A stretch of DNA of 64,000 bases from the NCBI GenBank assembly GCA_963082975.1, contig OY720344.1, positions 82,758,053 through 82,822,052 on the forward strand. The letters run 5' to 3'. Made by a program: the position numbers and the translations under genes. The notes beneath the pieces are model-generated. The model had not been told where the DNA came from, searched no databases, and saw only the letters and a list, made by a program, of their open reading frames with translations. The number at the start of each line of letters is the position of its first letter. The stretch's first letter is position 1. Below, one piece after another: positions 1 through 64,000 of the stretch. The stretch comes from Labia minor (lineage: Eukaryota; Arthropoda; Insecta; Dermaptera; Spongiphoridae).

Positions 1-566
1 CTCGCATTTTGATTTGGATTAATTAACACATATATTATATATTTAAATTAAATTTAATTAATTATAAATTAAAATGATATTTATTAAACCAGCGCGACTA
101 TGGCTCTTTGTTGATGGCACCACTTCACGTGCTAGCGCGTGATTGGTAGTCAACGAGTTAAAAAATTAATTCTGGTACTTTCAGAGATTCTATCAAACTA
201 AAATTCTATATATAGCAATTGTAGTGTGAAAAACTATCAAACATATATCTTTATTTTCACTGAAAGAGGGAAAAAATGAAAAATGGTCCTCTTCCGAATG
301 AACTACATTTCTCAAAAACTTGTTAGAAAACTAAGAATTTTGAATAATATCCGTGTACCAAATTTCATGATTCTAGCTCAAACCGTTTTTGCGTATTCTT
401 GACTACATACACATAAACATACACACATACATCAGGCAGACACACAGACATTTTTCTCAACGCTAGTGAAAATGACTCAGGGACCTTCAAAACGTATAAA
501 AACATCAAAATCTCGACATCGAAAATTTTCATGATAGCAATACTATCTCTGGCGAGATAGTAAAAA
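1..566 (+). repeat. Repeat family A copy (A1), cut by window start
   Basis: Copy of the commonest repeat in the window, here lacking its first ~30 bases. The parts in order are an AT-rich leader, the GTTTGGCTCTTTGTTGATGG block, a TATATATAGCA block, a CTTCCG block, the GTACCAAATTTCATGATTC core, a CA-rich microsatellite, the AAAACATCAAAATCTCGACA block, and the 3' hairpin CTATCTC-TGGC-GAGATAG at 543-560 followed by TAAAAA. No coding capacity. I interpret the family as non-autonomous and helentron-like (see findings). Confidence 0.8.
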
Positions 567-3389
567 TAACAATAAACTTGATTAGCTTACACATGAACTC
601 TAAAAAAAGAAAAACACATAAAATATTTCTATGAATCCTTCGATTCCGCTTTAGTTTGTTCCTGGAATTTTAAAATGTTCATCAGAAATATTATATATAT
701 ATAGGTATATTAAAAACAACACTAACTTTCATTCTTAAAAATCTTTAATTCATGCTCACAAGCCAATTTTTCATTAGTATCCTTTTGTCTCATGATTCTT
801 GGTTCTTTTCAATAGAAAGATTAAAATGAAAAAAAAAAACACCGAAAAAGTTCCGCTTTTGTTATCTAAATTTTCTCATTCAATTTTTATTTATTTAACA
901 ATTTTTTTATAGCTTATATTACTTGATATTCATGTTTAAAATCATCTCGAATCTCGAAAAAAACTTGATAATAACATTCAAGATGATGAATAAAATGAAC
1001 CCCTCCACCTCATTCTAAGCACTTCTCATTGTTTCCAATAGCTAATATCGAACAATTATTTTTATATGAAATTTGTAAATTATAAAATATTATAGATTAT
1101 ATAAACTCAGCAGTATAGATATTTCTTGTTACTCTTATAAACGATAATAAATAAATAAAAATTATAATTATCTTAAAGACAATAAATCATTTAATAAATA
1201 TATTGATCTAGATTATTTTCTCTTCACAAGTTTTTATTGATCTTCGGGAACTATGACCATCTAGCCAATCTTAGTTTTTTTTCTTATTTAAGGAAGTAAA
1301 TTTTTATTTTTAAATATTTTAGTGAACATGTTGAATACTCGACTACAAAATCCGCACTAAGCACTATGATGGAAGTTGGTTTGGAATTAAAATATATTAA
1401 AAAGCCAAAAAATATGGAAAAAGAAGAATAACAAATAATGTGCATAATTTTACATAATTATTTAACTTAAAATTTAATTAATATAGTTTAAAAGTTTTGG
1501 AATTATATATATATACTCGTTTCTTTAACAGAAATTAAATGAATTTATAATCATTTGCAGAAACATACCAAGGAGACAAAAGGGAGAAGGACAAGCATTG
1601 GTCGTTCAGTATATAATAATTTAAAGCAGACATTGCGATTGAGATTAAAATTTTAATAAATTATTTTAAAAATTTTATTAAATTATTTTTATTTCTACTC
1701 CCTGAGAGGCAAGTTTATTTGTATAATCAATTTTTAAAAATTCTATTAATTAGATTCATTTCAATATTTTTTATTGAAATTTCATTTTAGGTTTTTCTAA
1801 TAGTAGTATATTAATAATGGCATATAAATAAATTATCCATTTACATATAAAATTATTTTATTAATTTTAATAATAATAGATAATAGAATTGAAAAAATAG
1901 AAAATAGAAAAATACTACATACTTATGATATTTATCAAAACATATTAACCAATATATTCAAGTGCATTTGAATTTATTATTTTAAAAAGATGCATTTGTA
2001 TACTTTCTAAAATCTCGATGCGTAAAAAATGGAATCAAATAAATAAAAGAAATGTATAGTTTAAAAATGAATAAATTTCTTTATTTTTTTATTTTAATTT
2101 TAATGAAATTTAATTAAAAAAATCTTATTACAACACTCGAAATGTAAAATAAAAATAATATTCAAAAATAATTCGTTAAATTTTATTTAAAAACAACTAG
2201 TAAGTATTGTGAATAAGTAATTATTATATAATAAATAAAGTAATAATTAATTAATACTTACTATGACTGTGGAGGATGGGTGATCAAGTGTACCGGATTT
2301 GTAGGCAGCGAGTTGCTATTGAACGAGTCGACTTGGCAGCAAGTGAAATATGTTGAGCGGGTAGCGGATACAAGGGGCTACCAGTAGGCGGGTATTAGAA
2401 ATTCATAATCGACATCTTTTGATATATAAATATAATTATTGCATAATGTAATTCATTTTAAGTTAAAAAAATATCGAATCCTAAATTAAACATGAAATTT
2501 AAATTATATTATATATTTTATTAAATTATATTTATATTTTATTATAATAAATACATAATAATATATGTAATACGAAAAATAACGATAGAAATTTCAAATT
2601 TATTTAGTAAATATAATAATTAAGAAATTTAATTTTTTATATAGTGTAAGTATTATTATTGTAGTTGAAACAAATTTATTTTCAACTAAAAATTAATTTT
2701 TTCTTGAGATGAAGAGAAAAGTTGTAATAAAGAAAGAATCTGAAAGAAAATTAAGCGTCATTGGAGAAATCTGATGATTTTATCTCGAAATGGGAAAGTA
2801 AAAATCTCGTATTGTGGCATGTAAAATCTGGACCATGAGGACAAAATGAAATCAGAAGATGGGAGCCAGTGAAAGGAGAAAGGATAAAAAAACGTCATGG
2901 CCAGAGATATATCCAGGGTGTCGAGTGCAGAAACGTAATTGCAAATCCCCCCTCCTCGATAAGAATAAGTCCGTTGCTGTTTCAGCTGAAATCTTCAAAT
3001 CAGGATCGAAAGAAAAGAAAATGACCCACCACTTATTGTATAGCTCTTGGATGCCTTTTCAAAGTTGACCACTATTGTTTTTTTTTCTTATCAGTCAAAG
3101 AGCAGAAGCAGCGCGGAAGCCGCGTTTTTCCACTTTAGCCAGACGTATTGATTAAAGTTTTTAAATCACGACCTTTACAGAAAGAAAACAAACAACAATT
3201 CTCAAGAAAATCCAAATCCTTTCCTATTGAGATAAAATAAAAATACTTGTTTTTATTTCAAAATAAAAGATTAATATTCAAATATTTTATTATTTATTTA
3301 ATATATAAAAATTAACAAGATTTTTTTTATTAAATAAAAAAATTAAACTTAACTTTTTAAAATATCAATCTAATCTCTTTTTTAAAAAT
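567..3389. other. AT-rich intergenic DNA with two less AT-rich patches
   Basis: Mostly low-complexity A+T sequence without a recognisable gene. Two patches stand out by higher G+C: 2265-2400, and 2850-3170. The second contains an open frame of 69 codons at 2859-3068 (+) with no recognisable domain and no splice context that I can defend. They could be regulatory DNA or worn transposon pieces. Confidence 0.5.
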
Positions 3390-3950
3390 CTGGAATGTTT
3401 CCACTCGACTATTTGGATTAATTAACATATATTATATTTAAATTAAATTACTTAATTATAAATTATAAATTAAAATTAATAAATAATATTTATTAAACCA
3501 GCGCGTGTTTGGCTCTTTGTTGAAGGCACCACATCACGTGCTGGTGCATGATTTGACATGGTAACAAATTAATTCCGGTACTTCCAGCGATTCAATCAAT
3601 CTGAAATTTTATATATAGCAGTTTTATACAATTTTTAATCATGTGAAAAACTATCAAACATATATCTCTATTTTTACTGAGGAAAAAAAATGAAAACGTA
3701 AGTAATGACCGACTTCCGGATGAACTACATTTCTCAAAAGTTGATAGCAAACTACAAATTTTGAATATACTAAATTTCATTATTCAAGCTTAAACAGTTT
3801 TTGGGTAATCTTGTTTACACACACACACACAGAAAGAGAGAAAGAGAGATTTTTCTCAATCTTAGTGAAAATGACTCAGGGACATTCAAAACGTATAAAA
3901 ACATCAAAATCTCGACATCGAAAATTTTCGTGATCACAATACTAACTCAA
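3390..3950 (+). repeat. Repeat family A copy (A2)
   Basis: Near full-length copy starting CTGGAATGTTTCCACTCGAC. It lacks part of the left sub-terminal repeat, and its 3' hairpin is lost (the copy ends at about CACAATACTAACTC). The microsatellite is CA followed by a short GAGA run. Confidence 0.75.
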
Positions 3951-4191
3951 ATATTAAAAAGTATATTTTTTATCTTTTCGTGGAAAAAGCATTTTTGATT
4001 TGTAATTTATTTATTTCACATAAAAATGTATTTAAATTTGTATTTAAATTTAATTTTAAATTTAATAGATTATTTAATTAAATTAAAATATATTTTACGT
4101 ATATAAAAATTTAAGAGCGTTCAGCCAGCACTCTTGGGATTGTTAGTTATTTTTTCATTCAGTGTCACCCAGGACATCCATTCAAACTGAT

Positions 4192-4228
4192 TTTTACCGA
4201 CCGACGATAGTAAGGGAGGTATTGTTTA
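4192..4228 (+). repeat. Repeat family B, 5' end fragment (B1)
   Basis: Only the first ~36 bases of family B are present, with the 5' sub-terminal repeat ACCGACCGACGATAGTAAGG. The match then stops in AT-rich DNA. Solitary 5' ends such as this suggest truncation after insertion. Confidence 0.7.
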
Positions 4229-4348
4229 ATTTGTTATCATCCACTATCCATTTGAATAAAAATTTAATATTATTAATAATTTCGAAATAAAGAATAAATT
4301 CTGGTGGGATGATTTTAATTATCTTTTTAAATAAAAAATGACACTAAT

Positions 4349-4761
4349 CAGGCACGGCCCGAGCTCTTATGGCGCCCTAGGCCAAGGGTCTAAAGTTCGC
4401 CCCATATGTTTTAACAAGCAAAAAAAAAGAATCAACTAAAAAATTTTTGTTTGTTATTAAAAAAATATTTTTATATTTGAAAATATATTTTATTTTAGTT
4501 GGATCCACATATTGATTGATCTTCCTAAAAAGGAGATATCTTGGTATGATATCAACATTATATTTTTAAAAATGTAATAATTTACTACTTATTTTAAATA
4601 AACGCAATTTTTTTATTGCGTACCATAATTTTTTATTTAATATTAAGTCTTATCAGCCCTGATATCTTGCGAAGGATTATTTTTTTTTTCATAATGGCGC
4701 CCCTGCCAGCCAAGCGCCCCGAGCCATGGCCTTAACTGGCTCGGCTCTAGGGCCGGCCCTG
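4349..4761. mobile_element. hAT-type MITE, 413 bp, perfect 8-bp target duplication
   Basis: Starts CAGGCACGGCCCGAGCTC. The opposite end, read inward, is CAGGGCCGGCCCTAGAGCC. The flanking octamer ACACTAAT is duplicated at 4341-4348 and 4762-4769. Eight-base duplications and CAG-starting GC-rich ends are typical of hAT. The interior is AT-rich and non-coding, so it must depend on a transposase from elsewhere. Confidence 0.9.
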
Positions 4762-4769
4762 ACACTAAT

Positions 4770-5657
4770 GAAGAACATGATTGAAAATAACATTAAATTA
4801 TCAACTCTAAAATGAGTTTAAAATCATAATTAAAAAAATAGATTCCAATTGAAATTTTTTAGCGTCTCATATAAAGTTAAAATATAAAATAAAATATATT
4901 TTTAAATAAATATAAATAATCATTGATTATCTGTATGTTCGAAGAAAGATTTGATTTACAAATAATTAGGGTATTTTTAATTTATCCTATATACCAATAT
5001 TCATCATTACTTAGTGAGGTTTGAATTTTCGTTTCTTTGAGCATTTTATTAAAGCGATTAATAATAAAAGATTCAAATATATTAATTTATAATTGAAAAT
5101 CAATTTCAAATTTCAAATAAATTTTACTTTACTTTCTTTCACCTTTGTCTGAAATCATTTACCACTTAAAAACAATTGATACAGTTATTAGGTTAATATT
5201 TGAATAATGAACTTTGCTATAAGATATATTATTATTATTATTAAAACTGGCGTTTTCTATAAAAATTAAAATTAGAAATTATTTTTGTTTATGTAGGTAT
5301 GTATAAAATATTATTTTTGTTTTTGTTTTTGTCATACAGATTAATCTACCTCTGTTATTTTGTTTTGTTAAATCATGTGAGTATTAGTAAAAATTAAAAA
5401 CACAAATTTAAAACAAAATTCATTTAAATTGGGACATTTATAAAGATTTCATTTTTTTTAATATAAATATTAAAATTTAAATAAAATCAATTTTATCAAT
5501 TATAGGAATTGTTCCTTAAACCATTTAAAATTCTAAAACTAAAAAAAAAAATCATTTTCAATCTACTTTAAACATTTTTTGTCTACATATCTTTTTTTAT
5601 TAATTTTTATTTTTTAACATGCCCTTGTTGTTTCCCTCTCTTTATCACTCTCTCTCC

Positions 5658-5690
<33 letters not shown>

Positions 5691-7440
5691 ATTCTGGTGA
5701 AACACTGTCGCTAGCACTGATGTGACAAAACTAAATAATAACATGGAGAATAAAAATAATAAAAGAATCCCATTTAAAATTCCATCAGAGTCAAGGTCCG
5801 GATGTTGCTAAACAGAGAGAGCTATGTTGGTGTTGGACGAGTAGAGTAGGGATGGTGAGGGTTGTTGCAAGGGTTGAGGTATATATATATATATGCCCTA
5901 ACTGAATAACACACATTTTTTTGCTTATCCAGTTCCATTCCAAAATGTTATTATCATCTATCATAATTAGTAAAAGGATTTGCAATGTAGAAATATTTAC
6001 ATGTGCATTTCATAGCCCGTTCAAATTGATTAGGAAAAAAATAATTAAGGTATCTTTATAATTAAAAATTCTAATATCAATTAAAAAAGAATTGATTATT
6101 TAAATAAAAGAATTAATACAACTATGAAATATCTTAAAACATAAAAAAAAATGGTAAAACGTTTTCTGGACTAGGCTCTTAAACATTTCTGACTTTTTTT
6201 TAGACATTTTGAAAATTTCATTTTAGCCCGCGTTTAAAGGTATTTTCCCACCCCTGTCTTAGGAAATTTAAAATATTTATAAAACTCTGTTCCATGTCAA
6301 AAACCACAAAAAAACCTAAACCAACATACATTGTTATCATTCAACAAATGAAAATATAATTTAAAATTAAAATTTATACTTAAAAATAATTATATTTATA
6401 TTTCTCTTCTATTAAAATTTAAACTGATCAAGTTTCCATTTATTAACTCAATAAAAGAATAAACTCTGCCCATAGAAATTTAAAAAACAGATTGTGTCGG
6501 CGGCATTAAATCGATCATTTGCCCTTTTTTCAGATTGGGCATAAGTACCAACGCGATGAAATCTAAAAGAAAGAAAGCCTTATCAAAACATAATAGAGCT
6601 CATGAAAACTCCTTCTAGGTACACAGAATTAATTTAGAAGAATATAAATGTGATCCATACAATGGAAAATCCGATTATATTTATTATCTACCAGAGAGAA
6701 TTTTGAATATTTTTTTTTAATGAAATAAATTGGTCTTTTTAAACTTTATTTTTATATAAAATCATAAAATAAATAAAATCAAAATTAAAATATTTGCTTC
6801 AATTTTAATTTAATTTTATTTAATAATTTCTTTTTCTATAAAATATACCGTTTATTTATTCTCACTTTGATGCAAATGAACTTTGTATTTTGAAAGCGAA
6901 TTTCTCTAATCTTTTCTTTATCATTTTCAAACCTTTTTCGATTAAATTGAAAAACTCCTGATGCGCCGCTCAACGGTAAGTTGAATTAAACGAGGCTTTG
7001 GACTCAATAGACTATTGAGTATTGTGTTCAATCGGTAGCGGATTATCTTAACCCCACTAACGAACCCATGATTGTAACCCATTCAACAAGTAGATATGGG
7101 GGCGTGTAAGTGGGTAGAACTCTCCGAGGGTGAATGCACACACACGCACTCGTTACCGGTCGACACACTTCTCATGACGAAATTTCTCCACAATCTTTTT
7201 TTCCTAAAACTTGTCCAATCATTCATTTTTATTATTATTATTATTTATTTTTATTATTAATAATAAATTCATAATATTTTAAAAATTTTTATAAAATTTA
7301 AATTATATTTTTTTTTTATTTAGTTAGGAGTAATTAACCAAAAACTATATAACTTATATAAGTTTAAAAACGAGGAACATAAATTTAAATTCTAAATCGA
7401 AATCAAAAATAGATTTAATAAATTGAATCTTGAAGGAAAT
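4770..7440. other. AT-rich intergenic DNA
   Basis: No gene recognised. It contains (AT)n runs near 5658-5690 and 5880-5894, TATTATT runs near 5229 and 7222, and a moderately GC-rich patch at 6958-7185 with a short CACACACGCAC run. That patch has no open frame and resembles nothing I can name. Confidence 0.5.
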
Positions 7441-7479
7441 GAAGAGACGAAAGCCTCGGGAGAATCTATTTTGAAAAAT

Positions 7480-7850
7480 TATTAAATTCGAATCTAGATA
7501 ATAGATCAGAAACCTTATCGGTAGACTCAGCAGAAATTAATCTCGAAGAACCAATGTTACATGAGGTAGAAATGATAATGGGAAGATTAGGTTACGCAGA
7601 CCACTTAAATATATAGGAGATTCGGTAATTGCAATTTAAAGAGAGTGTAGAAAAATTAGGAAAAGAGAGGTGGGACTGGAAATTAATAGTGCTAAGCATC
7701 ATCATGTTTAGTACAGAGAGGAACAATAACACACAAAGTCTTAACATACAAAACATAGATTTCGAAAATGTAGAAAAATTTAAATACTTAAGTTCTGTAA
7801 TCACGGAGGATAATATTTGAGAATTTAAATCGAGGTTGTAATGGGCTAAC
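7480..7850 (+). pseudogene. LINE reverse-transcriptase fragment, internally deleted
   Basis: Two blocks read like parts of a non-LTR retrotransposon ORF2. At 7518-7617 the frame reads INLEEPMLHEVEMIMGRLG, which resembles the region preceding the RT fingers. At 7731-7820 it reads TQSLNIQNIDFENVEKFKYL then SSVITEDN, the classic RT thumb/connection motif. The catalytic centre between them is missing and stop codons intervene, so this is a dead, internally deleted copy. Family assignment beyond non-LTR element is not possible here. Confidence 0.7.
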
Positions 7851-7854
7851 GCAG

Positions 7855-7990
7855 TGGTTTCCAACCTTTCTATACCGGCGCCTCCCTTTTGTTAAAAAAA
7901 ATTCTTGAGCCCCCCTTAATTTTTGTAATAATCTAATTTCCTTTTTCTATAGTCGGGCACATTTCTGAAATAATATAACAACAGGGATGG
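7855..7990. mobile_element. hAT terminal fragment
   Basis: Begins CAGTGGTTTCCAACCTTTCT, a typical hAT end, followed by a CCTCCC/GCCCCCC stretch. No opposite end or target duplication was found. It abuts the LINE fragment, into which it may have inserted. Confidence 0.6.
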
Positions 7991-8030
7991 GCCATGGTTC
8001 AAAGCATCGCAAAATCATCTTAACTTTTTT

Positions 8031-8655
8031 ACCGACCGACGATAGTAAGGGAGGTATTGTTTTCACATCAAATTTCACATGTGGAGATTTTTACATATCT
8101 CCACGAATCAAGCATTTTCTTAACAGAAAAAAGTATTTTTAGCATGATGTCTGTCCGTCCGTCCTTCCGTATAGATGTGTACAGCTTGAACGGCTCAACG
8201 GATTTTGATGAAATTTGGTATATTTACTTAATGCATCAGTATGATGAATTGATCAACTTTTGGTGCAAATCCGCAAACCGGAAGTGGTAGTATTAGCGAT
8301 CGACGATAGGAAGGGAAGGGTTGTTTTCACACCAAATTTCACATGAGGAGATTTTTTTACATATCACCCCGAATCATGCACTGTGTATTGGTTTTATCCT
8401 CGAGAAAAATCATCTTTATTAGTTTTTTCTTGATTTAAAATTATATGACGTCATCCAGACATTCATGAGGTCACAGCCTGGTCTTACATATATATTATAA
8501 ATAAAATAAAATTAAACATATTATGTTATATCCATATCTGTTTTTTATTACATTAATAGGTATATTAAAATTATTTGAAATAATTTCTGTAGCTGGAAAT
8601 TAATTTACTTCAAACCGTCGGTCGGTTCGGACCTGGCCACAGGTCAACTTATTTT
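8031..8655 (+). repeat. Repeat family B, full-length copy (B2)
   Basis: The 5' sub-terminal repeat ACCGACCGACG is at 8031. The centre has the GTCY-type microsatellite GTCTGTCCGTCCGTCC near 8150, then GATTTTGATGAAATTTGGTA and AACCGGAAGTGGTAG. The inverted partner CGTCGGTCGGT is at 8617-8627, and the 3' hairpin GACCTG-GCCA-CAGGTC is at 8630-8645. The internal frame of 77 codons at 8057-8290 is incidental. The layout matches DINE-1/helentron-associated elements. Confidence 0.8.
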
Positions 8656-9552
8656 ATGTTTCATTCATGTATAAGATTGTTTATATACTTCAACATTATA
8701 AAATATTAAAATGCCTCATAATATTTATAATCTTTTCCGTAAACATCTGGGAGTGATCTCTTTGAAGGTTAGCAAAGTTTTATATCCGACACCAAAATAA
8801 ATATCATAGAATCCTTCTCTCAATGAATATGTTTAAAGCTGTTAAATTTTAATTAAATATTTTTACTAAAATGAATTTTATAAGAAAATTATTTTAAAAT
8901 CAATTTAAAATAACTCAAAATAAAAAAATCAACTTTTTTTTTAATTTTTAGGAAATTAAAGTTTAAAATAAAAATGAATTATTTTTACTAAGAATTTATT
9001 TATTAAAATAAATATAATATTGAGAAATTGAATATAATTTGATTTTATGTTTTTTTAAATAAATAATTTATATATAATAATAATGCAATTGATTTTATTA
9101 ATTTTGAATCTAATTAACATGAATAAATGTATAGTTCCAGTCACAGAATTATTATCAAATTTTAAACATTAGTATTAATATAACAATATATATATGTAGT
9201 TTAACCACTTTTTTATTTACTTTTACTTATTTAAAAAACCTTGGAGGTAGAGAATTTTCCATAGGGGCCATAGAATTTCGAAAAATATGACACATAAATT
9301 ATAATAATTAAATAAGGTCATCGTTAACATTATTAAATGCATGTATTGACTAGTAAAAGTTTGCATATATAAATTTAAAATTAAAAATTTAAGCAATCTA
9401 AACGAAAAAAATAGGGGAGGGGGTGACATATTGATTTGCGTTTCAAGGATGCCGTGACTTCAAAAAATTTGAGAAACTCATGATTAAAGGACAGTCACCC
9501 ATCACCTTGAAAATAATAAAATCATATTAGAGAGAACTTCCGTATCATAGGT
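8656..9552. other. AT-rich intergenic DNA
   Basis: Low-complexity A+T sequence; no gene, RNA or repeat family recognised. Confidence 0.5.
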
Positions 9553-9943
9553 CAGTGGTTTCCAAACTGGGAGGCACGGATTATTGCTGGGATAGGCGCC
9601 AAAATGTTTTTACTAAAAACTTCTACTATATGTTCAAATAAATAAAACATTATATCGTAATATAATATTTAAAAATTTAGAACTATCATGCGATAGTAAA
9701 CTAAAACAGAAATTTAAAAATGAAACTTATTTAAAATGTGTTTATATGATTATATATCCCAAACTATGAGCCGCGACGCCGTCATAAAAGAACCGTGAAA
9801 AAATTTCCTAATACTTGAAATTTTTTTGTTCTAAAAAAAAAAGCAAAGATGATTTTGTGGGGAAACTTTTGAACATTTTTGAGTCGCGGAAAAAATCCAA
9901 TGTATTATGAGAGCAGTATACCGAAAAAGTTTGGCAACCTCTG
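9553..9943. mobile_element. hAT remnant(s)
   Basis: Left end CAGTGGTTTCCAAACTGGGA. The right end, read inward, is CAGAGGTTGCCAAACTTTTT. The flanking octamers do not match, so this is either an old copy or two hAT fragments side by side (a second GC-rich segment, GAGCCGCGACGCCG, begins at 9767). The last ~35 bases and the following flank recur at 19848-19912, directly upstream of another A element. Confidence 0.6.
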
Positions 9944-9974
9944 AATTATATCTAGGTACAGTATATTAAAAATT

Positions 9975-10588
9975 AGCTGGAGTGTCTCCACTCGACTAAC
10001 TCGTAATTTGAATTGAATTAAATAACATAATATATTATATTTAAATTAAATTTAATTAATTATAAATTATAAATTAAAATTAATAAATAATATTTATTAA
10101 ATCAGCGCCTGTTTGGCTCTTTGTTGATGGCACCACGTCACGTGTTGGCGCGTGAGATTTGCAGTGTTAAAAAATTAATTCCGGTACTTTCAGCGATTCA
10201 ATCAAATGGAATTCTATATATAGCAGTTTTATACAATTTTTAATCATGTGAAAAATTATCAAACATATATCTTTATTTTTACGGTCACTTTAGAGGAAAA
10301 AAATCCAAACGTTGTAGGTAATAACCCTCTTCCGGTTGAGCTACATTTCTCAAAATTTGATAGAAAACTACGAATTTTGAATAATGCCCATGTACCAAAT
10401 TTCATGATTTTAGCTCAAACCGTTTTTGCATCATCTTGTCTACATACATACACACATACACACACAGAGACATTTTTCTCAACCTTAGTGAAAATGATTC
10501 ATGAACCTTCAAAACATATAAAAACATCAAAATCTCAACATCGAAAATTTTCGTGATCGCAATACTATCACTAGCGAGATGGTAAAAA
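9975..10588 (+). repeat. Repeat family A copy (A3)
   Basis: Full-length copy from CTGGAGTGTCTCCACTCGAC to the degenerate 3' hairpin (CTATCAC...GCGAGATGG) followed by TAAAAA. The microsatellite is ACACATACACACAC. The upstream flank from 9909 is shared with copy A7. Confidence 0.8.
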
Positions 10589-10698
10589 TAAAAGATAGAG
10601 GCATTGAAAATTTTGGTTGGGGAGGCATTCTAGCATAAAGATTGGAAAACCTGCCATTGGTAAATAGAATTTTCAGCTTAGCCTTAATTAATATAAAA

Positions 10699-11192
10699 AT
10701 AAGTTGACCTATGGCCAGGTCTGAACCCATCGAATTTTATTTTATTTATAATATATATGTAAGACTAGGCTGTGACGTCATATAATTTTAAATTAAGAAA
10801 AAACTAATAAAGATGATTTTTCTCGAAGATTAAACCAATACAAAGTGAATGATCGTGATAATATGTAAAAAATCTCCTCATGTGAAATTTGGTGTGAAAA
10901 TAACCCTTTCCTTCCTATCGTCGATCGCTAATACTACCACTTCCGGTTTCCGGATTTGCACCAAAAGTTGATCAATTCATCCTACTGATGCATTAAGTAA
11001 ATATACAAAATTTCATCAAAATCCGTTGAGCCGTTCAAGCTGTACACTTCCATACGGACGGACGGACGGACAGACATGCTAAAAATACTTTTTTTTGTTA
11101 AGAAAATGCTTGATTCGTGGAGATATGTAAAAATCTCCACATGTGAAATTTGGTGTGAAAACAATACCTCCCTTACTATCGTCGGTCGGTAA
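10699..11192 (-). repeat. Repeat family B copy (B3)
   Basis: Reverse-oriented copy. The 3' hairpin is at 10705-10720 (GACCTA-TGGC-CAGGTC as read on the plus strand), and the GGAC-repeat microsatellite is at ~11057-11077. The 5' sub-terminal repeat ends at 11192. Part of the region next to the 3' sub-terminal repeat is deleted. Lies ~100 bp from A3. Confidence 0.8.
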
Positions 11193-12263
11193 TGAATAGA
11201 TATTCCGAAAATAATAATAAAATTTATGTTTCTATTTATAAAACCATAAAATAAGATTTAAAGAAAATATTTAAATTTCAAAGTAATAACTATATATATA
11301 TATATATACATATATAGTTAAAAATACTTAAAGAAAGAATAAAAATATTTTTTTTTAATATGTATTCCTATAATAATTGCGTTTTCTCTTTTTATAAATG
11401 ATATTATATTAAATTATTTTTAATCTTATTAGTTTTTATTTATCTATTATTTATAGTAAAGAGTATTTTCAAATGATATGAAAAAAAAAACTTTTTTTTA
11501 TAAATATAATTTATAAATATAATAAATAAAAATTAATTTACATTAAACTATAGAAAAAGTATATATATATATATATATATATCACTTTAAAATATATTTA
11601 TAAACATTTTGAGGTGTTGTTATTAAAGTTGTTCTTATGCTAAAGTTTTTAGTTTACTTATTCGTAGCTTAAAATGCACCCTTCAAGAAGTCTGCGATTC
11701 CTTCCTTATTCAAATAATTGGAAGATTAATGCTTTTTCCGATATCCTTGGCCGAGTATCGGGCAAAGGGCAGCTTCTCTTCTTATCTCAATCATATATTG
11801 TGTATCGGCTTGATGGATGAGGCTCTGGGCCTCCTGGAAAAATGTCCGGTTCTACCCGCTGCTCGCTAATAGCAAAGTTACTCGCTCGTGCCTTATAGAT
11901 AAGACGTCGTCGTTGCCACTTGATTAATGAAGATATGTTTATTGTTATTCATCCTCTTGGCCTCATACCTAAAATGTCTTCTTCCTATTTTCCCAGTTAC
12001 AAATTTTGTTATCCAATTTAGCTTTAAACTCGTCCAAAGACCCGTCTATGAGTTGTTATTTAAATACCATTCATAAACTTGAAAAGTGCCCAACGAGCAT
12101 TAGAAAATGTCCTATAAATATTAGTTTGGGGATATTTATTATCTAAAAAAAAGAGAAAAACAATAAATAAGTTAAATTATTTTCAATTAATTAAGTAGAG
12201 TATTTATAATATATATTTATACATATAATGTTTTATCATCTTATATGAATTAATAAAGATTTT
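11193..12263. other. Intergenic DNA with a less AT-rich segment at 11650-12080
   Basis: 11193-11640 is low-complexity A+T with (TA)n at 11290-11310 and 11563-11582. 11650-12080 has clearly more balanced composition, little simple repeat, no long frame and no match to the repeat families here. It lies ~3.4 kb upstream of CYP315A1, so it may be an enhancer, an unseen non-coding exon, or a unique transposon relic. Confidence 0.4.
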
Positions 12264-12856
12264 ATTTTTACTATCTCGCCAGAGATATTATTGCGATTAT
12301 GAAAATTTTCGATGTCGAGATTTTGATGTTTTTATACGTTTGAAGGTCCCTGAGTCATTTTCACTAAAGTTGAGTTCTGTGTGTATGTGTGTGTAGATAA
12401 GATTACAACGGTTTGAGCTAGAATAATGAAATTTGGTATAATGGCATTATACAAAATTCGTAGTTTTCTATCAACTTTTGAGAATTGTAGCTCAACCACA
12501 AGAGGGTCATTACCTACAACGTTTTGATTTTTTTTACCTCTAAAGTGCCCGTAAAAATAAAGATCATGTTTGATAATTTTTCACATGATTAAAAATTGTA
12601 TAAAACTGCTATATATAGAATTTCAGCTTGATTGAATCGCTGAAAGTACCGGAATTAATTTTTTAACACTGCAAATCTCACGCGCCAACACTTGACGTGG
12701 TGCCATCAACAAAGAGCCAAATATGCGCTGATTTAATAAATATTATTTATTAATTTTAATTTATAATTAATAATTAATTAAATTTAATTTAAATATAATA
12801 TATGTTAATTAATCTAATTCAAATTTGCGAGATAGTCGAGTGGAGACACTCCAGAT
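12264..12856 (-). repeat. Repeat family A copy (A4)
   Basis: Reverse-oriented, near full length. The hairpin TATCTC-GCCA-GAGATA is at ~12272, there is a GTGTGTATGTGTGTG run, and the left end ...GAGTGGAGACACTCCAG is at 12837-12853. Confidence 0.8.
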
Positions 12857-14165
12857 TTTATATATATATATATTATATATTATAACATAAATATATACAA
12901 TTCCTAAATCTAAATAATCTAATTTATCTAAAACATTAATAAAAACAAATTACCACATTATTGTAAATCGATAATTGATCATAGAAGGACTATTATATAA
13001 TGAAATAATAATAATAAAAAATCTGAATCTAAAATATTTTTAATTAAATATTAATAAAATATCCGTTCCAAATGCGATAGATTTTGGGAGATAAGATATT
13101 TTCAATATATTCTTTTTACTGCCCTCTGATAAATTGAATTTTTAACTAGAAAAAATAAAAATCATTTTAGTACTAATATGAAATACGAAGTTGAGTTAAA
13201 AATACTATCATTTCTAGGTAGCAAACATCAGGAGACAGATTATTCATTTACTTAGATATAATGGATTGTAAATTGTGTTTACATAGATGAAATATGTTAT
13301 TTTTACTAACTATTAATAAAATTAAAATTAATTTATTAGAAATTAAATAATAATAAAATTAATATTGAAGTATAAAAATCCATAAGACAAACTATAAATC
13401 AAATATTATAAATAACTTTAAATTATATTTGATTCAAAACATTCTGTAAGATGGATGGTTGTTATAATTAAATAAAACTAATTAATGATTGACCTATAAC
13501 ATTAGCATAAATTTCCCAACCCGTTGGATGGGATTAAAGTGAGTTAAATTAAACAATCGATTACTTTATTCAGTCAATCCCCAATCTAATACTTAATTTC
13601 AGGAATAAAAATAAACCGATTTATAATTAATGAATTTAGATAAATAATTTACTTAAGAATGAATAAAAAATAGATTGTTTTAGTAAATTTAATGATTCAA
13701 ATAATCTTCCAACTCGAACATTTCCTTTGATATCTGATGGTGTGGAAAGGCTGTTAGCTTAATACAAACTCAGTTTTGTAGATTGCTTACCACTACTTGA
13801 TTGTATTGGCTATGCTCAGAGTAGATTAAATTGGCAAGTCAAGTAGAACTCAAGGGAACTTTTTTTCTTTAAAAAGATCATAATATTAACTGTACAGTGA
13901 AAGTATTTTTAAATATTAATTTCTAAAAAATACAAATAATAATAATCTAACTCAGGAATTTATTTAATGTTATTCAATTAAGATTTCTTTATTTTTTTTA
14001 TGACACTCATAATATTAAACATTAATTATTATAAAGAGAAATTGTTCTAAAATGTTTAAAAATTAATAAGAAAAATAAAAAAATTTATTAAATAGGGGAA
14101 AAGTATATTTTGTTAGCAAGAAAATAACCTAATGGTTTGGGATAAGGCAATGAATTTTGCCAATA
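12857..14165. other. AT-rich intergenic DNA
   Basis: No gene recognised. A slightly less AT-rich stretch at 13730-13860 has no open frame of note. Confidence 0.5.
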
Positions 14166-14167
14166 TG

Positions 14168-14744
14168 TTTTTACTATCTATAATATAGTAGTATCATGAA
14201 AATTTTCTATGTCGAGATTTTGATGTTTTTATACGTTTTGAAGGTCCCTGAGTCATTTTCATTAAGGTTGAGAAAAATGTCTCTGTGTGAGTGTGTATGT
14301 AGACAAGATTTAGCAAAAACTGAGCTAGAATAATGAAATTATTTATACGGGCATTATTTAAAATTCATAGTTTTCTATCAACTTTTGAGAAATGTAGCTC
14401 TTTCGGAAGAAGGTCATTACCTACTACGTTTTCATTTTTTTCCTCTATTCTGACCGTAAAAACTGATTAAAAATTGTATAAAACTGCTATATATAGAATT
14501 TCAGTTTGATTGAATCGCTTAAAGTACCGGAATTAATTTATTAAATTTTTTAAAAAGTTTACTGCCAATCACGCGCCAGCATGTGACGGGTGCCATCAAC
14601 AAAGAGCCAAACACACGCTGGTTTAATAAGTATTAATTATTAATTTTAATTTATAATTTAATTAATTAAATTTAATTTAAATATAATATATGTTAATTAA
14701 TCTAATTCAAATTTGCGAGATAGTTGAGTGGAGACACTTCAGAT
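14168..14744 (-). repeat. Repeat family A copy (A5)
   Basis: Reverse-oriented copy with a degenerate hairpin (TTTTTACTATCTATAATATA) and a small deletion in the block after the GAAAACGT segment. Its outer left end at 14744 is 736 bp upstream of the CYP315A1 start codon. Confidence 0.75.
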
Positions 14745-15480
14745 TTTTTTAATGAAAACTGATACATTTACTAAAATATTTTTATGCTTATGGTTTATTG
14801 TAAATTGTCATTTCTATTTTTAATCATGCGACTTCTATTTTCATATTTTTGTAAAAACCTCAATTTCGAATGTTATTGATAATATAATTTAATTCCTAAA
14901 TATTTAAATATGGTACTGGTAATATTTAATTTGCATACATAAATATGAAAGTAAATATTAAAATATAAATCATTTAATATTAGTTTCAGTTTATTCATTA
15001 AAAATTTAACTAATGAATTAATTTCAATGTTTAAATTTATTTATTTTTTTAGAAAGTTATTAAACTAATTGATATAAGAATTTTTAATTATTTATCTTTC
15101 ATATATATATATATATATATATAATTAAAATATTCATCATAATTTTAAATTTTAAAATATTCTCTTGACTTTAATAACTTTATAACCTTTGCTTCATTGA
15201 GTCATGAACAAAGAAAAAATTTCGTTGATATAAATTTAGAAGTGATTAAACTTACCTATATATATATATTTATTGAGAAAAGTATAATATTAGGAAAATT
15301 ATAAATTTATTTATATTCTTTTCAAGAAGTTGTATATAATTAATCACACATTTCACAGAATCAGAATAATTTTTTTTTTTTGCTTATTAAATTAAATCTT
15401 TTATTTTACCATTAAGGTGAAGACAAACCTAGCATTCAGTAATCAGATATCGGATTGTGAACACGTAAAAAAAATCTATA

Positions 15481-18400
15481 ATGAATATGCAAAGTGTTAT
15501 CCTTATGGGGAGAAGGGTTCCCATCACCTCTTTTCAAAAATTTTCGACAACGGAGATCAGACATGGATTGGTTCCGGTATGGCCCTCCTCTACCCATCCG
15601 AATAATGGATCGATTCCAACTGCGAAGGGATTACCTTTTATCGGCACCTTTTTCGATATCCTCAAGTCGGGAATGCATCCTCATTTCCATGAATATATTC
15701 ACAAACGTCATCAGGAACTTGGGTTCATCTTTCGTGAACACTTAGGTCCTGTGGAAACGATATTTTTGAGTGACCCGGAAATGCAGCTCCAGGTTTACTC
15801 CTGTGAAGGACAATATCCACTACATACGATGCCGGCCTCTTGGGAACTTTACAACCAAATTCACAACTGCCCCAAAGGATTGTTTTTCATGTGCGTACTT
15901 AAATAAAAATATTTATTGATTTATTTACTGAATTTAAAAAAATTTAAAAATACATTTATTTCAATTTCTCATAATAAGAAAATTTGCATCCCTATATTTT
16001 AATCCAAAAAAAATATAAGATATTTTTCTTTTTTTCTAATAAGTCAGCCAAGTCTTGAATTATATAAATAAAGTTTCAATTAATTCAATTAAAAAATAAA
16101 TGATGGCTAAATTATAAAATTAAAAAAAAAATTATTATAAGATTTTTAATATGAATATTATATTGTTTTTTTTTTGTCTTTTTTTGTTGTTTCAATTAAT
16201 TAGGGAAGGAGAAGAGTGGTTCACATATCGACAAATTTTGAATAGTGTATTACTTGATGTTTCGGATGAATATATAGAAAATGTAATGGCAAAACCTTCA
16301 CGAGATATTGCTAAAAAATTTATAAATGATTGGAAAAATAAAACTGAAATCACGAATCTATCTTCACTATCTTATAGATGGTCTGTTGAATGTAAGTATA
16401 TTGAATATTTAAAATCACAAAGGAAATTGGTTATGTAAATTATAATTATTTTCATTTATTATACAATATTATATTTAACAAATTTCTATTTTTAGGTGTA
16501 ATCGCAGGATTAATTGGAACAGGTAAAAAAAATGAATTTGCTCTATTAGAAGATGATATTTCTGAAATGGGAGAACTTGTTCACGAAGTATTTGAACAAA
16601 CAGCCCATTTGCAATTTCTTCCTATCGAATGGAGTCGAACTTTAAAATTCTCCCCTTGGCAAAAATTTGAAAAATCATTTACACAAGCATTAACATTAGG
16701 TAAAAAATAAGAATTTCATTTAAAAAAATAATTTAGAAATTTTCATAATAAAAAATAGTTTAAATTTAAAACTTCAATTTTTTTTTTCTATTTCCTTCTA
16801 TTTGAGCTAGAATTTATAATTTTTACATTTATTTTCTTAATTTATAATATTTCAATTTGATGAGATTTGATCTCAACTCATAATTAGAAATGTCCATTTC
16901 TATTGAGAAAATACTTGCGATCTAATTTAATATGCTTTACATTCTAGCAAAATCAATAGCTCGAAAAATCCCACAACTTGCACAAGATCACGATGGAATC
17001 ATTTCAAAATTATCCAAAGAAAATGTTTCAGCCGAATTTATTGATCGAGTTGTCACTGATCTTATTTTAGGAGCTGGAGATATGGTAATTAATTATATAT
17101 ATAAAAATGTTTAAATTATAAAGTATTAAATAAATAACAAAACTAAAGTTATATAGTAATTTAATTAAATAAATTTATCTTAATATGTTAAAATATTGAA
17201 TAATCTTCTTGTTGTTTCAGACGTCTACATCCATTCAATGGATGCTTTATAGATTATGTCGTCATCAAGATGTGCAAGAAAATTTAAGGGATATATTATT
17301 GAATCTTGATTCATCTAAAAAGGATTATGCCAATCCAGAGTTAAAAGCATTTGTTCGTGAAACATTTCGACTACACCCAGTAGCACCTTTTGTTACAAGA
17401 TATCTTAATCATACACTAGACTATTACCAATATAGTATACCAAAAGGGGTAAATAAAATACAATTATTTAATTCTTTCATTCAGAGTTTCTCTTCTTTAA
17501 GTAAAATAATTCACTTAATCAAATCATTTAATTATATAATATTTTTTTAGCCTCACCCAATAATTCCTTTACAAATTAATTCATTCTAATTTTACTTTTA
17601 AAACAATTTAAAAGTAAATAATAACTGTAAATATATCTACCTTGAGCTATTTATTGCCAGTCATACTGCTATATCTTTTCTATATTTTATATTTACTAGT
17701 TTTTTAGAGCGCCGAAGGCTCTGCCCCTGTATCCCCGATGTAATACATAATAATTTTTTGAAAGTCTGTATGCGAAAGATTTTAATTCAATGGGTATATT
17801 TTTTTCTCTCATTTGGATCTTTGTTTTCACTGAAATTTGCAAATTGCACAATTTTTCAAAATATAAATTTAAAGATAAAAATTATTACTTACTTTGTTTT
17901 AGAAAATATTAATTAATTAGGAGTAATATTCAATTTAATATCAACAAATACCTTATAGTGAATATAAAAATAATTACTATAATCTTTAAATAAATTTTTG
18001 TCCTTGCTTTTGAAAATAAAATAAAAATATAAGAAACTAAAAGGATCTTTAAACAAATAAATTATGTTTAGAAATATGTATGTCTAAAAAATATTAAAAA
18101 TCATTTTTTTTTTATTCAAATTGAGTAATGATTGCAATTCCTATAGTTTCATTTTAATTATTATATTTCAGACAAAATTATTTAAAAAAGGTAATCAAAC
18201 AAAATTCTCTTTTTTTTAGAGTCTGGTAAACCTATCCATTTATAGTGGTTGTCGAAATCCAAGATATTTTTCTGACCCAGATCTATTTAAGATTGAAAGA
18301 TGGTTAGGAAAGAGTAAAAAACGAGGGCATTTCGACCTGCGGGACATTACTCCATTTGCTATGGGTGCAAGATCTTGTATCGGGAGTAAATTTGCTCAAG

Positions 18401-18626
18401 TTATGATTAAAGTATTTTTATCAGAGGTAAGATGATTTATTTATTAAATAACTAAATTTATTATAAAATGACATATTAAATTTAAAATTTTTATTATTTT
18501 CAGCTTATAAAAAATTTAAAAATTGAGTTAATAGATAATCGCGATATTGATATGGTTTTAAAATTAATTACGGTACCTTTAACACCAGTTAATTTGAAAA
18601 TTACTAAACTAGACCATTCAAAATAA
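15481..18626 (+). CDS. CYP315A1: CYP315A1 (Shadow), mitochondrial P450, 7 exons, 498 aa
   Basis: Predicted ecdysteroid C2-hydroxylase, a Halloween-pathway enzyme of the mitochondrial inner membrane. Exons: 15481-15890, 16204-16391, 16496-16699, 16948-17084, 17221-17448, 18220-18426, 18504-18626; all introns are GT-AG and the joined frame is open. The N-terminus MNMQSVILMGRRVPITSF is basic and hydroxylated, like a mitochondrial presequence. The IPTAKGLPFIGT hinge follows. GQYP, SWELYNQIHN and GLFFMEGEEWFTYRQILN match the CYP315A1 hallmark block. The I-helix reads LGAGDMTSTS (D312), the K-helix E360-T-F-R363, and the haem loop PFAMGARSCIG has C442. An in-frame TAA at 15466 supports the start. 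In my recollection of family members the residue after Asp is Thr; here it is Met313, with Thr next. Intron 5 carries a repeat fragment near 17700. Identification rests on recalled family sequence. Confidence 0.88.
17700..17800 (+). repeat. Repeat family F fragment in CYP315A1 intron 5
   Basis: The segment AGAGCGCCGAAGGCTCT, then CCCCTGTATCCCCGA and a GTAATACATAATA block, resembles segments at 31495-31590 (CCTGTACCCCCGAGTGATAC) and more weakly 28000-28060. AGAGC...GCTCT can form a short stem. An unnamed interspersed repeat. Confidence 0.45.
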
Positions 18627-19703
18627 TCCAAAAAATTATTGTTATTTCATATGATTTATAAATGTGTAAAAATATTTAAATTCTATTTATTAATTTAATT
18701 AATTTTATATATATATATATATTTTAAATTATTTATTTATATTAAAATGAGATTCATTAAGATTTTTTGTAAATATATTAATATCTAAAATGTACCACGA
18801 ATAATTTATATAACTATTTATTTTAGTGTCAATTAGCATTCATCAAAAGATTTATATAATTTATATTTCATAAAATTTAGATTTTTAATTTTTAATCTAA
18901 CTTTGTTATTTGAATAAATATAAAAGATTTACTATAAAATAAAACATATATCTTCATATTATAATAAAAATAAAATTTTTGTACAATTTATAAACAATCA
19001 AAATAAATAAATCATGTTTATATCTAATCTTTTTATACTAGTATGAATTACATATACCTATATCTTTCTGATATTGAATTTGTTCTTAGTATTTTTATGA
19101 ATTGGGTTTTTGTAGTGAAGATGATTCTGAATTATTTCATTTTTTTTTAAACAATCATTTTACAACTTTATTTTAATTAAAACAATAATATATTCAAATT
19201 TTAACACATTCATGAACCAAAGTGGTTTTGGAATACAATTGATATGTTTATTATTATATTTATGGATTTTTAATTTCATTTTTCTATATTTTTAATTAAT
19301 ATTAATTTAAAATGATAAATTATAGATTGAAATAAATTATTTAAATATTTGATTAAAATAAAATAAAATTAATTTTTAATAATTTTGGGTTGAAATTGCC
19401 AAAATTAATATTAACATATTTTTGCTTATTGAATGAAGTGATTCTCTGAAGCATATTAAATAACAGCCTGATACTTTACATAAATTCTTATTTAAGATTT
19501 TGTAAAATAATTTCTGAATTGTTGAATATATAAATTGAATGATTATCTATAGACTATGTATAATACATATAGATGTAATTAAAAATGAGAATAGTAGAGT
19601 CGAGGATATTCTTAATATCCGATGAAGCTAATTCTTTGATCAGGCACTCAACATTCTTAATACGTTTACCCATAGTATACATTTTTCAGGTAATACTACT
19701 TTA
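18627..19703. other. AT-rich DNA downstream of CYP315A1
   Basis: Should contain the 3' UTR and polyadenylation site of CYP315A1. No AATAAA appears in the first 250 bases, and the nearest (about 18914) is not convincing. Otherwise low-complexity sequence. Confidence 0.4.
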
Positions 19704-19846
19704 TTAAAAATATATCTCGAGTATCTTCACTCGACTATCTCGCAAATTTGAATTAGATTAATTAATATATATTATCTTTAAATTAAATTTAATTAATTAA
19801 ATTAAAAATTAAAATTAATAATTAATATTTAGTAAACCAGAGTAAG
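19704..19846 (+). repeat. Repeat family A, 5' fragment (A6)
   Basis: Only the left end (TCGAGTATCTTCACTCGACT, sub-terminal repeat ACTATCTCGC, AT-rich leader), cut at AGTAAACCAG. It is joined directly to a hAT-derived flank that precedes copy A7. Confidence 0.75.
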
Positions 19847-20373
19847 AGCAGTATACCGAAAAAGTTTGGCAATATCTGAATTATATCTAGGTACAGTATA
19901 TTAAAAATTAGCTGGAGTATCTTCACTCGACTATCTCGCAAATTTGAATTAGATTAATTAATATATATTATCTTTGAATTAAATTTAATTAATTATAAAT
20001 TATAAATTAAAATTATAAAATAATATGTATTAAACAAGCGGGTGTTTGGTTCTTTGTTGATGGTACCACGTCACGTGCTGGCGCGTGATTTGCAATGTTA
20101 AAAAATTAATTCTGGTACTTTCAGCGATTCAATCAAGCTGAAATTCTATAGATAGCAGTTTTATACAATTTTTAATCATGTGAAAAATTATCAAACATAT
20201 ATCTTTATTTTTACGGTCAGTTTAGAGGAAAAAAAAATCAAAACGTTGTAGGTAATAACCCTCTTCCGGTTGAGCTACATTTCTCAAAAGTTGATAGAAA
20301 ACTACGAATTTTGAATAATACACGTGTACCAAATTTCATTATTCTAGCTCACACAGTTTTTGCGTAATCTTGT

Positions 20374-20425
<52 letters not shown>

Positions 20426-20548
20426 AGAGAGAGAACTCAACCTTAGTGAAAATGACTCAGGGACCTTCAATACATATAAAAACATCAAAATCTCGACATA
20501 GAAAATTTTAATGTTCGCAATACTATCTCTGGTGAGATAGTAAAAAGG
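19847..20548 (+). repeat. Repeat family A copy (A7) with ~65 bp of co-duplicated flank
   Basis: 19848-19912 repeats the hAT-end-plus-flank found at 9909-9976 (AGCAGTATACCGAAAAAGTT and onward). The A element itself runs 19911-20546 with a long (CA)n at 20380-20421, a GAGAGA run, and a perfect 3' hairpin stem CTATCTC-TGGT-GAGATAG. The unit therefore duplicated together with upstream DNA. Confidence 0.75.
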
Positions 20549-21193
20549 AATAACATTTAATTATTAATTTTTATTAATTAATGATACATATAAATATGTA
20601 TTAATATATATGAAGGCAATATTTTGAGCTTAAATATTTATAATATATTATTTATTTATATCTCTTCTTATCTCAGCCACGTTCCATTGCTAACAATCTA
20701 CGATTTGATTGATTTATTTATTTTATCCAAAAGAGAAAATAATTAAAATTTCTTAATGTGAAAGTTTTGCAAAGTAGGAATATCAAGTAAATAGGATAAA
20801 TATATTTCATTTAATATTGTTTGAATTATTTATAACTTATAAAAATACATTACCTATTTATTGTGAATTTTTTTTTTTCATTAAGCTAAAAAGAAAAACA
20901 TCAGCATACAATTCAATTTCAAGCAATCCGTTATCTTAATCTAATATAAGAACCCCGTTCAATGTTTTTTAGTGATTCTCTCTAAAACAGGGGAGTTGAT
21001 ATAGTCCTTCGTTTTCAAATGGAAATTCACACATTCACATGAGAATTTGTTATCCAGAATGCGATGGAGAACTTGCCGGTGGGTGATTTGCATAGGCAGC
21101 AGCCTCTACGATCAACTTGTCCCTCGCCCACTTTTCTCATTCCTTCTCTCCTTATCAAACACATACTCACATCTGAAATAATCCTTGGCTTAG

Positions 21194-21225
<32 letters not shown>

Positions 21226-21725
21226 ACAAATAGGAGAAACAGTAAATACAATTAGTTGCGGTTGTATAATTTGGACCTAGTGAGGAGTCTGCCTGGTCAG
21301 TTTAGTTCCTAGTTAACTAGGGGAATGACTAACGTCTCGAGTGAGCTGAATCACAATGTAATTATAAGCCTCAGGGAAAATTGGATATTACATAAATTAA
21401 AGTATATTTTATTAATTCGATCTCAGTATTTTATGGGGATGATTCTAATTCGCTTTATGTAAATCATGAATGGGAATGCTTATTTCTTCTTTTTAACTCA
21501 ACAAATCCAGCGAGATAGTTAAAGTTACTCTTGTGACGAAGCCAATGGCATTAAATTGAGCGTAGTTGTGCATAATGAAATGGTGGGGCAGTCTTGTCTA
21601 ATCAACGAACAAAAGACTTTCATTAATATAAACTGGATAGTTAGAAAGAATTAAAAATTTAAATAAATCTTGATTGATTGAATTTATTTTTTTTTGTTAA
21701 AAAAAATAAAAATTTAAAAAATATT
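20549..21725. other. Intergenic DNA, partly less AT-rich
   Basis: 20549-20930 is A+T rich. 20940-21560 has more balanced composition, interrupted by (TA)n at 21196-21220, with overlapping short frames on both strands around 21027-21255 that show no domain. It resembles neither a known repeat nor a recognisable exon. Confidence 0.4.
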
Positions 21726-22330
21726 TTTTTTACTATCTCGTAAGAGATAGTATTGCGATCACGAAAATTTTCGATGTTGAGATTTTGATGTTTTTATACG
21801 TTTTGAAGGTTCCTGAATCATTTTCACTAAGGTTGAGAAAAATGCCTGTGTGTGTGTATGTATGTGACCAAGATTACGCAAAAACGGTTTGAGCTAGAAT
21901 GATGAAATTTGGTACATGGGCATTATTCAAAATTGATAGTTTTCTATCAACTTTTGAGAAATGTAGCTCAACCGGAAGAGGGTTATTACCTACAACGTTT
22001 TGATTTTTTTTCCTCTAAACTGACCGTAAAAATAAAGATATATGTTTGATAATTTTTCACATGATTAAAAATTGTATAAAACTGCTATCTATAGAATTTC
22101 AGCTTGATTGAATGGCTGAAAGTACCAGAATTAATTTTTTAACACTGCAAATCTCACGCGCCAATACGTGACGTGGTGCCATCAACAAAGAGCCAAACAT
22201 GCGCTGGTATAATAAATATTATTTATTAATTTTAATTTATAATTTAATTAATTTAATTTAATTTAAATTGATGTATGTTATTTATTCCAATTCAAATTTG
22301 CGAGATAGTCGAGTGGAGACACTCCAGCTT
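21726..22330 (-). repeat. Repeat family A copy (A8)
   Basis: Reverse-oriented, near full length. The hairpin here is CTATCTC-GTAA-GAGATAG: the loop differs from other copies but the 7-bp stem is perfect, which supports the stem as the conserved feature. Confidence 0.8.
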
Positions 22331-22673
22331 TTTTAATTATATTTTCTTTAAATTTAAAATATAACATTTCTGATTTGGTTTTAATTAAAGAGATTTTAAA
22401 AAAATCTCGATTAATCCAAATATGTATATTGTTTTAAGAATTTTTCAACTCTGTCCTGGAATATTCTAAGAAAATTAATTGAGAGCTGATTTAATAATAT
22501 TTTTATATTTAATAAACATCTGTTTCACAAATTTAAATATAATCTAAAAATAAAAATATTTTTTGATATAAATCGATAAAAATTTATTTATTTAATGATC
22601 CAGCAATTCGAAAATAATCATTTCACTCCTATCCTTCATATCCCATCTGAATAAAAAATATTGCATCAATTTT

Positions 22674-23137
22674 CAGTATCCAGAGATAGTATTGCGATCA
22701 TGAAAATTTTCGATGTTGAGATTTTGATGTTTTTATACGTTTTGAAGGACCCTGAGTCATTTTCACTAAGGTTGAGAAAAATGTCCGAGTGTGTGTATTT
22801 GAGTGTGTGTGTGTGTGTAGACAAGATTAGAAAAACGGTTTGAGCTAGAATAATGAAATTTGGTACACGGGCATTATTCAAAATTCGTAATTTTCTATCA
22901 ACTTATGAGAAATGTAGCTCATCCGGAAATGGGTCATTACCTACCACGTTTTCATTCTTTTTCTCTAAACTGACCGTAAAAAATAAAGATATATGTTTGA
23001 TAGTTTTTCACATGAATAAAAATTGTATAAAACTGCTATATATATAATTTCAGCTTGATTGAATCGCTGAAAGTACCGGAATTAATTTTTTTGTTAAATC
23101 AAATTTGCGAGATAGTCGAATGGAGACACTCCAGATT
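22674..23137 (-). repeat. Repeat family A copy (A9), shortened
   Basis: Reverse-oriented. The GTTTGGCTCTTTG block and AT-rich leader are missing (junction at about 23098), leaving ~460 bp. The hairpin's outer arm is altered (AGTATCCAGAGATAG). Confidence 0.75.
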
Positions 23138-23862
23138 TTTTAATATTGATTCGATTTGACAAGATTCATGTTTATGTATCATTATAAAATAAATGTAATA
23201 CCATTTAAGAAACGAGGAGAGTAAATTATCAAGGTCATTTATAAAATCAATAATTTTATATTTTTAAAACTATCTAAAATAATTATATCTTTATTTATGG
23301 TATGACTGTATTTCTACATAATTCTCTTCTAATTCTTTGAAATATTATATATAAATCATTAAAAGATTATAGTTTCTAAAATACATTTTAATAATCAATG
23401 TTTCCAATAAAAATAATATAAATAATATGTATTTAAAGAAAGAATAAGTATATCTAACATTCAAATATACACATGTTTTTAATCAACAAAACTTTACCGT
23501 AATAAAACAATTTTGTTTTGGTTTATTAGTAGTAGCTTTATTCAGATTGATTTTTTGGTTCAAAAACCTCTCATTCCAAAAATGTGAATTTCAGAAAACT
23601 CCTTTTCAAAACTTATATAAATACAATTTTTGCTAGTATAATAAGGATAGATTAGATAGATAATAAATGGACCTATATATATAAATAAACAATATAATAT
23701 ATATAGATTAGTAATTAATTTTGGAATTTTCTCTCTTTATTTTTAATAAAATTTTGAAATAAGTTATTTACTAATATTATTTTAAAATATTAATATTTAT
23801 TCACAAACACTATATGGTATCCTAACGCTCTTTGATGAATTTAGGTATAGATGGTTGCGATT

Positions 23863-23905
<43 letters not shown>

Positions 23906-24379
23906 ATGTATAATTTCAATAGATTTTCACTCATTGAAAATTTATTAACACCTGGATGGACTGATTAATGGTGATCCAGGTCATCTGTCGGAACAAAGCC
24001 AACATGCTAATAGAAAATGAATCAGTCGGATTTGAATTTGATGTTTTTGACCCTCTACACTCTTGTCTTTCCTCTTTCTCTTCCTTTATTTCTCATTCTA
24101 CCAGTTAAATCTATTCTAAAGTTGCTAGCTCTCTAGAAAGTGGTTGTATTGTGTGAGTGGCAACTGAGGATGAAGCTGTGAAAAGCATCATAAGTAAAAC
24201 ATCCCCTGATGAAACAACTCTAGACTCTGGACAGTGCATTGCAGACTAAACATGTTAATGAAGCTGATCAGACAAGAAAAGCCTCCGATCCTCTTTTATC
24301 TCGAATATAATAATAATAGTAATAACAATTCTATTATATTCAAATACACTTTTATTTTGATTGAGTTATTTTAAAAAAT
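23138..24379. other. Intergenic DNA with (CAA)n array
   Basis: 23138-23855 is A+T rich. A (CAA)n microsatellite occupies about 23861-23905. 23940-24310 is less AT-rich, with no long frame, and is unassigned. Confidence 0.5.
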
Positions 24380-25376
24380 CTGGAGAGTCTACTCGACTAT
24401 CTCGCAAATTTGAATTGGATTAATTAACATATATTATATTTAAATTAAATTTAATTAATTAAATTATAAATTAAAATTAATAAATAATATTTATTAAACC
24501 AGCGCAGGTTTGGCTCTTTGTTGATGGCACCACGTCACGTGCTGGCGCGAGATTGCCAGTCAACGTGTTAAAAAATTAATTCCGGTACTTTCAGCGATTC
24601 ATTCAAATGGAATTCTATATATAGTAGTTTTTTACAATTTTAAATAATGTGAAAAACTATCAAACATATCTTTATTTTTACAGTCAGTTTAGAGGAAAAA
24701 AAATGAAAACGTTGTAGGTAATGACCCTCTTCCTGAAGAGCTACATTTCTCAAAAGTTGATAGAAAACTATCAATTTTGAATAATATCCGTGTACCAAAT
24801 TTCATTATTCTAGCTCAAGTCATTTTTGCGTAATCTTGTCTATATACACACACACATTTATATATAGTATATACATTTTTTCATTCTTAATAAAAATGAC
24901 TCAGAGACCTTTAAAACGTATAAAAATATCAAAATTTCGACATCGAAAATTTTCATGATCCCAATACACACCTACACACACATATATTTATATTTTATTT
25001 TTTTAAAATTTAAAATCTAAATTTATAAATAAATATTTGTTTATGTGATTTACATTAATTGAGTAATTTTTTTAAAGCGAAAATTTTTCGCAAAGACTGC
25101 AGATAATAAAATTTTTCTTAAGTAATTTCTTTCTTGTGAAGAATTATTTTTAATTATAAAATTATTAATAATGCCCGTGTACCAAATTTCATTATTCTAG
25201 CTCAAGTCGTTTTTGCGTAATCTTGTCTATATACACACACACACATATATATAGTATATACATTTTTTCATTCTTTATAAAAATGACTCAGAGACCTTTA
25301 AAACGTATAAAAACATCAAAATCTCGACATCGAAAATTTTCATGATCGCAATACTTTCTCTGGCGAGATAGTAAAA
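24380..25376 (+). repeat. Chimeric repeat family A element (A10) carrying CYP4-intron DNA
   Basis: The left part (24380-24965) is an A copy without its 3' hairpin. It is followed by ~200 bp (about 24970-25168) that match, in reverse, 55762-55960 in intron 6-side DNA of the CYP4 gene (between the exons at 55527-55653 and 56827-56896). That is followed by a second 3' part of A (25168-25376) ending in the hairpin TTTCTC-TGGC-GAGATAG and TAAAAA. Both A parts share the variant ATATAGTATATACATTTTTT. Interpreted as read-through capture. Confidence 0.75.
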
Positions 25377-27715
25377 AGATAATGATTTAATCAAATTTCC
25401 TTAATACCATTCAAATTACGGTAGAGTGATTAATTATTTAATACGATAATATCGTAATAAATAATTCTATTATAAAAAATAATATAATTTACTAATTTAA
25501 GATTTTAATTTCACACATTATTTTATTAATAATATAATAATTGTACTGTTCTTAAATCCATCTTTAATGAAATTTTATTGACATGTTTTTTAAAGTTTTA
25601 CAATTTCTCTCCTCTTGGCATCAGGCTTTCTCTTGAATCTTAAAGTTAAATATAAATTAATGATTTTAAGGTCTATCTAGTACATAAGTTTTATAAGGTA
25701 ATTTACAATAACAAATATCAATATGTGGTTTTATTTACAAAATTCCCTTATAAATAAAAACAGCCACCAAAGCTTTAATAATTTAATATCTACAAATAAG
25801 TTTTATTTCTTTAATATCAATTTAGTATATTGGTTTCTTTATTTGTATGTATATACAATTAATAGCAAAAAAAATTTTTTTAAAAAAAAACTTTTTTAAT
25901 AAATTATTTTTCTATGATAATATTTGTTCAAGAAAAATATTTAATTAATATATGTTACTTTTATATTGGTTTTTGGATATTTAATTAAAAAAATAAATAT
26001 ATCTTTAACCAAAAAGAGGACATAAAAAGTCTTTAGTCATTCTATTTATCTAAAGACGAGAAGAGGAGGTTTTTGGATGAAAATATTTTAAAATTTATAT
26101 TTCACTGTGGTTTTAAGGAACTCGAAAGTTCTTCTCAGCAACCACACTCCTCCAAACTGTCCTAAATTATTACTATTCTATACCAACTCGCCAAAGAAAT
26201 TTTTTGTTTACCAACCGATCGCTTTCCAATTGATTTCCCTGCAAAGTTTCTCCAAGTCTTTCTCTCTTAGCCTCATGTTCTGAGACTAATATTTGATCTT
26301 CGAACTATTAATTTTGAATCCAATATTTTATAATTACATATTATTTTTATATAAATGTCATCATTGCTCTTATTTTATAACAATTTCCATTTCTGAGTCG
26401 TATATCTCGGCATTATTTGATAAGAAAATTGATTTTTCATCTTTTCTGTCCTGTTTCCTATTTGGTTAACGAAATATTTAATTGTTCTGTTATTTTTTTA
26501 ATAAATTATGAAAACTGGATATTGATTAATAAATAAAAAAATAAATTAATTTAAACAACTCGGTAAATTTAATATTTCATTTTAGAATTAAATATATATA
26601 AAATTATTAAATATATATATATAGATATATAGATATATAGATATAGATATAGATTTCCCCTTGTATAACCTAAATAACAATTCAATTTGTTATTAATGGA
26701 TCATTTGTAATGGACTAACGCTCTCTTAATTATAAACGTACTGGCACAGGTACACTCTCTTATTCTCCAAGGAATCTGTTTTCTATTGTTAATCCACATC
26801 TGGATGAGCTATTAATCATATTATTCAAATAGGGTGGCAAAATTAAAACCCTAAATGAATTTGCATACGTAAATAATTGAGAGTATTATCTTTATGGAAT
26901 CTCTCCTGGGATTTGGGGGTGAAATTTAAAATGCATTTCGCAATTCATAAACAAGAGAGACAGTGTCACTCTCTCCACCTCTGAATTTAGGATATCTTTG
27001 TGTTGAGTAAATAGGTCGAACAAAGGGTCCATTATGACCCTTGGTCAGAAACCTGGTAATATGAGGACAATATTTGTCACTGCCAGGGTGCAATATTACC
27101 AGTGAACGGTGGTAACAACCCCACTGATGATTTCGTCTAGAGTCTAGAGGGTAGTTAAGGAAGTCGGAAATGAAAGGGCAGAAATGAACTGACGATGATA
27201 AAACAACTCGGAAGACAAAATCATGATTTTTTTAAAATGAAAATTCAATTTTATTTCACTTTTTATTTTTTTCATCACTCCTTTATCAACAAATCGTTTT
27301 TTTTAATACAAAATTCTATTAATATTTATTAATTCATATTCATTTCGGGTATTTCAATTTTTGTACAAAAATTCACAGTTTTTGACCAATTTGTCGGAAT
27401 TCTTTCTAAGATGTTTCCATATGTATACATTTAAATAAAAGTAAATTTATTCCAAAGGTATGTATGTTGAATAGAATAGATTCCTTTAAGGTCCAACCTA
27501 TTTACATCCTACTCAACAATCTCATGAATCATTCAATGTGGCTTAAAAGAAAATTAAATAATTTGCAACTTCAATCAGGCAGAAGCAAAACATGATAATT
27601 ATTTGAATCAAGTTTAAATCATGTAAATAATTCATTATTATTTTTTTTTATTCCTTAAATAATTTAATATTAAAATAAAAAAAAATTATAATGTGCTTTA
27701 TAATAATAAAAGTAC
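25377..27715. other. Intergenic DNA, no gene recognised
   Basis: AT-rich with ATAGATAT repeats near 26600-26655. 26690-27215 is less AT-rich, with paired GGTAATATGAGG / CAATATTACCAGTG segments around 27054-27105 that could pair imperfectly, but no frame or known family. A degenerate LINE 3' end lies at 26106-26165. Confidence 0.45.
26104..26166 (-). repeat. Degenerate LINE 3' end
   Basis: CTGTGGTTTTAAGGAACTCG and AAAGTTCTTCTCAGCAACCA correspond to the LINE 3' ends at 28190, 31800 and 33420 (CTCGAAAGTTCTTGGCCGCA). A worn copy of the same non-LTR family. Confidence 0.55.
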
Positions 27716-27765
27716 CTGGAACACACACACACACACACCGAGCTATCGCTCGACCCTTTGAGAAA
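27713..27765 (+). repeat. Hairpin-ended repeat (GTACCTGG...CGAGC-TATC-GCTCG)
   Basis: GTACCTGGAACAC, a (CA)n run, then the perfect stem CGAGC-TATC-GCTCG at 27739-27752 and ACCCTTTGAG. A relative at 57558-57590 has GGGACACCGAGCTCTCGCTC and ACCCTTT. Likely the 3' end of another hairpin-terminated repeat family. Confidence 0.5.
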
Positions 27766-28164
27766 AAATAATTAAAAAGTATAATAACTAATTATAATAA
27801 AATAAATATTAACTAATAATTTTAAAAAAATTAATATTATTATAGAACTGACTAATAACTAATTAATGAATAATATTTTAGTGAAAAATTATTAAAAATT
27901 ATAAAACTATCGAAATATTAATTAATAAAAGAACAATAAATAAATAAACACAATGGAATTATACATCCCTTGAATGTCTGAATGCTGTTTAGACTCAAAA
28001 TTGTATGGATTATTTACGGAGGCGCTGAATGACGAAATTGAATCTGTATGTAAAAGGTTTTCATCCATTTTGTTTCAATCAGTATAAGTAGATAAGACAT
28101 TTATTTGTTTTCTTGTAAAATATATTTTAATTTAATCAGTAAATTAATTATATATTATTATTGT

Positions 28165-28557
28165 ATATGTTATATCTATCTATCTCTTTGACTCTACGGT
28201 ACCTGAAAGTTTTTGGCCGCAACAATTACATTTCTCTAAGCGTCTCTATCCTGAGCTACAACCAAATCCTACACTGTCCCATTTCTCCCTTCATTGTCCA
28301 CCCACCTTGGTCTTCCACCGGATGTTTCCCAATCGGTTTCTCCCAATTTCTAGCTTCTCCCATTCCAGCCACGTCCCCTTCCCATCTCAGCCTTCTCGAT
28401 TTTATAACCTTAACTATATCTGGAGATCATGCAATTCCTCGTTATGCCATCTCCGCCATCCCCCTGTGACCTCATCTTCCTTTGGCCTATAAATGCTGCA
28501 AACAATACTAATCTCACAAATACTCTAAATCTACTCTCGTCTCCCAGGGTCATCGAT
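28165..28557 (-). pseudogene. LINE ORF2 C-terminus and 3' end
   Basis: On the minus strand the sequence reads TLGDESRFRVF, then FAAFIGQRK, GDGGDGITRN and ISRYS. These are degenerate versions of the LINE ORF2 tail (SRFRVLENRILR; WRRLHNEEL) seen better at 33662-33850. The 3' end with TTCTTGGCCGCAACAA-like sequence and a (TATC)n tail lies at 28165-28240. Interrupted at 28558 by a hAT MITE. Confidence 0.65.
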
Positions 28558-28754
28558 TGAATGTCCAAACGTCCCGTTTTTAGGTGCTTTGTCCCGGTGT
28601 CCCCAAAAATTTCATCGGGACAGCCTATTGTCCCGTTTTTTCAATATTTAGGACATTTCGTACTTTTTTCAAAAATTTTTCAATTTAGTTCTAAAAGAAA
28701 AAAAAAGATAAACCCTTTGCTCCGGTTTGGTGTTTTCGACATATGGTCACCCTA
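28558..28754. mobile_element. hAT-type MITE inserted in LINE, 197 bp, 9-bp flanking duplication
   Basis: Flanked by GTCATCGAT at 28549-28557 and 28755-28763. The right end, read inward, is TAGGGTGACCATATGTCG; the left is TGAATGTCCAAACGTCCCG. Internal pieces such as TCGGGACAGCC are typical of a widespread hAT MITE type (GTGACCA...CGTCCCG). The observed identity spans nine bases; hAT usually duplicates eight, so one base may match by chance. Confidence 0.75.
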
Positions 28755-28869
28755 GTCATCGATCAACATGAAAAATAATTGTTTTATATATTTGAATTTT
28801 GATCCTATTTGATAATAGTTTTGATGAGAGAAGCCCCTTTACTGCATAATAATTATCAGCTATTATTTT

Positions 28870-29350
28870 TATCAATTAGTAATTACATGTTACATAATAT
28901 TGAAAAATAGTAATTATGTACATATTGCATAATATTGAAAAATATGTATGGGGAAAAAGGGCTGTTTTTAGGGTTTTCCCGGCAATTATTCGATTTTTTC
29001 TCGCCGTAAAACCATCCTTGGACTTCAACGAACATGTTAAAAAAAGAATTGTCAAAATTGGTACCAACACATTTTGCGATTCATTTTTATTTATAAGATT
29101 ATAAGATATAAGAAGCGGTGGCTGTGACGTCACATATATACATTTAAATTAAGAAAAACTAATGAACGAAGATGATTTTTCCCAGAGATGTGATCAATCA
29201 AACTCGTTTTTCTTTATAAATACTATCTCTGGTGTGAATATCAAAAAAATCGATCAAGCGGTTTCTGAGAACAAATATACAATTTATATATATACAATTT
29301 TGGATAACAAGATTAGATTAGATAGATAGATAGATATAATTTTGGCTAGT
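28870..29350 (+). repeat. Family B-related repeat (D)
   Basis: GGCTGTGACGTCACATATAT and TTAAATTAAGAAAAACTAAT, then GAAGATGATTTTTC, resemble the second half of family B read in reverse (10770-10820). ATCGATCAAGCGGTTTCTGA and a GATAGATAGATA tail follow. Boundaries are uncertain; the upstream TTGAAAAATA duplicate (28899, 28937) suggests internal repeats. Confidence 0.45.
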
Positions 29351-30423
29351 ATAATAAGATAGGATATTAAAGATATTTTTATTTTTATATAGTTATTTGC
29401 AAATAAATATTATGTAATATAATTATATTTGATTTAATTCAAAATCGTATATTAAGGTAAAATCTGACATCTGTTATAATATGTATATTTATGCATGTAA
29501 ACCAATGCAAATTTATAGGAAAGGAAAAAGAATCAATTTTTAACGTATTGATTTATTATAAGCTTATCATTCATCATGAAAACGGGTATATTAATAATTA
29601 CTATACTTTTTAGAAATTGGTTATAACTCAGAGTTATTTATTTGATTAGTTAAAAGATAAAAGGTTATTTTGGAATATATTTTTTTTTTTTTGCAAATTA
29701 AAAGCCTATATTTTTATTAAATATTCCTTTTTACAGAAACCGAATGGAAAAGAGCGCGCGCGTTAGGATGTTTTTATTTCTTTTATACTTAACTAATCCT
29801 AAATTGAATCAATTTTTGCTATTTGCAAAGCTAAGTTGTTTTCTATAATAAAAGAATTTTAATTTTTAAAAAGGGGAAAAAATAACCATTCATACATATT
29901 TAAAGATGCATTGAATTTAAGCTGAATCTTTTTATAATACCTTTTAAATATAAAAACTAAATACATAGGTCGTTTTATTTTTAAATAAAATGTTTTAAAC
30001 ATTATTTTTATCTCATAATCTATAATAGTTATTTAAGTGAGGTACCCTCTCAAATATATTTATATAGGATATATATATATATAATTAATCTTTTAAATCA
30101 AACTTTATTTTTATTATTTAATTGAAAAATTGAAGGAAAAACGATTTACAAATTCAAACGTTAAAATGCTTCAACATTTTATCCTTTTTTTTTTTTTTTG
30201 AATTACGTGGTTCACATACACCATACACTCGAATATACACAAAGAGCTCATATATTTTTTGATTCAATGAGTCCTTAAAAATTGTATTTCTGATAAAAAC
30301 CTGAACTTCAATTTTTTATTTATCTCAATACTTCTCTTTTCTTGAATCGATTGAAAATATTTAATATATTTTTTTTTAAGTTTATTGAAATTATTATATT
30401 TTGAAAAAAATGTGCGGTGGGGG
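29351..30423. other. AT-rich intergenic DNA
   Basis: Low-complexity sequence; includes GCGCGCGC at 29754-29761, poly-A/T runs and (TA)n. No gene recognised. Confidence 0.5.
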
Positions 30424-30897
30424 TTTCGTCGAGATTTTGATGTTTTTATACGTTTTGAAGGTGCCTGAGGCATTTTCACTAAGGTTGAGAAAAATGAATG
30501 TATGTGTGTATAGTTCGTAGTTTTCTATCAACTTATGAGAAATGTAGCTCATTCAGAAGAGGGTTAGTACCTACCACGTTTTGATTTTTTTTCCTCTAAA
30601 CTGAGCGTAAAAATAAAGATATATGTTTGATAGTTTTTCCACATGTTTAAAAATTGTATAAAACTGCTATATATAGAATTTCAGCTTGATTAAATTGCTG
30701 AAAGTACCTGAATTAATTTTTTAATACGTTGACTGGCAAAGCACGTGACGTGGTAGTATTAACAAAGAACCAAACACTCGCTGGTTTAATAAATATTATT
30801 TATTAATTTTAATTTATAATTTAATTAAATTTAATTTAAATATAATATATGTATTAATTAATCCAATTCAAATTTGTGAGATTCTCCAGATTTTTTA
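30424..30897 (-). repeat. Repeat family A copy (A11), shortened
   Basis: Reverse-oriented. It lacks the hairpin end and ~70 bp around the microsatellite and core (TGTGTGTATAGTTCGTAGTT junction). The left end is also shortened (GTGAGATTCTCCAG). Confidence 0.75.
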
Positions 30898-31685
30898 TAT
30901 AGATTATATTGGAGCTGTATTTTTCCTTTTAGAGAGTGGAAAAGCAAAAAATGTTTTATATAATTTAATTTTTTTTATGATTTATATATAAAAATACTTG
31001 TTATGATTAGTAAATGTGTATTATTTATAATATGATATTATAAATGTAGGTATATATTAACTATATTTTTAATAGTGATTTTCTACTTAAAGTAATAAAA
31101 TATATTTCGATATTATATTAGACCGGACATTCATTATGTATTATGTCATGTTCTCATTCTGGGAATTAAATGAAAATGACATAAGGAAATTTATAGGATC
31201 ACCGAATTGGTCCCATGTATGGCTATTCTGACTCTAGTCAACAACGCGTAACGAGGCTTAATGGTCCTAGAGTCCGTTGGGTTTAATCACTTGTAAAATA
31301 TTGATCGATTTATATTAAAGGACAATGTCTATAGTTTTTATAAAAAAAAATATTAATTTAATTTTACAAATTAAAATGATATTTAATGAATTAAATAAAA
31401 ATTAAAAAAAGTTGTCGAATTATAATTCCAAAAATAGACGCTAGATTACAGCACTTACCGGAATAAATTTAGAAATTTTTATTTATAAGTTTTTCGGCGA
31501 TCTTTAAACCTAGACGGGGCTTTCCCTCCTGTACCCCCGAGTGATACATAATATTTAGTTGAAAGTTTATATGTAAGAGGTTTTCATCCATTTTGTTTCA
31601 ATCAGTATATTACATAAAACATTCATTTTTTTTGTGTTCTTATTTAAAATATATTTTAATTTAATCAGTAAATTAATTAAATATA
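30898..31685. other. Intergenic DNA including a family F segment
   Basis: AT-rich. 31495-31680 carries the segment CCTGTACCCCCGAGTGATAC and ATCCATTTTGTTTCAATCAG, shared with 28000-28140 and partly with 17700-17800. No gene. Confidence 0.45.
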
Positions 31686-31950
31686 ACTTGGAGAAGTGTG
31701 ACTGCTGCGGTCAAGAACTTTCGAGGTCCGTAGAGCCACAGAGAGAGAGAGAATTAATTATATATTATTATTGTATATGTTATATCTATCTATCTCTTTG
31801 ACTCTAAGGTACTCGAAAGTTCTTGGCCGCAACAATTACATTTATCCAAGTGTCCCTATCTTGAGCTATAACCATCTAACTCCTACCCTATCACATCTCC
31901 CCCACGTCCCTTCCTTCATTGTCTACCCACAGCGTCCTTGATCTCCCAAA
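31686..31950. repeat. Two LINE 3' ends in opposite orientation
   Basis: 31686-31745 is a plus-strand 3' end (GAGAAGTGTGACTGCTGCGG, AAGAACTTTCGAGGTCCGTA). 31795-31950 is a minus-strand 3' end of the same family (CTCGAAAGTTCTTGGCCGCA). They are separated by GAGAGA and a (TATC)n tail. The minus copy and ~50 bp of its tail match 28142-28240. Confidence 0.6.
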
Positions 31951-33280
31951 CATTGCGCTAATAAATGACAATATGTATATATCAAATTTTTTTGCGGTTT
32001 TTTGTATAGATATTGATATAATATATAGCCTATGTTCAAATAGAGATATTCAAGATATTGTGATATAATTTCATAGAAATCGATTTAGCTAATTTTGAAT
32101 CTATAACGTCACAATTTCCAGACAGAAAGACAGACATGAAAAATTCTATAGTCACTTTTGTATTCTATATGTCATGAAACGTGAAGATATGCAAAACCTT
32201 TTAAATTCTGACCAATGTACAGACAAAAACCTTTTAAAATCAAGTAAAAAATATAGCAATTTCCATTTGCATAAAAATTAACAATTTCCGAGAAAAGAAT
32301 TATAAATACAATATTTTCTCAGGTGTATCTATGTAATGACCACGGGACTGTATTGATTTTCATCTGCTCTTAATAACCTAAATCAAATCTAAATATTCTT
32401 TTTAGTTTTGTTAAATAATTAATTCAACTTAAATCTTTTAATTAGTTTTATAGTATTAAGAAAATAATAATAATTAAATTTAAAGATAAAAATCTTATTT
32501 TTTTAAGTTCAATTTGAGTTTATATTTTATAATTAAAATTAAAATGTTTCAACAAGATCTATGAATTTCATACATTTTGAATTTAGATGTTTTTAAATGA
32601 ATTTAAATTAATAGAATATATAATATTTAACTTAATTAAAAGGCCCATGTACATTTTCGAGAATTACTTATTATTAAATCCTATTCAGTTCTACTTTCTC
32701 ACGGACTCGCCACTTTTAATGTAAATGCCACTGTTGAGATTAAACTGGATTAACATTTCGTTGTTGTTGTTATTGTTGTATTCGCTCAAACTTGTTTGTA
32801 AATGATCGTTGTTTTTGATGTTCGAACATTAGAAGACATCCAACTAACCACAAGCTAGGCAAGTGAACTATAATTGAAAATTTACATGCGACCATTTCTT
32901 AGGAGGAAAACAGAGAATATATATATAAATGTACAAATTCAATTCACGCCTCGGTGAAATGTATAATCTAGACCACTGTGATTGATCCAATTAAGAAAAT
33001 TATTCTACTTCTAAATACTATTAATGTTACATTCCTAGAATAAATTGAATAAAACGATTCATATATGTATATATTAATAAATTAAAAAGATATTAAATTT
33101 AAATCACTCAAAAACGGTTATATAATTAAATTACTTATAAAGAGTAGAGAAAAGGGTGCGGAGATAGCATTTGTCCTGATAGATACTGCAGAATTTAGAA
33201 AATGTTGATAATTTAAAATTTAAGATAAAGAAAATCTATTTGTTGTTAAGATCAACAATGTTTATTGGATTAACGACTAT
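31951..33280. other. AT-rich intergenic DNA
   Basis: A weak repeat-like segment at 32040-32330 contains TTTCATAGAAATCGATTTAG and CAGACAGAAAGACAGACATG, reminiscent of a decayed family B/C centre. (TTG)n-like sequence lies at 32761-32779. No gene recognised. Confidence 0.4.
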
Positions 33281-33397
33281 TTTTGTGCTTAGGGCACTTT
33301 TCTATTGTCAGGAAGGTTAAGAAATCTACATACCTTGATTCAAATACTAAACAAGAAATGACTGATGCAATAAATGTTGATCATGCTGTTGCTAAGA

Positions 33398-33860
33398 CTA
33401 TCTATCTGTCTATCTCTGTGGCTCTACGGAACTCTAAAGTTCTTGGCCGCAACAGCCATACTTCTCCAAGTGTCCCTATCCTGAGCTATAACCATCCATC
33501 TCCTACCCTCTCCTAACTACCTCATATCCATTCTTACATTGTCCACCCACCGCGTCCTTGGTCTTCCAAGCGGACGTTTTCCAATCGGTCTCCCCACAAA
33601 TATAGTTTTCCCATTCTTTCATTTCCCATTCTAGCCACGTGCCCTGTCCGATTTTATAATTCTAACTATATCTGGAGATGAGATCATGCAATTCCTCGTT
33701 ATGCAGTCTCCGCCATCCCCCGGTGTCCTCATCTTTCTTTGACCAATAAATACTGCGAAGAATTCTATTCTCCAATACTCTAAATCTACTCTTGTCTCCT
33801 AAAGAAGGTTGTCTTTGTCCCATAAATGCTGCGAAGAATCCTATTCTCAAATACTCTGGT
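33398..33860 (-). pseudogene. LINE ORF2 C-terminus and 3' end, partly duplicated
   Basis: The minus-strand frame 33850-33662 includes SRFRVLENRILRSIYWSKKD and WRRLHNEELHDLISRYS, a typical C-terminal segment of non-LTR ORF2 proteins. The segment for FFAAFMGQR upstream is a second copy of the same region, indicating a local duplication. The 3' end (TGGCCGCAACAG-like) and (TATC)n tail lie at 33400-33450. A nonfunctional 5'-truncated copy. Confidence 0.7.
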
Positions 33861-34329
33861 GGCTTAGACTAGAAAAATTAAATTTTAATTTTGAAAATGT
33901 GTTATTTTTTGTTTGTATAAATATTAATTTATAAGTGCATAAAATTTCATTCAAAAAGCAAATTTATTCGACCAGATGGACCAATTAATGAAACATCTTC
34001 ACAAGGGGTCAAAATACAAATAAATGAACATTTTGTGAAGATTCGAAATAAACTGTATCTCTCCTTTCTAATCAAATATAAACAACTCAAATAACTTCAT
34101 TATTTAATAAAAAATGCAAAACTAACTTTTCAAGCCATAAAAATATAAAATTGTCAATCATTTAGAATTAAATTGGTATTAAAAATTAATCTCTTTTATT
34201 TAGATTCAAATAAATAAAAATATCATAAATTGGTATGTGAACGAAATTTCTATGTTAATTTTGGAGAATTTTAATAAATATTGGATTTAACTCTGATGTT
34301 ATATTCTCTAGAAAAGACAATTGAAAGTT

Positions 34330-34392
34330 GAAGTGGTTGCTGCGGCCAAGAACTTTCGAGTTCCGTAGAGCCACAGAGGTAGATAGATAGGA
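34330..34392 (+). repeat. LINE 3' end, plus orientation
   Basis: GTTGCTGCGGCCAAGAACTT, then TCGAGTTCCGTAGAGCCACA and a (TAGA)n tail. The same family as above; extreme 5' truncation to ~60 bp. Confidence 0.65.
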
Positions 34393-34536
34393 AAAATTAT
34401 ATAAAATGTGATAACACAATTCGGTGATAAAAAAAACAATGTACATATTTTTTATTTTATAAACCATTATAATATTTCTCTTTACTTGGATTAATTATAT
34501 AGTTTTCTAGGAAAAACAAATTCAAATATTCTAATC

Positions 34537-34954
34537 CAGGGGTTCTCAAACTTTTTCTTCCATAGACCCCCTGCAGGAATTTTATTTATTTTATAGACCC
34601 CCTACCTAAGTAATATATATATATACATCTAATTGTGTGTGTGTAAAAGCTACCACAGACGACTCATTTTAAAACACATAGTAATAGGAAAATGAGGGGA
34701 AATTGTATAGAAGAAAGAAACTGAAATATCAATAATTATATCTATATTTTTAATGATTAAATTTAACAAATAATAAAAAAAAACAATATTTTACAAAATT
34801 TTAATATTAGTATGAAGTTTTTGTGCGATTTCTTTTATGTTTGGCCTAAAATTACTAAGTTTTATTCTTAAATCTCTCCTTTTAATTTATTTTTTACTAA
34901 AGAGACATCCATAGACCCCCAGGGGGTCCACAAGGACCCCTTTGAGAATAGCTG
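34537..34954. mobile_element. hAT-type MITE, 418 bp, perfect 8-bp target duplication
   Basis: Starts CAGGGGTTCTCAAACTTTTT. The other end, read inward, is CAGCTATTCTCAAAGGGGTC. TTCTAATC is duplicated at 34529-34536 and 34955-34962. The interior is AT-rich and non-coding. Confidence 0.9.
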
Positions 34955-35370
34955 TTCTAATCTTTAAATTTATGTACAATTTAATATTTTTTTTATTAAT
35001 ATAAAATCACAAAAGAGAATTTATTAAACATAATTTAATAATAAATAATAATAGAAACTTATTAATTAATAAATTATAATATAATATAATCTTTTTGGTT
35101 TAAAACAAATATAAAATAATCGAATTAATTTTTAATATTTTAGAGTATTGTGTGTGTGTGTGTGTGTGATATATTAAAAAATATTCAAAAAGTTTTCAAA
35201 TTTTCCGGTATTTATATATAATTGATTTTGCTTTACGCCAGTAGATATCGCGACAATAATTAAACTAATCCAGTAGATGTCGGCAAAATATAGAAAGCAC
35301 AGACCCGCACAGACCATATTGGGAATTTAAAAATTATTTATTGAGATATAAAATTAACATTACAGAGCAA

Positions 35371-36097
35371 CAGTGGCGTACCTAGAACTTTTGCCGCCCG
35401 GGGCGATCTCCAGTTTGTCGCCCTTTTTATTATAAGTCAATCAAATAGTGGTATTTATAAATTAATGCACATAAATAAATTATTAAGTTATTTAATCAAT
35501 ATTAATTAATACACAGAGTAAATTTTTTTACACATATTTGCACTCGTAAACATATTAATATAATATTTACTCTTCTAGCTTTCATATTAGAAAAATCGTG
35601 TATAATGCTCTCTAAATTTATATTTATATTTTTTCCGCCGGCCCTGCTTTTCAAAAAAAAAATCGATGATTTAAAAAAATATTGGTATATCACTTCAAAG
35701 TAATCATATAAACTTTTCAAAAGAAATGACATTTATAAACTGATATCAAAAAATTTTAGTTAGGAAAAATTGCTGAACAAAATCGTAAAGATGCGTTTAC
35801 GAATTCAACGAATTTTAATGAAAATTATTATCCTGTTTTTGGAATTAGAATTCAAAATTTACACTAAAATGCATTTATATACACCGAGGAATAATATAGT
35901 TAATCATAATTTATATAAATCAAATAGTAAACTTATAATAATCATAATAATCATTTATTATTCAAGAAAGAAAAAAAATAAATATGAAATGAATAAGTTG
36001 CTTTTTACAACTATAACTAAATATAAAAAATGCCGCCCCAAGATAAGTGCCGCCCGGTGCGGACCGCACCCACCGCACCCCCCTAGGTACGCCACTG
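35371..36097. mobile_element. hAT-type MITE, 727 bp, perfect 8-bp target duplication
   Basis: Ends CAGTGGCGTACCTAG and CTAGGTACGCCACTG are an exact 15-bp inverted pair. CAGAGCAA is duplicated at 35363-35370 and 36098-36105. Open frames inside (35502-35732, 35770-36153) are AT-driven and show no transposase motif. Confidence 0.92.
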
Positions 36098-36318
36098 CAG
36101 AGCAATCAAATATGCTTTTTTCAAAAATGTTAGTTTTATATACAAATAAATAATTTTTTAATTAACATATTATTTTTAAAAAAAATGGATAAAATGATTA
36201 AAATTAATATATGTAAAAATTGTGAAATTTGCATTTTAAATAAGTCAAGAAAGGGCAGAGTTATTGGTTTATTGTCACAACTAGGCTCAGCCAAAGAACC
36301 ATATGAGATAGTTTCAAT

Positions 36319-36620
36319 CAGTGGCGTACCGTGAGGTTCTTGCGCTTGGGGGCAACTGAGAAATTAGCGCCCCCTTTCTTATATATATATTTATATAATT
36401 TTTTTTTTTTTTAAAGAATATTAATGACGAATAACGAAACAGGTTTATATGATTTTAATAAGCGTATAAATAATATTTATTGACTTACATAAAATACAGT
36501 TTAACTTTAAATATTAATTCTTCTTTTGTTCCAAATTGGCTTCCCTAATTTTGCGCCCCCTAAATATGGCGCCCGGGGACATATGTCCCCCCTGCCCCCC
36601 CCCCCCCAGTTACGCCACTG
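36319..36620. mobile_element. hAT-type MITE, 302 bp, perfect 8-bp target duplication
   Basis: CAGTGGCGTACCGTGAGG at the left, AGTTACGCCACTG at the right. GTTTCAAT is duplicated at 36311-36318 and 36621-36628. Same family as the copy at 37451. Confidence 0.92.
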
Positions 36621-36628
36621 GTTTCAAT

Positions 36629-37450
36629 GGACACAATAGGAGGATTTGCCGGGAATGGATCTAAAAAAAATATCTCCATTTATTGATTGTTCATTTTAAC
36701 CAGATATATTTATGCAGTACCATCGGAGACACAATCAGCACGGGATTAGATAAAATAAAATTAGTTAATACATTATAAATTGTAAAAAAAAAAAATTATT
36801 TTTTTGTTTTTTTTGTGAGGGTGGGGGAGGTGTAACAAAGTCATCGCCATCTGTTATTTAATATTGTATATATTATTTATAAGAATCATTTATTTAATTT
36901 TATAATGGATTAAAGACAAATATAAAATATAATATAAATTGTAATAGGATAAGTTTTATTTATAGTTATTAGTTAGTAAATTATATAATTGGAATTTGTA
37001 AAATTATCTGGAAGAATCAACTTTAGAATCGATTTCTTTACAGGTAAATTATATTTTCTAATATTGTAAATAATCAATGTAAGAAAAAATTATTAAAATA
37101 AATTCTTTACAGAGAGAATTAAATCGATTTAGTTACCAGAATGCCTAAACATACTTATAAATATAGGTATTATTTTAATTTTTTTTTAATTTACATTTTT
37201 TTTAAAAAAATTATTTAAATATATAAATTAAATATATATTTATATATATGGTATTATATCGCTCAAGAAAATATAATGAATTTGTTATTATTTACTTTTT
37301 TATGTAGATTTATAATAGAATTTAATTTTAAAATATTGATACAAGAAAATATTTCGGCTCACAAAAATTTTTAGTGGTTCTAAAACAAAAAATGTGAAAT
37401 TAGGATATCATTTTTACTGATATGTACAAGGCAATATGTATTGCACAGAG
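36629..37450. other. AT-rich DNA between two MITEs
   Basis: No gene or repeat family recognised; homopolymer A/T and (AT)n runs only. Confidence 0.5.
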
Positions 37451-37745
37451 CAGTGGCGTAACGTGAGGTTCTTGCGCCTGGGGGCAACTGAGAAATTATC
37501 GCCCCCTTTCTTATATATATATATATATATTTAATTTAATTTTTTTTTTAAAGAATATTAATGACGAATAACGAAACAGGTTTATATGATTTTAATAAGC
37601 GTATAAATAATATTTATTGACTTACACAAAATACAGTTTAACTTTAAATATTAATTCTTCTTTTGTTCCAAATTGGCTTCCCTAATTTTGCGCCCCCTAA
37701 ATTTGGCGCCCGGGGACATATGTCCCCCCCTGCCCCCCCCCCTCA
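37451..37745. mobile_element. hAT-type MITE, right end lost
   Basis: Almost identical to 36319-36620 (CAGTGGCGTAACGTGAGG onward) but ends in the poly-C tract, without the AGTTACGCCACTG terminus. No target duplication remains. Confidence 0.85.
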
Positions 37746-38007
37746 GGATGGATTAAAAATTTTCTTCAATGTCAATATTTGAAACGAGAGAAACACATAC
37801 GAATTGTTCTAAGCGAGAAGGAAATTTATAAATAAATAAATAAATAATCATTTCTATTTCCATAAATATACTATTTATAAAGATCACAAGAAATCCATTA
37901 ATCATTGATTAACTAAGAATAATTAATCCAACGCATTTTTAATCATCTAAGTTTATCAAACAACTGATTTACGTACATTTGGGTTAATTTATAAATGAAA
38001 AAAATGT

Positions 38008-38066
38008 GGGATATCTCCGCTCGACTATCATGCAAATTCCAATTGGATAAATTAACATATATATAT
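38008..38066 (+). repeat. Repeat family A (A12), left half, split by LTR element
   Basis: ATCTCCGCTCGACTATCATG followed by the AT-rich leader. It continues after the LTR element at 42527-42612 (to GTTTGGCTCTTTA). The host copy is therefore older than the LTR insertion. Confidence 0.75.
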
Positions 38067-38898
38067 TGTAATGATTTTTTTGTAAAGAGGGAAATATTGA
38101 AGGGGGAAATTTTAAGAAAAAGATAGGGTTTTTGGTCACAAATGTGTAATGGACAAGGTTGGACTTTGAATTGGCGTGAACTGTCCCGGATATCTGGACT
38201 AAAAAATAAAAAGAGAGAAAAAAATTAAATTTAAAATTTAGAATTAAAAATTTATTATATTTAATGTTTAAATATATTTTTAAAACCTCTAAATTTAAAT
38301 ATAAACTTTTATTTATAGGTTTTTTTATATATGCAAAAATTTATTTAATATTGATTTATAGAACAAAAATCCGTTATATCAAAATTTAAGAGACATCAAT
38401 ATTTGTTGTGAATTAAAAATAATTTTTCTTTTAATTCTTTGATTAACAAAATAAAAAATTAATAATAAAAAAATTCCTTCTTGCAAACAATATTTCTTGT
38501 TAACGATGTAGCCGGAACTCTTCTAAGTGACGGCTGAATGGTGTTCCCAAATGCAGAATTAATGAATACAATAACACCACTAAAAGATTCAATCAAAGAA
38601 TCAATGCAACAATATGTTCAAATCAATAATGTAGAAAACTGTTAATCTTAGCCGGTCCTTATATAAGCGATTATCAGTGGACTGGTGAATGGAGGTCCCT
38701 TTTTCCTCCAATAAAGTCCATCTGCTCGGGACGCTAGCTACTGCCCGACTGACTCTTTGACTTTCCAACCACTAGTCCTCTTCAGGGGAAACGTATTGCA
38801 ATCCTAATCCTTTCCACAAAATAATTTATTTTTAAATAAATAAATTTTATTTATTCATTTATTTTAAGAATTAATGATATTTTTAAAATATCATTACA
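38067..38898 (-). repeat. LTR (3' LTR of the minus-oriented element)
   Basis: 832 bp; by eye the same as 41695-42526 base for base. Contains the palindromic CTTATATAAG core-promoter-like box. Confidence 0.9.
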
Positions 38899-40214
38899 TC
38901 CCCTGTTTCCGATTAAAAAAAAATTTATTTGGGGATATGAAAAGACCCAAAAAAAATTTTTTTATTTTGTTAATGAACCGGGTAGTTACCACACATCACT
39001 TCACATTCACTATGACTTTAGTTTGTGGATGGTAGTTACCACACATCACTTCAAATTCTCTAGCACATTAGTTTGTGGATATTATATACACAAAATATTT
39101 ACATTTTTATATTTACAATAAGGTTTACAGTTTTTTGTTAAATATTTACACTTACAAACTAATTATAAAAAAATTTTCATTTATTTTTTTATTTTATTAT
39201 TATTAATTTTTTTTTTTTTTTAATTATTTGAAAAATTGTATATTTTTTTTTCAAAATATAAATTAAAAAAATTTTGACAATTTTGACAATTTTTTTTTTT
39301 GACAATTAATTTTCTTATTTTTTTTTTTTAATTTTGATTTTATTTAAATTTTTAAACAAAAAATTAATTTTCTATGCAATTTGCATTTAGATTATTTAAC
39401 ATTTAATCACAAACTTTCTTTTTTCTTAAAATTCAAAAATTTTCTCTCCTTTACCAATCCATCTTTTTCTTTCAACAATGAAACACCTTGACACAACTCG
39501 AATCAATTAACAAAATGAATCTACTATAAAAAATAAACTTTTGGCTCTATTAATATAAACAAACAATGAGATTATTAATGATTTGAATTGTTTAATTATT
39601 TCAATATGAACAACAACAGCATATCAACCGATACTCACTTCAAATGAATCGAGACTTACCATCACCACAACCCTTTCAATGATTTGCCTACACATGAACA
39701 CTCTCTGTAACCTCTTACATTTTGCTATACGAATCAAAATTTAAAAAACCAATCTCGCTACTTCAATATATTAAAAAAATTTCCTTTAACCCTAAATCCT
39801 ATTACTTTATCATTATAATAACTAATTTCATATTTCATAATCCATAACACAATATTTATCACTCAATTAACCATTATTTTTCTTAACTTATCACTTAACT
39901 CATTAAACCTAAAAACTTTTTATATATCCTTTTTTGATCAAGATCGACCCTCTATCTTAAAATTCTGTATAGCTCCATATTTTAATATCTCAAAAACACC
40001 AATCGCAGACAAACTTCCTGAAATAATTGACGAATAACAAACATCTCTCAACTAATTAAAGGAGTTTAAAAATCAAAAAAATCAAAAAACTACAATTCAT
40101 TAAATTTAATATCATTAATAACCTTGAAAACCATTTGATATAATTTTAATTAATGTGCCAATTGTATCATTTAAATGCAAGCCAAATTGATTAAAATAAA
40201 AATTGTCATTTCCT

Positions 40215-41537
40215 TCATAAGTGGTTCAAATTCAAAATTACCATAATATCAATCGTGGCAAAGGAAACTTTAATTTTGCGGCGAAAATACCATCCCCTTT
40301 TTATTATGAATATAAACCTAAATCTAAAATACCAACTTTTTACTTGTACTATCGCTAGTAGGGAAGGCGAACCATTCTTAAGGGATGTTGGATCATTGGG
40401 ACAAGGAAGATAATAATGACTGTTAGTTTTTACATTAGTTGGAGAGTGGAATTGATTATGTTGATTAGTAGGTAATACCCTATACCTAATTTTTTTTAAG
40501 AAACAAATAGGACTGTTAATTGCATTTTTAATATTAGTCACAGAGAGTAAAGTGTTAACAGTATTAGTGGGGAGGGTCTTGGATATAGGATTATTTCGCT
40601 TATATGGAGAGTTATCACAATTTTGAGGCTTGATGGTGGGTTTACTCAGTTTATTACTAGTATTTGCACATGATATTTCTGGGGGTGCAAACGAAGTGGG
40701 TGGATCCTTTATAATGACTTGTGACGTATCAGACAAATTTTTATTTTTTAAGAGTAATTTAGGAGTACTATTTTCTATTGTTGGAAACTTCCTATTAATA
40801 TTATTCAAAGAGCCTGACGTGTTAACAGTATTAGTGGGGAGAGGCTTGGATATAGGATCATTTCGAGAGTTATCCAAATTTTGAGGATTGATGGTGGGTT
40901 TATTCAGTTTATTACTAGTATTTGCACATGAGATTTCTGGGGGTGCAAACGACGTAGGTGGATCCTTAATAATGATTTTTGACGATAAAGACAAATTTGT
41001 ATTTTTTAAGATTAATTTAGGAGCACTATTTTCTATTGTTTGAACCTCCCTATTAATATTATTCAAAGAGCGCGAAGTGTTAACAGTATTAGTAGGGTGA
41101 GGCAGAGATATAGGGTCATTTCGAATATATGGAGAGTTATCCAAATTTTGAGGATTGATGGTGGGTTTATTCAGTTTGTCAAAAGTATTGGCATATGAGA
41201 TTTCTGGGAGTGGAAGTGAAGTGGGTGGATCCTTTATAATGACTTGTGACGACACAGACAAATTTTTATTTTTTAAGAGTAATTTAGGATTACTATTTTC
41301 TATTTTTTGAAACTTCCTATCTATATGATCTAATTTTTGGTTTACCTGCATTAATTTTTGCAATATGAGGTTCAGAGCATTTGCATCTATAGGGTTAGGC
41401 ACTGGCATGGTCCCGACATCCATTGAAGCAACCGGTCGATCCGACTGCATTCGAAAATTCTGTGTAACATCTTCCTTACACACTAACGGATCGAACATCT
41501 TGACAACATCGTCCCACTCCACTCTATCTGCAACCAT
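40215..41537 (-). CDS. Internal ORF of the LTR element, 440 aa, tandem-repeat protein
   Basis: The only long frame in the element. After an N-terminal segment (VEWDDVVKMFDPLVCKEDV) and a short heptad-like stretch (LNLILQKLMQVNQKLDHIDR, residues 56-74), three tandem units of ~86-89 residues begin near residues 74, 163 and 249. Each contains IEN-PKL-LKN, IIKDPPTS, PEIS and PTNTVNT. The C-terminus is basic. No zinc knuckle, protease or polymerase motif is visible. By position it could be a gag-like protein; by sequence it is unrecognised. Confidence 0.6.
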   Translation of the reverse strand: MVADRVEWDDVVKMFDPLVCKEDVTQNFRMQSDRPVASMDVGTMPVPNPIDANALNLILQKLMQVNQKLDHIDRKFQKIENSNPKLLLKNKNLSVSSQVIIKDPPTSLPLPEISYANTFDKLNKPTINPQNLDNSPYIRNDPISLPHPTNTVNTSRSLNNINREVQTIENSAPKLILKNTNLSLSSKIIIKDPPTSFAPPEISCANTSNKLNKPTINPQNLDNSRNDPISKPLPTNTVNTSGSLNNINRKFPTIENSTPKLLLKNKNLSDTSQVIIKDPPTSFAPPEISCANTSNKLSKPTIKPQNCDNSPYKRNNPISKTLPTNTVNTLLSVTNIKNAINSPICFLKKIRYRVLPTNQHNQFHSPTNVKTNSHYYLPCPNDPTSLKNGSPSLLAIVQVKSWYFRFRFIFIIKRGWYFRRKIKVSFATIDIMVILNLNHL

Positions 41538-41694
41538 TCTATTTTTTTATTTTTTTTTTTTTTTTTTAAAACATATTTTCTACAACAGACAATGACAAAA
41601 AAATTAGTTTTCCTGTTGTTTCAACGTGTCTCCCAGTCCGTCTCCAAGACAGTTCAAGTCCGTCGTATTTATTCATATCTCGGTGGGACCTCCA

Positions 41695-42526
41695 TGTAAT
41701 GATTTTTTTGTAAAGAGGGAAATATTGAAGGGGGAAATTTTAAGAAAAAGATAGGGTTTTTGGTCACAAATGTGTAATGGACAAGGTTGGACTTTGAATT
41801 GGCGTGAACTGTCCCGGATATCTGGACTAAAAAATAAAAAGAGAGAAAAAAATTAAATTTAAAATTTAGAATTAAAAATTTATTATATTTAATGTTTAAA
41901 TATATTTTTAAAACCTCTAAATTTAAATATAAACTTTTATTTATAGGTTTTTTTATATATGCAAAAATTTATTTAATATTGATTTATAGAACAAAAATCC
42001 GTTATATCAAAATTTAAGAGACATCAATATTTGTTGTGAATTAAAAATAATTTTTCTTTTAATTCTTTGATTAACAAAATAAAAAATTAATAATAAAAAA
42101 ATTCCTTCTTGCAAACAATATTTCTTGTTAACGATGTAGCCGGAACTCTTCTAAGTGACGGCTGAATGGTGTTCCCAAATGCAGAATTAATGAATACAAT
42201 AACACCACTAAAAGATTCAATCAAAGAATCAATGCAACAATATGTTCAAATCAATAATGTAGAAAACTGTTAATCTTAGCCGGTCCTTATATAAGCGATT
42301 ATCAGTGGACTGGTGAATGGAGGTCCCTTTTTCCTCCAATAAAGTCCATCTGCTCGGGACGCTAGCTACTGCCCGACTGACTCTTTGACTTTCCAACCAC
42401 TAGTCCTCTTCAGGGGAAACGTATTGCAATCCTAATCCTTTCCACAAAATAATTTATTTTTAAATAAATAAATTTTATTTATTCATTTATTTTAAGAATT
42501 AATGATATTTTTAAAATATCATTACA
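41695..42526 (-). repeat. LTR (5' LTR of the minus-oriented element)
   Basis: 832 bp; begins next to the tRNA-Gln primer-binding site. Drives transcription toward lower coordinates if active. Confidence 0.9.
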
Positions 42527-43064
42527 ATATATATTATATTTAAATTAAATTATAAATTAAAATTAATAAATAGTATTTATTAAACCAGAGGTAGTTTGGC
42601 TCTTTATTTTATATTTTCTAAAAATTTTTAATATTTATATTATTCGGTAAATTTATTTTATATAACAAACGAAATATAAAAGATTATGTTATGATAAAAT
42701 TTGCACGATTAATAAAACAAAAAGATATTGATTAGTTAATTGGGATAAAAATTAATTTAATTAAACTTTTAAATTAATAAAAACTGATTAATTTCTAAAA
42801 AAATATAACACTTAAAATAAAATCAGTTATTTCATATAAAATTAAATTCTAAATATATCGACATATAAAAAATAATTCATAATTAAATAATAAAATAATT
42901 TCAACAATAAAAAATTGACTTACAATTAATACCATGTTTGCTGGGTTTGTTTCGAATATTATGTATACGGATGGTATGTGGGTGTCGAGTTTGATATTCA
43001 AATAATTGCAGGGAATTCGGAAGGCCTGTGGGGGGGGGGGGGGTGATCACTAAAAACGAAGTTC

Positions 43065-43611
43065 AAAGGTATGGATCTAACACAATTCAATGAATATCAT
43101 TCCAAGAATGAATATTGTCAATTAAAATCATATGCACGAGGGTTTATTTGTGTATTTGGAAGTACATACCAATGTGAAATGACATTTTCTAAAATGAAGT
43201 ATACAAAATCGCAATACAGATCATTAATAACAGATGACCATTAGCAAACAACTTTAATTATAGGAAGTATTAACTTTGTACCCAATTTTGATGAAATAAT
43301 ATCTTAAAAAAAACAATTACATTGATCACATTAATGCAAAAGTTAGTCTATTAGAAATATATTTATTAATAAATGAAACTGTGCAATTTATAGTTTTCAT
43401 TGTACGAACATTGGTATAATATATATATATATATATATTATACATACATGTTATTATTGATACATATTTTGTAATTGCAAATATTTTTGAATAAAAAATT
43501 TATAGTAATAACATTTGTTTATTAGATTTTTCGTTAAGACAGTAAAATCTGGCCCCAGATCTTTAAAATTTTTATACTTGGCCCTTTCCTAAAAAAATTT
43601 GCCGACCTCTG
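43065..43611 (+). pseudogene. hAT transposase C-terminal fragment with right end
   Basis: The frame 43071-43307 reads FNEYHSKNEYCQLKSYARGF, then FGSTYQCEMTFSKMKYTKSQ, YRSLITDDH, a TAG stop, and INFVPNFDEIIS. This is the hAT dimerisation region as in ZBED/GTF2I-repeat-type transposases. The right terminus, read inward, is CAGAGGTCGGCAAATTTTTT at 43611. The left part is missing. A dead 3' fragment. Confidence 0.75.
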
Positions 43612-43762
43612 TCATAAAAATAAATACAAATAATTTGTTCTGCTGAAAATTATTTCATAGATAAAATAAATGTCAATGAAGATCTGTGATCTGAAGACGT
43701 GTAATTAAAAAATTATCTATATTTATTATTTAAAACACTTCAAAAACATAAATAGATTGTTT

Positions 43763-45461
43763 TTATTTTTTCAAAGTATTTAAAGACAGATTTACCTGCA
43801 TATAATAATAAATAATTTCAATAAGAAATGTGAAAATAGCTATGGAAAGACCTAAAAATAATACAATGAATGCAATTTGTAAATTTTCCATTGAAAATAC
43901 TTTCAAGGTGATTGATCTATGTTCTGAAATTAATCTATCAATCATGTTTAATATGAGGGTTATATGGTTCTCCCACTGAGCAATTCCACTTTCATAATGA
44001 TATGCTATAATTGTCTGAACCACATGAGGATATGGTATACGAATATAATGATTATCACCTAAACTAGTAAGTGGAAATATTCCTATACGCTCTTTCATAA
44101 TATGTAGATTATTTCTATATCTTTCAAAGTTATTCATCAATGATTCAGCGTCCTCACAAATAAAAATTAAAGCCAAACTAGAATTATAACATCATCCATT
44201 GTGGAAGGATAACCAATTACAGGCCACCATTCTCCTCCCTTAAAAAATTTATCTCTATCTGGACGTAATATTTTCGAGTTATTTAAAAGATCTATCTCAA
44301 CAAAGTATTCACATGTAAATGGATGGAAACAAGTAATCGAGAGTTCTGATTTATACAATTCATCCAAAGTATTTATGGGAGGAAATCTTTCAGGAGAATG
44401 GAGATTAGTGTATAGTTGCGACTGAAGAAGACTGGAAATTATTATTACAGATACAATACATAGCATTCCAGTTAAGATCCTTGATCTGTTTTTTATTTTA
44501 CAATTAATCCAATCACAAGAAACCGACATAAAAAGTTGGAGAGTATCAATTTGCGATTCGAACCAATTTTGTTGCTTTTTTTTGAACAAGTGCCAAACAA
44601 GACCACAAATGAACAAAACCAAAAATAATCCAAGCCAAGTGGTCCAGTGAAAGCACCAATACAAAGCCTGCCAATCCGGATGGAAAGCACCTTTGGGTAC
44701 AACAACACACACAGCGGTTGCATCCAATAAACATAACCATAATTGCTAACGGGAAATTTACTCAGATAAAATTCAAAAGCAGCATTTCCTAACCTATCTC
44801 TGGCATTATACTTTTTTATAAAACTATTAAAAATAGATTTTTCTCTTATATATTTAAATATATCCTTCTTTTTATTAATTTTATTATATTCGTAATCCCT
44901 CAAAAAACCGACCGGCTTATTATGGAAATTTTGCTTTCGATTATAAAAAGCTAAACTCACATTAGAAATTTTTGTAAATTCTTTAAGCCATGGCTTTTGA
45001 ATCCATAATTCTGAAATTGTTTCTCCTTTTTCAGATGAATATTCACAAACAATTAAATTCCGAAACATCATCCAAAAATCTGACCTAAAAGGATTTCTTT
45101 GTTGAATATATTTTTCACAATTAGCAATATTTTTCTTTTTGCGTAAATCATAAAAGAAAATAACATTTTGATACGGACGAATATCAACTGATAGATATTT
45201 CAAATTGACATATATTACATTTTTACAGTTAAATTTTAAATCATATCCAATTATAATTGCACCTAAATGATCCGAAATCGATAATAACAATTTGTTAATG
45301 AAACGATATTTTAAACTCAAAGACCCAATGCATGTCTTTTCTTCTGGATTGAAATGTTTTTCAATTCCATGAGTGATAAGAAATGAATAATTATAATTGG
45401 AATATTCAATTTTATTTGCAACTGATAATAGTAAAGTTGAAAGTAAAATATTCGATGCCAT
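43763..45461 (-). pseudogene. Divergent ionotropic-receptor-like gene, intronless, two frame breaks
   Basis: Would encode a chemosensory-type ligand-gated channel. From ATG 45461 the first frame runs ~250 residues (signal-like MASNILLSTLLLSVANK; WIQKPWLKEFTKISNVSLAF) to about 44705. A second frame takes over with VVPKGAFHPDWQAL, the TM1-like WLGLFLVLFICGLVWHLF, a TM3-like GMLCIVSVIIISSLLQ and FPPINTLDELYKS, a typical lobe-2 start. A third frame from about 44175 gives ICEDAESLMNNF and a final TM, LQIAFIVLFLGLSIAIFTFL. The first shift lies in a GTGTGTG run, the second at CTAGTTTGGCTTTAA. The C-terminus is complete. Two shifts suggest a pseudogene, but indel errors in the assembly are a real alternative. 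Receptor identity is inferred from topology and motifs. Confidence 0.65.
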
Positions 45462-47097
45462 ATTTTTGTTTTATTCTTAATAATAATTTCTAGTATATTA
45501 AGAAAATATGAAGATACTAAATATTAAATAAAATTATTAACCAGTTTAAACAACTCATTAATTTGAAGATACTTTAGATGGCTTCTAGTGAATAATTTCT
45601 TGAAAATAATGTGCCCCTGAGAGACTGAAGATCTTTCAATATATATTTATATTTATAAATATATCTAAAATAAATTAAAATGTAAATTTAAATTTATTTT
45701 TAAGAATTCATAATAAATAATATTAATTATTTAATTTTGTGAGGTTTGAAATTTATTCTCAAGTTACATATCTCATAAGTTAAACTTGAAATTTAAGACT
45801 GTCATTTTTGCTATTATTAGATTATTTTTTTATGAAATCATTATAATATTTTTCAACATACAGAGTAATAGTCGAAATGTCAAACCTCAACAAATTGATA
45901 AATTTGCAAATACCTAAACAGGATGCCGTTGGCGAAGGTATAAATTGTTTTGTGATTTCAGATAGTTGCTGAAAAAATTGCATCCAAGTACATGTAGCCT
46001 CAAAATTTGTTTAAAAAATGGAATTATTTGTATTTTTATTTTCCAAAATTATAATACTATCATTTCACTGAGATGATTTCCTGTTCTTGAAATTGAAGAC
46101 AACCTTCAAAGAAAGGATAGTTGCACGTTTAAGAGAGATTTAGGTTTTTCCAAAAAATTCTTATTAGGAATTTGTTTGAAGAGGAGAACATAAATGAATG
46201 ATTGAGATTTGATATTATTCCTTGATATTTAATATACAAAATATAATCTGACTTGTCATAAGAACCGATGATATGTTAATAAACTATCTATAAAATATGA
46301 CATACTAAATAAAAATAAACCAATTATCCTTTATTAAATTTGAGATAATTATAAAAAAACTAGAGTTAGATATATCAGTATCGGGTTTTTTTAATTAGTA
46401 TTAATTTTTTTCTAATTTATTTACTTATTATTTCCAATTGTCCTTCGCATGATGTTGATTGATTAGAAAATTCAATAAAAATAGTATTATAATTTATAAA
46501 TAATTATAAATAATAATTAAAAAGTATATTAAATCTTTGACATAGCGTGATATGAAAACAATAATTTTTATTATCTCTTTTTAATAGGTTCATTTGATCT
46601 ATTTTGGAATGAATAGAAAGAAAGGATTATTATTAATAAAAATTGATTTTTTTAAAAATTTATTTCATAATTAATAATAGAATCATTGGAATTGAATAAA
46701 AAACATATAATTTAATTCTTGATTTATGATTCGACAATTCCATTAAACGTTCTTAATATTATTAGATACGAATGTTTTAAAGCTTTTTACCCTTTGGAAT
46801 TACAAAAATCTACAGTTAGACAGCCAGTGAAGTGTATATTATTAAATGTTGGTTTAATAATCGTATGAATTAAATGTTGGTTTAATAATCGTATGAATTA
46901 ATATTCATATTAATTAGTCAGCATACTGAACGAAAGTACTAATTATTAAATATAAAATTAAAGAAAAATAATATAAAATATAATTTGTATAAACAAATAC
47001 AGATATTATCACCGGTATAATTATTTATTTTATATCCTTCAATTATTTTTATTAAATTATATTCTAGAAAATATTTATTCAAATAGAATGAAAATAA
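45462..47097. other. AT-rich intergenic DNA with a 28-bp tandem duplication
   Basis: No gene recognised. The 28-bp unit starting ATTAAATGTTGGTTTAATAA occurs twice without change at 46841-46868 and 46869-46896. Confidence 0.5.
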
Positions 47098-47208
47098 GCA
47101 AGTGTGTCTTCACTCGACTATCTCTCAATTTGAATTTGATTAAATAACATATATTATATTTAAATTAAAATTAATAAATAATATTTATTAAACCAGCGCG
47201 TGTTTGGC
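47098..47208 (+). repeat. Repeat family A, 5' fragment (A13)
   Basis: From GTGTGTCTTCACTCGACTAT to GCGCGTGTTTGGC, then a sharp junction to unrelated DNA. Confidence 0.75.
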
Positions 47209-48469
47209 ACACAGACCATCCCTATTGTTAATTTTTGAAATATTGTTTTTAGGGCTTCAACAGGTGCTAGATAGAACTAAAGAGGAAAAAAACGGGCTTG
47301 TGTGTGTATGAGTGTGTGTTTTTTTTTATTTTGAAGGAATATTGGGATATAAATAATTCTATTTTTTTCATTTAAATGAAAAATTATCTATTTATATAAC
47401 ATTTAAGCAATCTATTATGCTGTTTTCAGAAATGTTTGATTTATATCTAAATAAATGATTTTTCACTTAACTAAAAATTCTACAATTTTGTATGTAATTT
47501 TCAGATCAAAAGAAACGAATAATGTTATATGTAATCTATAATATTTATTTAAAAATTAATTAAAATTACAAATGTGAGCGAGATCATAGGGAATGGACGA
47601 CCTTAGTCATGAAGGGAACTCTCCAGTGATCATAAATTTCATGACAGGCTTCATAAAACTTTTATAGAACAAAAGAGACTGAAAGGAAATATTTTCTATT
47701 GATAAAGATAAAATATTTCATCAATTCTTTTATTTGAAAACTCATCAATTACTTAACATCTGCTTGCCAGAATTTTTGCGATAAGTGACCAAGAAATGTA
47801 TGTCTTGGAGAGAAGAGGGGAGTGATGAAATATTCTAGAGATGTCATTGGAGAGGGATGAATGTTTTCTTTATTGATGTAACAACAATTTTCGAGTTAGT
47901 CTTCATGTAGGTCTGGAGAAGTTGAGACCAATATCCCTTGAAGGAGGAGACATCCCAGCCACCCCCTCAGCAGCCACCGCAGTCAAAAAGATATTCTGAT
48001 AAATTCTCAAGATGATCTAGGTGACTCAAGTCTCTAATAATTCTCCAACTATTCAAATCAATCATACAGGTAAGTGGTCGATCTTTGCTTATTTATAAAA
48101 ATTGCAATTGCTCAATAAATTAAATTTCTTTAATTTATCTTATTTACCACAGTACCTTATTAATACACAAACTCTTTATAATTACTCTATATCAATTAAT
48201 ATAATATTAATTATTTTGTTTTATTAAATATTTAATTTTAGTTTAATTTTATATCTGCATTTTATATATACTGAACGAATTCAGTTTTACCCTTTCCCTT
48301 ATTAACCCTCGCGGATTCATTCACCAAATTATTCTTCAAAGTTTAACAAGAGTGCTAACCATAAATTAAACATTAATTTTAAACCCATTTTTTCATTAAA
48401 CCACCCATACTAAAGCAAACTTTATACGACAATATATAAGTAAAATCAATCTCACAGACTGCAGTAATT
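47209..48469. other. Intergenic DNA with a less AT-rich block at 47770-48075
   Basis: 47770-48075 is more balanced and ends in CATACAGGTAAGTGG at about 48065-48079, a consensus-quality splice donor. No convincing open frame precedes it on the plus strand, so it could be a non-coding first exon or chance. Confidence 0.35.
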
Positions 48470-49019
48470 ACAGAAAAATAGTCCTGATACCATAATGCTC
48501 AACATAATCAATATCAGATGTTCAGGCAGCCTTCATGTCCGAGAAAGGCACCCGGAAAAAAATCGAGAAAACCAGAGATATCATTGTGAAAACTTTGCTT
48601 TGCTTTGTTGACAAGAAAAAATAATTTGTTAAAATAAGATGGGTCGGATTGTTGAAAGTGATGATCGACATAGGAGCACCTACGCATCTATAAAGTTAAT
48701 AAAAAAAAACCTATACGAAACCAACACGGCACGTATAAGAATAGATAAGAACCTCTCGACCGAATCCACTATGGAAAAGGGCGTTAGACAAAGAAACACT
48801 CTCTCACCTATCTTCCTACGGTGAGATGATAATGCGCTATGTCTTGTACTCATGGGAGAGCGGAATAGCAGATGGCCGGAAGGAAAATTAACACCCTAAA
48901 ATATGCGGATGACACTCTTATCCTGGCAGCTGATGGAGAAGAGATGTAAACAATAATGTTGCAGCTGAAGGGGGAAAGCAAAAAATATGCTTTGGAAATC
49001 AATGTTGATAAGGCAAGTT
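48470..49019 (+). pseudogene. LINE reverse-transcriptase core fragment
   Basis: Reads KKNLYETNTARIRIDKNLS, then MEKGVRQRNTLSPIF (palm/finger motif, usually RQGC.LSP), LKYADDTLILAADGEEM with the catalytic YADD, and YALEINVDKAS. Several frame changes and stops separate these blocks, and both ends of the element are missing. A 5'- and 3'-truncated non-LTR retrotransposon, interrupted on the right by a hAT end at 49020. Confidence 0.8.
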
Positions 49020-49383
49020 CAGTGGCGGCTCCAGGGGGAGGGGCCATTGCCCCCCCCCCCCCCGAGAGCTCAGAATTCTTTTTTTTTTCTTACTAAAGTG
49101 CATCTTTGAATATTATAAACTATTTATGACCTTATATTGGAAAAACCATTTCATACAAGAATTTAAAAAAGAGAACGTCTTTATTTCTATATAATTTTTA
49201 CTTATACATAATTCTACATAATTTTACTTTTACGTATATACACATAATTCAAATTTACTTTATATCTTTAACTTTAAGATACATTTGCAATGGAGTTATT
49301 AGGGAAGATTATGTTTGTTTTATTGTTGCCCATTAAAGCCATGCCCCCCCCCCCCCCGAGTGCTCAGAATTTTTTTCTTTTTA
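49020..49383. mobile_element. hAT-type MITE, left part, partly duplicated
   Basis: Begins CAGTGGCGGCTCCAGGGGGA with a poly-C tract and GAGAGCTCAGAATTC. From 49337 a second copy starts without the terminal bases (GCCATGCCCC, GAGTGCTCAGAATT); it continues at 50229-50307 after the C element. The right terminus was not found. Confidence 0.65.
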
Positions 49384-50033
49384 CTTTCCCGCATACTTCG
49401 TATAAGGGAAGTATTGGAATCGTCAAAAATTTCGACTTCGAGATTTTGATAGATCTTGACGTTTTAGACCTCCCTGAGTCGGAAAATACCATTTTTCGAA
49501 TTATGTCTGTGTGTGTGTATGTATGTATGTATGTATGTATGTAATGTCTGTAAGCAAATTTACTCAAAAACTAATCAAGCTAGGACTTCGAAATTTGATA
49601 CACCGATATTATTCACAGTTTGTAGATTTCTATCAAAATTTCGTCAAAATCGGTTAACCGGAATTGGTACTTTACCTACACTGGATGCGTTTACCTTTCA
49701 AGTAACTTAATACATCAGTAGGATAAATTGCTCAACTTTTGGTGCAAATCCGTAAACCGGAAGTGGTAGTATTAGCGATCGACGATAGGAAGAGAAGGGT
49801 TATTTTCACACCAAATTTCACATGTGGAGATTTTTTACATATCACCACGAATCATGCACTTTGTATTGGTTTTAACATCTTATTTTTTTCTTAATTTAAA
49901 ATTATATGACGTCATCCATCACTTCACGTCACAGCCAGCTCATATATTATAAATAAAATAAAATTAAAAATTTTTATATTATATCCATATCTGTTTTTTT
50001 ACATTTAAAATATCAGTTAACCGGAAGTAGCAC

Positions 50034-50081
<48 letters not shown>

Positions 50082-50228
50082 GTTACCAAATATCAAATTT
50101 GACACCAATAAACTAACACGAACTGGCTCTTTATCAATACCAAGTTTACACATTCTAAATATTCATTCACAACTCTTTATACCTATTTATATGCGGGAAA
50201 GTCTAGGGGAGGACACTCCCGATATTTT
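49384..50228 (+). repeat. Repeat family C element (helentron-like layout), host of a B fragment
   Basis: The sub-terminal inverted pair CTTTCCCGCATA (49384-49395) and TATGCGGGAAAG (50190-50201) is exact. Just outside the right copy lies the hairpin GGGAG-GACA-CTCCC (50207-50220) and the tail GATATTTTAC. Inside are CGAGATTTTGATAGATCTTG, a GT/GTAT microsatellite (49507-49541) and TCGAAATTTGATACACCGAT. A family B piece sits at 49690-49990 and (TA)n at 50038-50078. It splits a hAT MITE copy whose two sides rejoin (TTACTAAAGTGCATCTTTG). Confidence 0.7.
49690..49990 (+). repeat. Repeat family B fragment (B4) inside the C element
   Basis: Starts mid-element (ACTTAATACATCAGTAGG, then ACCGGAAGTGGTAGTATTAG) and runs through TATGACGTCATCCA to about ACATTTAAAAT. 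The 5' half and the 3' hairpin are missing. Confidence 0.7.
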
Positions 50229-50307
50229 ACTTACTAAAGTGCATCTTTGAATATTATAAACTATTTATGACTTTATATTGGAAAAACCATTTCATACAAG
50301 AATTTAA
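50229..50307. repeat. hAT MITE continuation
   Basis: Nearly identical to 49092-49167 (AAAGTGCATCTTTGAATATT and onward); it is the right side of the MITE copy split by the C element. It ends where a family B copy begins. Confidence 0.7.
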
Positions 50308-51431
50308 ATAAGTTGACCTGTAGCCAGGCACAGAACCGACCGACGCACAGTGGTCTGAAACGCCCAAATAGCTGGCCAAAAATGAAGATGTTGGTGAAAC
50401 AGCTTGAAATTTTGTAGGCAATAGTTTTGAGAGTCAGGAAATTTAAATTTGACAAAAAAAAAAATGGCGAATTCAAAATGGCGGACAGATTTTTAGAAAA
50501 GTGACGTCAGATTCGCAATTGTATGTTCTCTGGGATTTTTTGAGCCGAAAATTTCGAAATTGAAGTTAGATTGTACGAAAAAAATGATAATTTTCAAATG
50601 ATGTGTTGATTTTTCAAAAAATGACGTCATGCAGAGAAAAAGGAGAACAACTATATTATGCATCTAAAATAGGCGACGGAATTCGAGAAAAGGTGAGCTG
50701 TTACATTGATTTTACTTCAAATATCTTTCCTTCTTTTGAAAAGTGACAGGTGCACCTTAACGAGATATTAATCGCGCTAACCTGCAGGTACCTGTGGGTC
50801 CCATAGGCCTTAGTCTGTTGACGTTCGCGCGCTCGGAAAAAAATTCATAGGAACAAATGGGGCAAAAAGGAGCAATTTTTTCTTCATGATTCTTTATCTA
50901 TAGACCTTTATCTTTATGATTCAAATGAGATTGTCACCAATGGTCACCAATGTAAAAAATGCGGAATGTTTTTTGGAAAGTTTTTCGTCAGGTTACATTT
51001 TCTGACACAAGCGGTTTAAATCAGCCAATATCAATATAATACATGCATTTCTAGCAAACAAAATAAAAAAGTCCATGTACGTACCTCCAGCAACAGTTTC
51101 CATGTCGCAAGTTGCAAATTAAACTTTTCTATGAAACGAAACACCAATTTTGACTGATCTCGAATTTCAGACGTTTTGGGAAATCTCGGGAGAAAGTAAA
51201 AACAGCTGACTTTGAGATGTTCGGAAAACTCGTAGAGTCATGGTAGTGCTCTACATTTTCAGCTTTTCGTACATAAATATGTCTTCAACAAAATACCATA
51301 AACGACATGCAAAAAAAAAATTTTTCAATTTTCGATTTTTGGCCAGCTTTTTTGGCGTTTCATACCACTGTGCGACGGTTTTAAATAAATTAATTTCCAG
51401 CTACAGAAACAATTTCAAATAATTTTAATAT
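50308..51431 (-). repeat. Repeat family B copy (B5) split by a Transib-like element
   Basis: 50308-50345 gives the hairpin end (AAGTTGACCTGTAGCCAGGC) and the sub-terminal repeat ACCGACCGACG. After the insertion, GGTTTTAAATAAATTAATTT and CCAGCTACAG continue the family B sequence seen in reverse at 8560-8620. The copy stops near 51431. Confidence 0.75.
50346..51372. mobile_element. Transib-like DNA transposon, non-autonomous, 1027 bp
   Basis: Terminal inverted repeats of ~38 bp: CACAGTGGTCTGAAACGCC at the left and CACAGTGGTATGAAACGCC read inward at the right, both followed by AGCTGGCCAAAAAT; about three differences. The 5-bp target duplication CGACG is at 50341-50345 and 51373-51377, and the pre-insertion site can be seen in B2. 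CACAGTG equals the V(D)J recombination-signal heptamer. Transib elements are known for CAC-starting ends and GC-rich 5-bp duplications. The interior has no long frame and includes GTGACGTCAG and ATGACGTCATG motifs. Confidence 0.85.
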
Positions 51432-51800
51432 TAGTTTAGGGAAAAAGTAATCCATTATTTTTGGGTGAAATTTATTAGTTTAATTAACATAGTTTGGATT
51501 GTCCGATTTAGGTCAAAGAAGTACCGTTTTGTTCAACTATTTCAAAGTTCAAAACTATAAAAATCGATTTTCGCAATCTTGTCTTGATCCTAATATTTTT
51601 TTGCTATGGAAATTTTGTAATGAAAGAAAAAGATGGTAGTGGCTTGGTGCCATGTCCGGACTGTAAGGTGGATTGTCTAACAAAACGGTACATATTTGAC
51701 CAAAATCGGACAATTCAAAGCATGGCAAATAAAGTCTTGAATTTCGCCAAAAAATATGGATTTTTTTCAATAACCTATTATATAACATATATCATGTAGC
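51432..51800 (-). pseudogene. mariner remnant
   Basis: The minus-strand frame reads NPPYSPDMAPSHYHLF and SLQNFHSKKILGSRQD. This is the third-catalytic-residue region of mariner transposases, but the usual PSDYH aspartate is His here. AGGGAAAAAGTAATCCATTA at 51438 resembles a mariner end. The TGTCCGATTT-GGTCAAA motif occurs in opposite orientations at ~51499 and ~51725, so the fragment is rearranged. Dead. Confidence 0.7.
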
Positions 51801-52665
51801 TACTAATAAATTATATAATTTCATTAAATTAATTATAATAATAACATTTTGAATAAAATATAGAATTTAAATATTTAATATTACAAAAAGTAATATCTTA
51901 AAATAAAGATATTTTCTAATTAAATAATGGAAAAATGTACTGTAATATTTTCAAGTTACAATTAATGAAAAATGGAAGTCAAATTAAAGGATATTTTAAA
52001 TGAGGAACGTTTTATATTATAGATAAGTTAATGGATAGCAAATAGATTTATTATCAAATCATAAATAATTAAAGAGTAAATTTAAAATAAACATTTTATT
52101 TTCATTTTTTATAAAATAAGTGATAATCAATATTCATTATTCATATTGCTAGTAATTCAAACATTTAGAAATACTAACACGTATTTAGATCTAATATATA
52201 CTTATATATGGAAATATTATTATAATTATTTCTCAAAAGATATTTTAAATTCAATAAATTAATATATATAATATGTTTTTTAAACTTATTGTTTTATTAA
52301 TTAAAATAATTTGACACATATATAAATAACGTTTTATTAATGATAGTTAAAAAAAACTAAAATAATTTTGATTATAATTGAACCATTTTTGAATTGTCAT
52401 TTTTCGTATGTGATTTTAACAAAATATATATATAACAATTTTATTGAAATACTTTTGAAATATATTTATAATAATATTATTTAATTAAAATTAAATATAC
52501 TTAAAGAACATTAATTGCAATATCAAATCAAATTTTATAATTTATATTATAAATGAAATATCAAGTTCAAATCAATATCATCCAATAACAATATTTGTTA
52601 TTTTATTAGCTATTTTCGAATATAGCGAGAAATGTGTAAGACCATTCAAATAATTTAATTGTTTA
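51801..52665. other. AT-rich DNA downstream of CYP4
   Basis: Low-complexity sequence expected to hold the CYP4 3' UTR. No recognisable gene. Confidence 0.45.
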
Positions 52666-54097
52666 TTAATTCATCATTCGTTCCTGGAGAGCTATACATA
52701 TTCCATTTACTGATTTCAGTGTAATATCATTACATAAACGCAATTCATGATTGGCATCCTTTAATTTAAAATTTCTTAAAATACGCGATACTAATGTTTT
52801 TAATTGTAACATTGCAAATTTTTGACCTATAAAAAATACAATATGAAAAATTAATAATTATATTAAATATTAATTTGTTTTAGAGGTAAATATTTTTAAC
52901 CTATACAATTCCGTGGTCCAGCACTAAAAGCAGCAAAAGCAAATGTATGTCTTGGTTTGTTTTCATCAATATTGAAACGATCAGGGTTAAATTTTTCTGG
53001 CTCAGGCCAAAATTTTTCATTCATTCCAAGCCCTTTAAAGAAAATTCCAACTTCTGTCCCTTTCGGAATCAAAGTATTATCTAAAAGAAAAAGAATTATT
53101 AAAAATTTAAATAAATTAAATTAATTAATAAAATTAAATAAATTTATTACATGTTTCTGTACGTTTTCCATAAAAAGATTATTTTAAGTCTTATATAATT
53201 AAAAAAATAAATGAATTTATTTTTTATAAACAAAATAATACAATAAATAAATTATAACATTTTAATCTATCTATTAAATAAGATGTGAATGTGAGGAAAG
53301 GGGTAAGGTCCTATGAATTAGTGAGATACATATACTTGATAAAAACTCTGGATCGGCCTGGGCTGAGTTTTAAGCCCCTAAATTCATCTCTATTCCACAT
53401 CTAATAGCTAAGAACGGTTATACCAACCACATTCCTCCAGTCGAGTTTTCAAATACCTGTTCTCGTTAAAAGGTTAGATCACGCATCCTTGTATTGAAAT
53501 TTATGTGCATTAATTAAAAAACTAACTTAAAATTTCTAGTTTTAAATATAAAAATACCTTTAAGACGAATATCTGTTTCTGTTTTCCTATTGATCATTGG
53601 AACACTTGGATGTATTCTTAATGATTCTTTAATCACTTTCTCTAAATAAGTCATTTTCTGTAGATCATTATAAGTAGCTTTTCTTGAAGAATTACCAAAT
53701 ATATTTTCAATTTCTGAATATATTTTGTCCTATTCAATAAAAAAGAAACATCACAATCCATTATCACCGTAATTAATTAAATTAAATTAAATTAAAAACA
53801 AAAATTGTTTCACAATTTGTGTTGACTATCAGATTTTGATAAAACTATAGTTAGATGAATAATGAGAAATCAATATTATGATTTAAAAAAAATGAATAAA
53901 TCAATGGCAAAGAAGAACAATAATGAAATATTAAAATCAAAATGAAAAAATATTTTATTTTCATTTTTTCATATACAAAAGTCAATTATATTTATTAACA
54001 CATTTACTTTAAATCTTGTTTTATTTGATTCTTTATTTAATGTTAATTATACGAATATTTATTTATCTCATTGTGAAAAAGAATTCATCAGCACTTG

Positions 54098-54128
<31 letters not shown>

Positions 54129-55023
54129 TAGAATAAATTGTTTTTAATATTGATGTTTTCTTTCTGTGAATATACCTTCTAAGATTTTAAAAGTAATTAA
54201 ATAAGATAATGTATCTATATATACATATGTATATATATATATATTAACCTTTATACTTTATATTTAATGAATTTATATATTCATTTGAATATAAATGACA
54301 AAACAATTTTCTAATAAAGACGCAATTTAAAAAAAAGAAAACTTATACTAATCTTAACTTTTAGACGTTGATACAGTTATAGATAGATAAAAGATGGATC
54401 AAATAAAAATATAATTCAAGAGATATATTTATAGATTAAGAAATTCATTAAATAATATTAACCTGAACATCAGGATGTCTGGAGATGTTGTAAAGGCAAA
54501 AAGAAATTCCTGAGGCAGTGGTGTCGTGGCCCTCGAAAACAAAAGTATCTGTCTCTTCCCGAACATCCTTGTCTGTAAATGTGGGATCTTTTTTTTGAAT
54601 TTCCAATAGAAGATCCAGAAAGGCCAATCTTTTTTTCTTAATTCCGTCCGTCTCCTGTTCAGTCATGTTATCATAATCATTGTTAGATTCTTTCTTTTCT
54701 CTCTTCTTTTGTTCTATTATCTAGAAAGTAAACTAAATTAAAGAAATAATTTTTACTATTTAATATAAATCAAAGATTATTAATAAATTTGTTCAATTAT
54801 CTCCTTTTTTCGTTTAACACTAATTTTTAATATTTATTATATATACCTTGCGAGAAAGTATTTTTATCATTTTATCAAATTTTAAATTAAACCGCACATT
54901 TTAATGATATTTATTTAAAATATGCTTAACTATATTATTATCAACCTTTTTCTAATCTTTTATATTAAAATAGTTTTTTTAAAAAATAATTTTTTTTTGT
55001 ATTATCAATTCGTTTCAATAATC

Positions 55024-55055
<32 letters not shown>

Positions 55056-56059
55056 CTTATATACATATATAAATGTGACGATAAATATTCGAAACACCTT
55101 TAGACGATACAATTTAGAACAACTCATTGTTCTACGAGTTTTTATAACGAAAAAATGATGATTATATATTACTTGAATCACATTTAAGTAAATAATTTTT
55201 TTCCTGAAATTTGTATTTTAGTATATAAAAAAATTACCTACGCTAGTTTTCATTTAAATTGATTTGTAACAGACTACGAACTCTTCTTTTAGATTGTATA
55301 ATTCTATTTGAAGTTAAATCAATAATGAATATATTTGCAGAGTCTCAAGCTTTTGAAAATGTTTATTTAAAGTAAAAATTAATATCAACTGCATATGTAG
55401 AAATAAACAAACGAATAAATTTTATGAAATAGTTTTGATACTCTTTAATTCAACTTGATTAACTAAATTTTTATATTAAATATATAAATGATTTAATTAA
55501 TTATGATTAAATTCATTTTATTTTACCTTATATGTGAATTTTTTTAGTTTATCCAAATATTTAGCTTGAAGTCTACCACTTTTCGAAAGAGCAAATATAT
55601 AATCATTATAATACCAAGGTTGAAGTGATCTCAACATCATTATGTTTAGTGCTCTATAAAAAAACATTTTATAAAGTCGTTATTTTTATGTTTATATACA
55701 TTATTTTTACCAATATACCAATATTATATTTAGTAGGAAAAAATATTGAAAATTGTTATTTAATAATTTTATAATTAAAAATAATTCTTCACAAGAAAGA
55801 AATTACTTAAGAAAAATGTTATTATCTGCAGTCTTTGCGAAATATTTTCGTTTTAAAAAAATTACTCAATTAATGTAAATTACATATACAAATATTTATT
55901 TATAAATTTAGATTTTAAATTTTAAAAAAATAAAATATAAATATATGTGCGTGTGTGTGTATTGCGATCATGAAAATTTTCGATGTCGAGATTGTGATGT
56001 TTTTATACGTTTTAAAGGTCTATGAGTCATTTTTATTAAGAATGAAAAAATGTATATAC

Positions 56060-56095
<36 letters not shown>

Positions 56096-59000
56096 CAAGA
56101 TTACGCAAAAACGGTTTGAGCTAGAATAATGAAATTTGGTATAAGGGCATTATTCAAAACTCGTAGTTTTCTAACAACTTTTGTGAAATGTAGCTCATCC
56201 GGAAGTGGGTCATTACCTACCACGTTTTGATTTTTTTACCTCTAAACTGACTAAAAATAAAGATATATATGTTTGATAGTTTTTTACATGATTAAAAATT
56301 GTATAAAACTGCTATATATAGAATTTGAGCTTGATTGCATCGCTGAAAGTTCCGGAATTAAATTTTTAGCAAGTGACGTGGTGCCATCAACAAAGAGCCA
56401 AACACGGGCTGGTTTAATAAATATTATTTATTAATTTTAATTTATAATTTAATTAATTCAATTTAATTATAATATATATTTTTTATCCAATTGAAATTGC
56501 GAGATAGTCGAGTGGAGACACACCAGATTTATTATTTTTAAAAATCGAGTATTTCATTATTAAAGTAGCCAGTACTTTTTCTAAAAAAAATAGAAATCCT
56601 ATTGACACTGATAAACAATCAGCTGTATTTAAAATTACTATGTTAAGTATGGTTTATTTTAATTATATACATATCTTTAATGATATTAATAATAACTTTT
56701 TAAATGTATATTTATCAACTATATATATATTTAATATCATTTAAAAATTTTAAAATTGATTAATATATAAATAATATTTATGAGCTTTGATATCTAAATT
56801 AATTTTTAATAAACTAAAATGATTACTTATAAATTGTTTGAAGATATTCACATTCTTCATTAGTTTGTACACCTAATGAAATACCCATCGTTGAATCTAG
56901 AAAATAGAAATCAAAATTATTAATATTATTTTGAATAAAAATAAATAAAAACATTTTTTTCATATGTTAAAGGAATACAAAACTCCTCTTAAGATTTATC
57001 TGTACCAGTCATGTTGATAAGCACCCCTAAACTAATCTCTTAAAGACATTTTATCGTTACAATAGGATTCTTTCTCAAGATGTATTTATCTTGTAACTTC
57101 AAAATACATGTATTCAACTACTTGGTTATACTATGTATCTAAGCACACGGCAGTGCGCCGGCCAAGTTCCAGCAACAGGCCGCGCGCATGCCGTAAGATT
57201 ATTTACACGAAAGGTTTGGAGTCACTTTTGACCCCCCTGTAGCTCAGTTCCTATTGCAAGTACAGAGATAAAATTTTATCTACGTAGTCATATACTAGAA
57301 CTAAAGTAGTATGCTAAATTTCATAGATATAGCTTTAGTAGATCCTGAAATATGACCCTGTGAAAATAGCTTATTTTGGCACTGATTCAGTGACTGGTCA
57401 ACAACATTTCCAATTGTCCTAGCGCTATGAAATTTGGTACACAGGTCGTGTGTTATATGTAGATTAACAAAAAAGTACCGGGACCCCGAGCCTCGGCTCG
57501 GTACTTAAGTTAAAAAAAATGATTCATTATTATTGGATTTGGCTGATAATATTAATACCTGGGACACCGAGCTCTCGCTCTACCCTTTAAAAAATATTGA
57601 TATACAATTCTTTAATTATTTATTACAATTATTAAATGTTACACATTTGCATCAATCTGATTAAAATGAATGAACTTGTGCTCCTCAATAATACATAGAT
57701 ATATAATATATAGGTTCATATATATTTTTTCTATAGGTTTTTTTTGGAAAAACTGTTTAGCGCCCCAAGTGGTTATAAAACAAACTAAAGACAAATAACG
57801 TGCTTGGCAGCTTTTTGGAATTAAAAAAGCAAAATTGGCAGTCGTGGGAATTAATTTTTTAACACTGGAAATCTCACGCGCCAACACGTGACGTGGTGCC
57901 ATCAACAAAGAGCCAAACACTCCACTATCCACTCGACTATCTCGCAAATTTGAATTTGATTAAATAATATTTATTAATTTAAATTAAATTAAATTAATTA
58001 AATTATAATTTAATAAATATTATTTATAACATCAAAAACATCAAAATCTCAACATCGAAAATTGAATTGAAGACCTTAGAGCGAAACAGTGGTAAGCCAC
58101 AAAATCAAAATGTTGAGATATTGCAGTTTAAAGTTTAGAGAAAAGATAGAAAACATTGGGTTTACTGCATATATTTCAAATTTGCTCAATATGTAATATC
58201 AGCAAAGGGAAAAAGTCAGCAACTATTATTTCTTTAAATAAAACATTTTTTCTACAAAAATTAGAATTTATTTTGAAAAAATGTGGCTTAACATGTTTTT
58301 GCTAAAACTAAACTAAACGGATGATAAAAATAACTAAGATAATATAATACATCTATAACACATCTAAAATTTCAACATCTTTATCTACTATATTTTTTTT
58401 CACAAAAAAAAATAGCATTTACATAAAATGTAGCTTCAAGTGTTTTTGCTTTATCTAAATTAAAACAAAATAAAGAAAAGAATGCAATACTTATTAATCA
58501 TCTAAAATTTCAAACTCATCATCTACAGTATCAACAGTTACATTTAATGAAGCTGGTGCGCATTCCATCTGCTTTCAAATTTCTTACGCACAAGTTTTCA
58601 CTTCTGTCGGCCAGTGCCACGACTGCCAATTCGACTTTTTTTAATTCATTAGTTTTCTCTATTTTCACTATTATAAAATAAATTGTTATTGGATTAGTCA
58701 CTTCTGGTATAAGCGTTAATATTTCTAAATTCAATAATAAATAGTTATAAATGAATTGCAATTATTTTCAATAGAATAGTTAAATTTTAATTGGCATCAT
58801 TAAGAAAATTAAAATTAGAAAAATTGTTTATTTGAAGAAGATACGGGGCTATTAATGATGTAGATGATGTAATAAATAAAGAAGTGATTGAGGCAATTAC
58901 AATAATGTACTTTCTTGTATTGACTGTAATGGAGGGTTAGGCAACCAGGCGCGACATGTTATTTGAATTCATTACAACGCAGGCCATTAAAACCTTTTCA

Positions 59001-62000
59001 CTGCTAAGTTAATTTAAGAGTAACCATGTGCTCTGTGCTGAATATTTTTCCATGTATATATTTTTCAAAGTATTATTATATAATATTATACATATAATAT
59101 AATATATATAATAATTATATAATATAATATAAATAATTGGTTCCGCATGGAACCTAAATTCAAATAAATTTGAATTACCGCCCTCCGATTATGTTTAAAT
59201 ATTAATTAAATTAATTAGTTATAAATGTTAGTGTTAAGTAATTATATAATTTAATTTAATATTTTTAAGTTAATTTTATTTATAATTTTAAATATTTAAT
59301 GAATAAGTTTGACCATCTCCCTCCCTTACTATCCCTCCTGAGTGACATTCCCCACCCTTACATATCTCGATAAAAAGGCGGACCGAGAGCTCTGAGGCGT
59401 TGTTGTTATTGCTGCCCTGCTGCTGCTGCCTGTTGTTGTTTCTACCTGCTTGTTGTATTTGCCTGCCGTGTGGCTTTTTGGCCCACCGACGCCTTACTTG
59501 GCGAGTTTAGCTCGCATTCGGCCCGTTCAAATTTACAACTTGAACGCGGTGTAATTTGGGATCGTCGACGCTACTACAGAGACTTCAGCTGCCGGCCCTG
59601 AGCTCCAGTTTTTGTTCCGAGAGGGTAAACCCATTGGTTCCTGAGGGGGACCATTTCTGCCACGTTGGAGCCGTTGGGGTATGATATCTGGATCAATTGG
59701 CAATCAATCTGCAGCAGGGCGACCATCGAAGACACGCGAGACGGTGAATTCCTTTTCCCAATCCCCGTGGTCAAACAGATAAGTGCACTTATTCTCCCCT
59801 TTGAATTATATTAAATTTTAGATTTAAGTTGTTATATATATTTAGGTGATCCTAAATATAATTAATCTTGTATCATTAAAATAAATTGATTTTAATTAAA
59901 ATATTGTAAAAGTTGATTACAGTTTTTATTTAGCGATCTTTTCTCCATCCCGAAACTTTAATATCTTAAAAATAGACCTTTTAATACAGTCCACTCAATT
60001 TTCAAGGTGCGATAGAAGTGAAGAGGTAGCTATCGTATTTTTATTAATTCCTCTTTTTAGCCCTTCGAGCAAAATAATAGATATTAATAGAAAATTATCG
60101 TCTTTCCATTGGAATAATGGCACTTCATTTGATTTTCGGCGTCTTGTACCTGTTCTTGGTGTCTGTGGCTCATTTTCTATCTCACTATCAGATTCACAAT
60201 TTTCACTCGAAACAGTAAAAAAAATCACTATCGCTTATAGAAATATCCCCTTCCGATTCAAAAGTATTCAAAATTTCATTATTCGAAAGATTTTTCCTCG
60301 ATGTACTCGAACTAGTCGAAGCCATCTTACAATAGTGCACTGGCATGAGGATCACTGCCGCTGCCCCCCGCAAATTTTATGACGATGAAACAAGGTCTAC
60401 TTTGAAACTAAATTTATTATGAAGCCAATAGATAATCCTACATGTCATACAAATTTGAAGACCAACAAACGATATACTTAAACAGGACATGCATGACAAA
60501 TACGAGATCTACCGAAACGTAATATTACGGGCATAGCATGTCATTAGCCTGTACATTGGAACGTAATATTACGGTCATAGCAGTGAAAGGGTTAAGAAAA
60601 AATATTTTCAAACGAAACAAAATTTGTATTTATTTTATGATCAAAATTAAAATCCATAATTAAGGAAATTGTTTACCTATCATATTGTCCAGCGTGCATA
60701 ATGACATATATGGATAAATATCAAAAGACTCATCTCCATCATGTTTTTTTAATTTGTTAACGAGAATTTCAGCATTTGATTCAAAAACTTCAACAAATCT
60801 TTCAAGAATTCCGAAATGAAAAGCAGGTGTGATCAATTTTCGATGACGATGCCAATGTTCACCTGAAAAAAATTTTAAAAAATTCATATTTATATATATA
60901 TATATAATTTTATAAAAAAATTTATTTAATAAATTTAAAGTTATGAACCTGTAGAAGTCAGTAGGCCTTTACCCAGCCATTGGTTAACAATTAGATATAA
61001 ATCTCCCTTTTTGAGATTTTGTTGATCTTTTAAAATTACCTAAAATAAAAACATAAAAAAAATACTACAAATACTTAAAATTATTGTATTATAAATAACT
61101 TAAATATAAACGTGAAATTATCTTTATTATAAATAGTTTATGTTCAGAAATAAGAATGGAATTTTTTTGAAATTGTCCATTGTGTTAAAACAATGATTCT
61201 CAACCTATGTGCCGCGGCACTTTTGGGTGCCGCGAGATTTTTAAAAATGTGCCGCCGCCAAATCATTATTACATATGTAAAGAGGCTCTTAAACATTTCG
61301 GACTTTTTTGGGACCACTTTTTTCAATAAACTTTTACACTTATCTTTTTCTCTGTGTTTAAACCGTTGAAAGTGTGCGGCGAGAAAAAAAAGGTTGAGAA
61401 TCACTATTATGATATTATGGTTTTATTTAGGGTAATTTTTTAGAATCTTCTTTATTTAAGTGGTATTCAAATTTTGAAAACTCTTATTTATGAGATTATT
61501 TTATCAATAACAAAAAAAAGAAGAAAAATTGGAATTAAAAACGAATACCTACTTCAATATCATCCGGATCATGTAAAATAACATAAACTTGAAAAGGTCC
61601 AAGATACAATGAAAAAAATCGTTTGAATTTTTTACAATTATTAATTAGTTTTTTTAAAAACACTGAAAAATATTAAGAATATAATTAATAAAATTAAATT
61701 ATATAACTTATTTATACTATATAATCGAAATTGTCCTTCGAGTTATATATAAATATATATAGGAAGATATTTATTAAACAAAATACTATATTATTATTTT
61801 ATTGTTAAAACAACTATTGAATGAAAAAAACCGGTATTTTAAAACACAAGTCGCCTCTGTTGGGATTATTCTTTATTATTGGTTTAATACTAAAAATTAA
61901 TTCAAGATATTTATATCAAATGATTCATGATCCAAACCATGTACATTCAACGTATATAAATATATAAGTCAAGAGATTTAAATGATAAACATCAAAATAT

Positions 62001-62602
62001 ATGCAGATATTCACGAAACTTATATGTAAATAATTAGATTAAAACCTAGTTATCAAATTTTAATTTGTAAGAAATATTTAACAAATGTATATATATATAT
62101 ATATTATTTAAGATTAACAAAAACAAATTGTGGGTGTATTACGTCATAATATTCAAGGACAAACAAAGATTATGAAAATATTTTATTTGGATTATATCTA
62201 GGATTGAATATAAGTATAAAAAATTAAATTTTAAATAAAATACATTTTTATTATATATTTTTAAGAGATTATAGATTTTATATTTATTTTAAAAAAGATT
62301 AGAGATATCAAATGCATATTCATTATTTAAATTAAAACAAATTTTCAATAAAACAATCACATCCTAGAATATATATACTTTAATTTAATGTTTTTTTTTA
62401 ATAATAGACAAGTAAATTAAATTTATAATTTATATATACCTTCCGAGTTGAGTGGTAAATCAAGAATATGTCCTAAAATAGGAAAAGTTGGTTCACTAGA
62501 AAATTTACGATATATAAATTTATTCCATTCTAAATAAATAAAACTAAATAATAGAAAACTAATAAATAGAACAAGTAAGAGGAGCGAGAGCAAAGCAATC
62601 AT
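52666..62602 (-). CDS. CYP4-family cytochrome P450, 10 exons, 505 aa
   Basis: Microsomal monooxygenase; CYP4 enzymes usually hydroxylate fatty-acid or hydrocarbon chains, or xenobiotics. Exons in coding order: 62440-62602, 61553-61662, 60949-61039, 60677-60862, 56827-56896, 55527-55653, 54463-54720, 53558-53729, 52901-53080, 52666-52826. All junctions are GT-AG, in phase, with one open frame. The N-terminus MIALLSLLLLVLFISFLLF is an ER anchor. WLGKGLLTSTGEHWHRHRKL (C-helix), EETDTFVFEGHDTT (I-helix; E312 is the usual covalent-haem Glu), E370-S-L-R373, and FSAGPRNCIG with C451 are all present. Length and motifs indicate a functional gene. Intron 4 (56897-60676) holds a piggyBac relic and the E repeat; the next intron holds an A copy. 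Subfamily not assignable. Confidence 0.93.
53281..53500. other. Less AT-rich segment in CYP4 intron 8
   Basis: A block of balanced composition (GTGAGGAAAGGGGTAAGGTC onward) inside an otherwise A+T intron, without frame or repeat match in the window. Probably an unrecognised transposon fragment. Confidence 0.35.
55762..55960. repeat. CYP4 intron segment duplicated at 24970-25168
   Basis: In reverse this matches the interior of the chimeric A10 element (for example GCGAAAATTTTTCGCAAAGA there, with small differences here). It lies directly outside the truncated hairpin end of copy A14. The match ends at ATAAAATTATTA. Confidence 0.75.
55961..56532 (-). repeat. Repeat family A copy (A14) in CYP4 intron 5, hairpin lost
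   Basis: Reverse-oriented. The 3' end stops at TGTGTGTATTGCGATCATG without the hairpin. It shares the variant AAAAAATGTATATACTATAT with A10. (GT)n at 56064-56091. The left end is ...GTGGAGACACACCAG. Confidence 0.8.
57120..57510 (+). repeat. Repeat family E with terminal hairpin, in CYP4 intron 4
   Basis: A GC-richer segment (GTGCGCCGGCCAAGTTCCAG), the core AGCGCTATGAAATTTGGTAC, then GTACCGGGACC and the perfect hairpin CCGAGCC-TC-GGCTCGG at 57486-57501, followed by TACTTAAG. No microsatellite here. An unnamed hairpin-ended repeat. Confidence 0.5.
57846..58068. repeat. Scrambled family A pieces (A15)
   Basis: A minus-oriented block (57846-57916, ...GAGCCAAACAC) is followed by a plus-oriented left end (57920-58028, CCACTCGACTATCTCGCAAA) and then a 3' block (ACATCAAAATCTCAACATCG). 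Evidently rearranged or nested copies. Confidence 0.65.
58991..60591 (-). mobile_element. piggyBac-like remnant in CYP4 intron 4
   Basis: TTAA flanks at 58987-58990 and 60592-60595. The ends read CCTTTTCACTGCTA (left, two bases inside) and CCCTTTCACTGCTA (right, read inward). On the minus strand from 60325, MASTSSSTSRKNLSNNEIL, then ESDSEIENEPQTPRTGTRRR and LFQWKDDNF resemble an acidic piggyBac transposase N-terminus; a frame change occurs at a T run. The catalytic domain is absent. A GC-richer block at 59330-59790 does not fit the element and is probably a later insertion. Confidence 0.6.
59330..59790. other. GC-richer insert inside the piggyBac remnant
   Basis: Contains a TATA-like CTCGATAAAAAGGCGG, GTTGTTGTTATTGCTGC and CTGCTGCTGCC runs, and a minus frame of 66 codons with no known domain. 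It looks like a promoter plus leader of another mobile element, possibly an old LTR fossil, but I could not find paired ends. Confidence 0.35.
61191..61406. mobile_element. hAT-type MITE remnant in CYP4 intron 2
   Basis: CAATGATTCTCAACCTATGT at the left; TAGTGATTCTCAACCTTTTT read inward at the right. GTGCCGCGGCAC forms a palindrome near the left end. No matching target duplication, so an older copy. Confidence 0.7.
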
Positions 62603-62668
62603 AATGTTTTTTATGAGAGCGACAGCCTCAGAATGTGATCCGATTGAAAGTTTGTGAATGATATAGAG

Positions 62669-63130
62669 CAGAGGTTCTTAAACTGTGGTCCGCGGACCCC
62701 TGGGGGTCCGCGAAGCCTTTACTGGGGGTCCGCAAAGTCATCGTACAGGTGCACGAGAAAATGATGAATCAGTTAAAACTTTAATTAATATAAAAGAAGC
62801 GATGGCATGGCTTTGTGAGGAAACAGAGATCAAATACCCAAATTCAACGAAATGTGCAAGAAAACTATTGCTACCGTTTCCATCTTCATATTTTGAATTT
62901 TCTTTCTTCAATATTATAATTTCTAATAAAATGTGTTCTACTATATGCAAAAAAATCGTTATTCACCAATCACTGTTAGAAATATCCATCATATATCCTT
63001 GTTCTTATGAGATCGTAAGCCAGAAATTAACTAATAAAATGACGTAAAGTACCTAAAGTTGGGATGGGGTCCGTCAAAAATTTTTTTTTCAAGTGGGGGT
63101 CCGCGGAGTACAAAGGTTTAAGAACCTCTG
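62669..63130. mobile_element. hAT-type element, 462 bp, immediately upstream of CYP4
   Basis: CAGAGGTTCTTAAACTGTGG at the left; CAGAGGTTCTTAAACCTTTG read inward at the right. ATATAGAG is duplicated at 62661-62668 and 63131-63138. On the plus strand the interior reads IKYPNSTKCARKLLLPFPSS, recalling a hAT transposase C-terminal segment, so it is an internal-deletion derivative. Its near edge is 66 bp upstream of the CYP4 ATG. Confidence 0.9.
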
Positions 63131-63174
63131 ATATAGAGTTTAGCAGCCTACTCCTTCCTCCATACTACCTCTGT

Positions 63175-63186
63175 TGCGCATGCGCG
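63175..63186. promoter_or_regulatory. NRF1-like palindromic site upstream of CYP4
   Basis: TGCGCATGCGCG, very close to the NRF1 consensus TGCGCATGCGCA, in a short GC-rich island (63140-63190). Without the hAT insertion it would lie ~110 bp upstream of the CYP4 start codon, a plausible proximal promoter position. Function is inferred. Confidence 0.4.
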
Positions 63187-63190
63187 TATG

Positions 63191-63660
63191 AATTATAAGA
63201 TTTGTATGTATTTAACAAAAGTAAAATATATTATATTTTTATCTATTTATTAATATTCAAAAAATTAAATTTACAAAGCACGTGGAATAGATAAGATAAA
63301 AAAAATATCAAAAAAAAAGAAGATATTGTTAATTAGAAGCTCGAAGGACTTGATTTCGGGATAAAAAATGATTGAAAGGGTTTCTGTGTAAAGAAGAAGG
63401 TGGGGAATTATGGGCATGGACTTTTGAATAAGATATGAATGTTTTTAAAAAATTATCATTTTTGATTTAATAATGAACTTGTCTAATTGACATTTACTAT
63501 GAACATTATAATGTCAATGTCAATGTCAAAACAAATCATTGAGGTAATAGTATCCTCTATAAATGCAATTAACATATATATAAATATATAATATATAACA
63601 TTTCGTTTGTGTTCTTGTTTTTATTTTCAATATTTAAATGTAAATTTTTATGCAATTTTT
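63191..63660. other. AT-rich DNA upstream of CYP4
   Basis: No gene recognised; a short TGTCAA tandem (AATGTCAATGTCAATGTCAA) at 63512-63531. Confidence 0.5.
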
Positions 63661-64000
63661 ACCGACCGACGATAGTAAGGGTGGTATTGTTTTCACACCA
63701 AATTTCACATGTGGAGATTTTTACATATCTCCACGAATCATGCATTTTCTTAACAGAAAAAAGTATCTTTAGCATGATGTCTGTCCGTCCGTAAAGATGT
63801 GTACAGCTTGAACGGCTCAATCAATATGATGAATTGATCAACTTTTGGTGCAAAACCGGAAACTGAAAGTGGTAGTATTAGCGATCGACGATAGGAAGGG
63901 AAGGGTTATTTTCACACCAAATTTCACATGAGGAGATTTTTTACATATCACCATGAATCATTCACTTTGTATTGGTTTTATCCTCGAGAAAAATCATCTT
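63661..64000 (+). repeat. Repeat family B copy (B6), cut by window end
   Basis: From ACCGACCGACGATAGTAAGG to the window end. A ~42-bp deletion removes the GATTTTGATGAAATTTGGTA core between GAACGGCTCAA and TCAATATGATGAATTG. Confidence 0.75.

Follow-up and report, generated by a model that had tools for sequence, protein, structure and literature searches.

The stretch of DNA analysed here (the window) is 64 kb long. It holds a non-autonomous element inserted in a copy of a repeat, here called B, and an uninterrupted copy of the same repeat lies elsewhere in the window. The features at the two places are as follows (window coordinates, strand, description).

50346-51372, plus strand: non-autonomous Transib element, 1027 bp, read as an internal-deletion derivative of a presumed autonomous copy of 3646 bp
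50341-50345, no strand: left copy of the 5-bp target site duplication (TSD), CGACG, paired with the right copy by the empty-site alignment
51373-51377, no strand: right copy of the 5-bp TSD, CGACG, paired with the left copy by the same alignment
50346-50383, plus strand: left terminal inverted repeat, 38 bp, matching the right one at 35 of 38 positions
51335-51372, minus strand: right terminal inverted repeat, 38 bp
50346-50352, plus strand: left heptamer CACAGTG, an exact RSS heptamer
51366-51372, minus strand: right heptamer CACAGTG
50376-50384, plus strand: left nonamer-like CCAAAAATG, 23-bp spacer, 6/9 to ACAAAAACC
51334-51342, minus strand: right nonamer-like CCAAAAATC, 23-bp spacer, 7/9 to ACAAAAACC
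50774-50837, no strand: 64 bp extra in the window derivative and missing from the 3646-bp copy (L074), in the gap between element positions 428 and 493
50308-50345, minus strand: terminal 38 bp of the interrupted B (HINE-like) repeat, with the hairpin and the 3′ subterminal inverted repeat
51378-51431, minus strand: truncated remainder of the interrupted B repeat, to the right of the insertion
8029-8660, plus strand: uninterrupted B (HINE-like) repeat, ends approximate, with the unfilled target CCGTCGG at 8615-8621

Both inverted ends of the element begin with CACAGTGG, and the inverted repeat ends at position 38. When the flanks were rejoined over a single CGACG, the product matched the reverse complement of about 8562-8682 with the junction unbroken, which shows a true empty site and a TSD of exactly 5 bp; to the right of the insertion, 51373-51431 was 93.2% identical to 8620-8562 over 59 bp. 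An earlier note on this DNA had claimed 38-bp inverted ends, a flanking CGACG duplication and an unfilled site in a relative from family B, and all three claims were confirmed at these positions. The end pattern CACAGTGGTNTGAAACG, with at most 3 mismatches, gave two matches in the window, which were the two ends of the element itself (0.16 expected), and at least two matches were obtained in 1 of 100 shuffles of the window. The heptamer CCGWCGG occurs once in the 64 kb, at 8615-8621 in the uninterrupted B repeat. Scans of the window with Rfam and for tRNA genes returned no matches.

Repeat B is about 630 bp long. Ten of 12 empty copies were 83-96% identical to one another over about 640 bp, and the other two (L081 and L085) matched these ten over only about 160-180 bp. 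The motif ACCGACCGACG was seen 2-3 nt from the 5′ end in 9 of the 12 empty loci, CGTCGGTCGGT stands 26 nt from the 3′ end, and the hairpin GACCTGGCCACAGGTC lies between CGTCGGTCGGT and the end. HINE/DINE-1 elements are described as carrying a subterminal inverted repeat near the 5′ end with a partner set back from the 3′ end, a hairpin near the 3′ end and T-rich insertion sites (PMC4067079). Subterminal inverted repeats, a 3′ hairpin and a T-rich target were all found in B, with the 3′ repeat at 26 nt from the end as against about 38-60 bp in the families described from mites (PMC4067079). B thus looks like a Helentron-like (HINE) repeat, a label resting on this architecture. The exact 17-mer of the intact B target was found 9150 + 9136 = 18,286 times genome-wide, with no match of the reversed control; judged by its sequence, the "family B" target of the earlier note is an abundant Helentron-like element. 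Since the insertion splits the 3′ subterminal repeat, the HINE copy that was entered has probably been disabled. Besides the interrupted copy, whole or partial copies of B were located in the 64 kb at 8029-8660, 10696-11192, 49705-50005, 63656-64000 and 4191-4227.

Three further features of the window were recorded. At and beyond the truncated end of B, 51428-51533 and 51679-51781 form the arms of an inverted repeat of about 105 bp (79% identity), which may be a separate small foldback element. An 88-bp direct repeat (49084-49171 and 50225-50312, 96.6%) reaches the edge of the interrupted B with its right copy, and a cytochrome P450 fragment, presumably an exon of a host gene, lies at 15481-15906 (Pfam p450, E = 1.4e-7).

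An exact RSS heptamer at both ends had been claimed for the element, and CACAGTG was indeed present at 50346-50352 and 51366-51372. All 41 B-site copies compared had this heptamer at both ends without a mismatch, a figure that holds partly by construction because copies were paired and collected with end patterns containing CACAGTG; two other copies had a damaged end. The consensus of the RSS nonamer is ACAAAAACC, and the slot of a 23-RSS nonamer (positions 31-39) is occupied by CCAAAAATG at the left end, kept in 39 of the 41 B-site copies, and by CCAAAAATC at the right end, kept in all 41. Among the 9-mers of the window, 2.2% score as well against ACAAAAACC as the left nonamer (6/9) and 0.3% as well as the right one (7/9). 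With a 12-bp spacing the ends score 4/9 and 6/9, versus 6/9 and 7/9 at 23 bp, and such scores are not unique to 23 bp, the right end reaching 6/9 at 10, 11 and 12 and the left end 6/9 at 11. Each end thus fits a 23-RSS layout with a weak to modest nonamer match, and the two ends of the element showed no asymmetry of the kind seen in a 12/23 pair, with a 12-bp spacer at one end and a 23-bp spacer at the other. The claim that no nonamer-like A-run stood at a fixed 12/23 spacing was therefore wrong in part, since CCAAAAATG and CCAAAAATC stand at 23 bp. Transib ends with symmetric spacers of 20-22 bp, and a few with 12/23, have been described (PMC8355894).

The genome (604 Mb in 71 contigs) was searched with the end pattern CACAGTGGTNTGAAACGCC at up to 2 mismatches, which gave 125 + 122 matches against 0 + 0 for the reversed control. 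One pair of ends delimited a long copy of 3646 bp (L074:420-4065), inserted at the same B site as the window element and sharing both ends with it at 97-100% identity. On its minus strand the long copy carries an open frame of 612 aa (554 aa counted from the first ATG), and its best PDB match was 6pqn, "Putative DNA-mediated transposase" (E = 8.9e-107, residues 102-575, 474 residues), from the entry set 6pqn-6pr5 of the HzTransib transposase. The frame matched RAG1 (PDB 3jbw) with E = 2.1e-4 and Pfam RAG1 with 25.9 bits at a cut-off of 25. In the alignment with 6pqn, WGCDG was paired with WGFDG, TMIDGK with TMIDGK and QEARNK with SEARNK; in that with RAG1, WGCDG was paired with SCDG within the significant stretch, and a counterpart of QEARNK appeared only in a second, non-significant stretch. 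The acids in WGCDG, TMIDGK and QEARNK are presumably the catalytic DDE, and in these alignments the three acids occupy the expected DDE positions of the putative partner transposase.

A protein search of the genome with this transposase gave 29 matches, all of which were scored. Two were full open frames (L087, which is the copy of L074, and L088, with an element 99.42% identical to the first over 3647 bp), one copy was in two pieces with a stop, one match spanned only residues 319-612, and the remaining ones were C-terminal pieces, at least some of them inside deletion derivatives. One or more 5′ exons of the gene would lie upstream of the 612-aa frame; the open stretch of 161 aa found there contains no ATG, so the 3.65-kb copies are presumed to be autonomous. 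The window element carries no transposase gene, and its ends are those of the long copy. The prediction of the earlier note that an autonomous Transib should exist in this genome is thus answered by two 3.65-kb copies with an HzTransib-like frame of 612 aa, to the extent that their autonomy is presumed; the proposed search for the same ends around a RAG1-core-like DDE frame had led to L074. For a RAG2-like gene, the 4.5-kb locus holding the long element contained a single ATG frame of at least 80 aa, and Pfam RAG2 matched neither the 161-aa upstream frame nor any of the 10 frames scanned out of the other 14 of at least 60 aa, a scan in which short exons could be missed. An RAGL element with RAG2 was rejected on these two results from the frames scanned. 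Among viral contigs, 18 pattern matches to the transposase were obtained and none was confirmed as a relative, and the end pattern was found in 13 stretches with one match each, which is estimated to be about chance for 16 specified bases.

In alignment with the long copy, the window element is an internally deleted derivative, its positions 1-295 corresponding to 1-293 of the long copy (97.0%), 295-428 to 2977-3110 (100%) and 493-1027 to 3111-3646 (98.9%). A class of 1.24 kb (4 copies) consists of long-copy 1-665 and 3068-3646, a copy of 1.43 kb of 1-858 and 3079-3646, and forms of 0.87 kb and 1.66 kb were also found. Internal deletion is the usual pattern among cut-and-paste transposons. The 33 copies of the 1.03-kb class had a median pairwise identity of 99.41% and diverged from the majority letters by 0.63% on average (maximum 10.3%), and by this similarity the copies of the family are young and the family has been recently active.

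The insertion sites of 65 two-ended and 12 one-ended copies were read. Thirty copies were those most similar to the window copy when 40 of 134 candidates had been scored, and the others were drawn from the first 100 exact 19-base ends in the list; the sample is accordingly biased toward young copies with intact ends, and old copies are under-represented. Insertion was near site-specific: 61 of the 65 two-ended copies, nearly all, had entered the 3′ subterminal inverted repeat of B at a single phosphodiester position, that is, at the same nucleotide of the repeat, in both orientations. This total comprises 41 of 44 two-ended copies assembled from loci L014-L074, 19 of 20 taken in contig order from the list of ends, whatever their likeness to the window copy, and the second long copy (L088). 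Among the one-ended insertions, 11 of 12 were at the B site, the exception being L174 (TACCG). On the host strand, the TSD of the 41 B-site copies was CGACG in 21 and CGTCG in 20. Altogether the TSD was exactly 5 bp in 63 of the 65 two-ended copies (61 CGWCG, 1 CGGCG and 1 CGACC), so that further copies with duplications of the CGNCG type, which the earlier note had proposed to look for, were found; the remaining two had one end damaged.

Four two-ended copies stood elsewhere. The copy at C1:84514018 has an intact 5-bp TSD, CGGCG, in flanks without similarity to B; that at C1:1348463 has a damaged left end; and that at C9:51407107 (CGCTG) also has one end damaged. The fourth (C2:28310906-28311693, flanks L140 and L141), a 788-bp derivative, has the TSD CGACC; once joined, its flanks gave a match to the 5′ end of B (score 21.5 against a best of 17 in 500 shuffles), which probably places the insertion in the 5′ subterminal repeat of a B copy, a mirror image of the usual target. 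At the copy on C9 (51407107-51408132, L035), one end has lost GTG and gained TCAGCG right before the TSD CGCTG; the resulting CAGCG/CGCTG at 51408132 is a perfect palindrome and resembles a P-nucleotide scar, as from hairpin opening in an aborted excision, in this single case.

The identification of the family as Transib, which had been suggested for the window element, is supported by the homology of the partner transposase (6pqn, E = 8.9e-107) with its acids at the DDE positions, by GC-rich TSDs of 5 bp and by CACAGTG ends, which are of the CAC or RSS-heptamer-like type. The ends also contain CAGTGGT, which resembles hAT termini, and on this ground the element could be read as a MITE of the hAT type that ends in CAGTGG and makes an 8-bp duplication. 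That reading is negligibly probable and was rejected: 63 of 65 two-ended copies have a 5-bp duplication, the CA outside CAGTGG belongs to the insertion and is missing from the empty site, and the partner transposase is that of a Transib. No 8-bp duplication was present in the window copy when its end was taken as CAGTGG, and neither an 8-bp TSD (0/65) nor a link to a hAT or P transposase, the outcomes that the earlier note had named as contrary, was seen.

The published Transib elements offer several points of comparison. The site that Transib prefers is reported as CGNCG (PMC4735498). Hztransib of Helicoverpa zea, 3518 bp with the TSD GCTCG (PMC1852546), is like the present family in a transposase alignable over 474 residues, in a size of 3.5-3.6 kb, in its inverted ends and in its GC-rich 5-bp TSD; what distinguishes the present family is its many deletion derivatives and its single dominant insertion site. 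In Drosophila, hopper and transib2 make a 5-bp TSD within the palindromic CCANTGG (PMC3276498); here too the TSD lies in a palindromic 7-bp motif, CCGWCGG, whereas the core is CGWCG instead of CANTG and a single position of one repeat family has received 61 of 65 insertions. With RAG1/RAG2 and RAGL transposons (PMC7204232) the family shares a CAC heptamer, a 5-bp TSD and a RAG1-core-like transposase, and it differs from RAGL elements in showing no sign of a RAG2-like gene in the frames scanned and in a transposase far closer to HzTransib than to RAG1. GC-rich 5-bp sites such as CGCCG are reported as RAG targets (PMC11844651).

The concentration of 61 of 65 copies at a single site in B might have arisen if one or two insertions in B had been followed by multiplication of the composite by the HINE rolling-circle machinery, and HINE-type repeats are indeed described as moved by autonomous partners (PMC4067079). 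In the 33 copies of the 1.03-kb class, however, the adjoining B flanks (38 + 60 bp) were 95.9% identical against 99.4% for the element copies, the flank was less similar than the element in 484 of 528 pairs, and the distance matrices of element and flank were uncorrelated (Mantel r = -0.077, p = 0.64). Orientations relative to B were mixed and unclustered (24:17 overall), copies of five deletion sizes, as well as the two long ones, occupied the B site, and one copy outside B was flanked by an intact 5-bp duplication of its own (CGGCG). The left flanks were homologous only up to about 38 bp from the insertion, and beyond this point only three loci matched each other. These three (C2:28029967, C6:49187883 and C6:1547400) share unique flanks that are 97-100% identical over 255 bp, as joint multiplication would have it; they are therefore segmental copies or lie within a larger repeat, and may represent one insertion. 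Copying of filled B templates into empty B copies by gene conversion, without repeated transposition, could draw on the great abundance of B (18,286 exact sites), but it would carry the adjoining flank along, whereas the histories of element and flank were uncorrelated within 38 + 60 bp of the insertion, and the two orientations were both represented among copies of the 1.03-kb class (20:13), among the 1240-bp copies (1:1) and between the two long ones. Because identities of element and flank differ and are uncorrelated, the insertions are independent. Identity, Mantel, orientation and left-flank data together exclude composite multiplication as the main process and make gene conversion unlikely; on the comparison of element with flank both were rejected, the first being left very improbable and the second equally so.

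The core of the target is the palindrome C/CGWCG/G (slashes mark the limits of the TSD). CCGWCGG was counted 25,458 times genome-wide versus 3,761 expected from the dinucleotides of the window, an expectation that the true background may exceed, since the reversed heptamer was counted 10,760 times. In a sample of 100 CCGWCGG sites, which were the first in contig order and thus neighbours on one contig (0.26-2.75 Mb), 78 lay in B, 67 of them as exact 17-mers and 11 as B variants among the 33 others, every one of which was read. Against this supply of about 78%, all 61 insertions at CCGWCGG were in B (0.78^61 = 2.6e-7; 1e-4 at an upper supply estimate of 86%), and the supply of the heptamer alone is thus an incomplete mechanism, although a short preference of the ordinary kind together with this supply accounts for most of the concentration. 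A preference for CGNCG as the sole cause was rejected, since the B site would make up only some 6% of CGNCG sites by extrapolation from the 34 that the window contains (p about 1e-68 for 61 of 65). Unfilled B ends, collected without regard to the heptamer, retained it in 7 of 10 cases against 61 of 61 filled ones (p = 0.002, small sample).

The absence of CCGWCGG insertions outside B (0/61) suggests either extra specificity or selection. In the former case, the transposase would have evolved sequence-specific integration and would read more than the 7-bp core, in a stretch peculiar to the 3′ subterminal repeat of HINE. This proposal, which we consider possible although doubtful, draws on the same 0 of 61 where about 22% was expected (2.6e-7), or about 0.02 if only the plainly repeated non-B sites of the sample (5/22) are counted. 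Against it, the exact 17-mer was present in 57 of 61 filled and 67 of 78 empty sites, so that the four filled sites deviating outside the heptamer were not significantly fewer than the empty ones (p = 0.18); with no significant excess of conservation beyond the heptamer in filled sites, longer recognition gains no direct support. Insertions also exist at CGGCG, CGCTG and CGACC sites, and several of the non-B CCGWCGG sites are GC-rich and perhaps genic by eye, so that selection may have purged insertions there.

From these data, the window element is very probably a non-autonomous Transib, of the RAG1-related DDE, cut-and-paste type, moved in trans by the transposase of the surviving 3.65-kb copies, and its distribution would reflect a taste for C/CGWCG/G together with the supply of that motif by HINE. 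The partner transposase would mobilise the non-autonomous copies in trans and would prefer the palindromic heptamer, a counterpart of CCANTGG in Drosophila hopper and transib2, with strand transfer staggered by 5 bp at C/CGWCG/G. An ordinary preference may thus behave as site-specific integration because it is mainly HINE that supplies the heptamer in an AT-rich genome. Contacts beyond the heptamer, or selection against other sites, might sharpen the targeting further, although this step is the weaker one. By analogy with the established biochemistry of HzTransib and RAG, excision would proceed through nick and hairpin and leave hairpinned flanks.

Pokey is a DNA transposon that targets 28S rDNA, and the present family is like Pokey and Dada in being a DNA transposon concentrated at a single position of a multicopy sequence. 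Dada elements are DNA transposons specific to snRNA and tRNA genes with a TSD of 6-7 bp (PMC3706591). The present family differs from both in superfamily and TSD, in having another transposable element as its target, and in that its specificity may follow from a short motif. Strict target specificity is rare in DNA transposons, and Dada has been called the first such superfamily (PMC3706591). One insertion of a Drosophila Transib family within an INE-1 copy is mentioned (PMC10299278). Among the papers listed by literature searches on Transib target specificity and insertion preference, none with a Transib confined to a single-site target was found, and the concentration on a single site inside another transposable element sets the present family apart from the Transibs in those papers.

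RAG1 derives from the Transib lineage, and RAG shuffles antibody genes. A young family with two intact frames, CACAGTG ends and a near-exclusive target may therefore give access to target choice of the RAG type, and it poses the question whether a short palindromic preference and an abundant repeat are enough for site-specific behaviour that spares genes. There is some chance, which we rate as low, that a transposase of the Transib/RAG lineage with two 23-RSS-like ends has instead evolved true single-site specificity, with the Helentron subterminal repeat as a safe haven. If so, the family would provide a natural relative of RAG1 that integrates at one defined sequence.
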